A stretch of 64,000 bases of DNA from Alphaproteobacteria bacterium (lineage in GTDB: Bacteria; Pseudomonadota; Alphaproteobacteria; Caulobacterales; Maricaulaceae): NCBI GenBank assembly GCA_016124675.1, contig WGNG01000004.1, forward strand, positions 62,001-126,000, in the 5' to 3' direction. A program made the translations under genes and the position numbers. The notes below the pieces were generated by a model. That model searched no databases. It saw nothing but the letters and a program-made list of their open reading frames with translations, and was not told the DNA's origin. Below, piece by piece: positions 1-64,000 of this stretch. Numbering within the stretch: the first letter of the stretch is position 1; each line of letters begins with the position of its first letter.

Positions 1-1
1 G

Positions 2-721
2 GAGCATCACCAGCGCGTGGTGGAGCTGGCCGCGCGTCACCGCATCGCCATCAACGCCCACGAGCCGATCAAGGATACCGGCCTGCGCCGCACCTGGCCG
101 AACTACATGACCCGCGAGGGCGTGCGCGGTCAGGAATTCAACGCCTGGGGCGACCCGCCCAACGGCCCGGCCCACACCCCGACCATCGCCTTCACCCGCA
201 TGCTGTCGGGTCCGGCTGACTTCACGCCGGGGATTTTCGACCTGACCTTCGAGCGGGCGGACGGACGGCGCGGCGTGCAGACCACGCTCGCCAAGCAGCT
301 GGCGCTCTATGTCGTGCTCTATTCGCCGATGCAGATGGCGGCGGACATGATCGAGAACTATGCCGCACATCCGGACATGTTCCAGTTCATCCGCGACGTG
401 CCGGCCGACTGGGAGGAGTCCATCGCGCTGGCGGGCGAGATCGGCGATCACGTCGTCCAGGTCCGCAAGGACCGCCATAGCGAGGACTGGTATCTGGGCG
501 CCATCACCGGCGAGGCGGCGCGCTCCATCGCGGTGGCGCTCGACTTCCTCGATGCGGGCCGGACCTACGAGGCGCAGATCTATCGCGACGGGCCGGACGC
601 GCACTGGTTCGACGCCCCGTACGACTATGTGGTGGAGACCCGCACCGTTACGGCGGACGACACGCTGGGCTTCGATCTTGCCGCCAGCGGCGGCGTCGCC
701 ATCCGGTTCGTGGCGCAGTGA
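2..721 (+). CDS. Glycoside hydrolase family 97 (SusB-like alpha-glucosidase), C-terminal part, truncated by window start
   Basis: Frame open from the window edge; motifs INAHEPIKDTGLRRTWPNYMTREGVRGQEFNAW and LYSPMQMAADMIENY are typical of GH97. Confidence 0.85.
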   Translation, partial: EHHQRVVELAARHRIAINAHEPIKDTGLRRTWPNYMTREGVRGQEFNAWGDPPNGPAHTPTIAFTRMLSGPADFTPGIFDLTFERADGRRGVQTTLAKQLALYVVLYSPMQMAADMIENYAAHPDMFQFIRDVPADWEESIALAGEIGDHVVQVRKDRHSEDWYLGAITGEAARSIAVALDFLDAGRTYEAQIYRDGPDAHWFDAPYDYVVETRTVTADDTLGFDLAASGGVAIRFVAQ

Positions 722-2013
722 TGCGCGCCCGGGTGCTTGCCGCAGCGGCGGCCGCGCTGGCGGGCGCGGCGCTGGCGGGTTGTCAGCCTGCCGGGGTTGA
801 CGCTGCGCCCGCCGCCGCCGCGCCTGCCGCTGCGCCGGAGAGGGCCGGGACCGTGCCCGTGCGCATCATCGCCCGCGTGCCGGAGAATGCCGGAGCGATC
901 TATATCGCCGCCAATGTGGAGGCGCTGGGTCCCTGGCGGGCTGACGGCCTCCTCATGGACGGCGAGGGCGCGCAGCGCACCGCGCTGATTGAACTTCCTG
1001 ACGGGTTCGAACTTGAATTCAAGCTCACGGGCGGCGCCTGGGACCTCGAAGGAACCGGACCGTCGGGCACGGTGCTTCCCAATTTCCGCCACAGCGTGGC
1101 GGCGGACGGGGAGAATATTGTGGAGGTTGCAATCGTCGATTTCAAGCGACCGCCCGAGGCCTATATCGCCGACCCTGCAGGGTCCGGCGTGCTGGGTGAG
1201 CTGATCTACTGGACCGATGTGCAGAGCGCCTTCCTCGATCAGACGCGTCATGTGTCGGTCTGGCTGCCGCCCGGCTATGGCGAGGATGCGGACCGGCGCT
1301 ACCCGGTCATCTACATGCATGACGGCCAGAACCTGTTCGATCCGCGCATCGCCAATACCGGGACCGACTGGGGCGTGGACGAGGCGATGATGCGCAATGC
1401 CGGGGCGGGGCTGCACGAGGCGGCCATCGTGGTGGGCGTGTGGAGCACCAGCCGGCGCGGCTACGAGCTCTCGCCCTGGCATGGCGGGCCGGACTATGCG
1501 CGCATGATCGTCGAGGAGATCAAGCCGCGCGTGGACGCACAGTTTCGCACGCGGCCTGATCGCGCCAGCACCTTCACCATGGGATCGTCCATGGGCGGGC
1601 TCATCTCGCTGTATCTGGTGCGCGCGCATCCTGACGTGTTCAGCGCCTGCGGCTGCGTGTCCACCCATGTGCCGCTGAGCCCGGCCATGGCGAGCGAGTT
1701 TCTGGGCCTCGAGCCGGGCGGCTGGCCGGACGCCGCCACGCCCTATCTGGTCCAGGAGGCCCGCGCCGGCGCCGAGCTGCCCGCCGATGTGCGGCTCTAT
1801 TTTGACTGGGGCACCACGACGCTCGACGCCAGCTATGGTCCGGTCATGGAGACGCTGCGCCCGTGGATCGAAGCCCAGGGCCTGGTGGCGGGCGAGACCT
1901 ATGCCTATCGCGCGTTTGAGGGCGCGCCCCATAACGAGGCCGCCTGGCGCGAGCGCGTGCATCTGCAACTCGCCTGGCTGCTGGGCGGCATCGATCCGGC
2001 GAGCGCGGATTAG
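718..2013 (+). CDS. Secreted esterase (enterochelin esterase/esterase D-like alpha/beta hydrolase) with N-terminal CBM20-like starch-binding domain
   Basis: Lipoprotein-like N-terminus (LAGAALAGC), beta-domain VYIAANVEALGPW..LPDGFELEFKLTGGAWDLEG, then YPVIYMHDGQNLFD and GSSMGG nucleophile elbow; ATGA overlap with the GH97 stop. Confidence 0.75.
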   Translation: MMRARVLAAAAAALAGAALAGCQPAGVDAAPAAAAPAAAPERAGTVPVRIIARVPENAGAIYIAANVEALGPWRADGLLMDGEGAQRTALIELPDGFELEFKLTGGAWDLEGTGPSGTVLPNFRHSVAADGENIVEVAIVDFKRPPEAYIADPAGSGVLGELIYWTDVQSAFLDQTRHVSVWLPPGYGEDADRRYPVIYMHDGQNLFDPRIANTGTDWGVDEAMMRNAGAGLHEAAIVVGVWSTSRRGYELSPWHGGPDYARMIVEEIKPRVDAQFRTRPDRASTFTMGSSMGGLISLYLVRAHPDVFSACGCVSTHVPLSPAMASEFLGLEPGGWPDAATPYLVQEARAGAELPADVRLYFDWGTTTLDASYGPVMETLRPWIEAQGLVAGETYAYRAFEGAPHNEAAWRERVHLQLAWLLGGIDPASAD

Positions 2014-2038
2014 AACCGGGCCGGCGCGCGGCGATTGT

Positions 2039-2671
2039 TCAGGGCTTCATCGCGGCGGCGGTGCGGGCGTTGGCGGTGACGCCGTCCCAGTCGCCGGCGG
2101 CGATCTGGGCGGGCGTCGCAATCCAGGAGCCGCCCACGCAGGCGACATTGGGCAGAGCGAGATAGTCCGGCGCGCGCGCCTCACTGATTGCCCCGGTGGG
2201 GCAGAAGACGAGGTCGGGCAGGGGGCCATGCAGCGCCTTGAGATAGGCGATGCCGCCCGCCGGTTCAGCCGGGAAGAACTTTAACGCCGCGAACCCGGCT
2301 TCGCGCGCGGCCATCGCTTCGCTGGCGGTGGCGACGCCCGGCAGGGCCGGCAGGCCGGTTCCCAGGAGGGCCCCCGCCAGACGCGGGGTCAGGCCGGGGC
2401 TTACCAGAAACGCCGCGCCGGCGCGCGCGCTGTCTGCCGCGTCCTGCGGGGTGCGGATCGTACCCATCCCCACGATCAGCGCCGGCGCGGCGTCCTGCAT
2501 GGCCTTGAGGGCGTCCAGGGCTGCGGGGGTGCGCAAGGTCAGCTCCACCACCCGCAGGCCGCCTGCCGCCAGCGCACGGGCGAGCGGCGCCGCGCTGGCG
2601 GCGTCCTCTACGGTGAGGACGGGGATCACGCTGGCGGCCGCCATGATGGCGCGTGTCGGATCAGTCATCAT
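2039..2671 (-). CDS. eda: 2-dehydro-3-deoxy-6-phosphogluconate aldolase
   Basis: KDPG aldolase motifs VELTLRTPAALDAL, GMGTIRTPQDA, KFFPAEPAGG, FCPTGAIS. Confidence 0.9.
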   Translation of the reverse strand: MMTDPTRAIMAAASVIPVLTVEDAASAAPLARALAAGGLRVVELTLRTPAALDALKAMQDAAPALIVGMGTIRTPQDAADSARAGAAFLVSPGLTPRLAGALLGTGLPALPGVATASEAMAAREAGFAALKFFPAEPAGGIAYLKALHGPLPDLVFCPTGAISEARAPDYLALPNVACVGGSWIATPAQIAAGDWDGVTANARTAAAMKP

Positions 2672-3647
2672 ACTCCCTCCGTTTCGGCCAGCGCCGCAGC
2701 GCCGAGCAAAGCCGCCGCGTCTGACAGGATCAGGCGCACCGGAATCGCTTCAACATAGCGCGTCATCGGGCCGCGCCGCACCCGGCGCGCGTCAAAAGCG
2801 CTCGCCTCCAGCAGCGGGCGGATGCGCGGCAGGATTCCTCCGGCGAGATAGGCGCCGCCCCGCGCGCCGGTGATCACGCAGACATCGCCGGTGTAGGCGC
2901 CGAGGCAAGCGCAGAACAGCATCACCACCCGGCCTTCGAGGCTCGCAGGATCGGCCATCGCGCCGGCGGTGATCTCTTCAGGGCGCGCGCCGGGCCAGAC
3001 CCGCCCCTCAATGGCGCACAGCGCGCGGTGGATGTTCACAAGGCCCCGTCCCGACAGGATGCGCTCCCAGCTGACGAAGCCGTGCTCGCGCGCGATGTAT
3101 TCGCCGACGGCGATTTCCTCTGCGGTGCGCGGGGCGAAGCCGGCATGGCCGCCTTCAGTGGCGATCACGCGCCAGCCGCCGGGGACGGGCGCCAGCAGGC
3201 CGAGGCCCAGGCCCGTGCCCGGTCCGAGTACGGCGACCGGCGCGTCCGGCGCGGCTTGGCCGGCATTCAGGACGGCGATCTGGTCGGCCGGGCAGAGCGG
3301 CGCGCCGCGCGCCTGGGCGGCGAAATCGTTCACCGCCACGAGGCGCTCGAGACCCAGCTCGCGCGCCAGCGCTTCGGGATCGAGCTTCCAGGTGGCGTTG
3401 GTCAGACGCACCTTGCCGGGCGTCACCGGCGCGGCGATGGCGAAACAGGCGCGCTGCGGGCGCTCTCCGCCACAGCTTTCCAGGAAGGCCAGCGCCGCAT
3501 CGCGCAGGTCCTCAAAGTCCTCATTGCGGAAGCGGCGCACATGGCTCAGCGTGAAGCCGGCCTCGCACGACCCGTGCGCCAGCGCGAACCTTGCATTGGT
3601 GCCGCCGATATCGGCGGCGAGATAGGTCGCGGCCCCGCGGGCAGGCT

Positions 3648-3651
<4 letters not shown>
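2668..3651 (-). CDS. glk: Glucokinase
   Basis: [33 protein letters not shown] motifs; in ED operon. Confidence 0.9.
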
Positions 3652-5504
<1,853 letters not shown>

Positions 5505-5517
5505 GACGGCTCTCCTT

Positions 5518-6240
5518 TCAGGGCCACCAGCTGATCGACAGGGCCAGGCCGGGGTCGCGCAGGAGCGCGCGTACCGGCATCGCCTCGACCGGGCCGGGTA
5601 AATCCGCCGCCGCCAGTGCGTCGCGCTTGGCTGCGCCGTTGATGATGAGATCGGCGCGGCGCAGCCCGGTCAGGCAGGCGCGCGTCAGCGTCATGCGCCG
5701 GGTATGCGCGCCGGTCACGCGGGATTCGCGCGCCATCACGGCGCAGGCGAGCGGCCCGTCCGCGTCCAGCGCCTGATCAAGCCCCTCGGCGTGGGGAAAC
5801 CAGGACAGGGTGTGGCCGTCCTCGCCCATGCCCAGCACGGCAGCGTCGAACGGGCGCGGCAGCGACGCCAGCCGGGCGTTGACCGCCCCGGCGCCCGCCT
5901 GCGGCGTATCGTGCTCTGTCTTGAGGCCCGTCAGGCGCGCCCTGGCGGCGCGGCCGCGCAGCAGGGTTTCGCGGATGAACGCCTCGTTGGAGCCTGGCTG
6001 GTCAGGCGCCACCCAGCGTTCGTCAGCCAGCACCACGTGGATGCGCTCCCAGTCGAGATCAAGGCCTGACAGGGCCTGATAGACCGGACGGGGCGTGGAG
6101 CCGCCCGACGCTACCAGCACCGCCGCGCCGCGCGTGTGCAGCCCGGCCTGCAGCGCCTGTGCGATTCCGGCGGCCAGGGCCTCGGCGGCGGCTTGCGCGC
6201 TGGCGTGTTCGCGCATGCAGCTAGCGGTCATGGCTGTCAT
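5518..6240 (-). CDS. pgl: 6-phosphogluconolactonase (start approximate)
   Basis: [34 protein letters not shown]; overlaps the end of zwf. Confidence 0.88.
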
Positions 6241-7684
6241 ACCACTCCCTCCCATCGCGGGCCATCAGCTGCAGCGCCTGGGGCGGGCCGTCCGTGCCGG
6301 CGGGGTAGGGGTGCAGCGCCAGGCCCGCCTCGCGCCACGCGGCGACCACGGCGTCCGTCCAGCGCCAGGCCGATTCCACCTCGTCGCGGCGCATGAACAG
6401 GCCCAGATTGCCACGCACCACGGCCATCAGCAGCCGCTCGTATGCGTCGGGATACCCGGCTGCGAAGGCGTCGGCATAGCTGAGGTTCAAGGGCACGTAG
6501 CGCAGGCGCATGCCGCCCGGGCCGGGGTCCTTGGTCATCAGCATGAGCTTGACGCCCTCGTCGGGCTGCAGCCGGATCACCAGCCGGTTGGGCTGGAGCA
6601 GGCCGGCATCCGCCCGGATCAGGTCATGGGGCACCGGCTTGAACTGGATGACGATCTCCGAGCGGCGCTGCGCCATGCGCTTGCCCGTGCGCAGATAGAA
6701 GGGCGCGCCCGCCCAGCGCCAGTTGTCGATATCGGCGCGCAGCGCCACGAAGGTCTCGGTGCGAGTCGCCTCGCCGACTTCCTCGCCATAACCGGCCACC
6801 CGGTCCTGACCGATCACGCCGGGCCCGTACTGGCCGCGCACCACGCTGGCGCTGGCCGCGCCCGGGCTGACGAGGCGCAGGGCGCGCAGGACCTTGAGCT
6901 TTTCGGCGCGCACCGCGTCGCCCTCAAGGCTTGCCGGCGGCTCCATGGCCACCAGGCACAGAAGCTGGAGGAGATGGTTCTGCACCATGTCGCGTAGCGC
7001 GCCGGCGCGGTCATAATACGCCGCGCGCGTGCCTGCGCCGAGCGTCTCTGCCACGGTGATCTGGACATGATCCACGCCGGCGGCGTTCCACACCGGCTCA
7101 AACAGCATGTTGGCAAAGCGCAGCACCAGAAGGTTCTGGACGGTTTCCTTGCCGAGATAATGGTCGATGCGGAAGATGGCGTCCTCGCCGAAGACTGCGC
7201 CCACGGCCTCGTTGATGCTGCGGGCCGAATGGAAATCGTGCCCGATAGGCTTTTCCAGAACGATGCGGCTGCCCGGCGTGTTGAGGCCGTGGGCGCCGAT
7301 GGCGGCGCAGACCGAGCCGTAGATCGAGGGCGGAAGCGCCAGATAGAAGATGCGTACCTTGCCCGCCTCTGGCGCCAGCGCCGCCTTGAGCTCTGTCCAG
7401 CCGGGCGAGACGCCCGCCGCATCCACCGCCGTGTAGCTCACCTGCTTGCAGAACGCGTCCCAGGCATCCTTGCGGGCCGAGCCGTTGATGAATTCGCGCG
7501 CGCGCTCCAGAAACTCCGGCGTGCTCATCTCCTCGCGGGCCGCGGCGAGAATGCGCGAGGTCTGCGGGATCTGGCCGTCGCACCAGCGGTGGAACAGGGC
7601 GGGCAGAATCTTGCGCCGGGCCAGATCACCTGTGGCGCCGAACACCACCATGTCAAATGGCTGGACAGGAACCAGTTCGGCCAT
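6221..7684 (-). CDS. zwf: Glucose-6-phosphate 1-dehydrogenase
   Basis: VFGATGDLARRKILPALF, RIDHYLGKETVQNLLVLRFAN. Confidence 0.95.
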   Translation of the reverse strand: MAELVPVQPFDMVVFGATGDLARRKILPALFHRWCDGQIPQTSRILAAAREEMSTPEFLERAREFINGSARKDAWDAFCKQVSYTAVDAAGVSPGWTELKAALAPEAGKVRIFYLALPPSIYGSVCAAIGAHGLNTPGSRIVLEKPIGHDFHSARSINEAVGAVFGEDAIFRIDHYLGKETVQNLLVLRFANMLFEPVWNAAGVDHVQITVAETLGAGTRAAYYDRAGALRDMVQNHLLQLLCLVAMEPPASLEGDAVRAEKLKVLRALRLVSPGAASASVVRGQYGPGVIGQDRVAGYGEEVGEATRTETFVALRADIDNWRWAGAPFYLRTGKRMAQRRSEIVIQFKPVPHDLIRADAGLLQPNRLVIRLQPDEGVKLMLMTKDPGPGGMRLRYVPLNLSYADAFAAGYPDAYERLLMAVVRGNLGLFMRRDEVESAWRWTDAVVAAWREAGLALHPYPAGTDGPPQALQLMARDGREWYDSHDR

Positions 7685-7698
7685 GGTGCGTGCGTCTC

Positions 7699-7962
7699 CT
7701 AACAGAACAAAGCGTACGGGCCGAACAGGCCGATCATTATGGCGATGATCGCCAGTCCGGCCAGATCAAATACCGGCTCGGCTGCGAAACGGATATCCTC
7801 CAGACGCACAGGCCGGCCCGGGCCCGGGGCCGGGGCCGGGGCCGGAGACGCCGCCCCCGTGCCGGTGACCGGGCACGCCCTGAAAGCAATCGGGCTTCCG
7901 ATTGCAAGGCGCAAGGGACGATGGATGTCCAGGGTGGAAAGGGTGCAGATCGGGTTCATCAT
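7699..7962 (-). CDS. Small hypothetical protein with C-terminal hydrophobic helix (approximate start)
   Basis: ORF ends ...VRLEDIRFAAEPVFDLAGLAIIAIMIGLFGPYALFC; plausible TM segment, no family recognised. Confidence 0.25.
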   Translation of the reverse strand: MMNPICTLSTLDIHRPLRLAIGSPIAFRACPVTGTGAASPAPAPAPGPGRPVRLEDIRFAAEPVFDLAGLAIIAIMIGLFGPYALFC

Positions 7963-7993
7963 CGAGGCCGCAGTCCCGCCCGGGCGAATGCGC

Positions 7994-9403
7994 TCAGCGC
8001 GCCCCGGCGCCGCGCACATGGATGCGCCAGCCCCAGGCAGGCAGATCCACGACGTCGCCGGGCGCCAGCATCACCGTGTCAGCTGCGCCAAAGACGCGCC
8101 ACGCCCCGGCGAACGGCCCGTCCTCGAGCGTGACCTCGCGCGGTTCATCGGAAAAATTGAACACCGCGAACACCGCATCGCCGTCTTTGGCGCGCACGAA
8201 GGCCAGAACCGCCTCGCGGTCGCTGGTGACCACATCGGTCATCCGCCCGCCGGCGAGGCCATGCCAGAGCGCCTGATTGGTTTCGAGAAGCGCGAACAGG
8301 CCGGTGAACAGTTCCTCCAGCGGATGCTCGCGCCAGACGATGGGATCGCGCTCGAAGAAGGCGAGGCGGCGCTCATTGCCCGCCTCCTGCCCGTTATACA
8401 CCATGGGCACGCCTTCGCCCACGACCGACAGGGCGATCGCCGCCTCCAGGGCCGGACCGAAGCGTTCAAACTGGGTGGAGACCCAGGCGTTCTGGTCGTG
8501 ATTGCTGACATAGGTCAGGCGCATCGCATCCGCAGGCCAGGTATTGTGCTGGTCATAGAAGTAATACCCCCGCAGCCCCCCCGCATCGGCCCGGCCCATG
8601 GCCACATCGTGAAGCGTGTTGTTCCAGCTCCAGGCATAGCTGGCGCTGAAGGCGCGCCGGTGCAGATCGCGCTGCTCCCACTCGGCGAGCATGAAGACCG
8701 GCTTGATGGCGTTCAGCTCCGCGCGCAGCTCCTCCCAGAAATCCAGGGGAACGAAGCCCGCCACATCGGCGCGAAAGCCGTCAATCCCGACATCGGCGAC
8801 CCACCAGGCGATCACATCGGCCATGTAACGGCGCAGGTCCGCGTTGGAGAAATCGAGCTGGGCCACATCGGTCCAGTCTGTCCCCGACGGGGGGATCATC
8901 GCCCCTGACCAGTCGCGCGCATACCAGTCGGGATGCGCCTCAACGAGGGGGTTGTCCCAGGCGGTATGGTTGGCGACCCAGTCGAGGATCACCCGCATGT
9001 CCAGAGCATGGGCGTCAGCCACGAAGGCGCGCAAATCGTCCAGGGTTCCCAGTTCAGGGTTCACGCCGTAATAATCCCGGATCGAGTAAGGGCTGCCCAG
9101 CGAGCCCTTGCGCTGACGTTCGCCAATGGGATGCACAGGCATCAGCCAGACGATGTCCGCGCCCATGGCCGCGATACGCGGCAGTTCGGCGCGGGCCGCC
9201 TCGATACTGCCCTTGGGCGTGAACTGGCGGATGTTGATCTGATAGATCGCCGCATTCAGGGCCCAATCAGGGTGAGGTGTCTCCACCAGGGGGCGCGGCG
9301 CATGGCGCGCGCGCGCGGGCTCGGCCCCGGCGGCCGGATCGTCAGGCAGGGCCGGCAGCGCGGCGGTCAATGCGGCGGCGAGGGCAAGGAGCGTGGCGGC
9401 CAT
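7994..9403 (-). CDS. Secreted GH13 alpha-amylase family glycosidase
   Basis: Signal peptide; DWVANHTAWDN, DGFRADVAGFVPLDFW, MLAEWE, YVSNHDQNAW: GH13 conserved regions. Confidence 0.9.
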   Translation of the reverse strand: MAATLLALAAALTAALPALPDDPAAGAEPARARHAPRPLVETPHPDWALNAAIYQINIRQFTPKGSIEAARAELPRIAAMGADIVWLMPVHPIGERQRKGSLGSPYSIRDYYGVNPELGTLDDLRAFVADAHALDMRVILDWVANHTAWDNPLVEAHPDWYARDWSGAMIPPSGTDWTDVAQLDFSNADLRRYMADVIAWWVADVGIDGFRADVAGFVPLDFWEELRAELNAIKPVFMLAEWEQRDLHRRAFSASYAWSWNNTLHDVAMGRADAGGLRGYYFYDQHNTWPADAMRLTYVSNHDQNAWVSTQFERFGPALEAAIALSVVGEGVPMVYNGQEAGNERRLAFFERDPIVWREHPLEELFTGLFALLETNQALWHGLAGGRMTDVVTSDREAVLAFVRAKDGDAVFAVFNFSDEPREVTLEDGPFAGAWRVFGAADTVMLAPGDVVDLPAWGWRIHVRGAGAR

Positions 9404-9725
9404 GACCGGTCCTGATGGGCTGATTGGTTTCAGTCGTCTCCAGACAATGATCAGTTTTCATACTTTTGCAAAGCCCTTTATCGCGCGGTCCGGCAGACCG
9501 CTGCGTACATGCCAAGTCAATACAGGAGTGGCCGGGACGAAAGGGGGGGCGGCGGCCCCGAAACTTGTGGATCTTCTTGCAGTAATTTTCGGTCCGGCTT
9601 CCGCCAGCCGAGCGAACCGGGTGACGCCGCTGCAAACCGGCGCCTGCGGACACGCAAGACCGCTGTGACGCGAAACCGTCAGCCTGCTTTGTCCCGCAGC
9701 AGGCGGCGGCAGGAGCCTTGCGCGT

Positions 9726-10436
9726 TCACCAGCGGGCGCGCAGGGCGATTCCCGCATAGTGTTCGTCTTCCTTCCACTCGCGCATCCCGTCGCGGTAGCG
9801 GCGCTGCTCGCGGACATAGCCGGCGGTGACGAAGACATCGCGCGCCAGCTCCACGCCGACGCCGAAATGCGCATCGCCGACGCTCGCCTCAACGCCAGCG
9901 GGCGCCAGCGTGTAGCTGAGCGCAGAACCCGGCGCGATCACATAGCTCTCGCGTCCGGCGCCGCCGACCAGAAACACGGGCGGCAGGTCGGCAAGCTGGC
10001 GCGTGGAGGCGGTCATCTGCACGCCGAGGGCCGAGCCCGACCAGCCCTCAGCCTGTGGCGCACCGGAGCGCGCGCGCACGGTGATGTCGGGTGTCAGGGC
10101 GATGGTTCCGGCCGGGGACTGGCCCGTCTCGCCGGGGATGTCCGGCGCCGCCGCCAGCCGCAGCGCCGTGGCCTGCCCGCCGAGCGCAGCGGCCACCGCC
10201 GCCCGGCTGCCGGCGGAGGCGTCGGAGCGTGCGAACTGGGCGAGATCGATGGCGGGCGAAGGCAGATCGGCCATACCCTCGCTCTGCGGCGCGGCGTCCG
10301 TGACAAACGTGGAGAACAACGCGCCTCCGGAGACCAGAGCGGCCAGAGACAGCTCAATGGCGCGCCGCTGCGTCAGACGCGGCCGCGCCGAACCTGCGCG
10401 CTCAAGCCTCGTGGCGCCTCGCCCAGCGTCGTTCAT
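9726..10436 (-). CDS. Hypothetical protein with beta-rich, outer-membrane-like C-terminus
   Basis: N-terminal hydrophobic segment; C-terminal alternating strands ending in ...YAGIALRARW. Confidence 0.5.
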   Translation of the reverse strand: MNDAGRGATRLERAGSARPRLTQRRAIELSLAALVSGGALFSTFVTDAAPQSEGMADLPSPAIDLAQFARSDASAGSRAAVAAALGGQATALRLAAAPDIPGETGQSPAGTIALTPDITVRARSGAPQAEGWSGSALGVQMTASTRQLADLPPVFLVGGAGRESYVIAPGSALSYTLAPAGVEASVGDAHFGVGVELARDVFVTAGYVREQRRYRDGMREWKEDEHYAGIALRARW

Positions 10437-10660
10437 AACGCCCCCCGCCCCCTAAACCGCCCGAAGAAGGCTGAACTCCTCGCATCAGGCGTCCCGTTTA
10501 CGCATGTTAACACTATCTGAACGCCTGCGCCGCGGCAAGTCAAAACCGGCCCTGCCGGAGCCGGGGCCCTGCGACGCGCAGCCCGGATGTTGACGGCGCC
10601 GCCAGAGCGTCATAAACAGCGCCTCCCTTGGACGCGGCCAGCCCGCGCACACAGGTTTGA

Positions 10661-10737
<77 letters not shown>

Positions 10738-11028
10738 AATCTTCTGGTAAAATCAATGGGTAAAGCGGGTGTCATCTGCTGACGTCAGCCGCCCGGCGTG
10801 ATCGCGGCGAAGCATGGTTTCTCGACAGGCCCGCGCGCCGGGCGAGCCGCATGTGAGGCGACAGCCCTATCGCCGCGCCACAGGCTTGCCGGACAGCCGT
10901 GCCGGCGCTGGCGGCGGGACCCTGTTCGCCTCCCGCGTGCGACACATTATCCGGACATGTTGCGCGCGCCCGGGCTGCGCCCTAACTGCCATGTCAGACA
11001 AACCCGGCCATCCCAGGAGCGCCACACA

Positions 11029-11694
11029 ATGTCCGCCGGTTCCGACGCCAGCCCGATCACCCGGCGCGCGCCTGAGGGCGTGCGCGACCATATCGCGCTG
11101 GGCATGGTGCGCTTCATGCGCGTGTTCGCCGATCTGTTCTTCCGCAAGCGCTACAGCCATCGCGCCGTGGTGCTCGAGACGGTGGCGGCGGTGCCCGGCA
11201 TGGTGGGGGGGCTGCTCCAGCACCTCAAATGCCTGCGTCATATCTGCGAGGATCAGGGCTGGATCCGCGAACTGCTCGACGAAGCGGAAAACGAGCGCAT
11301 GCACCTCATGACGTTCATTCACATCGCCAAGCCGAGCGGGCTGGAGCGGGCGCTGATCATGATCGCCCAGGCGATTTTCTATAACGCCTATTTCTTTCTC
11401 TACCTGTTCGCGCCGCGCACCGCGCACCGCTTTGTCGCCTATCTCGAGGAAGAGGCGGTGGTGAGCTATACCCAGTTTCTGGAGGCGATTGACGCGGGGC
11501 GGATCGAAAACGTCGCGGCGCCGGGAATCGCGCGCGAGTACTGGACACTGCCCGCCAGCGCGCGGCTGCGCGATGTGGTCATCGAAGTGCGCGCCGACGA
11601 GGCCCGGCACCGCGATACCAATCATGCCTTTGCTGATACGCTGACGCGGCCGCGCCCGGCGGATGGGGCGGCGCAAGCCGGAACCCGCGCCTGA
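11029..11694 (+). CDS. aox: Alternative oxidase (cyanide-insensitive di-iron terminal quinol oxidase)
   Basis: Di-iron ligand motifs LETVAAVPGM, ENERMHLM, LEEEAVVSY, RADEARHRDTNH. Confidence 0.88.
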   Translation: MSAGSDASPITRRAPEGVRDHIALGMVRFMRVFADLFFRKRYSHRAVVLETVAAVPGMVGGLLQHLKCLRHICEDQGWIRELLDEAENERMHLMTFIHIAKPSGLERALIMIAQAIFYNAYFFLYLFAPRTAHRFVAYLEEEAVVSYTQFLEAIDAGRIENVAAPGIAREYWTLPASARLRDVVIEVRADEARHRDTNHAFADTLTRPRPADGAAQAGTRA

Positions 11695-11746
11695 CGCGAT
11701 CATGGCCTGCAGCGCTGTCGGGAGGGACCGGCTTTATGACCGCCGG

Positions 11747-12094
11747 TCAGCCCTGCGGCTCGCCGGCGGCGCGGGCGAACACCTCTTCGGTGCGCCGGAC
11801 CTGCGACCGGTCTTCGACGGTGTCGCGCGCCCGCGCGGCGGCGGCTTCGGTGACCAGGCTGGCGTAATCCGCCAGCGACCGGCCGACAGCGCAAACATGA
11901 CCGTGATCGGCGCAGAAGCCAGCTTCAACAGCGCCGCCTGTGTCCGCAGCGGCCATGGCCGCTTCGCGCGCCGGCGCCGACAGAATGGCGTGCGCCTCGC
12001 GAGCGAAGGCGCCGTTTTCGGGCGCACTGAACCCGGCGGGCACAAAAGCGGCCACCACGGCGATCCAGAAACCTGCCCTCAACATGAAAATCAT
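11747..12094 (-). CDS. Small hypothetical exported protein (possibly DUF5330-like)
   Basis: N-terminal signal/TM MLRAGFWIAVVAAFVPAGF; conserved-looking C-H-x5-C motif CADHGHVC. Confidence 0.45.
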   Translation of the reverse strand: MIFMLRAGFWIAVVAAFVPAGFSAPENGAFAREAHAILSAPAREAAMAAADTGGAVEAGFCADHGHVCAVGRSLADYASLVTEAAAARARDTVEDRSQVRRTEEVFARAAGEPQG

Positions 12095-12245
12095 GTTCGC
12101 CTCGCTCTCTTGTCCTAGCCGAGCAAGAATGAGGCTAACGCGAAAAGGGCCGGAAAATCCAATCGTACCGACGCGAAAGGTAAATGGCGTGTTAAGCTTG
12201 GACGGTCGTGATGAATCCGGCTTTAACCCCTCGCGGCCAAGCGTT

Positions 12246-13319
12246 TCAGTTTGACACAGTGATATGATCGAGATTGCGCCGCTCGCGCTGCGCCGTCGTC
12301 AGGCACTGGGCGACGTCGTTGAGCGCATGGGCGGCGATGCAATAGCTGTCCTCATAGCGGAAGCTGCCGGCCGCGATGCATTGCTGCAGCATCAGGCGCG
12401 ACCACTCGATGCAGCGCTCCACCGCCGGATCGCCGAGCAGATTGTCGAGCACGGTCATGTCGCCGGTTTCAATGGATTGCAGGGCGGCCACCGCCAGGAA
12501 GCGGCCGACCCGCCGCTCGTCGGGCGTGATCTGCTGCTCGCCCACGGCGACCGACAGCTCGGGCAATTCGGGCAGGTTGGCGGGACGCTCGGCGAACATC
12601 GACACGGCTGACCCCAGGCGCCCGTCACGGGTCAGGCGCACGCTGGTCTGCGCGCCCGCTTCGGCGGCCGGGTCCGGGTCGGCGCGGCGGAAGCTGGTTT
12701 GCAGGCGCATGTGCGCGGTGTTCAGCGCCTCATTGCGTTCCTGGCGGTCGCGCTCGCGGCGCAGCGCCCAGGTCTCGCGCTGAAGCGAATAGGCCGCCTG
12801 CCGGTAGCGCTCGCCCACCTGGCGCATGTGAGTGACATCTTCCTCGATGGCGCCCACCACGCTTTCCTGGGCCAGATCAGCGCCCATGAAGCCGGTGACG
12901 AAGATCGGGTCGTGCAGCAGCGCCGCGCGCGCGGTTTCGAACCCGTAATAGTCGGCCACGGAGCGCACGGCATCGACAAACTCGGGGTGCTGGGCGGCGA
13001 CCAGGGCGGCGTAGGCGATCTGTGCGTCCACCAGCCGGTCGCCCTGATAATACGAGGCCAGCGAGTCCATCACCACGTCGAGGTCGGCGCCGGACCGAAG
13101 CTCGCGCAGGCCTGCGCGGTTCACATCCATGTGGAACGCGGCGTAGACCTCCGCCGTTTCCGTCAGGGGTCCCAGTTCAGGCCCCTCGGCCAGAACCGGC
13201 CCGTCCGCGGCTGCGGGGGCCGGGACCGGCGCAGATGAAGCGGCGGGTTCATCGGCTGCTGCGTGCGAGACAGCGGCGAGTGCGGCGGCGAGTGCGGCTA
13301 CGATCCGGGCGGTCTTCAT
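12246..13319 (-). CDS. Hypothetical exported protein, 357 aa
   Basis: ATG at 13319 followed by signal peptide MKTARIVAALAAALAAVSHAAA; the longer ORF to 14168 conflicts with the histidine kinase. Confidence 0.6.
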   Translation of the reverse strand: MKTARIVAALAAALAAVSHAAADEPAASSAPVPAPAAADGPVLAEGPELGPLTETAEVYAAFHMDVNRAGLRELRSGADLDVVMDSLASYYQGDRLVDAQIAYAALVAAQHPEFVDAVRSVADYYGFETARAALLHDPIFVTGFMGADLAQESVVGAIEEDVTHMRQVGERYRQAAYSLQRETWALRRERDRQERNEALNTAHMRLQTSFRRADPDPAAEAGAQTSVRLTRDGRLGSAVSMFAERPANLPELPELSVAVGEQQITPDERRVGRFLAVAALQSIETGDMTVLDNLLGDPAVERCIEWSRLMLQQCIAAGSFRYEDSYCIAAHALNDVAQCLTTAQRERRNLDHITVSN

Positions 13320-13485
13320 GGCGGAACCTGCTGAGCGGGGCTGAGGGCGGGCGGTGACGCAAGCTATCATGGCCGTGATCGGATTGCACGCAAGGGCGGA
13401 CCTGCGGATTAATGCCGATTCAATAATTGTTAACGCGCACGGCGCAGCGTGCGGGCGTTCTGGTCCCCTTGCGAGTCGGCCCCCA

Positions 13486-15234
13486 ATGCCTCCAGTTTCC
13501 ACGCCTGAGCCTCGTGCGCCCCGCTGGCTGGACCGCGCTACAGCGCCGATGGTCCATGGCGGATGGCTGCTGGTCTGCGCGGTCGCAGCCGCCGGCCTCG
13601 GCCCCTTGCCGGCGCCGGCGGCGGCTCTGGCGCTGGCTGCCGCCGCGCCTGGCCTGATCGGACTGTTTGTCAGCCCCGCCGCCGCCGAGGCCCGCGATGG
13701 CGGGCGTATCGTGCTGGCGCTGGCCTGGTGCCTGCCGGGCCTGGCCGCGTCCATCCTGTTCGCCAGCGCGCTGTCGCCGGCGGCTCTGGTGTTTGTGTGC
13801 GGCCCCATGGCGCTGGCGGCCTCGGGCGGGACACGCGCCGCGCGCCTGAGCGCCGTGGTTTCAGCCTGCGCCTTCCTGCTCGCAGGCGGGTTCAGCCTGC
13901 TGGGACCATCCGCGTTCGGCGCAGCGCCTGACGGGGCGCTGGCCGGACTGGCCGCGCTGGCGGCATTTTTCGCGCTGACCGGCCTGGCGGCTCGCGCCAG
14001 CCTGAGCGCACGGCTCGCCGCCGCCCGCCGCGAGCTGACGGCCATGCGGCCTGCAGCCGATGGCTTCACCCATGCTCCCTTGCCCTTGCTGGCGCTCGAC
14101 CCTGACGGCGTCATCACCGCCGCGTCGCGCGCGCTGCGCCGGGCCGCGCCGGGCGTGCCGCGCGACATGACGGGTCTGCCTGCTGACGGTCTGGGCTTTG
14201 ACGATGATCAGCAGGCCGCCTTGCGCAGCGGCCTCAAGGCGGCGCGCGCCGGGGGCGGCGCGGATGGCGGGCGCTTCACGTTCAAGGTCCGGGGGCGGCT
14301 CGGGCGCGAAAGCACGCTGGCGGCGCGCGCCGTGGCGACGCCGGCGGGTTATGTGCTCAGCCTGTCTGAGCCCGATGCCGCCGACGCCGGGGCGGAGCGC
14401 CGCCTGATCGCGGAACGTGACGCGGCGATCGCTGCGAGCCGGGCCAAGTCGGAGTTTCTGGCGGCGGTCAGTCATGAGCTGCGCACGCCGCTCAACGCCA
14501 TCATCGGTTTTTCCGATGTGATGAAGCAGCGCCTGTTCGGCCCGCTGCCCGCCCGCTACGCGGAGTATGGCGATCTGATCCACGAAAGCGGACGCCATCT
14601 TCTGGAGCTGATCGGCGATGTGCTGGACATGTCCAGGATCGAGGCCGACCGTTACGAGCTGTCGCTGGAGACGTTCGATGCGCGCGATGTGGCCGACATC
14701 TGCGCCAAGATGATGCGCCTGCGCGCCACCGAGCAGGGCGTGACGCTCTATGTCGATGCAGGTAATGCGCCGATAACGGTCAGCGCGGACCGCAAGGCGC
14801 TGCGCCAGATCCTGCTCAATCTCCTGTCCAACGCGGTAAAGTTCACGCCGGACGGCGGCGCGGTCGTGCTGATGGCCTGCGTGGAGGGACGCGAGCTGGT
14901 GATGGCCGTCGGCGATAGCGGCGTCGGCATCAGCGAGGATGAGATCGCCCGCCTGGGCCAGCCCTATGCCCAGAGCCAGTCGGGCCGGGATTCCACCGAG
15001 CGCAGCTCGGGCCTCGGCCTGGTCCTCGTGCGCCAGCTGGCGCAGCTGCATGGCGGGTCGATGACGATCGAGAGCCAGGCCGGCGAGGGCACCACGGTGA
15101 CCGTGCGCCTGCCCGTGCTCGCCGCGCCGCTGGGACAGACCGGCAATGTCGAACCGCTGGAAGTCCACCAGCGCATCCGCGCCGCCCAGACCGCCGTCGA
15201 CCAGATCGCCCGCACGAGTGAGGGCGTTGCCTGA
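13486..15234 (+). CDS. Membrane sensor histidine kinase, DivJ-like
   Basis: Multi-TM N-terminus; H-box SHELRTPLNAIIGFSDVMKQRLFGPLPARYAEYGDLIHESGRHLLELIGDVLDMSRIEADRYEL; N box LLSNAVKFTPDGG; G box SSGLGLVLV. Confidence 0.75.
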   Translation: MPPVSTPEPRAPRWLDRATAPMVHGGWLLVCAVAAAGLGPLPAPAAALALAAAAPGLIGLFVSPAAAEARDGGRIVLALAWCLPGLAASILFASALSPAALVFVCGPMALAASGGTRAARLSAVVSACAFLLAGGFSLLGPSAFGAAPDGALAGLAALAAFFALTGLAARASLSARLAAARRELTAMRPAADGFTHAPLPLLALDPDGVITAASRALRRAAPGVPRDMTGLPADGLGFDDDQQAALRSGLKAARAGGGADGGRFTFKVRGRLGRESTLAARAVATPAGYVLSLSEPDAADAGAERRLIAERDAAIAASRAKSEFLAAVSHELRTPLNAIIGFSDVMKQRLFGPLPARYAEYGDLIHESGRHLLELIGDVLDMSRIEADRYELSLETFDARDVADICAKMMRLRATEQGVTLYVDAGNAPITVSADRKALRQILLNLLSNAVKFTPDGGAVVLMACVEGRELVMAVGDSGVGISEDEIARLGQPYAQSQSGRDSTERSSGLGLVLVRQLAQLHGGSMTIESQAGEGTTVTVRLPVLAAPLGQTGNVEPLEVHQRIRAAQTAVDQIARTSEGVA

Positions 15235-15311
15235 GGCAGGGGTTGCTTCCCACTTGTTCTGCCTCGCCCGGGAACGGCAAAACCTTTTTCTGGTGCACCT
15301 CTCTCGCGCTT

Positions 15312-15371
15312 CCCCGGCGAAAGCCGGGGTCCATGCCAACCTTCGTAGCTGGGCCCCGGCTTTCGCCGGGG
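15312..15371. repeat. Intergenic inverted repeat (18-bp arms CCCCGGCGAAAGCCGGGG / CCCCGGCTTTCGCCGGGG)
   Basis: Exact reverse-complementary arms at 15312-15329 and 15354-15371; related half-units at 53215 and 62529. Confidence 0.85.
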
Positions 15372-15500
15372 AAACGCAAATGGAGACGCAATCAGGCGCC
15401 TTTGTTGGCCCCCCGATGAACCAGCACCTTGGCGCAGCCCGTCTCATCCGCGATACACAGTCCGGACAAATGACGTGCGGCCGCGCAGGACAGGACCTTG

Positions 15501-16505
15501 ATGACTCCCACCATGCAGCAGGGCGTGCTGGGCGCGCCGCTTGAGCAGTCCCCGCGCGCGGGGGATTTCGCGATTGTCGAGACCGCGCGTCCGGCCTGCC
15601 CTGAGGGGGGTGTGCTGGTGCAGCTGAGCCATGTGTCCATGGACCCGTATGTGGGCGCGCGCCTGCGCGGGCGGCATATGGGAGAGGCGGCGCCCGAACC
15701 GATGCGGGACGCGATACCGGGCCACGGCGTAGGTGTCGTCGCCGAGAGCCGCTGTGCGATTGCTGAAGGCACACACGTGCACCTCATGGGCGCGGGCTGG
15801 CGCCAGTATGCGCCGGCGCTGGAAGGCGAGGTGCGGGTGATCAAGCCGGGGGCGCTGCCGCCCAGCGTCTTCCTTTCCGCCCTGGGCATGCCCGGCCTCA
15901 CGGCCTGGGCGGGGATGACGCAGCTTGCGCGGGTCGGCGCCGGCGATGTGGTGCTGGTGGATGCGGCCGCGGGCGCGGTGGGCGGCGCTGTCGGCCAGAT
16001 CGCCCGGGCGCGCGGCGCGGCGCGTGTGATCGGGATTGCCGGCGGGGCGGACAAGTGCGCGCTGGTTCGCGACACCTATGGCTTTGACGCCTGCATAGAT
16101 TATCGCGCCGACAGTTGGCGCGAGGCGCTGGCTGCAGAGCTGGCGGGCGGGATCAGCGTGCATTTCGAGAATGTGTCCAGCGAGCTGCTCACCCTCGCGC
16201 TGACCCACATGAAGCCTTACGGGCGCGCAGTGCTGTGCGGGCTGGCGGCCCATTATCAGAGCGATGCGCCGGCGCCCGGCATTCCGTTCGGCCTCATCAT
16301 CGGCAAGCGGGCGAGCCTGCACGGGCTGGTGGTGTATGATTTCTATGACCGGTGGGATGCGTTTCTGGCCGAGTGCCAGCCGCTGGCGCAAGCTGGCCGG
16401 CTGGTCATCGCCGAGGATGTTGCCGACGGCCTCGCCGCCGCGCCGGAGACGTTCGAGCGCCTGATGGCGGGGCGAAATCGCGGCAAGGCGCTGATCGCGC
16501 TATGA
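15501..16505 (+). CDS. Zinc-independent MDR NADP-dependent oxidoreductase (CurA/leukotriene B4 dehydrogenase-like)
   Basis: MDPYVGARLRG, ALGMPGLTAWAGM, DAAAGAVGGAVGQIARARGAARVIGIAGG, YGRAVLCG. Confidence 0.85.
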   Translation: MTPTMQQGVLGAPLEQSPRAGDFAIVETARPACPEGGVLVQLSHVSMDPYVGARLRGRHMGEAAPEPMRDAIPGHGVGVVAESRCAIAEGTHVHLMGAGWRQYAPALEGEVRVIKPGALPPSVFLSALGMPGLTAWAGMTQLARVGAGDVVLVDAAAGAVGGAVGQIARARGAARVIGIAGGADKCALVRDTYGFDACIDYRADSWREALAAELAGGISVHFENVSSELLTLALTHMKPYGRAVLCGLAAHYQSDAPAPGIPFGLIIGKRASLHGLVVYDFYDRWDAFLAECQPLAQAGRLVIAEDVADGLAAAPETFERLMAGRNRGKALIAL

Positions 16506-17581
16506 GCGCGCAATCCCATGCCTGGGGCCGGCGCGGCGCGGTACGGGTCAATGGCCGGGCGGTGCATTACCGGCGCATGGGACTGCCCGGCGCGCCCGCC
16601 GTGATCGCGCTCCACGGCTCGCCCGAAAGCGCCAGCGCGGTGCATGAGGCGGCGCGCGCCCTGGCGGCGCGGTTCTGCGTCATCGCGCCCGATACGCCGG
16701 GCAATGGATTGTCAGCGCCGCTGGATATTCCCGACCCTGCGCGGGAGGATTATGCGCGCCATCTCCTGGCCTTCTTGGACGCGCTGGGCGTGGCGCGCGC
16801 CGGGCTTTACGGCTTTCATACCGGAGCGGGCACGGCGATGGCGGCGGCGCTGATGGCGCCCGAGCGTGTGAGCGCGCTGGCGCTCGACGGGCTGGCGGTG
16901 TGGACGCAAGCGGAGCGGGCCGATCTGCTGGCGCGCTATTGCGTCGTTTATCCGCCGGTATGGGACGGGTCGCATCTGGCGCAGATCTGGGCGCGGCTGG
17001 AAGCGCAGCTCGCCTTCTTTCCCTGGTATGAGACGCGTCTTGAGGCGCGGATGAACCTCCCGCTCACGCCCATGGAGACGCGCCTGCGGCGCCTGCGCGA
17101 CTGGCTGACGGCGCATGAGCACTATCCCGCCCCCTATCGCGCCGCGTTCAAGGCGCGCGGCGAGGACGGGCCGGACCGGGTGACCGTTCCCACCCTCATC
17201 GGCGCCATGGAGCGCGATCCGTTGAGCGCGCATCTCGATCGCCTGCCAGCTTTGGCGTCCGGCGTGCGCCTCGCGCGCTGGGGCGAGGACCGGGCGGGTG
17301 CGCTTGATGCGGTCGTGCGCCATCTCGCCGCCTATCCGGGTGCGGCGGCGTCACGGCCCGATCCGTCAGACAAGGCACTGCTGGCCGGGCTTGCGGCGCC
17401 GGCCCTGCGACATGACTGGGCGCCGGACGCGCATGGCGGCTTCCTGTTGAAGCTCTGGCGGGATTTGCGCGATGAGGTGATCGCGACCGCGCGCGACCAG
17501 GCGGCGCTGGACGCCGGTCTCGACCCTTACGCCTTGCATGCGCGGGTCACGGCCGCGATCCAGGCGCGCACCGGCCTGTAA
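16502..17581 (+). CDS. Alpha/beta hydrolase
   Basis: VIALHGSPESA oxyanion motif; ATGA overlap with upstream MDR gene. Confidence 0.75.
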   Translation: MSAQSHAWGRRGAVRVNGRAVHYRRMGLPGAPAVIALHGSPESASAVHEAARALAARFCVIAPDTPGNGLSAPLDIPDPAREDYARHLLAFLDALGVARAGLYGFHTGAGTAMAAALMAPERVSALALDGLAVWTQAERADLLARYCVVYPPVWDGSHLAQIWARLEAQLAFFPWYETRLEARMNLPLTPMETRLRRLRDWLTAHEHYPAPYRAAFKARGEDGPDRVTVPTLIGAMERDPLSAHLDRLPALASGVRLARWGEDRAGALDAVVRHLAAYPGAAASRPDPSDKALLAGLAAPALRHDWAPDAHGGFLLKLWRDLRDEVIATARDQAALDAGLDPYALHARVTAAIQARTGL

Positions 17582-17586
17582 GCGGC

Positions 17587-18687
17587 TCAGGGCGTCTCCG
17601 CCTCCCGCGCCTTGCCGCTGACGAGATAGACCGCAAAGCTCGCCAGCCAGTGGCTGCCCTCATAGTGCTCTTCGGACACGGCCGCGACGCCGGCCTCAGC
17701 ATGCGCCGCCTCGGCGGCGTTGAGCGCAGGGATGCGCGGATCGCCGTCGGGCAGGCTGGCCGCGATGCCTTGCAGATTCCAGGCGCGCGACAGATTGACC
17801 CCGTCGAGATGGACGAGATGGCCGTCGGTGGGGTCCAGCACGATGCCCGGCGCCAGCCAGTCCGCCGAACCGTTCTCGGGAATGCCCGGCAGATAGGCCG
17901 AGAGCCAGGCTGGATAGTCCTCAGCCGGGATCACGCGGCGCATAAGGTCCGCCGTCATCAGGCAGGGAGACAGGAAGTCGGTCCCCGACGGCTCGTAATT
18001 GAGCGGGCAGTCGCGGTCATCGAGATGAAAGGCCAGCGATTTGGCGGCGATCAAATCGGCTAGCTCCGTGCGCCCGGCCGCGCGCGCCCAGTCCAGCGTC
18101 AGGGCGAAGCCGAAGGCGGTCTGGTTATGGGTGCCCGAGCGCACGGGGTAGACGAGATTGGGCAGCCAGGCGCGCCAGCGCGCTACGATCAGGTCTTCCA
18201 GCGGCGCGAGCACCTGCGCCCAGTCCTGCGCCTGCGGATCGTCCCAGGCGCGCAGTTCGGCGGTGAGCTGTAAAAACCAGGCCAGACCATAGGGCCGCTC
18301 GAAGGAGGCGCGGTCCTCGCGTGCAAGATAGGCAAGCTCGCCGGCGAGATTGTCCGCTGTGAAGCTTTGCGCCAGCGCCGCCCGGGCGTGCGCGGCGAAG
18401 GCCGCATCGGGGAATTGGCGCGCCAGCCGGGTCAGCAGCCAGTGGCCATGCACCGCCGAGTGCCAGTCAAAGCAGCCATAGAAGATAGGCGTGAGCTCGC
18501 GCGGCGGCCGGGCGTCTTCATCGCCCTCCATGACATGGGCGATCTTGTTGGGATATTCGCGATGAACGCAGTTGAGCGCCAGCTGGGCAAACCTGTTGGC
18601 TGCCGATTCGTCAAGCATCCCGGTCTCCTGTGCTCCACCTGCGGCCAGAGCCAGAGCTGCGGCCGCCATCATTCCCGCCAGACCCAT
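17587..18687 (-). CDS. DUF2891 family protein
   Basis: IFYGCFDWHSAVHGHW, LAWFLQLTAEL, HEEHYEGSHWLASFAVY-type features of DUF2891. Confidence 0.8.
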   Translation of the reverse strand: MGLAGMMAAAALALAAGGAQETGMLDESAANRFAQLALNCVHREYPNKIAHVMEGDEDARPPRELTPIFYGCFDWHSAVHGHWLLTRLARQFPDAAFAAHARAALAQSFTADNLAGELAYLAREDRASFERPYGLAWFLQLTAELRAWDDPQAQDWAQVLAPLEDLIVARWRAWLPNLVYPVRSGTHNQTAFGFALTLDWARAAGRTELADLIAAKSLAFHLDDRDCPLNYEPSGTDFLSPCLMTADLMRRVIPAEDYPAWLSAYLPGIPENGSADWLAPGIVLDPTDGHLVHLDGVNLSRAWNLQGIAASLPDGDPRIPALNAAEAAHAEAGVAAVSEEHYEGSHWLASFAVYLVSGKAREAETP

Positions 18688-18870
18688 CCTCTCATCTCCT
18701 CACCTGTTGCCGGCGCCACGCTAGACCAGGCGGGGGCGTGTGCAAACGGGCGGCGCCTTTTGCGCGCCTTGGAGGGGTGATTTCCCGGGCGCGCGGGTCT
18801 AGAAGACGTGTCAGGGACCGCCCCGACAGATGGGCGGCCGCACATCAGACATACCGTTATGGGGGACACC

Positions 18871-20466
18871 ATGGCTGACGGCCAGATACAGGCCCGGGAT
18901 CTGCGCGATCTCGGCGTTACAGACGCTGTTCTCAATTACAACTGGACCGAAGCGGCGCTCTACGAAGAGGCGGTGCGCCGCGGCGAGGGCCGCGTCGCCA
19001 AAGGCGGGGCGCTGGTGGTCGCCACCGGCCAGCACACCGGCCGCTCGGCGCGCGACAAGTTCACGGTGCGCGACGCCACGACCGAGAACACGGTCTGGTG
19101 GGACTTCAATGTGTCCATGGAGCCTGCGCACTTCGCCGCGCTATGGGCTGACGTGCGCGCCCATATGACGGGCAGGGAGCTGTTCGTTCAGGAACTGCAT
19201 GGCGGCGCCGATCCCGCCCACCGCCTGCCGGTGCGCGTGGTGACCGAGCTGGCCTGGCACGGCCTGTTCATCCGCCACCTTCTGCGCCGTCCGGATCGAA
19301 CCGAGCTTGCCCGTTTCGAACCGGGCTTCACCATCATCAATCTGCCCAGTTTCAAGGCGGACCCCGAGCGCCACGGCGTGCGGTCGGAAACCGTCATCGC
19401 CGTCAATTTCTCCGAGCGCCTGGTGATCATTGGCGGCACGTCCTATGCGGGCGAGACCAAGAAGGCGGTGTTCACGATCCTCAATTACCTCCTGCCTGAA
19501 AAACGCATCATGCCGATGCATTGCTCGGTGAATGTCGGCGAGGCGGGGGATGCGGCGGTGTTCTTCGGCCTGTCAGGCACGGGCAAGACCACGCTGTCGG
19601 CTGACCCAAGGCGCGTCCTGATCGGCGATGACGAGCATGGCTGGTCGCCCGACGGGTTGTTCAATTTCGAAGGCGGCTGCTACGCCAAGATGATCCGCCT
19701 GTCGGCCGAAGCCGAACCGCAGATCCACGCCACCACCCGCATGTGGGGCACGGTGCTGGAGAACGTGGTGATGGACCCGGCCACCCGCGAGCTCGATCTG
19801 GATGATGACTCGCTGGCGGAAAACTCGCGCGGCGCCTATCCGCTGCACTACATCCCCAATGCCTGCGATAAAAATGTCTGCGGCCATCCGCGCAATATCA
19901 TCATGCTGACCTGTGACGCGTTCGGCGTGATGCCGCCCATCGCCCGCCTGACGCCGTCCATGGCGATGTATCACTTCCTGTCGGGCTATACCGCCAAGGT
20001 GGCGGGCACGGAAAAGGGCGTCACCGAGCCCAGCGCCACCTTCTCCACCTGCTTTGGCGCGCCCTTCATGCCGCGCCATCCGGCCGAGTATGGCGCGCTT
20101 CTGAAAGAGCTGATCGCGCAGCACGGCGTCAATTGCTGGCTGGTCAATACCGGCTGGACCGGCGGGCCCTATGGCGCAGGAGAGCGCATGCCCATCAAGG
20201 TGACGCGCGCGCTGCTCAACGCGGCCCTGGACGGGTCGCTGGCCGAAGCGCAGATGCGCATTGATCCGGTGTTCGGATTTGACGTCCCCGCCGCCGTGCC
20301 GGGCGTCGATCCCAAACTCCTCGACCCGCGCCAGACCTGGGCCAACCCGTCCGACTATGACGCACAGGCGCGCAAGCTCGCCGACATGTTCGTGGCCAAT
20401 TTCGAAAAGTTCGAGGCTCATGTGGATGAAGGGGTTCGCGACGCAGCGCCGAAGGCGGGGGCTTAG
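18871..20466 (+). CDS. pckA: Phosphoenolpyruvate carboxykinase (ATP)
   Basis: [54 protein letters not shown]. Confidence 0.97.
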
Positions 20467-20495
20467 GGGAGCGGAGCCTCCAAGACGCCAGCGTA

Positions 20496-20526
20496 TTGGC
20501 GCCCTTCTCCTCCGGGAAGGCGCCAA
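20496..20526. terminator. Hairpin downstream of pckA, no clear T-run
   Basis: TTGGCGCC...GGCGCCAA arms. Confidence 0.4.
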
Positions 20527-20624
20527 CCCAAGTCTACCCGCTGCTTGCTCAAACACCCCCTTGCCAGCGGCCAGGCGCGGGCGCATCGGTCGCTGGTCAA
20601 GCCCGGCTTGTGGAGTCGCCGCCC

Positions 20625-20990
20625 ATGCCTGCCCTGTCATGGCCGCATATAGCGCCCGTTCTATTGCTGATAGGGTCCAACGCCTTCATGACGCTGGCCT
20701 GGTACGGGCATCTCAAGTTCAAGGCCACGCCGATCATGATGGTCATCCTGGTCAGCTGGGCGATTGCGTTTGTGGAATACTGCCTGGCCGTGCCGGCAAA
20801 CCGGTATGGGCATGCGGTCTATTCGGCGGCTGAGCTCAAGACCATGCAGGAGGTGATCACCCTTTCGGTTTTTGTCATCTTTTCATGGCTTTATCTTAAT
20901 GAACCGGTCACGGCGCGACACTTGGTCGGCTTTGCTTTGATCGCGGCGGGCGCCGGCGTGATCTTTCTCAAGCCGTCGGTTGCACCCTGA
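20625..20990 (+). CDS. DUF486 (DMT-superfamily-like) membrane protein
   Basis: APVLLLIGSNAFMTLAWYGHLKF...FVEYCLAVPANRYGH...FSWLYLNEP. Confidence 0.8.
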   Translation: MPALSWPHIAPVLLLIGSNAFMTLAWYGHLKFKATPIMMVILVSWAIAFVEYCLAVPANRYGHAVYSAAELKTMQEVITLSVFVIFSWLYLNEPVTARHLVGFALIAAGAGVIFLKPSVAP

Positions 20991-21002
20991 AAGGAGGCGG
21001 CC

Positions 21003-21236
21003 ATGACCAAGCCGGTCAATCTGCGCCAGTACAGGAAGGCGAAGGCGCGCGCGGACAAGGCGCGCGTGGCGGATGTGAACCGCGTCGTTCACGGCGCGCC
21101 CAAGGCTGTCCGGGAGCTGGAACAGGCGCGTCAGGACCAGGCGGCGCGGGCGCTCGAGGCGCACCGGCGCACGACACATGACGGTACAAGCGGGTTTGCG
21201 GACGGCGCACCGGCGCGCGATGACGGGACAGAATGA
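21003..21236 (+). CDS. DUF4169 family protein
   Basis: MTKPVNLRQYRKAKARADKARVADVNR. Confidence 0.75.
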   Translation: MTKPVNLRQYRKAKARADKARVADVNRVVHGAPKAVRELEQARQDQAARALEAHRRTTHDGTSGFADGAPARDDGTE

Positions 21237-21463
21237 TGCTTCGCAAGCGTTCCATCACCCTGGCGGGCCACGCCACCTCGCTGGCGCTGGAGGCGGATTT
21301 CTGGCGGGAGCTGGACGCGGCGGCCGAGGCGGAGGGCGCGCCGCTGGCGCGGCTCATCGCGCGCATTGATGAAGAGCGGGCGCAAAACGATCCCGAAGCG
21401 CCACTATCGAGCGCGTGCCGGGTCTGGGTGTTGCGCCGGGTGCAGTCGCGGGGCCAGGCTTAG
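21233..21463 (+). CDS. Ribbon-helix-helix domain protein
   Basis: LRKRSITLAGHATSLALEADFWRELDAAAEAEG..LARLIARID; ATGA overlap with DUF4169 gene. Confidence 0.75.
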   Translation: MMLRKRSITLAGHATSLALEADFWRELDAAAEAEGAPLARLIARIDEERAQNDPEAPLSSACRVWVLRRVQSRGQA

Positions 21464-21474
21464 CCCCGCCTGGC

Positions 21475-22374
21475 TCAGCCTTGCGCGCGCCAGGCCTCGC
21501 CGCCGTCCGCGTCGCGCAGATTCACCCAGCGCCAGGCGCCGGTGTCCGCCAGCAGCGCGCCCAGGGCGCGGGCGTTCAGGCCATGGCCGGGACGTATGGC
21601 GCGGTAGAGGCCGAGGATCGGCGCGCCGGCGAGATAAAGATCGCCCAGCACGTCCAGCGCCTTGTGGCGTACGAACTCGTCAGCGAAGCGCAGGCCTTCG
21701 GGATTCTCCACCCCTGCCTCGGTGAGCACGACCGAATTGTCCAGCGAGCTGCCGCGCGCCAGCCCTGCGCTGAGAAGCGCGCCGAGATCGCGGCGGAAGC
21801 CGAAGGTGCGCGCAGGGGCCACCAAAGTGCGGAAATTCTCGCGGGTCACTTCAAAGACGAAGGCCTGGCGCCCGATGGCCGGGTCGCTGAAATCAATCTC
21901 GATATCGATGGTCTGTCTGAGCGCCGGCAGGAACTCGGCCTGGCGCGCGCCGTCAGTGACCGAAACCGGGCGCAGCACCTGAATGGCGCGGCGCGGCGCG
22001 GCGCAGGTCTTGAGCCCCGCATGCAGCATCAGCTCCACAAACGGCGCGGACGAGCCGTCCATGGCGGGCGCTTCGGGACCGTCAAGCTCGATGAGGACAT
22101 CATCCACGCCGAGCCCGGCCAGAGCCGCCATGAGGTGCTCGACGGTCGCCACCGAGGCGCCGGCGCCGTTGACCAGCGTGGTGCCAAGATCGGTCGAGCG
22201 CACATACTCGCGCCGCGCCGGAATGCGCGTGTCGTCGAGATCAAGATCGGTGCGGTCAAACACGATGCCCGAACCTACCGCGGCAGGCTTCATCACCATG
22301 CGCACGCGGGCGCCGGTGTGCAGGCCGATGCCAGCGCAAACGGCCGGAGCCGCCAGTGTGGTGCGTTCCATCAT
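21475..22374 (-). CDS. lpxC: UDP-3-O-acyl-N-acetylglucosamine deacetylase
   Basis: GIGLHTGARVRM, VEHLMAALAGLGVDD, HKALDVLGDLYLAGAPILG. Confidence 0.95.
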   Translation of the reverse strand: MMERTTLAAPAVCAGIGLHTGARVRMVMKPAAVGSGIVFDRTDLDLDDTRIPARREYVRSTDLGTTLVNGAGASVATVEHLMAALAGLGVDDVLIELDGPEAPAMDGSSAPFVELMLHAGLKTCAAPRRAIQVLRPVSVTDGARQAEFLPALRQTIDIEIDFSDPAIGRQAFVFEVTRENFRTLVAPARTFGFRRDLGALLSAGLARGSSLDNSVVLTEAGVENPEGLRFADEFVRHKALDVLGDLYLAGAPILGLYRAIRPGHGLNARALGALLADTGAWRWVNLRDADGGEAWRAQG

Positions 22375-22561
22375 ATCGTTCGTCCAGCTTGTCCTGTCTT
22401 GCCCGCCGCACGCGCCCCCGCGCCTGTTGATCGACGGACAACACCCCTCAATGAGGCCTCAACATAGGGGTTTGCTGCAACACAGCAATTAAACGATTGT
22501 TGCACCATGTTACGAAAGCGGGGCCGGACGCCGGTGCGCCGCCCCGAAACGCTTCGCATGC

Positions 22562-22595
22562 AAAAAGGGCCGCCGGGCGAACCCGGCGGCCGTAA
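22562..22595 (-). terminator. Rho-independent terminator of the Cys-rich small gene
   Basis: Minus strand: GGCCGCCGGGTTCGCCCGGCGGCCCTTTTT. Confidence 0.85.
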
Positions 22596-22652
22596 AGACA
22601 GCGATCGACGCAGCCTGTCGGCGCGGTGTGCGCATGGGCTCCGCCCAGCTCG

Positions 22653-23003
22653 TCAGCACTTGCCGAAGGTTTCCGAATAGACTTGCTCGCCCGCCACGCT
22701 GATCGTGAGGCGCAGGCCGGTGGGAATGCCGAATTTAGTGCAGATGTTGATGCACGCGTTGGCCACGGTGCCGTCCGGGAAGTGCACAGGCAACGAGACG
22801 CAGTGATTTCCCAAGCCCAGCGGCAGGTGTACGCAGACCTTTCCATCCTTGATGGTGACGCTGACGCAGCCGCCGGAGATGGAGATGTCTGACGTGGTGA
22901 ACGACAAGGCGCTGCTGTTGGTCTCGCGTTCACTGTGTGTTTTAGCCGCTGCGTCCAGGGCGTTCTGGATGCGTTTGGAGTCAAAGGACGGAGTGCTGGC
23001 CAT
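22653..23003 (-). CDS. Cysteine-rich small protein of unknown function (116 aa)
   Basis: ATG at 23003 with GGGAGA RBS; six Cys in ...GGCVSVTIKDGKVCVHLPLGLGNHCVSLPVHFPDGTVANACINICTKFGIPTGLRLTISVAGEQVYSETFGKC; own terminator and promoter box. Confidence 0.8.
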   Translation of the reverse strand: MASTPSFDSKRIQNALDAAAKTHSERETNSSALSFTTSDISISGGCVSVTIKDGKVCVHLPLGLGNHCVSLPVHFPDGTVANACINICTKFGIPTGLRLTISVAGEQVYSETFGKC

Positions 23004-23066
23004 GATTTCGTCTCCCAATTTATGGATGCGGTATTGCAACCGAAGGGAGTTAGTCAGAGGCTGCCG

Positions 23067-23080
23067 TTGATTTCAATCAA
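23067..23080. promoter_or_regulatory. FNR/FixK-type box TTGAT-N4-ATCAA
   Basis: TTGATTTCAATCAA, about 70 bp upstream of the ATG of the Cys-rich gene (23003). Confidence 0.65.
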
Positions 23081-23142
23081 AAAGTGTGTAGCGCCATGAT
23101 GCCAGCAACGCGCCCGGTCCGGCGAAAGGCCTTATGCAACAA

Positions 23143-23180
23143 AACAGGCCGCCGGAGGATGTCCGGCGGCCTGTTTGCGG
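23143..23180 (-). terminator. ftsZ terminator hairpin
   Basis: AACAGGCCGCCGGA-ggatg-TCCGGCGGCCTGTTT. Confidence 0.75.
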
Positions 23181-23197
23181 CTGAGGGGGCTGTCGCG

Positions 23198-24799
23198 CTA
23201 GTTGGCCTGGCGGCGCAGGAAGGCGGGAATCTCAAGCTCGCCTTCGTCCAGCGCTTCACCGAACAAATCACCGCGCGGCGCCGGCTGGACCTGACGCACG
23301 GCCTGGGCGGACGGGCGCGGGGCGGGACGGGGCGCGGGCTGCTCGGCGTAGGGCGCAGCGTCTTCCAAAGTACGCGAGCTCAGCGGATCGCGCTTGACCG
23401 GCGCCGGGGCCGGCTTGGCGCGGCGGCCAAACAGCGAGCGCAGGCCGCGTGGCGCTTCAGCCTGCGGCGCGGGGGCCGTGGCGGGCGCTGCTGGCCGCGG
23501 CGTATTCACTTCGCGGGCCAGACGCTCCTGGGCCTGGATTACAGCCGGCTTGACCGGCGCTTCGGGGATGTCGTCCCAGACGTGCGCTTCGTTGTAAGGC
23601 TCGTCAGCGGCAGGAGCGGCAGCGAAGGCCGCCGGCTCATGACGGGCCGCGATCGGGCTTGGCGTGTGCGCTGCCGGCGCAGGGGCGGCGCGCGGGGTTT
23701 CGTTGACCGCGACGGCGTCGGCGGTGCGCCGCACCAGCGGCTCGGCCTGACGCTGCGGGCGGGTTTCGCGGATTTTCCAGGCGGGCGTGACTTCGGCGCC
23801 GGCGCGCCGGCGCGGGTCGGCGGCCTGCAGGGCTTCGCCGTCAATGCCGGTGGCGACCACGGAGACGCGGATTACGCCTTCAAGCGCTTCGTCGAAAGTC
23901 GATCCGACGATGATGTTGGCGTCCTCGTCCACTTCGTCGCGGATGCGGTTGGCGGCCTCGTCAACCTCGTAAAGCGTCATATCCATGCCGCCGGTGATGT
24001 TGATGAGCACGCCCCGGGCGCCCTTCATCGAGACGTCGTCGAGCAGCGGATTATTGATGGCGTTGTTGGCGGCCTCGATGGCGCGCTTGTCGCCGGTGGC
24101 CTGGCCGGTGCCCATCATCGCCTTGCCCATCTCGTTCATCACGGTGCGCACATCGGCGAAGTCGAGATTGATGAGTCCCGGCATGACCATCAGGTCGGTG
24201 ATGCCGCGAACCCCCGAATGCAGCACCTGGTCGGCCAGGGCGAACGCCTCGGCGAAGGTGGTCTTCTCGGTGGCGATGCGGAACAGGTTCTGGTTGGGGA
24301 TGATGATCAGCGTGTCGACATGCTGCTGCAGCCGCTCAATGCCTTCCTCGGCAAGGCGCATCCGGCGCAAGCCTTCAAACTGGAACGGCTTGGTGATGAC
24401 GCCGACGGTGAGAATGTTCTGCTCGCGCGCGGCGCGGGCGATGACGGGCGCCGCACCGGTGCCGGTGCCGCCGCCCATGCCCGCGGTGATGAACACCATG
24501 TGCGCGCCCTGGAGCTGCTCGTTGATTTCGGCCAGGGAATCCTCGGCTGCCTGCTGGCCGACTTCCGGACGGGCCCCCGCGCCCAGACCCTCGGTGATGC
24601 CGGCGCCCATCTGAATGCGCCGCTCGGCGCGCGAGCGCGCCAGAGCCTGGGCGTCCGTGTTGGCCACGACGAAGTCCACGCCCTCCAGCGAGGCGTCGAT
24701 CATGTTGTTGACGGCGTTGCCGCCGGCGCCGCCGACGCCGAACACAAGAATGCGCGGCTTGAGTTCGGTGGATTGCGGCGCGGACAGTTTGAGGGGCAT
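23198..24799 (-). CDS. ftsZ: Cell division protein FtsZ
   Basis: [36 protein letters not shown] tubulin signature; C-terminal peptide [12 protein letters not shown]. Confidence 0.97.
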
Positions 24800-24865
24800 G
24801 GATCGGGGCTCCAGCGTGGATGACGGCTTTAAGGCCTTGTTATCCACCAACCATGCGCCGCGTTG

Positions 24866-24880
24866 TTTAATCGGGCGTTA
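24866..24880. promoter_or_regulatory. CtrA-type binding site TTAA-N7-TTAA upstream of ftsZ
   Basis: TTAATCGGGCGTTAA, about 67 bp upstream of the ftsZ ATG. Confidence 0.75.
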
Positions 24881-24961
24881 AGCCAAGCCTCGGACTGCGA
24901 AGGGATTTTGCGGAACGCTTCGGGAACGAAGCAGCGAGTCGGCCGGCCCGGGGCGACAGCG

Positions 24962-25801
24962 TCAAGACGGATCAATTGCGAACAGCTCGGCCAGCGGCTT
25001 GAACACGCCCTGCTGCGAATCGGGGACCTGCCCCGCAGTCAGCCCGCCATCGACGCAGAAGCTTTGCCCTGTCACAAAGCGCGCCGCGCCGCTGGCCAGA
25101 TAGAGTACAGCTTCGGCGATATCGCGGCCGGCCCCGGCGACACGGAGCGGCTGCATCAGCGGGGCGAACCCGGTCAGGACGGCGGCCTTCTCTTCGCTGG
25201 CTTCCTGATCCAGCCCCAGGGCGCGCCCGAAAATGGCGGTGGCGATCACGCCGGGCTGGATGGCGTTGACGCGCACCCCATCGGCGGCGAGGCGTACCGC
25301 CGCGAGCCGTGTCATGTGCAGAACCGCCGCCTTGGCGATGGAATACAGGATCGGGCCATACGCGGTCCCGATCGCCGCGACCGAGCTTGTGGTGATGATG
25401 CTGCCCGACTTCTGCGCGCGCATGTGGGTTTCGGCGTGCTTGATCCCGTAGAGGGCGCTGGCCAGATGCAGCTGCATGACGTGATTGAAGCCGGCCTCGT
25501 CAATGGCGGCGAAGCCGCCGTCGGGCTCGGCTGCGCCCGCATTGTTGAACAGGATGTCGATGCGCCCGAAGGTCTCTACCGCGCGGTCAATGAGCGCCTT
25601 GACGTCGGCTTCGCGCGTCACGTCGGCGTGCTGATAGACGGCGTTGGGCGAGGCCTGGGCAACGCTGGCGCCGAGCTCGTCCTGGATGTCGCCGATGACC
25701 ACGTTGGCCCCTTCGGCCAGGAAGAGCTCCACCGTGGCGCGGCCGATGCCGCTGGCGCCGCCCGTGATCACCGCCGTTTTGCCGCTCAGCCGTCCGCTCA
25801 T
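24962..25801 (-). CDS. SDR family NAD(P)-dependent oxidoreductase
   Basis: TGGASGIGRATVELFLAEGANVV, YSIAKAAV, DGVRVNAIQPGVIAT. Confidence 0.88.
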   Translation of the reverse strand: MSGRLSGKTAVITGGASGIGRATVELFLAEGANVVIGDIQDELGASVAQASPNAVYQHADVTREADVKALIDRAVETFGRIDILFNNAGAAEPDGGFAAIDEAGFNHVMQLHLASALYGIKHAETHMRAQKSGSIITTSSVAAIGTAYGPILYSIAKAAVLHMTRLAAVRLAADGVRVNAIQPGVIATAIFGRALGLDQEASEEKAAVLTGFAPLMQPLRVAGAGRDIAEAVLYLASGAARFVTGQSFCVDGGLTAGQVPDSQQGVFKPLAELFAIDPS

Positions 25802-25879
25802 GCGCTCGCTCCTTCAGTCTGGATGACGCGCGCAGGCAATCATGGCGGCGCGCGCCGGGCAAGGCGAAATGAACGGCGT

Positions 25880-27028
25880 TTACTCCTGTGCTGCGGTCTC
25901 GTGCGGGACGAACCGGTCCAGACCCGGCGGCGGGGCGAGGCCGGGCGAGGCGAAGGCGATCACCTTGAACAGGGCGCCCATCTCCTCCGGCGCGCTGAGC
26001 CTCGCGGTCTGGCGCGCGAGCCGGGCGCGGCCTGCCGTGTCCTGGGCCTTCGCCAGCAGGGCGGCGCGCACATCGAGGCCGAGGCCTTTGAGGAACGGCC
26101 CCTGGCCGGCGGGACCGAATACCTGCAACCCGGCGTCCAGCGCGGCGTGGGCGAGCGCGCCGAACGCCACCCAGGCGGTGAGGTCGGCCGTTCCGGGCGC
26201 ATCCAGCGGATCGACTTTCTCATGACGGCGGATGGCCTGCAGCGTGTCGCCATGGTCGGGCTCCGTCGCGCCATAGTCGATGAACAGGGCGTAGCCGGGA
26301 TAGGCGCTGAGACGCTCAGCAAGAGCGCCGATCACCGCCGCGTCGGCGGGGCGCAGCTCCACCAGCGAGCCGTCCGGCAGATCGCGCAGAGGGGCGGGGA
26401 TCCGGGCGAGGTCGGGCGCGCTGAGGGCGGCGCCGAGCACGAAGGCGAAGCGCTCACTTTCGTCCGGGTGCATGGCCACGCAGCGCTCGCGCCAGACCCC
26501 TTCATGCTTCACCGCCTGCCGGATGGGCAGGCAATCGAGGAATTCGTTGGCCAGAAGCAGGGTGGGTCCGGGCCGAACGGCTTCCAGACGCGGCGCCCAG
26601 CGGATCGGCACGGGCGCTCCGGCGAGCGTGCGCCCCTGAACCATTTTCAGCGCCGGGCTCACCTCCACCAGCGTGGCCTCGGCAGCGTTGATGAGGCCCG
26701 GTGCGGCGCGCAGGACGCGCACGACATCGCTCATCATGCGTCCCGTGCCGGGGCCGAGCTCGATGAGCTGGACCTTGCCGGGGGAACCCATCTGACTCCA
26801 GCACTCCACCGCCCACAGACCGATCAGCTCGCCGAACATCTGGCTGATTTCCGGTGCGGTGATGAAGTCGTTATGGGCGCCGAGCGGGTCCTTGGTGGCA
26901 TAGAAGCCCGCCATGGGATCGAACAGCGCCTCCATCATGTAGACGCTGACGGGCAGGGGGCCTTCGCTGGCGATCCGGGCGCGCAGGCGCGCGGCGAGCG
27001 CTTCGGCGGGGCGGAAGTCCTCGGTCAT
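25880..27028 (-). CDS. MidA/NDUFAF7-like SAM-dependent methyltransferase
   Basis: YMMEALFDPMAGFYATKDPLGAHNDFITAPEISQMFGELIGLW; ELGPGTGRMMSDVVR; ANEFLDCLPIRQ. Confidence 0.9.
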   Translation of the reverse strand: MTEDFRPAEALAARLRARIASEGPLPVSVYMMEALFDPMAGFYATKDPLGAHNDFITAPEISQMFGELIGLWAVECWSQMGSPGKVQLIELGPGTGRMMSDVVRVLRAAPGLINAAEATLVEVSPALKMVQGRTLAGAPVPIRWAPRLEAVRPGPTLLLANEFLDCLPIRQAVKHEGVWRERCVAMHPDESERFAFVLGAALSAPDLARIPAPLRDLPDGSLVELRPADAAVIGALAERLSAYPGYALFIDYGATEPDHGDTLQAIRRHEKVDPLDAPGTADLTAWVAFGALAHAALDAGLQVFGPAGQGPFLKGLGLDVRAALLAKAQDTAGRARLARQTARLSAPEEMGALFKVIAFASPGLAPPPGLDRFVPHETAAQE

Positions 27029-27040
27029 GTCAGACGCGGA

Positions 27041-27892
27041 TCAGGCCCTGGCTGCGGGCTGGCTGCGGGCGCGCCAGACCAGCCAGACGCCCGCGAGGAT
27101 CATCGGGACGCACAGGAGCATGCCCATGGTGACATAGCCCTGCAGGGCTTCGGGCATCTGCCGGTCGGGCTCACGCACCAGCTCCACGCCGGCGCGGAAC
27201 ACGCCATAGCCGATGAGGAAGGCGCCGGTGACGAAGCCGGGCCGCGCCAGCGCGCGGAAACGCCAGACCAGCACGGCCAGGATCGCCAGCAGCACGGCGC
27301 CTTCCAGGAAGGCTTCGTAAAGCTGGCTCGGATGGCGCGCCAGGCACAGGGGATCCGCGGCGAAGGTCATCGCCCAGGGCAGGTCCGGCGCCGGGCGGCC
27401 CCACAGTTCGCCATTGATGAAATTGGCCAGCCGCCCCAGCAACAGGCCGATGGGCGTGGCCAGCGCCACGGCGTCCGCCACGCGCAGGAGCGGGGCGCCA
27501 TGGGCGCGCGCGGTGAAATACATCGCCAGCGCCACGCCGATCAGCCCGCCATGGAAACTCATCCCGCCTTGCGTGATGCCGGTGACGATGCGCAGCGGCT
27601 CCTCCCAGATCATGCTGGTCTGATAGAACAGCACAAAGCCGAGACGCCCGCCGGCGATCACGCCGACCATCACCCACAAGAGCAGGTCCTCGACGAATTT
27701 CGCATCGAACGGCGCAGCCTGTGTGTTTGCAGTTGTCCCCCAGAGGGCGGGCCGTTTGATGACGTGCAGCACCAGCGCATAGCCGAGGAACAGCCCGGCG
27801 ATATAGGCCAGCGCATACCAGCGCAGCTCGAAGGGCCCGATGGAGAACAGCACCGGATCGATCAGATCGAAACTCGATTGGCAGGGCTGCAT
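27041..27892 (-). CDS. lgt: Prolipoprotein diacylglyceryl transferase
   Basis: RWYALAYIAGLFLGY, GGMSFHGGLIGV, GRLANFINGELWGRP, HPSQLYEA. Confidence 0.95.
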   Translation of the reverse strand: MQPCQSSFDLIDPVLFSIGPFELRWYALAYIAGLFLGYALVLHVIKRPALWGTTANTQAAPFDAKFVEDLLLWVMVGVIAGGRLGFVLFYQTSMIWEEPLRIVTGITQGGMSFHGGLIGVALAMYFTARAHGAPLLRVADAVALATPIGLLLGRLANFINGELWGRPAPDLPWAMTFAADPLCLARHPSQLYEAFLEGAVLLAILAVLVWRFRALARPGFVTGAFLIGYGVFRAGVELVREPDRQMPEALQGYVTMGMLLCVPMILAGVWLVWRARSQPAARA

Positions 27893-27999
27893 GGACGAGC
27901 TCCGGTCATTTGGTTTCAAGGGTGCGGCGCCGCGCACATTGCACAAGGGCGGGGCCAGCGCCTATATACCGCTTTAATAGCAGAGCAGGTGGTGATGTC

Positions 28000-28302
28000 A
28001 TGCAGTCTCGCAGTCCCTTGTTCGCCGATTTCGCCAACCTGATGACGGACGCGTTCAGCGCCGCTCAGGCCGCCGGAGAAGAGGCGCGCGCGGTGTTCCG
28101 CGCCCAGGCCGAACGCATGGCGTCCGAGCTGGATCTGGTCAGCCGTGACGAGGTGGAGAGCCTTCGCGCCCAGGCCGACGCCGCGCAGGCTGAAATCGAA
28201 TCACTCAAGGCCCGTCTGGCGGCGCTGGAAGCCGCCGCATCGCCCAAAGCCGCCGCCGCCAAACCGGCAGCCAAATCGACTGCGGCAAAAAAGCCAAAGT
28301 AA
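28000..28302 (+). CDS. ubiK: Accessory factor UbiK family protein
   Basis: FADFANLMTDAFSAAQAAGEEA... and LDLVSRDEVESLRAQ coiled-coil typical of BMFP/UbiK. Confidence 0.8.
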   Translation: MQSRSPLFADFANLMTDAFSAAQAAGEEARAVFRAQAERMASELDLVSRDEVESLRAQADAAQAEIESLKARLAALEAAASPKAAAAKPAAKSTAAKKPK

Positions 28303-28423
28303 ACAAGCACCTTGCAGCAAGGCTCCAATGCGCTGTTGCGCGCGTGTCCAGCGGCGGCTTACCGTCCCGACATGCGCTGACCCCTGCGTTCTGAGTCGCG
28401 CGCTGCAAGGGGAGAGGACCGGC

Positions 28424-28921
28424 ATGGATCTCAATACCCAGGAAGTCTCGGGCGTGTACGATCCGCTCGAATCCATCGAACAGGCCGTTGTGGCCGAACA
28501 ATATCCTTATGAGCGCGACGAGCTTGAGCTGCACATGGCCGTGCCAGGGGCCTGGCGCGACCACCAGATCTGGTTTGCATACCGCCCCGAGCTTGACGTC
28601 ATCCACATCTGCGCCAGCCTGGAGCTGAAGGCGCCCGATAACCGGCTGCGCGACGTCTGCGAGCTGATCACGCGGCTCAATGAGCGGCTGTGGATCGGGC
28701 ATTTCGACGTCTGGAGCGATGACGGCTCGATCGTCTTCCGCCATGCCCTGACGCTGCCCGAAATCGACCGGGTGTCGGAGGCGCAGGCAGCGGCGCTGAT
28801 CGTCGCCGCCAAGGAGGCTGGCGAGCGTCTGTATCCGGCGTTCCACTATCTCTTGTGGAGCGGAAAAACCCCCGCCGAAGCGGTGGCGGCGGCGATGTTT
28901 GATACGGTCGGGGAAGCCTGA
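28424..28921 (+). CDS. YbjN domain-containing protein
   Basis: VAEQYPYERDELELHMAVPGAWRDHQIWFAYRPELDVIHICASLELKAP... next to proC. Confidence 0.8.
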   Translation: MDLNTQEVSGVYDPLESIEQAVVAEQYPYERDELELHMAVPGAWRDHQIWFAYRPELDVIHICASLELKAPDNRLRDVCELITRLNERLWIGHFDVWSDDGSIVFRHALTLPEIDRVSEAQAAALIVAAKEAGERLYPAFHYLLWSGKTPAEAVAAAMFDTVGEA

Positions 28922-28927
28922 ACCGAC

Positions 28928-29767
28928 ATGACGGGACACACAGGTCTGATCGCGCTGCTCGGGGCCGGGCGCATGGGCGCGGCGCTGGCGGCGGGGTGGC
29001 TCAAGGCATCCCGCAACCGGGTCGATCCGGCGCGGATCGTGTTCATTGATCCGCGGCTGAGCGAAGCGGCCCGGGCGCTGGCGGAGGCCAATGGCGTGCG
29101 TTGCGAGGCGGCGCTGACGCCGGCGCTGGCGGGCGAGGTCAGCGATCTTGTGGTCGCGGTGAAGCCGGCGATCGTCTCCAAGGTGCTGGCGCCGCTGAAC
29201 GATTCTTTGCCTGCGGACGCGCTGGTGGTGTCGATCGCCGCCGGGGTTCCGCTGCGCACGCTGGGCCGGGCGCTGCCGGGCCGCCCCGCCGTGCGCGCCA
29301 TGCCCAACACGCCCGGGGCCATCGGCAAGGGCGTGTCGGTCTGCGTGGCCAACGAGGCGGCGGACGGCGCGGACCAGCGCGCGCGCGCCGAGCGGCTCCT
29401 CAAACCGGCCGGGCCGGTGGAATGGGTCGAGGATGAGCGCCTGATGGACGTGGTCACGGCCGTGTCCGGCTCGGGCCCCGCCTATGTTTTCCTGTTCTGC
29501 GAGGCGCTGGCCGCCGCGGCCGAGGCAGAAGGCCTGCCGCGCGAGCTGGCCAAGACGCTGGCGGTGCGCACGGTGGCGGGCTCGGGCGCGCTGCTGACCA
29601 GCGGCCAGGGCGACGCCAGCGAGCTGCGCCGCATGGTGACCTCGCCGGGCGGGACCACCCAGGCCGGCCTCGACGCCCTGATGGGCGGAAGCGGGCTGCC
29701 TGGCCTGGTGCGCAATGCGGTGGCCGCAGCGGCCAGGCGCTCGCGTCAGCTGGGGTCGGACAGCTAA
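28928..29767 (+). CDS. proC: Pyrroline-5-carboxylate reductase
   Basis: LLGAGRMGAALAAGWL, VRAMPNTPGAIGKG, AVSGSGPAYVFLFCEAL, SPGGTTQAGL. Confidence 0.95.
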   Translation: MTGHTGLIALLGAGRMGAALAAGWLKASRNRVDPARIVFIDPRLSEAARALAEANGVRCEAALTPALAGEVSDLVVAVKPAIVSKVLAPLNDSLPADALVVSIAAGVPLRTLGRALPGRPAVRAMPNTPGAIGKGVSVCVANEAADGADQRARAERLLKPAGPVEWVEDERLMDVVTAVSGSGPAYVFLFCEALAAAAEAEGLPRELAKTLAVRTVAGSGALLTSGQGDASELRRMVTSPGGTTQAGLDALMGGSGLPGLVRNAVAAAARRSRQLGSDS

Positions 29768-29817
29768 AGCGGGCGCCGCGCCACACCGCCGCGCTTCGCG
29801 CAGACGCGCAACGCGCT

Positions 29818-30993
29818 ATGCTGGCGATCATGGCGGCTGATTCCCGATACGGATTCTATGAGTTCTTCTGCGGCGGCGGCATGGCGCGGCTGGGGCTGGG
29901 GCGTCATTGGCGGTGTGATTTCGCCAATGACATCCATCCGGCCAAGATCGCGGCCTACTCTGAAAACTTCGGCTCGGACGTGCTGCGCCCCGGCGATGTG
30001 GGCGAGGTGGCGCCGGGCGAACTGCCAGGCTGCGCCGATCTGGCGTGGGCGAGCTTTCCCTGTCAGGATTTGTCGCTGGCCGGCCCTCGCGGCGGTCTGA
30101 AGGCGGCGCGCTCGGGCGTGTTCTACGGTTTCTGGCGCCTGATCGAGGCGCTGCAGAGCGAGGGCCGTGCGCCGCGCCTGATCGGGCTGGAGAATGTGCC
30201 GGGCCTTCTGACGTGCTCCGGCGGCGCCGACTTCACAGCGCTGTGCGAGGCGCTGGATGCGGGCGGCTACCGCTTCGGGGCGGTGGAGATCGATGCGCGC
30301 TGGTTCACGCCGCAATCGCGTCCGCGCCTGTTCGTGCTGGCGCTGCGCAAGGACATCCCGATCCCCGCCGATCTGGCGCTCGGCGCCGAGCCGGACCATT
30401 TCTCACCCTTCCATACCGGCGCGATCAGCCGGGCGGCGGCGCGCCTGCCCGACCGGCTCAAGGCGAGCTGGGTGTGGTGGGCGCTGCCCGTGCCGCCGCG
30501 TCCCAACGAGTCGTTGATCCATGTGCTGGAGCCCGCGCGCGCCGCGCCCTGGCACAGCCCGGAAGAGACCAGGCGCCTCATCGCCATGATGAGCGCGCCG
30601 TCGCGCGCGCGCCTGGCGCAGGCACGCAAGGAGGCTGAACCGTCCGCCGGGGCGCTGTACCGGCGCATGCGGGTAGAGAACGGCGTCAAGGTCCAGCGCG
30701 CCGAGGTGCGCTTTGACGGGCTGGCGGGGTGCCTGCGCACGCCCGGCGGCGGGTCGTCGCGCCAGTTTGTCGTCTGGGTGCAGGGCGGCAAGGTGCGCAC
30801 CCGGCCCATGACCGCGCGCGAGTATGCCCGCTTGATGGGGCTGCCTGAAGATTACAGACTGCCCGAGCGCAACAGCGCCGCGCTGCATCTGGCCGGCGAC
30901 GGCGTGTCGGTGGACGCCGTGGCGTTTCTGCGCGAAAGCCTGTTCGAGCCGGTGCTGGAGCACGCCCGCATCGCGGCGCTGGCGGCGGAGTAG
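29818..30993 (+). CDS. DNA (cytosine-5-)-methyltransferase
   Basis: Motif I FFCGGGMARLGLG, IV SFPCQDLSLAGPRGG, VI ENVPGLL, VIII QSRPRLF. Confidence 0.92.
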   Translation: MLAIMAADSRYGFYEFFCGGGMARLGLGRHWRCDFANDIHPAKIAAYSENFGSDVLRPGDVGEVAPGELPGCADLAWASFPCQDLSLAGPRGGLKAARSGVFYGFWRLIEALQSEGRAPRLIGLENVPGLLTCSGGADFTALCEALDAGGYRFGAVEIDARWFTPQSRPRLFVLALRKDIPIPADLALGAEPDHFSPFHTGAISRAAARLPDRLKASWVWWALPVPPRPNESLIHVLEPARAAPWHSPEETRRLIAMMSAPSRARLAQARKEAEPSAGALYRRMRVENGVKVQRAEVRFDGLAGCLRTPGGGSSRQFVVWVQGGKVRTRPMTAREYARLMGLPEDYRLPERNSAALHLAGDGVSVDAVAFLRESLFEPVLEHARIAALAAE

Positions 30994-30997
30994 GGCG

Positions 30998-32179
30998 GTG
31001 CGCGCGGCGGTGGTCGGCAGCGGCATAGCCGGGCTCGCCAGCGCCGCCCATCTCGCCCGCGCGGGCCATCAGGTCACGATTTTCGAGCGCTTCGACGCGC
31101 CCCGCCCCGTGGGCGCGGGCCTGCTTCTGCAGCCCAGCGGGCTGATGGCGCTGGACGGGCTGGGTTTGCGGGCAGCCGCCATGGACCGGGGCGCGCGGGT
31201 CAGCCGGCTGATCGGGCGCAATGCGCGCGGGCGTACGGTGCTCGACCTGCGCTACAGTGATGCCCGCAAGAGCGATTACGGCGTCGGCATCCATCGCGCC
31301 AGCCTGTTCAATCTCCTGCTGGATGCGGCGCGGGAGGCGGGCGCGCACTGGCGAACGGGATCGGAAGTTTTTGATATCTCAGGGCCAGACACCGATACGC
31401 CCTGCCTTCACCTGGCCGATGGCGAGACCACGGCGCCGTTTGATCTTGTTCTCATATGCGACGGCGCCCATTCGCGCCTGCGCCGCGTCGTCTGCCCGCG
31501 AGCGCGAGAGCGTGTCTTCCCCTGGGGGGCATTCTGGGCGATCCGGCCGGACCCGGATGGCGCGCGCGAGGGCGAGCTTGAGCAGGTCTATGACGGCTGC
31601 CGCATCATGATCGGGCTCCTGCCCGTGGGCGACAATCCGGCTGACCCGCAGGGGCGCCCCGGGGTGAGCGTGTTCTGGTCAGTGCGCGGTACGCAGCGCG
31701 ACGCGGTCCTGGCCGCCGGCGATGACGCCTTCCGCACCGGGTTCGCCCGCTACTGGCCGCGCGCCAGGTTGGCGGTGGGCGAGGCGGGGCTGGGCGATTT
31801 CGCCTACGCCTCCTATCAGGACACGCTGTGCCCGGACTGGCGCCGGGGCCGGATCATGCTGCTGGGCGATGCCGCCCATGCCATGAGCCCTCAGCTCGGC
31901 CAGGGAGCCAATCTGGCGCTGTGCGACGCGGCGGCGCTGGCCGCAGCGATGGCGGACCATGGGCCGGTGCAGCATGCCCTCAAAGCCGCCGAACGCGCGC
32001 GGCGGCCCGCCACGACCTATTATGGCCTGATGAGCCGCGCACTGACGCCGGTCTTCCAGTCGTCGTCCCGGCTTCTGGGCTGGGCGCGCGATATCGTGTT
32101 CAACCTGTCCTCCCGCCTGCCTGGCTTGCGTCACTGGATGGGCTGGACGCTGACGGGGCGCGGGCGGATGCCGTGGTGA
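30998..32179 (+). CDS. FAD-dependent monooxygenase (salicylate hydroxylase-like), GTG start
   Basis: VVGSGIAGLASAAHLARAGHQVTIFERF; LLGDAAHAMSPQLGQGANLAL. Confidence 0.87.
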   Translation: MRAAVVGSGIAGLASAAHLARAGHQVTIFERFDAPRPVGAGLLLQPSGLMALDGLGLRAAAMDRGARVSRLIGRNARGRTVLDLRYSDARKSDYGVGIHRASLFNLLLDAAREAGAHWRTGSEVFDISGPDTDTPCLHLADGETTAPFDLVLICDGAHSRLRRVVCPRARERVFPWGAFWAIRPDPDGAREGELEQVYDGCRIMIGLLPVGDNPADPQGRPGVSVFWSVRGTQRDAVLAAGDDAFRTGFARYWPRARLAVGEAGLGDFAYASYQDTLCPDWRRGRIMLLGDAAHAMSPQLGQGANLALCDAAALAAAMADHGPVQHALKAAERARRPATTYYGLMSRALTPVFQSSSRLLGWARDIVFNLSSRLPGLRHWMGWTLTGRGRMPW

Positions 32180-32619
32180 CAGGCAGCGACGTCTTCACGC
32201 CCATGCAGCGCTCGGCGGTGATGGCGGCGGTCAAGGGGCGTGGCACCAGGCCGGAGATGATCGTGCGCCGGCTCGCCCACGCTTTGGGCTATCGCTACCG
32301 CCTGCACCGCAAGGATTTGCCCGGCCATCCTGATCTGGTGTTTGCCGGACGCGGGGCCGTGATCTTCGTGCATGGCTGTTTCTGGCATGGCCATGATTGC
32401 CCGCGCGGCGCCCGCCAGCCCAAACAGAACGCCGCGTTCTGGACGGCCAAGATCGCCCGCAACCGGGCGCGCGACGCCGCCAGCGAGGCGGCGCTGGCGC
32501 AGGCGGGCTGGCGCGTCCTGACGGTGTGGGAGTGCCAGATGAAGGACACAGGCGCGCTGGCCGGGCGGCTCAAAGCGTTTCTGGGTCCGTCTGGCGGGTC
32601 ATCAGCGCGGCGCGTTTGA
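32176..32619 (+). CDS. vsr: Very short patch repair (Vsr) DNA mismatch endonuclease, GTG start
   Basis: MAAVKGRGTRPEMIVRRLAHALGYRYRLHRKDLPGHPDLVF...VFVHGCFWHGHDC-type motif (IFVHGCFWHGHDC); overlaps upstream stop. Confidence 0.92.
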   Translation: MTGSDVFTPMQRSAVMAAVKGRGTRPEMIVRRLAHALGYRYRLHRKDLPGHPDLVFAGRGAVIFVHGCFWHGHDCPRGARQPKQNAAFWTAKIARNRARDAASEAALAQAGWRVLTVWECQMKDTGALAGRLKAFLGPSGGSSARRV

Positions 32620-32682
32620 CGCCTGAGCCCAGCCGGTCTAAAGCCCGCCATCCCTTGATCCTGCAGCAGGCTGCGTCCCGCA

Positions 32683-34029
32683 ATGACCGTCAAAGTCCGC
32701 TTCGCCCCGAGCCCGACCGGGCGCATCCATGTGGGCAATGTGCGTACCGCGCTGATGAACGTCTTGTTTGCGCGCGGGCAGGGCGGGCAGGTGCTCCTGC
32801 GCATCGATGATACCGATCTGGAGCGCTCCACGGCCGAGTATGAGCAGGGCATCAAGGACGATCTGACCTGGCTGGGCCTGCACTGGGACGAGACGTTCAA
32901 CCAGTCGCATCACTTTGACCGCTATGAAGCGGCCAAGGCGCGCCTGGTCGAGGCGGGCTATCTCTATCCTTGCTACGAGACCGAGGAGGAGATCGACCGC
33001 AAGCGCAAGATCCAGCGCGCGCAAGGCAAGCCGCCGGTCTATGACCGCGCCGCGCTGAACCTCACCGACGCCGACCGCGCCGCGCTGGAAGCCGAGGGGC
33101 GCAAACCGCACTGGCGCTTCAAGCTGTCGGGCGGGCGCATCGAATGGACCGATCTGGTGCGCGGACCGAGCCATATCGAAACCAGCTCGGTATCCGATCC
33201 GGTCCTGATCCGCGCCGATGGCAGCTATCTCTACACCCTGCCCAGCGTGGTGGATGATCTTGAGGCGGGCATCACCCACATCATCCGCGGCGAGGACCAC
33301 GTCACCAATTCGGCCGCCCAGATCGAGATTTTCGAGGCGCTGGGCGGCAAAGGCGCCTCTCCGCGGCTCGGCCATCATCCGCTGCTGATGGGCAAGGACG
33401 GGGAGAAGCTCTCCAAGCGCATCGGCTCGCTGTCGGTCAAGGGCCTGCGCGAGGAGGAAGACATCGAGCCGATGGCGGTTCTGTCCCTGCTGGCCAAGCT
33501 CGGCACCTCCGACCCGGTGGAGGCGCGCAGCTCGCTGGAAGCGCTGGCGTCCGACTTTGATCTCGGCAAGCTGTCGCGCACGCCCGCGCGCTTTGACCCG
33601 GCTGACCTTGAGCGCCTGAACGCCAAGCTGGTTCACGAGATGACCTATCCGGATGTGAAGGACCGGCTCGCCGCCCTCAACGCCGATAGCGGCGAGGCGT
33701 TCTGGAACGCCGTGCGCGACAATCTGGTGCGCGTGCGCGATGTCGCCGAATGGCGCCAGCTCATCGACGGCCCGGTCACCCCGGTGATCGAGGATGCAGG
33801 CTTCGCCAAGGCCGCCGCCGACCTGCTCCCCGAGGGTCCGCTGGATGCGACCAGCTGGAGCGCTTGGACCGGCGCGGTGAAGGACGCCACCGGGCGCAAG
33901 GGCAAGGATCTCTTCATGCCCCTGCGACTGGCGCTGACCGGCCAGCCGCGCGGGCCGGAAATGGCGGTGCTGCTGCCCCTGATCGGCGCCGACACGGCGC
34001 GGGCGCGGCTGCTGGGTCAGGCGCGATAG
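32683..34029 (+). CDS. gltX: Glutamyl-tRNA synthetase
   Basis: RFAPSPTGRIHVGNVRTAL (HIGH) and GEKLSKRIGSLSV (KMSKS-like). Confidence 0.95.
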   Translation: MTVKVRFAPSPTGRIHVGNVRTALMNVLFARGQGGQVLLRIDDTDLERSTAEYEQGIKDDLTWLGLHWDETFNQSHHFDRYEAAKARLVEAGYLYPCYETEEEIDRKRKIQRAQGKPPVYDRAALNLTDADRAALEAEGRKPHWRFKLSGGRIEWTDLVRGPSHIETSSVSDPVLIRADGSYLYTLPSVVDDLEAGITHIIRGEDHVTNSAAQIEIFEALGGKGASPRLGHHPLLMGKDGEKLSKRIGSLSVKGLREEEDIEPMAVLSLLAKLGTSDPVEARSSLEALASDFDLGKLSRTPARFDPADLERLNAKLVHEMTYPDVKDRLAALNADSGEAFWNAVRDNLVRVRDVAEWRQLIDGPVTPVIEDAGFAKAAADLLPEGPLDATSWSAWTGAVKDATGRKGKDLFMPLRLALTGQPRGPEMAVLLPLIGADTARARLLGQAR

Positions 34030-34039
34030 GCCACCCTCG

Positions 34040-34576
34040 CTAACCGCCGCGTGGCCGCCACAGCACCAGCGTGTCGTGATCGCCGAGCCTGGCGGTCTGC
34101 GTATCGCGATAGCCGAGCTTGCGCGCGACATTGAGTGAGGCGGCATTGCCCGGATCGATCAGGCAGCATGTGCGCTCGGCGGTGAGCGTCGCATCCGCCC
34201 AGTCCAGAACGGCGCGCATGGCTTCGGTGGCGTAGCCGCGCCCGTGCACGGAGGGGCTGAGCACCCAGCCGGCTTCCGGCACGCCAGTGATATCCACGCT
34301 GAGATCACGCTTGAAATCAGCCAGACCGACCTGGCCCGCGAAGTCGCCGGTTTCGCGCTCCTCCAGCGTCCAGTAGCCATAGCCCAGGAGCGCCCACAGC
34401 CCCGGAAAGCGCAGCATGCGCCCCCAGCTTTCTGATGGCGTAGACACGCGACCGCCGATATGGCGCACCACGCGTTCGTCGCCCCATAGCGCGGCGCACG
34501 CTTCAAAATCCTCCGCGCGGGTTTCGCGCAAGGTGAGGCGGGGCGTGTGAAGCACGGGGGTGAGCGGGAGGCTCAA
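34040..34576 (-). CDS. GNAT family N-acetyltransferase (RimJ-like)
   Basis: LHTPRLTLRETRAEDFEACAALW...GWVLSPSVHGRGYATEAMRAVLDWA. Confidence 0.88.
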   Translation of the reverse strand: MSLPLTPVLHTPRLTLRETRAEDFEACAALWGDERVVRHIGGRVSTPSESWGRMLRFPGLWALLGYGYWTLEERETGDFAGQVGLADFKRDLSVDITGVPEAGWVLSPSVHGRGYATEAMRAVLDWADATLTAERTCCLIDPGNAASLNVARKLGYRDTQTARLGDHDTLVLWRPRGG

Positions 34577-34583
34577 GGCAGGC

Positions 34584-35033
34584 TCACTCGGACGGTGCAG
34601 GCAGAGCCGGGATCAGCACCACGTTGAAATCGCCCCATTCGCCGTCAATGCGGGCATTGGCCAGGGTGCGGTAATCGGGATCCTCCCAGAAATCGCGCGC
34701 CGACTGCATGTCCGGCCAGCGGCTGAGCACGATGGACTGAAAGCCGGTCTCGCCCTCCAGCGTCTCGACCTCGCCGGTGACTGCCATATAGCGGCCGCCA
34801 TGGCGCTCATACAGCGCAGGGAGGCCGGGCATATAGCCGGAGAAGAAGGCCGGGCGGTCATGGACCGTGCCCATCACGATCATGTAGGCGCCGTCCGGCA
34901 GCGGCGCGGCGGGTTCGGCCGCCGAGGCGGAGGAGGCGCCGGCGAACACATGGCCCTTGCCCAGCACCAGCCCCAGCGCCAGGCCGGCCACGCCGGCCCC
35001 GGCGGCGATCATAACGCTTCGCATCACGCTCAT
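34584..35033 (-). CDS. Exported DUF1330 family protein
   Basis: GAYMIVMGTVHDRPAFFSGYMPGLPALYERHGGRYMAVTGEVETLEG...SIVLSRWPDMQSARDFWEDPDY. Confidence 0.8.
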   Translation of the reverse strand: MSVMRSVMIAAGAGVAGLALGLVLGKGHVFAGASSASAAEPAAPLPDGAYMIVMGTVHDRPAFFSGYMPGLPALYERHGGRYMAVTGEVETLEGETGFQSIVLSRWPDMQSARDFWEDPDYRTLANARIDGEWGDFNVVLIPALPAPSE

Positions 35034-35089
35034 GGCACACTTGCTCCCTCTGTCTGGTCCGGCGACCATGCCCCGGAGAGGGGGCTGCT

Positions 35090-35107
35090 GAAAAGATATA
35101 TCTTTTC
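35090..35107. promoter_or_regulatory. Perfect 18-bp AT-rich palindrome (putative operator)
   Basis: GAAAAGATATATCTTTTC in the divergent region between DUF1330 (-) and DUF1838 (+). Confidence 0.6.
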
Positions 35108-35199
35108 CATTCCCTCTTGCGCCGGTCTTGCTATCCTTGTCCGGACACGTGGCGGGACTCAAGGCGCTCGCGGCACACCGCAGGGAGGCATTGCGCATC

Positions 35200-36003
35200 A
35201 TGGTTATCAGACTGCTTGCGACGTTCGGCCTGATGGCCGTTGCGCTGAGCTGGAGTGCGGCGGCGTCAGCCGAGGAGACCGGCGAGTTCAAGCAGGAGAT
35301 TTTCGATACCTGGATCGAGGCGCGCGCAGGCACCGGCGCGCCGGTTTACTGGTATTCCACCGGCACGGTGCGCGCCTATCCGTCCGGCGAGCTTCTGTAC
35401 ACGATGGAAGGGTTTGATACGGCGGTGGCCTACCGGCCCGAGGGGCGCGGCGCCCCCATCGCCCACCAATATGGCCGCAAGATATTCATCTATCGCGACC
35501 CGGCCACCGGCGAGGTGGCGCGCGAGGCGGGCGGCATGGTCATCGACCCCATCGCCTATCCGTACCAGTTCATCGAGTATCGCCTGGAGGAGGGCGACGT
35601 CATCGCCGTGGTCGAACAGGGCTCGGGCGGGCGCATCCAGTCCATCGAGGCCGAGCCGATGAGCTGGCGGCGCCTCGGCGACACCTACATCTTCACCGCG
35701 CCGCTATTTCTCGACTTTGCGATCCCGGGGACCGACCGGCGGATCGAGGCGTGGGAGAATTATGACTTCTTCATCCAGCCCGAAGGCGTGGAGCGGCGCC
35801 ACCAGCTGAGCTGGGCGCGCATTGGCCGCATGCCGCCCTGGGCGGGCGGGCAGATGGCGGTGCTGCATCTCGTCAACTGGCGGGTGGACACCTATGAGGA
35901 GCTGCCCGCTTCCATTCGTGAGTATGTCGAGGCCGAAGCGCCGCTCTGGCTGTCGCCGCCGGCTGATCTCGCCGCCATACGCGCGCTGCAAGAAAGGGAG
36001 TGA
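35200..36003 (+). CDS. Exported DUF1838 family protein
   Basis: Signal peptide; WYSTGTVRAYPSGELLYTMEGFDTAVA ... EAWENYDFFIQPEGVERRHQLSWARIGRMPPWAGG. Confidence 0.75.
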   Translation: MVIRLLATFGLMAVALSWSAAASAEETGEFKQEIFDTWIEARAGTGAPVYWYSTGTVRAYPSGELLYTMEGFDTAVAYRPEGRGAPIAHQYGRKIFIYRDPATGEVAREAGGMVIDPIAYPYQFIEYRLEEGDVIAVVEQGSGGRIQSIEAEPMSWRRLGDTYIFTAPLFLDFAIPGTDRRIEAWENYDFFIQPEGVERRHQLSWARIGRMPPWAGGQMAVLHLVNWRVDTYEELPASIREYVEAEAPLWLSPPADLAAIRALQERE

Positions 36004-37208
36004 CCGCCATGGGCACAGACATCGACCGCCGCCGCCTGTTTTATGCCGCCGCTGCGTTGAGCGCACTGGGCGCGGCCGGGGCGAGCGTACCTGCGCTGGC
36101 GCGCGTCCGGGACGAAACACAGGATGGGCCGAGCCCGCTGCCCGACCGGGGCCTGGACCCCGGCGTGCCGGCAGATGGCGATTACGCCAGGGTGGAGCTT
36201 GCCAAACCCGTCGTGACGCTGGGCGTGGTGCAGAGCCGGGTGCGCGGCGTCGACGCCTCCACGGACCGCACCGCGCGACGGGCCCGGGCCGATAATCTCA
36301 ACCACATGCTCGATCTGATCGATGCGAGCTTCGGCTGGGGCGGGCCAAAGGACATATTGTTCTTCCACGAGTTTCCCATCACCGGCTACCGGGCGAGCTG
36401 GGGCCGGGCGGACACGCTGCGCGCAGCCATCGAGATTCCCGGCGAGGAGACCGAGGCCATCGCGCGCAAGGCGCGCCAGTATAATTGCTGGATCGTGTTC
36501 GGCTCCTATGTGCGCGATGACAGCTGGCCCAACCATGTCCTGTCCATCACCAGCGTCATGGACAATACCGGAACCATCGTCGACAAGCACTGGAAAGCCC
36601 GTAATATCAAGGGCCTGTTCGGGCCGGGCTTTGAGCTGTTCACCACCACGATCTATGACGTGCTGGACGAGTATATCGAGCGCTACGGGCTCGATCACGT
36701 CATGCCGGTGACCCGCACCCCGCTGGGCAATATCGTCACCAGCTCGGTCCAGCGCGAGCCGGAACTGATGCGCGCCTTCGCGATGAAGGGCGGGGAGATT
36801 TTCCTGCGCACCGCCACGGGCGGGTTCACGCAGACCGATATCGCCTCCACCAGCGTCCATAACGGCGTCTACACCGCCATCGTCAACAACGCGATCTCGC
36901 CGGGCAATCCGGGCTTTTTTGAAGATCCGGGCAATTCGGGCGGTTCGACCATTTATGGCCCTGACGGCGCGGTGCTGGCGCAGGCCGGCTCGCAGTTTGA
37001 AACCATCGTCAATGCGCGCCTGCCCATGGCGCAGTTCCGCCAGCGCCACACCATCCCCTACGTCCACATGGACCTCTACCGGCCGATCTTCGACGCCTAT
37101 CGCAACCGCTTCCCGCCCAATCTGTTCACCGATTATCAGCCCACAGATACGGCGGATGCGGCGCGCTATCTCGCCAATAAAGGCGTGTGGGCGATGGACC
37201 GGCGATGA
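36000..37208 (+). CDS. Tat-signal nitrilase-superfamily (carbon-nitrogen hydrolase fold) protein
   Basis: Twin-Arg DRRRLFYAAAALSALGAAGA; LFFHEFPITGYR, VDKHWKARNIKG, GNIVTSSVQREPELMRA; Cys position appears to be Ser. Confidence 0.75.
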   Translation: MTAMGTDIDRRRLFYAAAALSALGAAGASVPALARVRDETQDGPSPLPDRGLDPGVPADGDYARVELAKPVVTLGVVQSRVRGVDASTDRTARRARADNLNHMLDLIDASFGWGGPKDILFFHEFPITGYRASWGRADTLRAAIEIPGEETEAIARKARQYNCWIVFGSYVRDDSWPNHVLSITSVMDNTGTIVDKHWKARNIKGLFGPGFELFTTTIYDVLDEYIERYGLDHVMPVTRTPLGNIVTSSVQREPELMRAFAMKGGEIFLRTATGGFTQTDIASTSVHNGVYTAIVNNAISPGNPGFFEDPGNSGGSTIYGPDGAVLAQAGSQFETIVNARLPMAQFRQRHTIPYVHMDLYRPIFDAYRNRFPPNLFTDYQPTDTADAARYLANKGVWAMDRR

Positions 37209-37897
37209 GGGGCGGGGCGGTCAGGACTGCGCTCGCCGCGCTTGCCGTGTCCGCGTGCAGCAGCGCGGTGTATGCAGGCGGCGCGCTCGCGGCCGGGCCG
37301 GACGCCGGCCTGACCGGCGAGGCGCTGGCGCGCCTGATGACCGGGCGGTTCGACAATGAAGCGCAGGCCGCCGCCGACGGCCGCACCCGCCTGCATGTCA
37401 TCCATGAGCGGGCGGCGAGCGACACGATGCAAGGCGTGCTGATCTACGCCCAGCTTCACACGGGCGGGCCGGACGGACCGGTCTACCGCCAGCGCATCTA
37501 CCAGTTCGCCGCCGCGCCGGACGCGGACGGACGCCTGCCCATGGCGGTGTGGACGCTGCACGCGCCCGAGGCGTTTGCAGATCCTGGCGAGCGGCCGGCT
37601 CGGCTGGCGGGTGTAACGCCCGGCGCGCTGGAGCGGTTTGACCCGGGCTGCGACTTCTACTGGACGGGCGGGGGTGCGCTGTATCGTGGCGCGATCGCCG
37701 ATGGCGACTGCCGGATGGACTCCCGGCGGACCGGGCGCACGCTGGTCATCACCGCCGAGTTCACGATCTCGGCGGAGCTGTTCACCCATGGCGAGGCCGG
37801 ACGATACCAGGATGACGGCGAGTACGCGTTTGCGCCCGAGGGCGGCGTCGCCAATCATTATGTCCGGGCATCGGACCCGGGCGAGCAAGGACCGTAA
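37205..37897 (+). CDS. CpcT/CpeT (phycobiliprotein chromophore lyase)-like exported protein
   Basis: LMTGRFDNEAQA, YRQRIYQF, FDPGCDFYWTGGGALYRGAIADGDCRMDSRRTGRTLVITAEFTISAELF match the CpeT pattern; ATGA overlap with upstream gene. Confidence 0.75.
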   Translation: MRGGAVRTALAALAVSACSSAVYAGGALAAGPDAGLTGEALARLMTGRFDNEAQAAADGRTRLHVIHERAASDTMQGVLIYAQLHTGGPDGPVYRQRIYQFAAAPDADGRLPMAVWTLHAPEAFADPGERPARLAGVTPGALERFDPGCDFYWTGGGALYRGAIADGDCRMDSRRTGRTLVITAEFTISAELFTHGEAGRYQDDGEYAFAPEGGVANHYVRASDPGEQGP

Positions 37898-37900
37898 GGC

Positions 37901-38599
37901 ATGACCCAGCGCTTCGAGCCGACCATGATCCGCTCTGACCAGACGGCGCGGGAGATTTTCGAGGAAGTGCGCGCCAATCCGGCCCGTGCCCGCTTCGGCT
38001 TTGGCGAGCGGCTCGCCATCATCAATGTGGACCCGCAAAAGGCCTATACCCGCCCCGACCTGTTTCCCAGGACCGCTTATGTGACGGACCCTGACCAGCT
38101 GACCCATATCAATGCGATTTCCAAAGCCGCGCGCGCCAGGGGCCTGCCGGTTGTCTGGACCCATGTCGCCTATATGGAGAATGCCGCCGATGCGGGCGTG
38201 TGGGGCACGCGCACCGACACGCCCGACAGTTTGCAGAACATCAGATACGGCTCGGACCGGCACGCCTTTGATGACCGGGTGGAGATCGATGCGCGTGTGG
38301 ACGCCGTCTACACCAAGCGCATGCCGAGCGCGTTCTTCGAAACCCCGCTGGCGAGCTTTCTGACCTGGCATCGCGTGGACACGGTGGTGGTCACGGGCGG
38401 GTCGACCTCTGGCTGCGTGCGCGCCACGGCGGTGGACGCGCTGTCCCATGGCTACCGCACCATCGTTCCTATCGAGTGCGTGGCCGACAAGCATGAAAGC
38501 TATCACTTCGCCAACCTCACCGACCTGCTGATCAAATACGCCGACGTGGTGGCGGTGCAGGAGGTGTATGAGTGGATCGAGGGGTATGGGGGTTCCTAG
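37901..38599 (+). CDS. Isochorismatase-like cysteine hydrolase (N-carbamoyl amidohydrolase type)
   Basis: IINVDPQKAYT (Asp), YTKRMPSAFFETPL (Lys), VVVTGGSTSGCVRATAVDAL (Cys): intact triad. Confidence 0.88.
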   Translation: MTQRFEPTMIRSDQTAREIFEEVRANPARARFGFGERLAIINVDPQKAYTRPDLFPRTAYVTDPDQLTHINAISKAARARGLPVVWTHVAYMENAADAGVWGTRTDTPDSLQNIRYGSDRHAFDDRVEIDARVDAVYTKRMPSAFFETPLASFLTWHRVDTVVVTGGSTSGCVRATAVDALSHGYRTIVPIECVADKHESYHFANLTDLLIKYADVVAVQEVYEWIEGYGGS

Positions 38600-38610
38600 G
38601 CGCAAGTCTT

Positions 38611-38769
38611 TTTTCCCTCCCCCTTGTGGGGAGGGTGGCTGAGCGTCAGCGAAGCCGGGTGGGGGCGCCGCCGAAGGCGGCAGCTCAAAATCCTGCACCG
38701 GGCGGCGCCTCACCCCACCCGACCCGGGGCTTCGCCCCGGCCCACCCTCCCCATCAAGGGGAGGGAAAA
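38611..38769. repeat. Dispersed palindromic intergenic repeat (family A)
   Basis: TTTTCCCTCCCCCTTGTGGGGAGGGTGGCTGAGCG..GGCGGCGCCTCACCCCACCC..CCACCCTCCCCATCAAGGGGAGGGAAAA; homologous to 62591-62712 and 53255-53350. Confidence 0.85.
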
Positions 38770-38806
38770 GGAGCCTGATGGCGCTGAAGATTGAGCAAAT
38801 TGAGCG

Positions 38807-39769
38807 ATGACCGAAGTCATGACCACCGACCCCAATCTCTACGACTACAACCCGTATTCAGGCCGCCCGAAAATCGAATGGCCGGGCGGCAAAAAGCTCG
38901 CCTTCTGGATCGCGCCCAATATCGAGTTCTATGAATTCAATCCGCCGAAAAATCCCAAACGCCCCGGCTGGCCAAGGCCTTCACCGGATGTGACGGCCTA
39001 TTCCCAGCGCGACTATGGCAATAGGGTCGGGCATTGGCGCCTGATGGAGATGATGGACCGGCACGGGCTGCGCGGCTCGGTGAGCCTGAACGTCGCCATG
39101 TGCGACCACTGCCCGGAAATCATCGAGGCGTGCGCGGCGCGCGGCTGGGAGTTCTTCTCCCACGGCATTTACAACACGCGCTTCTCCTATGAGATGGATG
39201 AGGCGCAGGAGCGCGCAGTGCTGGCCGATTCCATCGCCACGGTGGAGGCCGCCACCGGCCAGCGCATTCGCGGCTATCTGGCGCCGGCGCTGACTCATAC
39301 GACCCGGACGCTGGACCTGATCGCCGAGCACGACTTCTGGTACACTTGCGATCTGTTCCAGGATGACCAGCCCCAGCCGGTGAAAACGAAAACCGGCAGG
39401 CTCGTCTCCATGCCCTATTCGCTGGAGGTCAATGATGTCATCACCTACGGCCAGCTGGCCATGGACCCGTGGCGCTATGCCGATGTGCTCAAACGCCAGT
39501 TCGACCAGCTGCTGCGCGAGGGCGAGGAGAGCGGCACGGTGATGTGCGTCCCGCTGCACGCCTATCTGGTCAGCCAGCCGCACAGGCTGCGGGCGTTTGA
39601 AACCGCGCTGGCCCACATCACCGGCCACACGGACGATGTCTGGTTCGCCACCGCGCAGGAGATCGCCGGGCATTTCCGCGAGCATTACTGGGACGCGGTG
39701 CAGGACGATCTCGACGAGAAGGGCCTTAAGGCCGGCGGAACAGCGTTCGACGCGTGGGCCGCGCCATGA
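38807..39769 (+). CDS. Polysaccharide deacetylase family protein (PuuE/allantoinase-like)
   Basis: AYSQRDYGNRVGHWRLMEMMDRHGLRGSVSLNVAMCDHCPEIIEACAARGWEFFSHGIYNTR. Confidence 0.85.
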   Translation: MTEVMTTDPNLYDYNPYSGRPKIEWPGGKKLAFWIAPNIEFYEFNPPKNPKRPGWPRPSPDVTAYSQRDYGNRVGHWRLMEMMDRHGLRGSVSLNVAMCDHCPEIIEACAARGWEFFSHGIYNTRFSYEMDEAQERAVLADSIATVEAATGQRIRGYLAPALTHTTRTLDLIAEHDFWYTCDLFQDDQPQPVKTKTGRLVSMPYSLEVNDVITYGQLAMDPWRYADVLKRQFDQLLREGEESGTVMCVPLHAYLVSQPHRLRAFETALAHITGHTDDVWFATAQEIAGHFREHYWDAVQDDLDEKGLKAGGTAFDAWAAP

Positions 39770-39788
39770 TATCATCACGTGATATCAC
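39766..39788. promoter_or_regulatory. Tandem operator: two TGATATCA palindromes 13 bp apart upstream of toxin-antitoxin genes
   Basis: ATGATATCAT-cac-GTGATATCAC; the first copy contains the TGA stop of the upstream gene. Confidence 0.6.
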
Positions 39789-39809
39789 TTTCGTTCCGGA
39801 GGCGAGCCC

Positions 39810-40097
39810 GTGTCAGCCATCACCATCCGCAAGCTGCCCGATCACGTCCATGACGCGCTGCGCAGGCGCGCCAAGGAAGAGGGAAAATCGGTGGAGGCTG
39901 TCGCGCGTGACGCGCTGGAGAAGTATGCGGGAACTCCCTCCTCGACGATGGAAACCCTCCTTGAAACCCTTGACCGCCGCCGGCGCGAGTTGGGCGTTGA
40001 GGCGATCGGGGACCGCTGGCAGGAGGAGTTTGATGACCCGGCGTTCAGCCGGGAGGTCCTCGGTCTCGACAAGGATGACGAGAAGGATGATGTGTGA
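39810..40097 (+). CDS. Ribbon-helix-helix antitoxin (FitA/VapB-like)
   Basis: MSAITIRKLPDHVHDALRRRAKEEGKSVEAVARDALEKY. Confidence 0.85.
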   Translation: MSAITIRKLPDHVHDALRRRAKEEGKSVEAVARDALEKYAGTPSSTMETLLETLDRRRRELGVEAIGDRWQEEFDDPAFSREVLGLDKDDEKDDV

Positions 40098-40501
40098 CCC
40101 GGCTTTTGCTGGACACGCATTATGTCATCTACCTTGCGGGCGATCAGGATCGCTTGAGCCGGGCCGAAGAGGCGGTGCTCGATCAGGTGGATCAGCGGCT
40201 TCTGGTCAGCGCTGTTTCGATCTGGGAAATCCGGCTCAAATGGCATGCGCGCAATCGGTTGGGACAACGCAAAGGTCCGATTTCTCCCGAAATGGCGCTC
40301 AGCATACTGAAATCCCGCACCGACCGCTTTCAGCTCGTGCCCTTGCGGGTCGAGCAGCCAACGTGCCCGCCCCTCGATCCCCCGCTCCCGCATGCCGATC
40401 CGTTCGACGAAATGTTGCTGATCCAGGCCGAGGCGGAAGGCGCTGTCCTGCTCAGCCGCGACCGCAAACTCGTTGGTCATCGGCTGGTGATGTCCGTCTA
40501 G
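40094..40501 (+). CDS. vapC: PIN-domain toxin (VapC family)
   Basis: LLLDTHYVIYLAG, SAVSIWEIRLKW, LPHADPFDEMLLIQAEAEGAVLLSRDRKL; overlaps antitoxin stop. Confidence 0.88.
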   Translation: MTRLLLDTHYVIYLAGDQDRLSRAEEAVLDQVDQRLLVSAVSIWEIRLKWHARNRLGQRKGPISPEMALSILKSRTDRFQLVPLRVEQPTCPPLDPPLPHADPFDEMLLIQAEAEGAVLLSRDRKLVGHRLVMSV

Positions 40502-40550
40502 GATTTCGTTTTTGGTTTCCGGCGGACCAGTATTTTCAGAGGGTTGCGCC

Positions 40551-41474
40551 ATGAGCCTCGATCCCGCCTATCTCGAATACCCCAGGCGCGGCTATGGCCA
40601 GGACATGGAGCGCTATGACTGGGCGCTGGCGAAGGATCGCGCGCCGGTGGCGCTGGCGTCAGGCGCTCAGGTGGCGGCGATGATCGTGGTGGCGTGCGAG
40701 CATCATGTCATCGATCCGAATAAATCGCCCTTCGCCCATCCCCATGGAATGGTTACGCCTTTTCCGGACTTGCGCCATTTCACCTCGCGTGATTACGGCA
40801 ACCGGGTGGGGGTGTTCCGCATTCTCAAGGCGCTGCGCGAGCGTGGACTCAGGGCGACGTTCGCCGTGTCGGCGGCGCTTCTATCCCGCGCGGCGCCGTT
40901 GATAGATGCGATTTTGAATGATGGACACGAGATCGCCGCGGCGGGCCTGCATGGCGATTCTATCCATCATTCAGGTGACGAAAAAGACGCTGAGCGTGAC
41001 AAGATCGGCCATATTCGGGTCATGTTCGAGGCCGCTGGGGTCATCCCGGTGACCTGGATGTCTCCCGCCCGTCAGCAGAGCTTCAACACGCCCGACCTGC
41101 TCACCGAAGCCGGCTTCACCCGGGTGCTCGACTGGGAGAGCGACAGCGTTCCGCTCAGTCTTCGCACCGCGCACGGCCCGCTCGCCGCCCTGCCGCTCCT
41201 CAACGAGCTGGAGGATTTCAAACTGCTGGTGGAGCGCAAGCAGGAGGAGGCGTCCTGGGTGCGCCAGATTCTCGAAGCGAAGGATTACCTCAAGAGCGAG
41301 CACGCGGCACGCGGCGCGTCGGTGCTGGGCTTTCAGCTCACCCCGTTCGTGGCCGGTCAACCCTTCCGCATCACCGCGCTGGAAGCGCTGCTGGATGGCC
41401 TCGCCGGGGATGAGGCGGTTTGGTGTGCGGGGGCCGATGAGATTGCCGGTGCGTTCGAGGGAGCGGGCCCGTGA
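40551..41474 (+). CDS. Polysaccharide deacetylase family protein (second PuuE/NodB-like paralog)
   Basis: HFTSRDYGNRVGVFRILKALRERGLRATFAVSAALL...GHEIAAAGLHGDSIHH. Confidence 0.82.
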   Translation: MSLDPAYLEYPRRGYGQDMERYDWALAKDRAPVALASGAQVAAMIVVACEHHVIDPNKSPFAHPHGMVTPFPDLRHFTSRDYGNRVGVFRILKALRERGLRATFAVSAALLSRAAPLIDAILNDGHEIAAAGLHGDSIHHSGDEKDAERDKIGHIRVMFEAAGVIPVTWMSPARQQSFNTPDLLTEAGFTRVLDWESDSVPLSLRTAHGPLAALPLLNELEDFKLLVERKQEEASWVRQILEAKDYLKSEHAARGASVLGFQLTPFVAGQPFRITALEALLDGLAGDEAVWCAGADEIAGAFEGAGP

Positions 41475-41872
41475 GCGCCGTGCGCGGATGGGAGGATCTG
41501 CGCGCCTTTGCGCTGGCGCTGGACCTGCCGGGGGTGGAGGACAGCGTGTCCTGGGGCAATCCGGGGCTGAAAGCCCACGGCAAGCTGTGGACCTGGTGGG
41601 CGCCCCGGCAATACGCCGACGCGCCGGTTTTCAAGGTGGCGCGCGAGGAGCAGGCGTTTCTGCTCGAGGCCGCGCCGGCGGTGTTCTTCATCACCGATCA
41701 TCACAAGCCCCACGGTCTCATCCTGATGCGCCCCGAGGCGTTCGACGCCGGCTGGGCGCGCAGCAATCTGTTCAAGGTCTGGCGCCGGCAGGCGCCGAGG
41801 CGCTTCCTGAAAGACTGGGATGAGGCCAATCGCGAGCGATTGCAGGAGTTCGGCCATGACGACACGGCGTGA
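41471..41872 (+). CDS. MmcQ/YjbR family protein
   Basis: FALALDLPGVEDSVSWGNPGLKAHGKLWTWWAP...AFLLEAAPAVFFITDHH. Confidence 0.82.
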   Translation: MSAVRGWEDLRAFALALDLPGVEDSVSWGNPGLKAHGKLWTWWAPRQYADAPVFKVAREEQAFLLEAAPAVFFITDHHKPHGLILMRPEAFDAGWARSNLFKVWRRQAPRRFLKDWDEANRERLQEFGHDDTA

Positions 41873-42998
41873 TCTGGTCACGGGCGCAGGCGCGCTGGCG
41901 CTCTCTGCGGCCGCTGCGGCGGCCTTGCCCGGCGCAGCGCGCGGGCAGGCGCCCGATCCGCGCTATTCGGCCTGCGCGCTGCAGGTCGTGTGCGATGCCG
42001 TCAATCAGGATGCGAGCGTGGAGGCGGCGCGCGCGCGCATGATGGCCTCGATCGCGCGCATTGGCGGTCAGATCGCGGCGTCCAAGGGTTTCCTGCGCAC
42101 CTTCAACGGAACCGAGCTCAAGCTCGTCTGCCTGCCCGAATACTTCCTTACCGGTTTTCCGCTGCGCGAAAGCCGCGAGGAATGGAAGGCCAAGGCGGCG
42201 CTCGACATTGGCGGCGCCGAATATGAGGCGCTGGCGGCGCTGGCGCAGCGTCATGGCGTGTATCTGGGCGGCAACGCCTATGAGAACGACGAGAACTTCC
42301 CGCAGCTCTACTTCCAGACCAACTTCCTGATCGCCCCAAGTGGCGAGACCGTGCTGCGCTACCGGCGCATGATCTCGCTCTACACGCCCACGCCCTTTGA
42401 TGTCTGGGACCGGTATCTCGACATTTACGGGTATGACGCGGTGTTTCCCGTGGCGCGCACCGAGCTTGGCGTGATCGGCTCGATTGCGTCGGAAGAGATA
42501 CTGTATCCCGAGATCGCGCGCATGCAGGCGCTCAAGGGCGCTGAAATCTTCCTCCACCCGACCTCGGAGGTCGGCTCGCCCCAGCTCACCGTCAAGGACC
42601 TCGCCAAGCGCGCGCGGGCCATCGAGAACATGGCCTATGTGGTGTCAGCCAACTCCGCAGAAATCACCGGCACGCCGGTGCCGTCCGCGTCCACCGACGC
42701 CATGAGCAAGATCGTCGACTGGAACGGGCGAGTGCTGGCCGAGGCGGGTCCGGGCGAGAGCCTCAACGCCAATGCGATCCTGGACCTGCCTGCCCTGCGC
42801 GCGGCCCGCGACCGCACCGGCATGAGCAATCTGCTCACCCGCCTGCCGCTGGCGGCGTTTGCGCCGGGCTATGAGAGCGGCGTCTCTCAGGAACCCAACG
42901 CCATGGCGGATGGGCGGATGCTGACGCAAGGCGAGGCGATAGAGCGCCAGCGGGCCCGGATTGAGGCTTTACGCGAGGCCGGGATGTTCGGCGGGTAA
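41856..42998 (+). CDS. Tat-signal nitrilase-superfamily protein (second paralog)
   Basis: TTRRDLVTGAGALALSAAAAAALPGAARGQA; CLPEYFLTGFP, RYRRMISLY, GSIASEEILYPEIARMQALKGAEIFLHPTSE; Cys position appears Ser, Lys position appears Arg. Confidence 0.8.
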   Translation: MTTRRDLVTGAGALALSAAAAAALPGAARGQAPDPRYSACALQVVCDAVNQDASVEAARARMMASIARIGGQIAASKGFLRTFNGTELKLVCLPEYFLTGFPLRESREEWKAKAALDIGGAEYEALAALAQRHGVYLGGNAYENDENFPQLYFQTNFLIAPSGETVLRYRRMISLYTPTPFDVWDRYLDIYGYDAVFPVARTELGVIGSIASEEILYPEIARMQALKGAEIFLHPTSEVGSPQLTVKDLAKRARAIENMAYVVSANSAEITGTPVPSASTDAMSKIVDWNGRVLAEAGPGESLNANAILDLPALRAARDRTGMSNLLTRLPLAAFAPGYESGVSQEPNAMADGRMLTQGEAIERQRARIEALREAGMFGG

Positions 42999-43020
42999 GG
43001 GGCCTGCGGGCGAATAAACC

Positions 43021-43049
43021 GGGCGCGGCGCCCGTGAGACGCCGCGCCC
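43021..43049. terminator. Hairpin between convergent genes
   Basis: GGGCGCGGCG-cccgtgaga-CGCCGCGCCC, 10-bp arms, no T-run. Confidence 0.45.
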
Positions 43050-43077
43050 CGTCAAGGCGATTCAGTCTGCCCGGCCG

Positions 43078-43350
43078 TCAGGTTCTGATGAGCCGGTCTT
43101 CCAGACCGTCACGTTCGCGTCCGCCGAACACGGCCGCTGCGCAGGCGGCGAAGGCGCCGATCAGCAGGGCGAGAGCGGTGGCGATGGCGAGCGTGGCGCT
43201 GGCCGCGCGGGCTTCATCGACGGTTTCCCGGGTTTCGGCATGGGCGGTGCCGATCGCATCGAACGCTTCCTTGACACGCCCGTCAGCCTGAAAGGAGGCG
43301 CCGGCGCGCGGCGTTGATTTCGCTCCCCGCCGCGCCGGTTTGCGTGTAGA
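43078..43350 (-). pseudogene. Possible remnant of a PhnA-like membrane protein C-terminus, no start codon in the open frame
   Basis: Minus-strand frame reads ...FQADGRVKEAFDAIGTAHAETRETVDEARAASATLAIATALALLIGAFAACAAAVFGGRERDGLEDRLIRT*; closed upstream by TAG (43351-43353) with no ATG. Confidence 0.4.
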
Positions 43351-43380
43351 CTATTCGCCTCACGGGACAGGGAGGCGGCG

Positions 43381-44412
43381 TTGAGCGGATTGCCGGACTG
43401 GCGCAAGGCGGTGTCTGAGAACGATGCGGAACGCCGTTCCATTGCGGCCATGCGCGAGGAGATGGCGGTCTTGCGCGCCGCGCTGGACCTGCAGGTCCCG
43501 GCCAAGCGGGCTGTGGGGCGCAATCTTCTGGTGGCGACGTGGAATGTGCGCGCCTTTGGCGGCCTGACGCAGGCCTGGCGCTCGGAAGACAATGACAGCC
43601 CCAAGCGCAACTGGCGGGGCCTGGCCTATATCGCCGAGATCGTGTCGCGCTTTGACGTGATCGCCCTGCAGGAGGTGCGCGGCGAGTTCAAGGGCCTGCG
43701 CGAGCTGATGAAGACGCTGGGGCCGGGCTGGCAATTCCTGATGACCGACGTCAATCGCGGCGCGGCGGGCAATGATGAGCGCATGGCCTATGTGTTCGAC
43801 GCGGCGCGGGTGCGGCTGTCGGGCCTGGCCGGCGAGCTGACCGTGCCGGACGATGACAAGGTGCTGGCCCGGCTGGGCGTGGAGCCCGGCTCGCCGTTCC
43901 GCCAGTTTGCCCGCAGCCCCTATGCGGTGAGCTTCCAGGCGGGGCGCGAAACCTTCATCCTGGTCACCATGCATGTGCTCTACGGCAAGGGCTATGCCGA
44001 CCGGACGCCGGAGCTCAAGGCCATCGCGGCCTGGCTGAAAGACTGGGCCAAGGACACGGCGAGCTGGGGCCATTCGCTGATGGTGCTGGGCGATTTCAAT
44101 ATCGACCAGCAGGGCGATGTGAACGATCTGGCTTTCCGCTCCACCGGGCTCTACGTGCCGCCCGAGCTCGACGGCCTGCCGCGCACGGTCAGCTTCAAGG
44201 CCGACGGCAAGCCGCCCAAATATTACGACCAGATCGCCTGGTTCTGCGAGGAGGCCGGGGAGTTTGCGCTGGGCATGGAATTCCTGAGCGCCGGCGGCTT
44301 CAATTTCAGGGACTTGCTGTTCCAGGACGAACCCAAACTCACCGCCTAATCGATGAGCTGGCGGGTGAGCGATCATCTGCCGCTCTGGTGTGAATTTGCG
44401 GCGAGGCGGTAG
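43381..44412 (+). pseudogene. Endonuclease/exonuclease/phosphatase family gene interrupted by in-frame TAA at 44347-44349
   Basis: TWNVRAFG, IALQEVRGEFKGL, VLGDFNID; after the TAA the same frame continues SMSWRVSDHLPLWCEFAARR* (EEP C-terminal SDH motif). Confidence 0.75.
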
Positions 44413-44418
44413 GGGGGC

Positions 44419-46092
44419 TCACCCGCCCGCCCCCATCTGCGCCAGCGCGGCGTGAATATCGCTGACCGTCACCGAGCCTTCGCCCACGGCGCTGGCGACG
44501 CGCTTGACCGAGAGGGCGCGTACATCGCCCACGGCGTAGACGCGTTCCAGGCTGGTCTCGTAGGGGCTGGGCGGGCGGTTGCGGCGCCAGCCTGCGGCGG
44601 CGAGATCGTCCGGAGTGAGGGCGGCGCCGGTCTTGACGAAGCCGCGCGCGTCGCGCGCGATCCTGCCGGGCAGCCATGCGGTGAAGGGCGCCGCGCCGAT
44701 GAACAGGAAGGCGAACGGGGTGTCGAGGCGCACTTCGCCGCCGGGCGTGGCGAGGGTGACAGCGGTCAGGCGCAGATCTTCGGGCCGGGCAGCGCCGTTT
44801 GAGTGGAGGGCGGAGATTTCGGCCTCCGGGTGGAGGGTGATGTTGGAAGTCTCTTTGAGCCGGCGCACGAGATATTCCGACATGGTCTCGCGCAAATCCG
44901 GGCGCCGGTAGATCACGTGGACGCGCTTTGCGGTGCGCGCCAGAAACACCGCGCCCTGGCCGGCGGAATTGCCTGCGCCCACCACGCATACTTCCGCGCC
45001 GGCGCACAGCTGTCCTTCCAGCGCCGAGGCGCCGTAATAAATGCCCGCGCCCTCCAGCGCCTCGAGGCCTTCAAGGGGCAGGCGGCGGTATTGCGCGCCG
45101 GTGGCGATCACCACGGCGCGGGCGATCAGCGTGCGCCCGTCGCGCATGGTCAGGGCGTAACGGCCGTCATCGCGCGGCTCCAGCGCCGCGGCGCGCACGG
45201 GCGCGGCCAGGCGCACGCCGAATTTCTGGGCCTGGACGGCGGCGCGCTCGGCGAGCTCGCGGCCCGACACGCCGGTGGGAAAGCCCAGATAGTTTTCGAT
45301 CTTGGAGGAGGATCCGGCCTGACCGCCGGGCGCCTCGGCGTCCAGCACGACAACCGACAGGCCTTCGGACCCGGCATAGACCGAAGCGGCCAGACCCGCA
45401 GGCCCGGCGCCGACCACCACCACATCCACCTCGGCCTCGTCTGGCAGGAGGCCATAGCCCAGCGCCTCGGCAAGCGCGTCCACATCCGGCTGGCGCATCA
45501 CCCGGGCCGCGCCCAGCACCACGGCCGGCAGGTCAGCGCGGGCCAGGCCCATCGCCTCCATCACCGGCTCCGCCAGCGGGTCGCTCTCAGGATCGAGCCA
45601 GGCGTGGGGCGCGCCCTGGCGGGTGAGAAAGTCGCGAAGGGCGAAGAGCTGGCGGTCATAGGGCGCGCCGATGACGATGAGGGCGCCGGAGCGCGACGAC
45701 ACGGCGAAGGCGCGCCGGGCGGTGAGGGTGCGCACGAAAATGTCGGACAGCTCGCTGTCTTCCACCAGCAGGCGCTGGAAGCGGGCGAACGGGATGTGCA
45801 GCACTTCGCCAGCCTTGCCCATCAGGGTGCGCGCCATCACGGACGCGCCGGTGAGCACAGAGATGTCGCCCGCGAACTGGCCGCGCTCCATCCAGCCGCG
45901 CCGCACCGGACCGGTGGGGGAATCGATGAAGATGTGGGTTTCGCCCGAAAGCGTGACGAGCATGTCCACGCAGCGCTCTCCAAAGGCCGACAGGACCGCG
46001 CCCGCCTCATGGCGGCGCACCTCGCCCCAGGCCGTCAGGCGGGCGAGCTGTTCATCAGTAAAGGTGTAATTGATGTCCGGTGTTGGCTGCAT
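44419..46092 (-). CDS. FAD-dependent (thioredoxin reductase-like) oxidoreductase with N-terminal cyclic nucleotide-binding domain
   Basis: cNMP domain GQFAGDISVLTGASVMARTL; middle thioredoxin/Grx-like region; DVVVVGAGPAGLAASVYAGSEGLSVVVLDAEAPGGQAGSSSKIENYLGFP; no CxxC at the TrxB site (YYGASALE). Confidence 0.87.
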   Translation of the reverse strand: MQPTPDINYTFTDEQLARLTAWGEVRRHEAGAVLSAFGERCVDMLVTLSGETHIFIDSPTGPVRRGWMERGQFAGDISVLTGASVMARTLMGKAGEVLHIPFARFQRLLVEDSELSDIFVRTLTARRAFAVSSRSGALIVIGAPYDRQLFALRDFLTRQGAPHAWLDPESDPLAEPVMEAMGLARADLPAVVLGAARVMRQPDVDALAEALGYGLLPDEAEVDVVVVGAGPAGLAASVYAGSEGLSVVVLDAEAPGGQAGSSSKIENYLGFPTGVSGRELAERAAVQAQKFGVRLAAPVRAAALEPRDDGRYALTMRDGRTLIARAVVIATGAQYRRLPLEGLEALEGAGIYYGASALEGQLCAGAEVCVVGAGNSAGQGAVFLARTAKRVHVIYRRPDLRETMSEYLVRRLKETSNITLHPEAEISALHSNGAARPEDLRLTAVTLATPGGEVRLDTPFAFLFIGAAPFTAWLPGRIARDARGFVKTGAALTPDDLAAAGWRRNRPPSPYETSLERVYAVGDVRALSVKRVASAVGEGSVTVSDIHAALAQMGAGG

Positions 46093-46193
46093 CGTCCGCT
46101 CCCGCTGCGGCGACAGCGCCGTAAGGGCGAATATGGCGGGGCGGGCGGGCAAGCGCCAGAGGGCGATGGGGCCAGGGGCACAGGCGGTGATCG

Positions 46194-46469
46194 TCACTGG
46201 TTGTCGTCCTGATCGCCCTTGTCCGGCGGCGCCATGGGGTCGTGCTTGCGGCTGGGCGGGAACATCACGGCGATGGCGATCTGCACGCTGATGAAGGTGG
46301 ACGAGATCAGGAAGACGAGCATCAGGCGCAGGACCGTCCCTTCAGTGCTGGCGCGGGTAAGGGTGCGGATCGCGCCCACGTCGAGGACGAGGATCAGGGT
46401 GGTGAACGTCACCCCGATACAAAAGCCGATCAGGCCGTGGCGCAGGATGAAGCGGATCAGCGGCGGCAT
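46194..46469 (-). CDS. Small two-TM hypothetical membrane protein
   Basis: HGLIGFCIGVTFTTLILVLDV ... LMLVFLISSTFISVQIAIAVMF. Confidence 0.65.
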   Translation of the reverse strand: MPPLIRFILRHGLIGFCIGVTFTTLILVLDVGAIRTLTRASTEGTVLRLMLVFLISSTFISVQIAIAVMFPPSRKHDPMAPPDKGDQDDNQ

Positions 46470-46665
46470 GGTCGGGCTTTCCTGTCGGCGGATGGTGGAA
46501 CGCAGGCGTGCCGCGTCAGTGTGCCACGCGCTCCGTCGCGGCGATGTCAGGACGTAGAGCGGCTATAAAGCTAGACTGGCGGGTGCGGCTGGACATGCGG
46601 TCCATGCGCGCACGCGCCCTGTGCCAAGCACGGGCCGGGCGACGCCGCGAACCTCCGAGGTTGAT

Positions 46666-47124
46666 ATGAAACATGTGCTGACAGCGCTGGCCCTCTCCAC
46701 CATCGCCCCTGCCGCCATGGCCATCGAAGATGCCGCTGAACCCGTCGCTACAGCCCCGCGCCCGCTGGTGACCATTGTCACCGCCGCCGATCCGCAGACC
46801 CAGCTGATGGCCCTGGTGCTGACCGCCGCCTCGGTGCGCCAGGGGGCGCAGGCGCATGTCATGCTGTGCGGACCGGCCGGCGACATCGCCCTGCGCGATG
46901 CACCCGCCAGCGCCACGGACGGCCAGGCGCCGCGCGGCGCCAGCCCGCAAGGCCGGTTGCAGAGCCTGATGGCGGACCATGGCGTGACGGTCGAGGTGTG
47001 CGCCATCTACCTGCCGGGGCTGGGCGCCGACGCCTCGGTCCTGCTGGACGGTGTGACGCCCGCCTCGCCCGACGCCATGGCGGCGCGGCTGATGGCGCCG
47101 GACGCAGCGGTGCTGACGTTTTAG
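46666..47124 (+). CDS. Exported DsrE-like protein
   Basis: Signal peptide; LVTIVTAADPQTQLMALVLTAASVRQGAQAHVMLCGPAGDIAL ... VEVCAIYLPGLG. Confidence 0.55.
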   Translation: MKHVLTALALSTIAPAAMAIEDAAEPVATAPRPLVTIVTAADPQTQLMALVLTAASVRQGAQAHVMLCGPAGDIALRDAPASATDGQAPRGASPQGRLQSLMADHGVTVEVCAIYLPGLGADASVLLDGVTPASPDAMAARLMAPDAAVLTF

Positions 47125-47608
47125 GGGGTGGGCTTCTCATCGCCGCCTGCGGGGGAGAGATCGGCCCGGGTTCCTGTGAAAGGCGACCGCATCTCTCCGA
47201 TGCTCCTGGCAATGCCATTTTCGCAAGCGTCGCAGGCTGTCAAGGACGGCCCTGCGGGCCGCCGCCGTGCGGCGACCGGGCATGAAGGCCAGCCCGCCTG
47301 GTCCAGATGCGATCACCCCTGCCGCAAGCGGGGAAGACGGACGCGCGTGCATCCCCATCTATCGCCTTGCTTTCGCCTTCAAAGCCGGTCATAGAGCGGC
47401 CATCGCATGAAGCGCGGGCGTAGAGGCGGATCAAACCGCCCACGGGCTTCGATCGGATCGGCAAGGCGGCCGCGGGCCGCCATGATTCAGTCCGGGCGAG
47501 GGCCTTGAAGGCCCGTCGACGGCGGCTGATCTGCGCGGACGCTTTCCCATAACTGTTTGAATGGCCGGCTGGCGCATGCGCGCCCCCGGGCCAGAAGGAA
47601 TATCTGTT

Positions 47609-49114
47609 TTGACCACTTTCTCCCAGCTCGGTCTGGCCGAGCCCGTTTTGCGCGCCGTCACTGCCGAAGGCTATGAAGTTCCCACACCGATCCAGGCGCG
47701 CGCCATCCCGCTGTTTCTCACCGGGCGCGACATGGTGGGTCTCGCCCAGACCGGCACCGGCAAGACGGCGGCCTTCGTGCTGCCGCTGCTGACCCGTCTT
47801 CTGGCGGACAACAAGAAAGCCCCCGGCCTGTCGTGCCGTGCGCTGATCCTGGCGCCGACGCGCGAACTGGCCGCGCAGATCGGCGCGTCCGTCGCCGCCT
47901 ATGGCAAGTTCACCGGCCTGACTCACACGGTCGTTTATGGCGGCGCGAAAGCTGGCCCGCAAATCCGCGCCCTGGCGCGCGGCGTTGACGTGCTGGTGGC
48001 CACGCCCGGCCGTCTGCTCGATCACATGCAGGCGGGCAAGCTGCGTCTTGACCTCACCCGCACGGTGGTTCTGGACGAAGCCGACCAGATGCTCGATCTC
48101 GGCTTCATGCCGGCGATCCGCCGCATCCTGCAGGCTGCGGCGCGTCCGCGCACCACGGTGATGTTCTCGGCCACCATGCCCCAGGCGATCCGCCAGCTGG
48201 CGGACGATTTCCTGGACGATCCCGCCACCATCTCGGTGTCGGCGCCGTCGCGCCCCATCGAAGCCATCACCCAGAGCGTGTTCTACGTGGATGGCGGCGC
48301 CAAGCCGGAGGCGCTAATCGACCTCCTGGCCCCGGAAGCGGGCCGCCGGGCGATCATCTTCACGCGCACCAAGCGCGGCGCCGACAAGGTCACCAAGCGC
48401 CTGGTGGAATACGGCCACAAGGCTGCAGCCATTCATGGCAACAAGACGCAAGGCCAGCGCGAGCGCGCCCTGGCGGCGTTCCGTTCGGGCGCTGCGCCGG
48501 TGCTGGTGGCCACCGATATCGCTGCGCGTGGCATTGATGTCGACGGCATCGAGCTGGTGGTCAATTACGAGCTGCCCAACGTGGCTGAAAGCTATGTCCA
48601 CCGCATCGGCCGCACGGCGCGGGCGGGGGCGACAGGCCGGGCGGTGTCGCTGGTGGCGCCCGATGAGCGGGGCCTCCTGAAAGACATCGAGAAGCTGACC
48701 GGCAAACCCATCGCCGGACTGAACGAAGCGCCGCCGATGGCGCGCGGGGCTGCGGCCCGTCCGGCACGTCCGCAGCAGAAGCGTGGCGGCGGCGGTGGTG
48801 GCGGCGGTGGCGGCCGTCCGCGCGCGGCAGGTTCGGGCGGCGGTGAGCGCGGTGAACGCAGCGCTAAAGGCGGCCAGGGCGGCGGCGAGCGGCATGCCGA
48901 GCGCAGCGGCCAGGGCGGCGCAAGCCGGAGTGGCCAGGGCGGCGGCGAGCGCAACGGGCAAGGCGGCGGCAGCCGCGGCGGTCCGGGCGGCAATCGCGGC
49001 GGCCAGGGCGGCCCGCGTGGCGGCCAAGGCGGTTCGCGTGGCGGTCCGGGCGGCAATCGCGGCGGTCAGGGCGGCGGCGGCCAGGGCCGCAGCAAGCAGC
49101 GCGCCGAGGCCTGA
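47609..49114 (+). CDS. DEAD/DEAH-box RNA helicase (RhlE-like) with Gly/Arg-rich tail; TTG start likely
   Basis: AQTGTGKTAAFVLPLL, ATPGRLLDHM, VLDEADQMLD, FSATMP, YVHRIGRTARAG; C-terminal GGQGGxRGG repeats. Confidence 0.92.
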   Translation: MTTFSQLGLAEPVLRAVTAEGYEVPTPIQARAIPLFLTGRDMVGLAQTGTGKTAAFVLPLLTRLLADNKKAPGLSCRALILAPTRELAAQIGASVAAYGKFTGLTHTVVYGGAKAGPQIRALARGVDVLVATPGRLLDHMQAGKLRLDLTRTVVLDEADQMLDLGFMPAIRRILQAAARPRTTVMFSATMPQAIRQLADDFLDDPATISVSAPSRPIEAITQSVFYVDGGAKPEALIDLLAPEAGRRAIIFTRTKRGADKVTKRLVEYGHKAAAIHGNKTQGQRERALAAFRSGAAPVLVATDIAARGIDVDGIELVVNYELPNVAESYVHRIGRTARAGATGRAVSLVAPDERGLLKDIEKLTGKPIAGLNEAPPMARGAAARPARPQQKRGGGGGGGGGGRPRAAGSGGGERGERSAKGGQGGGERHAERSGQGGASRSGQGGGERNGQGGGSRGGPGGNRGGQGGPRGGQGGSRGGPGGNRGGQGGGGQGRSKQRAEA

Positions 49115-49207
49115 ACCGGCCTATCGGTCGCAGACGCGTGAATTGACCCGGGCGCTCCGGGCCGTCAGTTAGTCCGTACTGGATGCTGACGCAGCAAGGG
49201 GCGCCCG

Positions 49208-50599
49208 ATGGCCGATTTCGACTATGACCTGTTCACGATTGGCGCCGGGTCTGGCGGGGTGCGCGCGTCGCGCCTCGCCAGCCTGTCCGGCGCGAAGACG
49301 GCGGTGGCCGAGGAATACCGGCCGGGCGGCACCTGCGTGATCCGCGGCTGCGTGCCCAAGAAATTCATGGTCTACGCCTCCAGTTTCGCCAAGACCTTCC
49401 GCCAGGCGCAAGGCTATGGCTGGAGCCTGGGCGAGGCGCAGTTCGACTGGCCGGCGTTTCGCGACGCCATGCTGGGCGAGGTGGACCGATTGTCGGGCAT
49501 CTACGCCAAGAACCTGGCCAATGCCGGGGTAGAGCTGATCGAGGACCGCGCCGAGCTGGCCGGTCCCCACGAAATCCGCCTGGTCAAATCCGGGCGCACT
49601 GTCACGGCGCGCAATATCCTGATCGCCACGGGCGGCGTACCGAACCGGCCCGAGGGCCTGGCTGGCGCCGAGCACGCGATCACCTCCAACGAACTGTTCC
49701 ATCTCGACACACTGCCCGAGCACCTGGTCATCGCCGGGGGCGGGTATATCGCGTGCGAGTTTGCGCAGGTCTTCGCCGGGCTGGGCGTGAAGACGTGCCT
49801 CATCTATCGCGGCGACACGGTGCTGCGCGGGTTCGATGACGATGTGCGCGCCTTCGTCCACGAGCAGCTGAAGGAAAGCGGCGTGCGGGTGATCACCCAT
49901 GCGGTGTTCACATCGATCGAGCCGTCGGCGCGCGAGGGCTTTTACACCGTGCGCCTCGACACCGGCGATGTGCTGGAGTCCGATGCGGTGGTGCTGGCCA
50001 CCGGGCGCGATCCCTACACTGCCGGGCTGGGCCTGGAGGCTGCCGGGGTGGAGGTGCTGGAGAGCGGCGCCATCAAGGTGGATGCCTATTCGCGCACCAG
50101 CGTGGACCACATCTACGCCGTGGGCGACGTGACCAACCGGGTCAATCTCACGCCTGTGGCGATCCGCGAGGCGATGGCGTTTGTCGAGACAGTGTTCCGC
50201 GGCCGCCCCACCGCCTATGACCATGGCGACATCGCGTCGGCCGTGTTCACCCAGCCGCCCGTGGGCAGCGTGGGCCTGAGCGAAGCCGATGCGCGCCGCC
50301 AGCATGGCAAGATCGACATCTACAAGAGCAAGTTCCGGCCGATGAAGGGGATGCTGACCGCCAAGCCCGACTGGATGCTGATGAAGCTGGTGGTGCGCGC
50401 CGAGGACCAGGTGGTGGTGGGCGTGCATATCGTCGGCGATGACGCGCCGGAAATCATCCAGGCGGTGGGCATTGCGGTCAAAGCCAAGCTCACCAAGGCG
50501 CAGTTCGACGCGGCCTGCGCCGTGCATCCCACCGTCGCCGAGGAGCTGGTGACGATGCGCGAGAAATGGGTGGACCCGACCTTGAGCGCGGCGGAGTAA
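49208..50599 (+). CDS. gor: Glutathione-disulfide reductase
   Basis: IGAGSGGVRASRLAS, GGTCVIRGCVPKKFMVY. Confidence 0.93.
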   Translation: MADFDYDLFTIGAGSGGVRASRLASLSGAKTAVAEEYRPGGTCVIRGCVPKKFMVYASSFAKTFRQAQGYGWSLGEAQFDWPAFRDAMLGEVDRLSGIYAKNLANAGVELIEDRAELAGPHEIRLVKSGRTVTARNILIATGGVPNRPEGLAGAEHAITSNELFHLDTLPEHLVIAGGGYIACEFAQVFAGLGVKTCLIYRGDTVLRGFDDDVRAFVHEQLKESGVRVITHAVFTSIEPSAREGFYTVRLDTGDVLESDAVVLATGRDPYTAGLGLEAAGVEVLESGAIKVDAYSRTSVDHIYAVGDVTNRVNLTPVAIREAMAFVETVFRGRPTAYDHGDIASAVFTQPPVGSVGLSEADARRQHGKIDIYKSKFRPMKGMLTAKPDWMLMKLVVRAEDQVVVGVHIVGDDAPEIIQAVGIAVKAKLTKAQFDAACAVHPTVAEELVTMREKWVDPTLSAAE

Positions 50600-50628
50600 T
50601 CCGCCGCGCCTGAGGGGCGCCGGGCGTT

Positions 50629-51111
50629 CTAGTCGTGCTCGTGCTCGCCCATCTGCGACTGCATGTAGCGTTCCTCGCCGATCCTCTCGATCAGCCCGAG
50701 CTGGGTTTCGAGGAAGTCGATATGCTCCTCCTCCGATCTCAGGATGGAGTCAAACAGCTGGCGCGAGACGTGATCGCCCGAGACATGGCAATAGGCGACC
50801 GCTTCCTTGTAGACCGGATGGGCGCGGCGCTCGGCTTCAAGATCGCACTCGAGGATCTCCTTCACGGTCTCGCCGATCAGCACCTTGCCCAGATCCTGGA
50901 CATTGGGCAGGCCCTCAAGGAACAGAATCCGCTCGATCAGCGCGTCGGCGTGCTTCATCTCGTCGATGGATTCTTTATACTCGATTTTGGCGAGGCGATG
51001 GAAACCCCAGTCCTTCAGCATGCGCGCATGCAGGAAATACTGGTTGACCGTGGTCAGCTCCAGCTTCAGCGCCTTGTTGAGGTGCTCGATGACTTTGGGA
51101 TCGCCCTTCAT
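50629..51111 (-). CDS. bfr: Bacterioferritin
   Basis: [54 protein letters not shown]. Confidence 0.95.
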
Positions 51112-51317
51112 GGAATCGGCTCCGGTGCAGGAAACAGGTTGGACGCAATGTAGCATCAAACCCTTCCGCGCCAAGTGATTGAAAAATATTTATTAAGTCA
51201 CTGAGAAGCATTCGCGCGCCTTCACTGCGATGCGTTTGCAGAGCGCCGTTGCGGTGCGGACGCGGCGCCGCAGGGTCTCGACGCGGGCGTCATCAGCTTG
51301 TATCAAGCGCGTCCCTT

Positions 51318-51391
51318 GCGGGTGTAGTTCAATGGTAGAACGTCAGCCTTCCAAGCTGAATATGTCGGTTCGATCCCGTCCACCCGCTCCA
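51318..51391 (+). tRNA. tRNA-Gly (TCC anticodon)
   Basis: GCGGGTG-TA-GTTC-aatggta-GAAC-G-TCAGC-ctTCCaa-GCTGA-atat-GTCGG-TTCGATC-CCGTC-CACCCGC-T-CCA. Confidence 0.93.
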
Positions 51392-51471
51392 GATTTTCCG
51401 CCTCATCCCTGACACCTGCCCACAGCCCAAACCCCCTGCATCGCCGGGCGCTGCGCGCTATACCGGCAGGC

Positions 51472-53070
51472 ATGGAGCGCTTCGCCCGCCTGCTCGACAC
51501 GCTGGCCTTCACCCCGCAGCGGACCGCCAAGCTTCGCGCGCTGGAGGTGTATTTCGGGCAGACGCCAGACCCGGAGCGGGGCCTGGCGCTGGCGGCGCTC
51601 ACAGGCGCGCTGGCGTTTCGCGGCGCCAAGGCGGGGGTGATCCGGGCGCTGGCGGCGCAGCGCACCGACCCGGTCCTGTTCGCCCTGTCCTATGACTATG
51701 TCGGAGACCTCGCCGAAACCGTGGCGCTGATCTGGACCGTGCGGCCCGGCGCCAACCGGGCGCCCGATCTGGCCGAGGTGATCGACACCCTGCAAACCAT
51801 TACCCGGGCGCAGGCGCCGGCGCAGATCGAGGCCTGGCTGGATGCGCTGGACGCCACCGGGCGCTGGGCGCTCTTGAAACTGGTGACAGGCGGGCTGCGC
51901 GTGGGCGTCTCCGCGCGCCTGGCGAAAACCGCGCTGGCGCAATATGGCGCCATGCCGGTCAATGAGATCGAGGAAATCTGGCACGGGCTGGAACCGCCCT
52001 ATGAAAGCCTGTTCGCCTGGCTGGACGGCAAGGCGCCCCGCCCCGAGAGCGCCGCGAAAGCCCCCTTCCGCCCGGTCATGCTGTCCCATCCGGTGGAGCC
52101 GCGCGATCTGGGGGCGCTGGCGCCGCAGGACGTGCAGGCGGAATGGAAGTGGGACGGCATACGCGTGCAGGCGGTGAGCGAGGGCGGGGTGCGCCGGCTC
52201 TACACCCGCACGGGCGACGATATCTCCCACACGTTTCCCGATGTGCTGGCGGCGCTTGATTTTGACGGCGCGATCGATGGCGAGCTGCTGGTGCGCGGGA
52301 GCGATGGCGGGCCGGCGCCTTTCAGTGCTCTGCAGCAGCGCCTGAACCGCAAGACCGTGTCAAAGGCTCAGATGGCGCGCCACCCGGCCTTTGTCCGCGC
52401 CTATGATCTTCTGGTGGAGGGTGAGGCGGATTTGCGCGCGCTGCCGTTTGCACAGCGCCGGGTGCGGCTGGAGGCATTGGTGGCGGGCCTAGGCTCGGAC
52501 CGGATCGATCTGTCGGCGCCCATTGCTTTTGACAGCTGGGACGCGCTGGACACGCTGCGCGCGAGCCCGCCCCACGCCCATGCCGAGGGCGTGATGATCA
52601 AGCGCCTGGCCGGTCCCTACCTGCCCGGACGTCCCCGCGGGGAATGGTTCAAGTGGAAGCGCGATCCGTTCCTGGTGGACGCCGTGCTGATGTACGCCCA
52701 GCGCGGCCACGGCAAGCGGTCGAGTTATTATTCCGACTTCACCTTCGGCGTCTGGCGCGCGGGCGGGGACGGTGAGGTGCTGACCCCCGTGGGCAAGGCG
52801 TATTTCGGCTTCACCGACGCGGAACTCAAACAGCTCGACGCGTTTGTGAAGGCGCATACCGTGGAGCGCTTCGGGCCCGTGCGGGCGGTGCAGGCGGGGC
52901 GGGAGTTCGGCCTGGTGCTGGAGGTCGCGTTCGAGGGGCTCAACCGCTCGCCGCGCCACAAATCCGGGATCGCCATGCGCTTTCCGCGCATCCACCGCAT
53001 CCGCTGGGACAAGCCCGCGGCGGAGGCCGACCGGCTGGAGACGCTGGAGGCGATGCTGGGGGATGGGTGA
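51472..53070 (+). CDS. ATP-dependent DNA ligase
   Basis: Adenylation motif EWKWDGIRVQ; DGELLVRG; EGVMIKRLAGPYLPGRPRGEWFKWKRDPF. Confidence 0.92.
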   Translation: MERFARLLDTLAFTPQRTAKLRALEVYFGQTPDPERGLALAALTGALAFRGAKAGVIRALAAQRTDPVLFALSYDYVGDLAETVALIWTVRPGANRAPDLAEVIDTLQTITRAQAPAQIEAWLDALDATGRWALLKLVTGGLRVGVSARLAKTALAQYGAMPVNEIEEIWHGLEPPYESLFAWLDGKAPRPESAAKAPFRPVMLSHPVEPRDLGALAPQDVQAEWKWDGIRVQAVSEGGVRRLYTRTGDDISHTFPDVLAALDFDGAIDGELLVRGSDGGPAPFSALQQRLNRKTVSKAQMARHPAFVRAYDLLVEGEADLRALPFAQRRVRLEALVAGLGSDRIDLSAPIAFDSWDALDTLRASPPHAHAEGVMIKRLAGPYLPGRPRGEWFKWKRDPFLVDAVLMYAQRGHGKRSSYYSDFTFGVWRAGGDGEVLTPVGKAYFGFTDAELKQLDAFVKAHTVERFGPVRAVQAGREFGLVLEVAFEGLNRSPRHKSGIAMRFPRIHRIRWDKPAAEADRLETLEAMLGDG

Positions 53071-53214
53071 GGGGGCATCTCCAGATTCTGCTTTCCCGGA
53101 ATTTGCGCAGCGCTTATCCGGCTCTTACGCCCGGGGATCCATCAGCCTGCGTCCCGCAGCCAATATCGCACAATCGCAATACACAGGGATCCTGACGCGC
53201 CCGCGTTCCTGGGA

Positions 53215-53232
53215 CCCCGGCTTGCGCCGGGG
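53215..53232. repeat. Dispersed palindrome CCCCGGCTTGCGCCGGGG (family B half-unit)
   Basis: Same core as 15312-15371 and 62529-62546. Confidence 0.7.
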
Positions 53233-53254
53233 AAGCGCGGGGATGGGTGGACGC

Positions 53255-53350
53255 TTTCCCTCCCCTTTATCGCGAGAGTCCGGCGCGCAGCGCCGGGGGT
53301 GGGGTGAGGCGCCGCCCGATGCAGGCGCCCTTCCAAAAAAGGGGAGGGGA
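53255..53350. repeat. Dispersed palindromic repeat, family A, divergent copy
   Basis: TTTCCCTCCCCTTTATCG...GGGGTGGGGTGAGGCGCCGCCCGATGCA...GGGGAGGGGA; reverse orientation relative to 38611 and 62591. Confidence 0.7.
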
Positions 53351-53399
53351 CGAGGCCGCCTTGTCTGCCCGTGGCGCGCGCGGTGAGAACCAAAGAGAA

Positions 53400-53430
53400 A
53401 GCCCCGGCGCGTCACCGCGCCGGGGCTCTT
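53400..53430 (-). terminator. Rho-independent terminator of the fadJ-like operon
   Basis: Minus strand GAGCCCCGGCGCGGTGACGCGCCGGGGCTTTCTCTTT. Confidence 0.8.
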
Positions 53431-53455
53431 CAGTCACAGAATCAAACCCTGAGCC

Positions 53456-55654
53456 CTAAGCCGCCTGCCTGGGAGCAAACTGGCCGTAGAACGTCTCGCC
53501 CCTGGCCGCCATGTCGCGCAGCAGGTTCGGGACCTCGAACGGCTTTCCGTATTTGGCTTTCAGCTCATCGGCGCGCTTGACGAAGGCCGCCGCGCCCACC
53601 GTGTCGATGAAGGACAGGACGCCGCCGGTATAGGGCGCAAAGCCCCAGCCCAGGATGGAGCCGACATCGGCTTCGCGCGGGTCGGCGACGATGCCTTCTT
53701 CCATGGTGCGGGCCGCCTCGATGGCTTGCGCGTAGAGGATGCGGTCCCTGATCTCGTCCACAGTCGGCTGCTGGCCGTCGCCGAGAACAGCGCCGTTAGG
53801 GGCGAACTGGCCGAGCTCGTCCCACAGACGCTTGGACTTGCCCTCATAGACGTAGAAGCCCTTGGCGTTCTTGCGGCCATAGCGGCCGAGCTCGTACATT
53901 TTTTCGATGACGCGCGCGTTGGGCGTGTCCTCGAATTTGTCGCCCAGATCCTTCTTGGTCTGCTGGAGCACCTTGTAGCCCAGATCAATGGCCACCTCGT
54001 CCTGCAACGAGAGCGGGCCGACCGGCATGCCGGCCATGCGCGCGCCATTCTCGATCAGGGCGGGCTTCACGCCCTCGGTGAGCATGTACATGCCCTGCTC
54101 GATGAAGCGCATGACGCAGCGATTGGCGTAGAAGCCGCGCGTGTCCGACACCACGATCGGGGTCTTCTTGATCTTGGAGACGAAATCGATGGCGCGCGAC
54201 ACCGCCGCATCGCCGGTCTTCTCGCCCACGATCAGTTCCACCAGCATCATCTTGTCGACCGGCGAGAAGAAGTGGATGCCGATGAAGTTTTCCGGCCGCG
54301 ATGAGGCTTGCGCCAGCGAGGTGATCGGAATGGTGGAGGTGTTGGACCCGAAAATGGCGTCCTTGGGCAGGTGCTCTTCAGCCGCCCTGGTGATCTGGTG
54401 CTTCAGCTCGGAGTTTTCGAACACCGCTTCCACCACCAGGTCCACGTCCTTAAGGTGCGTGTAATCGGTGGTCGCGGTGACCCGATCGCCCATGGCTTTC
54501 GCCTTGGCTTCGGACAGCTTGCCGCGCTGCACGCCCTTGGCGAAATGGTCGAGCACGTGCTGCTTGCCCTTGTCGGCGCCCTCCTGGTCGCGGTCGATCA
54601 GCACCACGTCGATGCCGGCCTGGGCCGACACAAGGGCCACGCCCGCACCCATGAAGCCCGCGCCGATGACGGCGATCTTGCGGATGTCGGATTTCGACTG
54701 GCCCGCCGGGCGGCGGCCGCCCTTTTCCAGCGCCTGCTTGGAGAGGAAGAGCGAGCGGATCATGTTGCGGCTTTCAGGCCGCATCAGGAGCTTGGTGAAA
54801 TACCGGCTCTCGATGCGCAGCGCCGCGTCCATGGGCAGCTGGAGCCCTTCATAGACGCACGACAGGATATAGCGCTGGGCCGGGTAATTGCCGTAGGTCT
54901 CTTTGAGGAGCATGGGGCTCGCCGCGCCGAACACCTGCATGCCCTGGGGGTGGTAGGGTCCGCCGCCGGGGATTTTGAACTTGTCCTGGTCCCAGGGCTG
55001 TTTGGAGCCCAGCGGATTGGCCTTCACCAGCGCCTTTGCCTTTTCGACGATCTCGGCCACCGGGGCGATCTCGTCGACCACGCCTTGTGCCCTGGCGGTC
55101 TCAGCGTCGAATTGCTGGCCCTGCAGCATGACGGGCGCGGCGTTCATGACGCCGATGAGGCGCGGCAGGCGCTGGGTGCCGCCGCCGCCGGGCAGCACGC
55201 CCACCAGGCTTTCAGGCAGGCCCAGCTTGGCGCCGGTATCGCTGGCCATCACGCGGTAATGGCAGGCCAGCGTCACCTCGAACCCGCCGCCAAGGGCCAG
55301 GCCGTTGATCGCCGCGGCGATCGGCTTGCCGCAGGTCTCCAGCGCCCGCAGCGAGGCGTTGAGCCGGTAGGCGATGTCGAACAGTTTCTGCTTGGCCTCG
55401 TCCTCGGACAGGCCTTTGAGATCGGCCATGCCCGCGCCCAGCTCGGTCAGATCGGCGCCCGCACAGAATGCGGACTTGCCTGACGTGATGACCGCGCCCT
55501 TGATGGCGTCCTCGCCCTGGATGCGCGCGATAATCTGGCCCATCTCGGCCATCACGCTGGCGGACAAGACGTTCATGGACACGTTGGGTGAGTCAAAGGT
55601 GATCAGGGCGATCCCGTCGCCGTCGACCTCGAATTTGAAATGTGTGTAGCTCAT
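53456..55654 (-). CDS. fadJ: Fatty acid oxidation multifunctional protein (enoyl-CoA hydratase / 3-hydroxyacyl-CoA dehydrogenase)
   Basis: ALGGGFEVTLACHYRV; GAGFMGAGVALVSAQAGIDVVLIDRD; NFIGIHFFSPVDKMMLVELI. Confidence 0.92.
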   Translation of the reverse strand: MSYTHFKFEVDGDGIALITFDSPNVSMNVLSASVMAEMGQIIARIQGEDAIKGAVITSGKSAFCAGADLTELGAGMADLKGLSEDEAKQKLFDIAYRLNASLRALETCGKPIAAAINGLALGGGFEVTLACHYRVMASDTGAKLGLPESLVGVLPGGGGTQRLPRLIGVMNAAPVMLQGQQFDAETARAQGVVDEIAPVAEIVEKAKALVKANPLGSKQPWDQDKFKIPGGGPYHPQGMQVFGAASPMLLKETYGNYPAQRYILSCVYEGLQLPMDAALRIESRYFTKLLMRPESRNMIRSLFLSKQALEKGGRRPAGQSKSDIRKIAVIGAGFMGAGVALVSAQAGIDVVLIDRDQEGADKGKQHVLDHFAKGVQRGKLSEAKAKAMGDRVTATTDYTHLKDVDLVVEAVFENSELKHQITRAAEEHLPKDAIFGSNTSTIPITSLAQASSRPENFIGIHFFSPVDKMMLVELIVGEKTGDAAVSRAIDFVSKIKKTPIVVSDTRGFYANRCVMRFIEQGMYMLTEGVKPALIENGARMAGMPVGPLSLQDEVAIDLGYKVLQQTKKDLGDKFEDTPNARVIEKMYELGRYGRKNAKGFYVYEGKSKRLWDELGQFAPNGAVLGDGQQPTVDEIRDRILYAQAIEAARTMEEGIVADPREADVGSILGWGFAPYTGGVLSFIDTVGAAAFVKRADELKAKYGKPFEVPNLLRDMAARGETFYGQFAPRQAA

Positions 55655-55914
55655 TGGGAGTTCTCCTCCTTTGATGCGTCCGTGCCGGGCGCATCCGGTG
55701 AATTCTGTTTCGATTTGGTCCGGGAGGCGCCGAAGGCCGGGGCCAGCGCAACACCGAAGGCGACGCCAAAGGCGAGACCGAGCGCGATGTCGTCGAACGC
55801 CACGCCGATCGCGACGCCGATCGCCATGCCGGCGCCGATACCGATCGGCAAGCCTGCCACAAAGGCAGTCTGACCTGTCTTGGCTTCTTCGCGCTTGCCC
55901 CCGCCTTCGGCCAT
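55651..55914 (-). CDS. Small glycine-zipper-like membrane protein between fadA and fadJ
   Basis: AGLPIGIGAGMAIGVAIGVAFDDIALGLAFGVAFGVALAPAFGA; ATGA overlap with fadJ. Confidence 0.7.
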   Translation of the reverse strand: MAEGGGKREEAKTGQTAFVAGLPIGIGAGMAIGVAIGVAFDDIALGLAFGVAFGVALAPAFGASRTKSKQNSPDAPGTDASKEENSQ

Positions 55915-55918
55915 CGGC

Positions 55919-57127
55919 CTAAACCCGCTCGATGATCGTTGCGGTGCCCATGCCGCCGCCGACGCAGAGCGTGGCCAGCGCCGTGCCCTTGCCGGTGCGC
56001 TCCAGCTCGTCGAGCAGCGTGCCCAGGATCATGGCCCCGGTGGCGCCCAGCGGATGGCCCAGCGCGATGGCGCCGCCATTGACGTTGACCTTGTCGTGGG
56101 GGACGCCGAGATCTTCCATGAAGCGCAGCACCACCGCGGCGAAGGCTTCATTCATCTCGTAAAGATCAATGTCCTTCTCGCTCATGCCGGCTTTCTTCAG
56201 CGCCTTGCGCGCCGAGGGGGCCGGGCCGGTGAGCATGATGGTCGGCTCCGACCCGATGGAGGCCATGGAGCGGATGCGCGCGCGGGGCTTCAGGCCCAGC
56301 CGCTCGCCCATTTCCCTGGTGCCCACCAGGATGGCTGCGGCGCCGTCCACGATCCCGGACGAGTTACCGGCATGGTGGACGAAATTGATCGTCTCAAGGT
56401 CCGGGTATCGCTGGATCGCCACCTTGTCGAGGCCGACAAAGGCCGCCAGGTCGGCAAAGGCGGGCTTCAGGCTCGCCAGCGACTGCATGTCGGTGCCCGG
56501 GCGCATGTATTCGTCATGGTCAAGCTGGGTCAGGCCCAGCTGGTTCTTCACCGGCACCACGCCCTTGCTGAAGCGGCCCTCTTTCCAGGCCCGCTCGGCG
56601 CGCTTCTGGCTCTCCACGGCATAGGCGTCCACATCATCGCGGCTATAGCCGTATTTCGACGCGATCAGATCGGCCGAAATGCCCTGGGGCACGAAGTAAT
56701 GGTCGAACGCCATTTCCGGGTCGACCACCATGGCGCCGCCATCGGAGCCCATGGGCACGCGGCTCATGGCCTCCACCCCGCCGCCAATGGCCATGTCCGC
56801 CTCGCCGGACATGACTTTCGCGGCGGCCAGGTTCACCGCTTCCAGCCCCGAGGCGCAGAACCGGTTGACCTGAAAGCCCGAAACGGACTCCGCATAGCCT
56901 GCATTCAGGGCCGCCGCGCGCGCGATATTGGCGCCCTGCTCGCCCACCGGCGACACGCAGCCCATCACCACATCATCAATGACGCTGGTGTCGAGATGAT
57001 TGCGGTCCCGGATCGCTTCCAGCTGCTGGGTCGCCAGCTGCAGCGCCGTGATCTCGTGCAGCGATCCGTTCTTCTTGCCCCTGCCGCGCGGCGTGCGGCA
57101 GGCGTCATAGATGTAAGCGTCGGTCAT
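55919..57127 (-). CDS. fadA: Acetyl-CoA C-acyltransferase (thiolase)
   Basis: [50 protein letters not shown]. Confidence 0.92.
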
Positions 57128-57570
57128 AAACTCAGTCTCCCGTTGGAATCAAAGGATCCGGCGTCAGTTTTCCTCCCCCGCTTGCGGGGGAGGTGTCCCG
57201 GAGCATGCTCCGGGACGGAGGGGGGAAGCGCGGCAATGATCGTTTCCAGAACCCCGTCCAGATTGTCGTAAACGTCATTGTTCCAGACGCGCAGTTCGTG
57301 AAAGCCGCGCGCACGGATGAAAGCGGTGCGTCGTTGATCGCGGGCCAGTTCGGCTGACCGCCAGTGCGTTTCACCATCGATTTCAATTGTGAGCCTGGCG
57401 GGCAAGCAAGCGAAATCCACCACATAGGGACCGATCGGGTGCTGGCGCCGGAAGCGCACGCCGTTGAGGCGGCCCGACTTCAGCCGCGACCACAAAATGG
57501 TCTCTGCATTGGTCAGGCGCTGGCGCAGATGGCGCGCAAACGGCCGCGACCTCGCCTCTCCTTCACGCAT
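57124..57570 (-). CDS. DUF559 (endonuclease-like) protein
   Basis: [56 protein letters not shown]; overlaps the fadA start. Confidence 0.88.
57171..57228. repeat. REP-like palindromic repeat (family C) inside the 3' end of the DUF559 gene
   Basis: TCCTCCCCCGCTTGCGGGGGAGGTGTCCCGGAGCATGCTCCGGGACGGAGGGGGGAA. Confidence 0.8.
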
Positions 57571-57592
57571 GGCAGCCTCCGTTCATACGGCG

Positions 57593-57830
57593 CATCCCCC
57601 CTCCGTCTGGCGCTACGCGCCAGCCACCTCCCCCGCAAGCGGTGGAGGAAAGAAGATCGCCTTCGCCGCCAGACCCTTTCCTCCCCCGTTTACGGGGGAG
57701 GTGTCCCGGGCGCAGCCCGAGGCCGAGGGGGGGAAGCGGCGGAACGATCATCCTGAAACCTCGCAGAAGCGTCATCCCCCCTCCGTCCGCTTCGCGGACA
57801 CCGCCCCCGCAAGCGGGGGAGGACGAGGTG
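57593..57830. repeat. Array of three family C palindromic units in alternating orientation (57593-57650 -, 57678-57735 +, 57773-57830 -)
   Basis: Shared cores CCCCCTCCGTC..CACCTCCCCCGCAAGCGGTGGAGG; CCTCCCCCGTTTACGGGGGAGGTGTCCCGGGCG; CCCCCCTCCGTCCGCTTCGCGGACACCGCCCCCGCAAGCGGGGGAGG. Confidence 0.8.
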
Positions 57831-57852
57831 CGAATGTTCTTATCCACCACGA

Positions 57853-59019
57853 TCACAGCGTCCTTGCGATCAGCACTTTCATGATCTCGTTGGTGCCGCC
57901 ATAGATGCGCTGGACGCGCGCGTCGCGCCACATGCGGGCGATCGGATATTCATTCATGAAGCCGTAGCCGCCATGGAGCTGGACGCATTCGTCCACCAGC
58001 TCGCACTGGATGTCGGTGACCCAGTATTTGGCCATGGAGGCCGTGGCTGCATCCAGCTTGCCGTCGATCAGAAGCTGCGAGCAGTGCTGGCAGAACACCT
58101 CGGCGATGGTGGCTTTGGTCTTGAGCTCGGCGAGCTTGAACTGGGTGTTCTGGAAATCGATGACCGCCTTGCCGAAGGCCTTGCGCTCCTTGACGTAATT
58201 GATCGTCTCGGCCAGCGCCCGCTTCATCATGCCCACGCCCTGCACCGCGATCTGCAGGCGCTCCTGGGGCAATTGCTCCATCAGCTGGACAAAGCCGCGC
58301 CCCTCGTCCTGACCCAGCAGGGCTTCGGCGGGCACCCACATGTCCTCGAAGAACAATTCCGCGGTGTCCTGGGCTTTCAGGCCCACCTTGTCGAGATTGC
58401 GGCCGCGCCGGAAGCCGTCCAGCCCGTCGGTTTCGATGAGGAAGAGCGAGGTGCCTTTCGCCCCGGCCCTGGGGTCGGTCTTGGCCACCAGAACGATGAG
58501 ATTGGCCGTGCCGCCATTGGTGATGAAGGTCTTGGAGCCATTGATGCGATAGCCATTGCCATCGCGCACGGCCGTGGTCTTCACGCCCTGCAGGTCCGAG
58601 CCTGCGCCGGGCTCGGTCATGGCGATGGCGCCGACATACTCGCCGGTCAGCATTTTGGGCAGGATGCGCTGCTTCTGCTCTTCCGAGCCGTAATGCCAGA
58701 CATAGGGAGCCACGATGGAGTTATGCAAAGACGCGCCCCAGCCGTCCACGCCCAGCTCCGCCACCGCCATGTGGAAGGCGTAGTCATGGCGCCAGTCCCC
58801 GCCCGCACCGCCGTATTCCTCAGGGCAGGCCGGGCACAGCAGGCCCGCTTCGCCCGCCTTGGTCCAGACATCGCGGTCGACCTGGCCCTCTTTCTCCCAG
58901 CGGTCGCCGTGGGGCAGGCATTCCCTGGTCAGGAAGCCGCGCACGGCGTGGTCGAACATGTTCACATCCTCCTGGTCGAGCCAGGCAGGCTTGGGCGTGT
59001 TGAGGATCTGGGCGGTCAT
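57853..59019 (-). CDS. Acyl-CoA dehydrogenase
   Basis: AIAMTEPGAGSDLQGVKTTA, FITNGG, QLHGGYGFMNEYPIARMWRDARVQRIYGGTNEIMK. Confidence 0.95.
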   Translation of the reverse strand: MTAQILNTPKPAWLDQEDVNMFDHAVRGFLTRECLPHGDRWEKEGQVDRDVWTKAGEAGLLCPACPEEYGGAGGDWRHDYAFHMAVAELGVDGWGASLHNSIVAPYVWHYGSEEQKQRILPKMLTGEYVGAIAMTEPGAGSDLQGVKTTAVRDGNGYRINGSKTFITNGGTANLIVLVAKTDPRAGAKGTSLFLIETDGLDGFRRGRNLDKVGLKAQDTAELFFEDMWVPAEALLGQDEGRGFVQLMEQLPQERLQIAVQGVGMMKRALAETINYVKERKAFGKAVIDFQNTQFKLAELKTKATIAEVFCQHCSQLLIDGKLDAATASMAKYWVTDIQCELVDECVQLHGGYGFMNEYPIARMWRDARVQRIYGGTNEIMKVLIARTL

Positions 59020-59050
59020 GGTCGTGTCTCCAGTCTGCCGGGAAGCCGGG

Positions 59051-60838
59051 CTAGAAGGCTTCGGCGTCGAGCGCCATCAGGGACGATGCGCCGCTTTCGA
59101 TGCGCGCCAGATGGGCGTCCGCGTCGGGCAGCCAGCGCTCGACGAAGTATTGCGCGGTGACGAGCTTGGACTTGTAGATCGGATCGCTGTCACCAGCTGC
59201 CACCCGCGCCGCGGCGACCTTGGCCATCTTCGCCCATTTCCAGGCAAAGCAGGTCAGGCCGAACAGGTGCAGGTAGTCGGTCGAGGCCGCGCCGGCATTG
59301 TCGAAGTTCTCCAGCCCCTTCTCCACCAGCCAGTTGGTGGCGCGCTTGAGCTTGGCAGTGACCGCTTCCAGCCCCTCCACAGACGACGCGATGGCTGTGT
59401 CGCCCTTGTTCTCGGCGACGAAGGCGTCGAGCGCCGCGAAGAAATTATTGATCGGGCGCATGCCGTTCATGGCCAGCTTGCGGCCCACCAGATCGAGCGC
59501 CTGCACGCCATTGGTGCCTTCATAGATCAGGGTGATGCGCGCATCACGCAGGAGCTGGGACATGCCCCACTCCTCGGTGAAGCCCGACCCGCCATGGATC
59601 TGCAGGCCCTTGGAGACGCTGTCATAACCCTTGTCGGTGAGATAGGCTTTGATCACCGGGGTCAGCAGCGCCATGTAGTCGCCTGCGGTTTCGCGCGCCT
59701 TCGCGTCCTCGCCGCGGTGCTCGAGGTCGCCCTGCAGCGCGGTCCAGTAGGCCAGCGCCCGCGCGCCCTCCACGAAGACTTTCTGGTCCATCAGCATGCG
59801 CCGCACGTCCGGGTGCACGATGATCGGATCGGCCGGGCCGTCGGGATTTTTCGGCCCCGTCAGCGAGCGGCCCTGGAGGCGCTCCTTGGCGAAGCTGAGC
59901 GAGAACTGATAGGCGGTTTCGGCCAGGCCCAGACCCTGCAGGCCCACGCCCAGGCGCGCCTCGTTCATCATGACGAACATGATGCGCAGGCCCTTGTTCT
60001 CCTCGCCCACCAGCCAGCCGGTGGCCTCGTCATAATCCATCACGCAGGTGGCATTGCCGTGGATGCCCATCTTGTGCTCCAGCCCGCCGCACTGAAGCGT
60101 ATTGCGCTGGCCGGGCGCGCCGTTGTCATCGGGGATGAATTTGGGCACCACGAAGAGCGAAATGCCCTTCACGCCGGCCGGCGCGCCTTCAATGCGGGCC
60201 AGCACCAGGTGGACGATATTCTGCGACAGGCCGTGCTCGCCGGCCGAGATCCAGATCTTCTGTCCGGTGATGCGGTAGGAGCCGTCGCCATTGGGCACGG
60301 CCTTGGTGCGCAGCATGCCCAGATCCGTGCCGCAATGGGGCTCGGTCAGATTCATCGTGCCCGACCATTCGCCCGAAATCATCCTGGGCAGGTAGAGCGC
60401 CTTCTGCTCATCCGAGCCGCCCACCACCAGCGCATGCACCGCGCCGCCGGTGAGGCCCGGATACATGCCGAACGCCATGTTGGCGCTGGTCACCATCTCG
60501 TTGAAGGCGAGGTTGAGATAATGCGGCAGGCCCTGGCCGCCATATTTCGGATCGCCCGAAATCGCCGTCCAGCCGCCCTCGGTCATCTGGGCGTAGGCGT
60601 CCTTGAAGCCGTCCGGCGTCGTCACGACACCGTCTTTGAGCGTGCAGCCCTGCACGTCGCCGGTCTTGTTCAGCGGCGCCAGCACGTTCTCGCACAGCTT
60701 GGCGCCCTCTTCCAGAATGGCCTCGACAATGTCGGGCGTGGCGTCGGAAAAGCCGTCAAGATGGCTGTATTGCTGGACATCCAGAAGATCGTTGAGGACG
60801 AATTTCTGGTCACGAAGCGGGGCGCGGTACTGGGGCAT
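59051..60838 (-). CDS. Acyl-CoA dehydrogenase, large (approx. 595 aa) C-terminally extended type
   Basis: MNLTEPHCGTDLGMLRTKA, KIWISAGEH, QIHGGSGFTEEWGMSQLLRDARITLIYEGTNGVQALDLVGRK. Confidence 0.93.
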   Translation of the reverse strand: MPQYRAPLRDQKFVLNDLLDVQQYSHLDGFSDATPDIVEAILEEGAKLCENVLAPLNKTGDVQGCTLKDGVVTTPDGFKDAYAQMTEGGWTAISGDPKYGGQGLPHYLNLAFNEMVTSANMAFGMYPGLTGGAVHALVVGGSDEQKALYLPRMISGEWSGTMNLTEPHCGTDLGMLRTKAVPNGDGSYRITGQKIWISAGEHGLSQNIVHLVLARIEGAPAGVKGISLFVVPKFIPDDNGAPGQRNTLQCGGLEHKMGIHGNATCVMDYDEATGWLVGEENKGLRIMFVMMNEARLGVGLQGLGLAETAYQFSLSFAKERLQGRSLTGPKNPDGPADPIIVHPDVRRMLMDQKVFVEGARALAYWTALQGDLEHRGEDAKARETAGDYMALLTPVIKAYLTDKGYDSVSKGLQIHGGSGFTEEWGMSQLLRDARITLIYEGTNGVQALDLVGRKLAMNGMRPINNFFAALDAFVAENKGDTAIASSVEGLEAVTAKLKRATNWLVEKGLENFDNAGAASTDYLHLFGLTCFAWKWAKMAKVAAARVAAGDSDPIYKSKLVTAQYFVERWLPDADAHLARIESGASSLMALDAEAF

Positions 60839-60938
60839 GTCGGTCTCCGGAAAAACTGGGCCGGCGGTCGATGTCATCGGGCCGGCTGCAAGGAAGGCCG
60901 CCAGCCCGGTGCGGGTCTGGCGTGAACGGTATCGGGCG

Positions 60939-61421
60939 TCAGTCTGGCGGGCCGGCGGCCCATTCGGTCATGCGCGCCGCCGCGAGCGCCTCGAAGGCGC
61001 GGGCGCGGCGCTTGATGTCGTCAGGCGGCTCACGGTTGGCCAGCCGGTCCTCCAGCCAGCGCGTTCCGGCGTGCAGCTCGGCCAGCGCCGCCTCGATATC
61101 CTCGCGCTGGCGCTCCAGAACGGCGATGCGCTCGCGCATCCGCTCCAGCGCCAGGCCCAGATGGGCGCGCGAGCCGTGATCAAGCTGCTCGATCTCCAGC
61201 ATCTCACGCACATCATCGAGGGAAAAGCCCACCCGCCGGCCCCGCAGGATCAGCTCCAGCCGGGCGCAATCGGCCGCCGTGTACAGCCGCGCCGCCCCGC
61301 GCCGGCGCGGTTTGAGCAGGCCCTTCTGCTCGTAAAAGCGCAGCGTGCGCGCCGTAACGTCAAAGCGTTCGGCAAGCTCTCGTATGGTGAAGAGCGAGTC
61401 AGGCGCGGGCGTGTGCTTCAT
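60939..61421 (-). CDS. MerR family transcriptional regulator (LiuR-like)
   Basis: FTIRELAERFDVTARTLRFYEQKGLLKPRRRGAARLYTAADCARLELILRGRRVGFSLDDVREML. Confidence 0.9.
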   Translation of the reverse strand: MKHTPAPDSLFTIRELAERFDVTARTLRFYEQKGLLKPRRRGAARLYTAADCARLELILRGRRVGFSLDDVREMLEIEQLDHGSRAHLGLALERMRERIAVLERQREDIEAALAELHAGTRWLEDRLANREPPDDIKRRARAFEALAAARMTEWAAGPPD

Positions 61422-61441
61422 GGCGACCACCATCTACCAGC

Positions 61442-61457
61442 TTGACGTTCACGTCAA
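61442..61457. promoter_or_regulatory. Palindromic operator TTGACGT-TC-ACGTCAA upstream of the MerR gene
   Basis: TTGACGTTCACGTCAA between divergent MerR (-) and TPR (+) genes; resembles LiuR-type ACGTnnACGT sites. Confidence 0.65.
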
Positions 61458-61528
61458 CGTCAATCTGGCCGAGCTGGCGCGAGCGGCGATCCTAGGCGCT
61501 GCGGGCGACTCGCGCCAATGCTGACACG

Positions 61529-62416
61529 ATGAACGCTCGCCCCCACATCTGCCTGATCGCGCTCGCCGCGCTCAGCCTGTCGGCGCCCGCCCAGGCGCAA
61601 TTGCATGACGTGCTCCTCGTGGAGCGCGAAGGCGGCCCGCATCTCTGGCTCGCCTTCGGCCGCCAGCCTGCGGCGCTGCTGATGGAGGGCGGTGCATTGC
61701 ATGTCATCGGCGTGGACGCCGAGGCGGCGCGCAGCATCATTCCCGCCAGCCCGGCGCCCTTCGCTGGCTTGCGCCTGGCGCCGGAAGCCGGCGGCGTCAG
61801 CATCACACTCGACGGCGTGGCGATCAGCACCGCCGAGCTGCGCGCAGGCGGCGTATGGCTGACGCTGGACGCCGCCGGCTGGACCGCGCCGCCGCCCGCG
61901 CCCATCGCTGCGGCCTCCACCCCCTTTGCGCCGCCGCGTCCGCCGGCGGCGGTTGCGAACGCCCGCGCCGACGCTCCGCCTGCGGATCCGTCGCCGTCGA
62001 ACCCTGCGCCCGAGCAAACGCAGGCGCTGTCACCTGCGCCAGCGCCGGCAATCCCGGCCCCTGAAGCGCCCGCCACGCCCGCCGCGCGCGCCGCCGCCGT
62101 GAACCCCGCCTGCGCCGGCGTCGCGGAGGAGCTGGAGGATGCGCCCTGGGACCTTGATCTCATCGCCGCGCAGGGCGCGTGCCTCGCCCAGGCCGGCGAC
62201 AGCGCGGATGCGCGTGTCCAATACGAACGCGTGCTCGCCTTCGAGCCTGAGCACGCCCGCGCGGCGCTGGGTCTGGCGCGTCTGCAAGAAGCCGCCGGCG
62301 AGCTCACCGCGGCCGCCGAGCTCTACGAGATAGCTGCGCGCAACGCCCGCACCGACGGCGAAGCCCTCGAAGCCATGGCGGCGGCCCGGCGGTTGAGAGA
62401 GGCGTCGGGGGGTTAG
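61529..62416 (+). CDS. Exported Ala/Pro-rich protein with C-terminal TPR-like repeats
   Basis: Signal peptide; Pro/Ala linker; LIAAQGACLAQAGDSADARVQYERVLAFEPEHARAALGLARLQEAAGELTAAAELYEIAAR. Confidence 0.7.
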   Translation: MNARPHICLIALAALSLSAPAQAQLHDVLLVEREGGPHLWLAFGRQPAALLMEGGALHVIGVDAEAARSIIPASPAPFAGLRLAPEAGGVSITLDGVAISTAELRAGGVWLTLDAAGWTAPPPAPIAAASTPFAPPRPPAAVANARADAPPADPSPSNPAPEQTQALSPAPAPAIPAPEAPATPAARAAAVNPACAGVAEELEDAPWDLDLIAAQGACLAQAGDSADARVQYERVLAFEPEHARAALGLARLQEAAGELTAAAELYEIAARNARTDGEALEAMAAARRLREASGG

Positions 62417-62528
62417 GTTTTTTCCACCGCGCACCAAACCTGCCTTCCTGGAAGCCGCGAAGCGGCTATCTGTGACCCATCCACCGAATTTCCCAGCCGC
62501 CGAAGCGGTTTGGAGGTGTCGGGATGGG

Positions 62529-62546
62529 TCCCGGCTTGCGCCGGGA
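62529..62546. repeat. Dispersed palindrome TCCCGGCTTGCGCCGGGA (family B half-unit)
   Basis: Same core as 53215-53232. Confidence 0.7.
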
Positions 62547-62590
62547 GAACGCAATGAGGGCGCGAATGGAGTGATGTCCCGCCACGCGTC

Positions 62591-62712
62591 GGGAGGGTGG
62601 CTGAGCGCAGGCGAAGCCGGGTGGGGCGGCGCCGTCAAAATTATGCATGGGGCGGCGCCTCACCCCACCCCCGGCGCAGCGCGCCGCACCCTCCCCATCA
62701 AGGGGAGGGAAA
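62591..62712. repeat. Dispersed palindromic repeat, family A
   Basis: GGAGGGTGGCTGAGCGCAGGCGAAGCCGGGTGGGG...GGGGCGGCGCCTCACCCCACCC...CACCCTCCCCATCAAGGGGAGGGAAA, direct homolog of 38611-38769. Confidence 0.85.
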
Positions 62713-62780
62713 GAAATCGGCGCTGATCCTGTCCCCGCTCCCGCTTGCCGCTCGCCGCGCAGCGGGTTAGGTCTGACGTC

Positions 62781-63554
62781 ATGAGCGAGCGAGTCTTTCC
62801 CCTGTCCGGCGTGTATAATTTTCGCCGCTTCGGCGCCTATCCGGCGGCGGGGGGCGGGCATGTCGCGGACCGGCTGTACCGGTCCGGGCAGTTTTCGCGC
62901 GCCACGCCGGACGACCAGACGCGCCTGGACGGGCTGAACATCCAGGTGGTGGCCGATCTGCGCCGTCCGCGCGAGCGCGAGGCCGAGCCGAGCTTCTGGG
63001 TTGAGCGCACAGGCGTGCGGGTGCTCGCCAGCGACCATGCCGGGCATGTCGAGCCGCCGCACATGGTTTTCCTGCGCGAGAGCGATATGAGTCTGGGCTC
63101 GATCCGCCAGTTCATGACGCAGACCTACAAGCGCCTGCCGTTCGACGAAGGCAATATGAGCGTCTTCCGCGCCGGGTTCGTGGCGCTGGCCGAGGCCGAT
63201 GACGCGGCGGGTTTCGTGGTCCATTGCGCGGCCGGCAAGGACCGCACCGGGATATTCTGCGCCTTCCTGCTGATGGAGCTGGGCGTGGACGCCGGGACGG
63301 CGCGTGAGGATTACCTCATGACCAATACGGCGGTCGATTATGACGAACTCGCCCCGAAAGTGCAGGCGCGCCTGCTCGAGCAGATGGGAAAGCGCGTCGG
63401 CGACCGTGAAGTACGCGCCTTTCTGGGCGTGGAAGGCGAGTATCTCGATGCGGCCATGGCGGCGGTGGGCGATGTCCACAGCTATCTGCGCGGGCCGCTG
63501 GGCCTGTCGGAGGCCACGCTGGAGGCGGTGAGGGCGAGGCTGATCGCGCCGTGA
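62781..63554 (+). CDS. Tyrosine-protein phosphatase
   Basis: P-loop VVHCAAGKDRTGIFCAFLLMELGV; N-terminal GVYNFRRFGAYPAAGGGHVADRLYRSGQF. Confidence 0.92.
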   Translation: MSERVFPLSGVYNFRRFGAYPAAGGGHVADRLYRSGQFSRATPDDQTRLDGLNIQVVADLRRPREREAEPSFWVERTGVRVLASDHAGHVEPPHMVFLRESDMSLGSIRQFMTQTYKRLPFDEGNMSVFRAGFVALAEADDAAGFVVHCAAGKDRTGIFCAFLLMELGVDAGTAREDYLMTNTAVDYDELAPKVQARLLEQMGKRVGDREVRAFLGVEGEYLDAAMAAVGDVHSYLRGPLGLSEATLEAVRARLIAP

Positions 63555-64000
63555 GCGCCGTGGGTCTGGACCGCTGGATTGATCCCGATGCGGCGCTGGA
63601 CGCCTTTGACGGCGCGCCCTTCACGCTCCTGATGCGGGGTGGCGGGACGGATGTGCGCGGCCGGTACAGCTATCTGTGCGCGCAGCCTGACTTTATCGTG
63701 ATGGATGACGACCCTGCGCGCGGCTTTGCGCGCTTGCGCGCCGGTTTCAGGCCGCGGCGGACCGGTCAGGGTGGCGAGGACGGTTTCAGCGGCGGCTATG
63801 CCGGGCTTCTGGCCTATGATCTCGGCCGTGCGTTTGAAGCCGTGCCGGCTTTGGCGCCAGGCCTTGCGCCCTGGCCGGCGCTCGCCATGGGCTGGTACGC
63901 GGCGGTCATCCGTTTTGATCACGCGGCGCGCGAGGTCGTGGTGCGTGGCGACAGCGAGGCGGCGCGGCGTCTGGCGGCGCGGATCGAGGGCGCATCGGGC
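63551..64000 (+). CDS. Aminodeoxychorismate synthase component I-like (PabB) N-terminus, truncated by window end; GTG start
   Basis: Open frame to window end; LDRWIDPDAALDAFDGAPFTLLMRGGGTDVRGRYSYLCAQPDFIV...GGYAGLLAYDLGRAFE typical of TrpE/PabB N-domain. Confidence 0.65.
   Translation, partial: MSAVGLDRWIDPDAALDAFDGAPFTLLMRGGGTDVRGRYSYLCAQPDFIVMDDDPARGFARLRAGFRPRRTGQGGEDGFSGGYAGLLAYDLGRAFEAVPALAPGLAPWPALAMGWYAAVIRFDHAAREVVVRGDSEAARRLAARIEGASG

Follow-up and report, generated by a model that had tools for sequence, protein, structure and literature searches.

Gene Organization at the CpeT Locus

The analysed stretch, referred to here as the window, covers 64,000 nucleotides of contig WGNG01000004.1 from a marine-type, Oceanicaulis-like alphaproteobacterium (genome 2.9 Mb, 99.95%-complete). 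It contains a run of plus-strand genes that includes a gene for a CpeT/CpcT-family protein (PF06206), which carries the lipobox LAVSAC and is predicted to be exported, probably as a lipoprotein (37205..37897, +). The run starts with a DUF1838-related protein carrying a signal peptide (35200..36003, +; PF08894, 26.5 bits against a cut-off of 25), whose gene overlaps by 4 bases with that of a Tat-signal CN_hydrolase-fold protein, termed CN1 (36000..37208, +; PF00795). The CpeT gene is followed by an isochorismatase-fold amidohydrolase (37901..38599, +; PF00857) and by two PuuE-like hydrolases of the polysaccharide-deacetylase fold, PuuE1 (38807..39769, +), which by homology would be of the cyclic ureide/imide type, and PuuE2 (40551..41474, +; PF01522), which falls below the equivalog cut-off of TIGR03212. 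A second Tat-signal CN_hydrolase-fold protein, CN2 (41820..42998, +), is separated from PuuE2 by a small ORF, and a DUF1330 gene (34584..35333, −; PF07045, 59 bits), a type also found near CpeT in several of the islands described below, is arranged divergently at the upstream end.

The order DUF1838, CpeT, isochorismatase, PuuE-like, PuuE-like is conserved in the window and in four other genomes (G138, G173, G063 and G128), and the nearest named relative, an Oceanicaulis MAG whose CpeT protein is 65% identical, has the same gene order except for CN1. The two PuuE-like genes are adjacent at the loci L003, L046, L047 and L050, while in the window a toxin-antitoxin-like pair has been inserted between them (39810-40501, +), consisting of a ribbon-helix-helix-like small ORF that overlaps a PIN-like ORF and has a VapBC-type look. 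The 207-base gap between the isochorismatase gene and PuuE1 (38600-38806) holds a GC-rich palindromic repeat, CCCTCCCC...GGGGAGGG, which resembles a dispersed intergenic repeat.

The original prediction gave weight to translational coupling between the CpeT gene and a Tat nitrilase-fold gene. The coupling itself is real, as CN1 ends at 37208 in a 4-base ATGA overlap, but CN1 is not a conserved neighbor: of the five loci, only those of the window and G128 have it between DUF1838 and CpeT, and G138, G173 and G063 lack it there. Neither CN protein has the complete Glu-Lys-Cys triad of nitrilases and CN_hydrolases; in the alignment, CN1 keeps Glu and Lys and has the catalytic Cys changed to Ser, and CN2 has both Cys replaced by Ser and Lys replaced by Arg. 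The same Ser occupies the catalytic Cys position in all CN1/CN2 homologs with a readable site, including those from other genomes. Because of this replacement CN1 is unlikely to act as an ordinary nitrilase or amidase; neither protein is a standard nitrilase, and both may be ligand-binding or Ser-based. With CN1 absent in 3/4 orthologous loci and its catalytic Cys lost, we rejected the nitrilase coupling as the central link of the cluster.

The hydrolases downstream of CpeT have recognizable relatives. In the isochorismatase-fold protein the D/K/C catalytic residues are visible (VDPQK, TKRMPS, TSGC), and its nearest PDB entries are the N-carbamoylsarcosine amidohydrolases 26st and 1nba, with further matches to 3ot4 and to 3uao, which we take to be the maleamate amidase NicF. 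PuuE1, which has orthologs of 72-95% identity in many Caulobacterales, is nearest to the PuuE allantoinases 3cl6 and 1z7a. PuuE allantoinase is thus the nearest characterized relative of the two PuuE-like genes, which differ from it in forming a tandem pair with other neighbors and in scoring below the equivalog cut-off (for PuuE1, 123.7 bits against 424.6 in NCBIfam TIGR03212). These similarities would suit a salvage of ureide- or hydantoin-type nitrogen, in which the PuuE-like and N-carbamoyl-amino-acid amidohydrolase-like enzymes break down rings similar to allantoin or hydantoin, with CpeT only loosely associated as a passenger. This explanation seems to us improbable, since CpeT sits inside the unit in 5/5 close loci and co-occurs with its partners across 13 genera, the TonB receptors, lipoproteins and genes for CoA-linked use of methyl-branched diacids found in related loci would be superfluous for purine salvage, and PuuE1 stays so far below the allantoinase threshold (124 vs. 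425).

A CpeT-Family Protein in an Unusual Setting

The ORF runs exactly from 37205 to 37897, from ATG to TAA, encodes 230 amino acids, and contains every one of the CpeT motifs quoted in the original prediction. That prediction had named two results that would speak against it, the lack of a significant CpeT match and a structure without the lipocalin-like bilin-binding barrel. On the first point, the protein matches PF06206 with an E-value of 5.9e-20 and 72.3 bits, far over the gathering cut-off of 21, along residues 41-195 (profile positions 2-156 of 181). When the single sequence was used in a phmmer search of the PDB, the sole match was CpcT (4o4o, E 2e-4), whereas a profile of 44 relatives also matched Arabidopsis CRL (6lix, E 6e-16) and PhiCpeT (5hi8). 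The latter two are outside the 44-sequence alignment, while the match of the profile to 4o4o arises by construction, as CpcT itself is among the aligned sequences. Within this alignment Cys149 and Cys169 are invariant (44/44, CpcT included), Arg97 and Arg95 are conserved at 91% and 82%, and Y94-R95-x-R97 aligns with Y65-R66-x-R68 of the CpcT chain, so that the window protein has the family-wide Cys pair and YRxR positions. On the second point, a structure prediction from the single sequence reached a pLDDT of only 38.5; a template-free AF2 model from a two-sequence alignment, still of low confidence (mean pLDDT 52.5), had as its only clear fold matches, in the top three places, 4o4s (CpcT with PCB), 4o4o and 6lix.

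On this evidence the product is a member of PF06206 that differs from the known members in location and setting. With the phycobiliprotein lyases CpcT (Nostoc) and CpeT (4o4o/4o4s) it shares a family score far above the cut-off, the invariant Cys pair, the YRxR region and, in the low-confidence model, the best fold match; it differs from them in reading as an exported lipoprotein, in lacking a phycobiliprotein partner and in standing in a catabolic neighborhood. Arabidopsis CRL (CRUMPLED LEAF), the third structural match of the same model, is a precedent for CpeT-fold proteins outside phycobilisomes, although it is a eukaryotic protein of the plastid outer envelope and has no catabolic gene cluster. 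The cyanophage protein PhiCpeT belongs to the common fold family but is phage-borne and serves the infection of a phycobilisome-bearing host; among the viral contigs, phages and plasmids searched, we found no close relative.

The family is very divergent (mean column identity 18%), and at two positions of CpcT that we take to be ligand contacts, E54 and D163, the window protein has Q and E, respectively. Both substitutions are points against a bilin ligand. Together with the divergence, they are what might be expected if the barrel had kept its fold and changed its specificity, so that the protein would serve an exported, TonB-linked catabolic role with a ligand other than a tetrapyrrole, such as another N-heterocycle, an aromatic compound or a terpenoid. 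To our knowledge, all characterized CpeT-fold proteins handle bilins, which weighs on the other side, and we come back to this alternative with the gene content of the islands.

Export and the Missing Bilin Partners

The N-terminus of the protein, MRGGAVRTALAALAVSAC followed by SS, reads as a lipoprotein signal, which makes more specific the probable signal peptide noted in the original prediction. The ortholog at L003 has the lipobox LALSAC and that of G173 LAAC, and a signal peptide or lipobox can be read in nearly all proteobacterial CpeTs with a readable N-terminus. Judged from these signals, the protein is likely to be exported and is probably a lipoprotein anchored in the outer membrane, and because nearly all examined proteobacterial relatives also look exported, it would not be a cytosolic phycobiliprotein lyase.

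The original prediction saw a non-photosynthetic context in the window, and this holds for the host genome as a whole, which at 99.95% completeness gave no match to phycobilisome proteins (PF00502), PHY phytochrome or heme oxygenase (PF01126). Since none of these was detected in the host, a bilin ligand would most likely come from outside. That the protein is a genuine bilin lyase attaching a chromophore to an endogenous biliprotein is what its family name and conserved Cys pair would suggest, but we consider it very improbable, given its apparent export and the absence of matches to the three families in the host. The phycobiliprotein-lyase role was accordingly rejected, as the genome encodes no PF00502 partner and the signal peptide with its lipobox does not agree with a cytosolic location. 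The host carries a second CpeT copy (L033), which immediately follows a TonB receptor gene and DUF1838.

Distribution and Genomic Islands

CpeT genes were found in 34 of 200 Caulobacterales genomes, often in 2-3 copies, and in far smaller fractions of the genomes sampled across the class (5/387, host counted) and across the phylum (4/399, host and one further member of the order counted). Among the 200 genomes of the order, 27 of the 34 with CpeT also have DUF1838 (expected 5.4) and 29 have a PuuE1 ortholog (expected 7.8), in statistics that ignore phylogeny; counted by genus, each of these partners is present in 13/15 CpeT genera. PuuE1 orthologs occur without CpeT in 17 genomes, which is a point against the bilin pathway proposed below; of 20 genomes tabulated, 13 have a PuuE-like gene no more than 5 kb away from a CpeT gene. 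A TonB receptor directly followed by CpeT is a frequent order, seen for the second copy of the host and in many relatives. Some CpeT genes have other neighbors: in G795, another proteobacterium, CpeT is found about 100 bases downstream of hemE, the gene for uroporphyrinogen decarboxylase (L073, 9039-10838), and one of the five CpeT matches of G491 lies among CMAS (cyclopropane-synthase-like) and flavin amine oxidase genes (L064, 7649-11519), quite a different setting.

The adjoining receptors and the hemE neighbor in G795 could also mean that what CpeT and a TonB receptor capture is a macrocyclic tetrapyrrole, used for its iron or as a cofactor and not for carbon and nitrogen. We regard such heme or corrinoid scavenging as quite unlikely, because known families of heme uptake or cobalamin salvage were not seen in the locus maps and because iron or cofactor uptake has no need for large catabolic CoA modules.

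Such modules are part of CpeT islands that extend up to ~40 kb in the stretches read (G159, G020, G144, G195, G019 and G198). Their content differs from one island to another and includes TonB receptors, DUF1838, DUF1330, MFS transporters, flavin amine oxidase, glyoxalase-fold, CMD and cupin proteins, ALDH and zinc ADH genes, GntR/UTRA regulators, class III CoA-transferases, acyl-CoA dehydrogenase, RipB-like and RipC-like proteins, a LeuC/LeuD-like dehydratase and an HMG-CoA-lyase-like protein. They also include HapK, a family named from prodiginine clusters, which like hemE in G795 is an oligopyrrole-related neighbor. A 192-aa family beside TonB receptors in several islands (L036, 8186-8761), with a weak DUF3598_N match, is possibly a second small-ligand-binding protein.

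In G128, which belongs to the genus of the host, the ortholog of the window cluster lies ~4 kb from a block of CoA-transferase, acyl-CoA dehydrogenase, RipB-like and RipC-like genes, both within one 16-kb stretch (L050), and in G159, G144, G020 and G195 the CoA block adjoins CpeT and a PuuE-like gene. The host has its RipB-like gene (84% identity) on another contig. With its RipB-like, RipC-like and class III CoA-transferase genes the block recalls the Rip pathway of itaconate degradation (RipA-RipB-RipC), from which it differs by an extra acyl-CoA dehydrogenase, by its linkage to CpeT and PuuE, and by scores below the NCBIfam equivalog cut-offs (229 vs. 340 bits for RipB, 236 vs. 375 for RipC). 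As their scores fall below such cut-offs, the substrates of PuuE1 and of the RipB-like and RipC-like proteins are uncertain.

A Possible Pathway for Tetrapyrrole Breakdown

The recurrence of the gene beside uptake receptors and ring- or amide-opening enzymes across the order suggests an uncharacterized pathway, perhaps for tetrapyrrole breakdown products. The original prediction held that CpeT may be the component of the cluster that binds the substrate, and a ligand-binding role within a cluster of enzymes is plausible. Our preferred reading, offered tentatively, is that it is an exported CpeT-fold lipoprotein that binds a small heterocyclic ligand, most likely an exogenous bilin or oligopyrrole, on behalf of a TonB-linked catabolic pathway. 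The presence of a lipoprotein of this fold beside TonB receptors would fit a function in capturing the parent pigment.

When heme, bilins and chlorophyll are oxidized, they give rise to maleimides (methyl-, methyl-ethyl- and methyl-vinyl-maleimide) and to hematinic acid (PMC7318184, PMC10343206). For such imides a PuuE-type cyclic-amide hydrolase, an isochorismatase-fold amidase and enzymes for methyl-branched di- and tricarboxylates would form a chemically coherent sequence. In the scheme that we propose, the pigment, a bilin or another oligopyrrole that stems from phytoplankton or from the breakdown of heme or chlorophyll, would be captured and handed over at the cell surface and in the periplasm by the TonB receptor and the exported CpeT and DUF1838 proteins. 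It would then be cleaved oxidatively into substituted maleimides, such as methyl-ethyl- or methyl-vinyl-maleimide and hematinic acid, by enzymes outside those named here; no ring-cleaving pigment oxygenase was identified. The imide ring would next be opened by the PuuE-like hydrolases and the remaining amide nitrogen removed by the isochorismatase-fold amidase, and the resulting methyl-branched di- or tricarboxylates could be used via the CoA-transferase, the RipB/RipC-like hydratase and lyase, the LeuCD-like dehydratase and HMG-CoA-lyase-like enzymes. That all of these form a dedicated pathway of bilin or tetrapyrrole uptake and complete catabolism, which serves as a source of carbon and nitrogen and has spread through the Caulobacterales with a CpeT-fold bilin-binding lipoprotein, maleimide imide and half-amide hydrolases and CoA-linked use of methyl-branched acids, is a more speculative proposal, and we think it rather unlikely in this full form.

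The alternative of a non-tetrapyrrole ligand has to be weighed here once more, as the ALDH, zinc ADH, glyoxalase-fold and flavin amine oxidase genes of the islands are not pigment-specific and the unrelated gene setting in G491 counts against the bilin reading too. The succession of imide-type hydrolases and methyl-branched diacid enzymes, by contrast, suits maleimides well. We see this alternative as a serious possibility and weight it nearly equal to an exogenous bilin, with ureide salvage and heme or corrinoid scavenging less likely than either it or the bilin reading.

Implications

Few nitrogenous organics that phytoplankton make are as abundant as the tetrapyrrole pigments, and we know of no bacterial pathway for their full degradation to central metabolites. 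The literature searched gave no such pathway either, and open-licence papers on DUF1838, on bilin and tetrapyrrole catabolism clusters and on CpeT outside cyanobacteria gave no description of these islands. If the bilin reading is true, the islands would supply candidate genes for full tetrapyrrole degradation, and a function could be given to CpeT proteins, DUF1838 and PuuE-like genes, which are presently annotated as lyase, unknown and polysaccharide deacetylase. Even with another ligand, the automatic name of chromophore lyase is misleading for the exported CpeTs of Proteobacteria.
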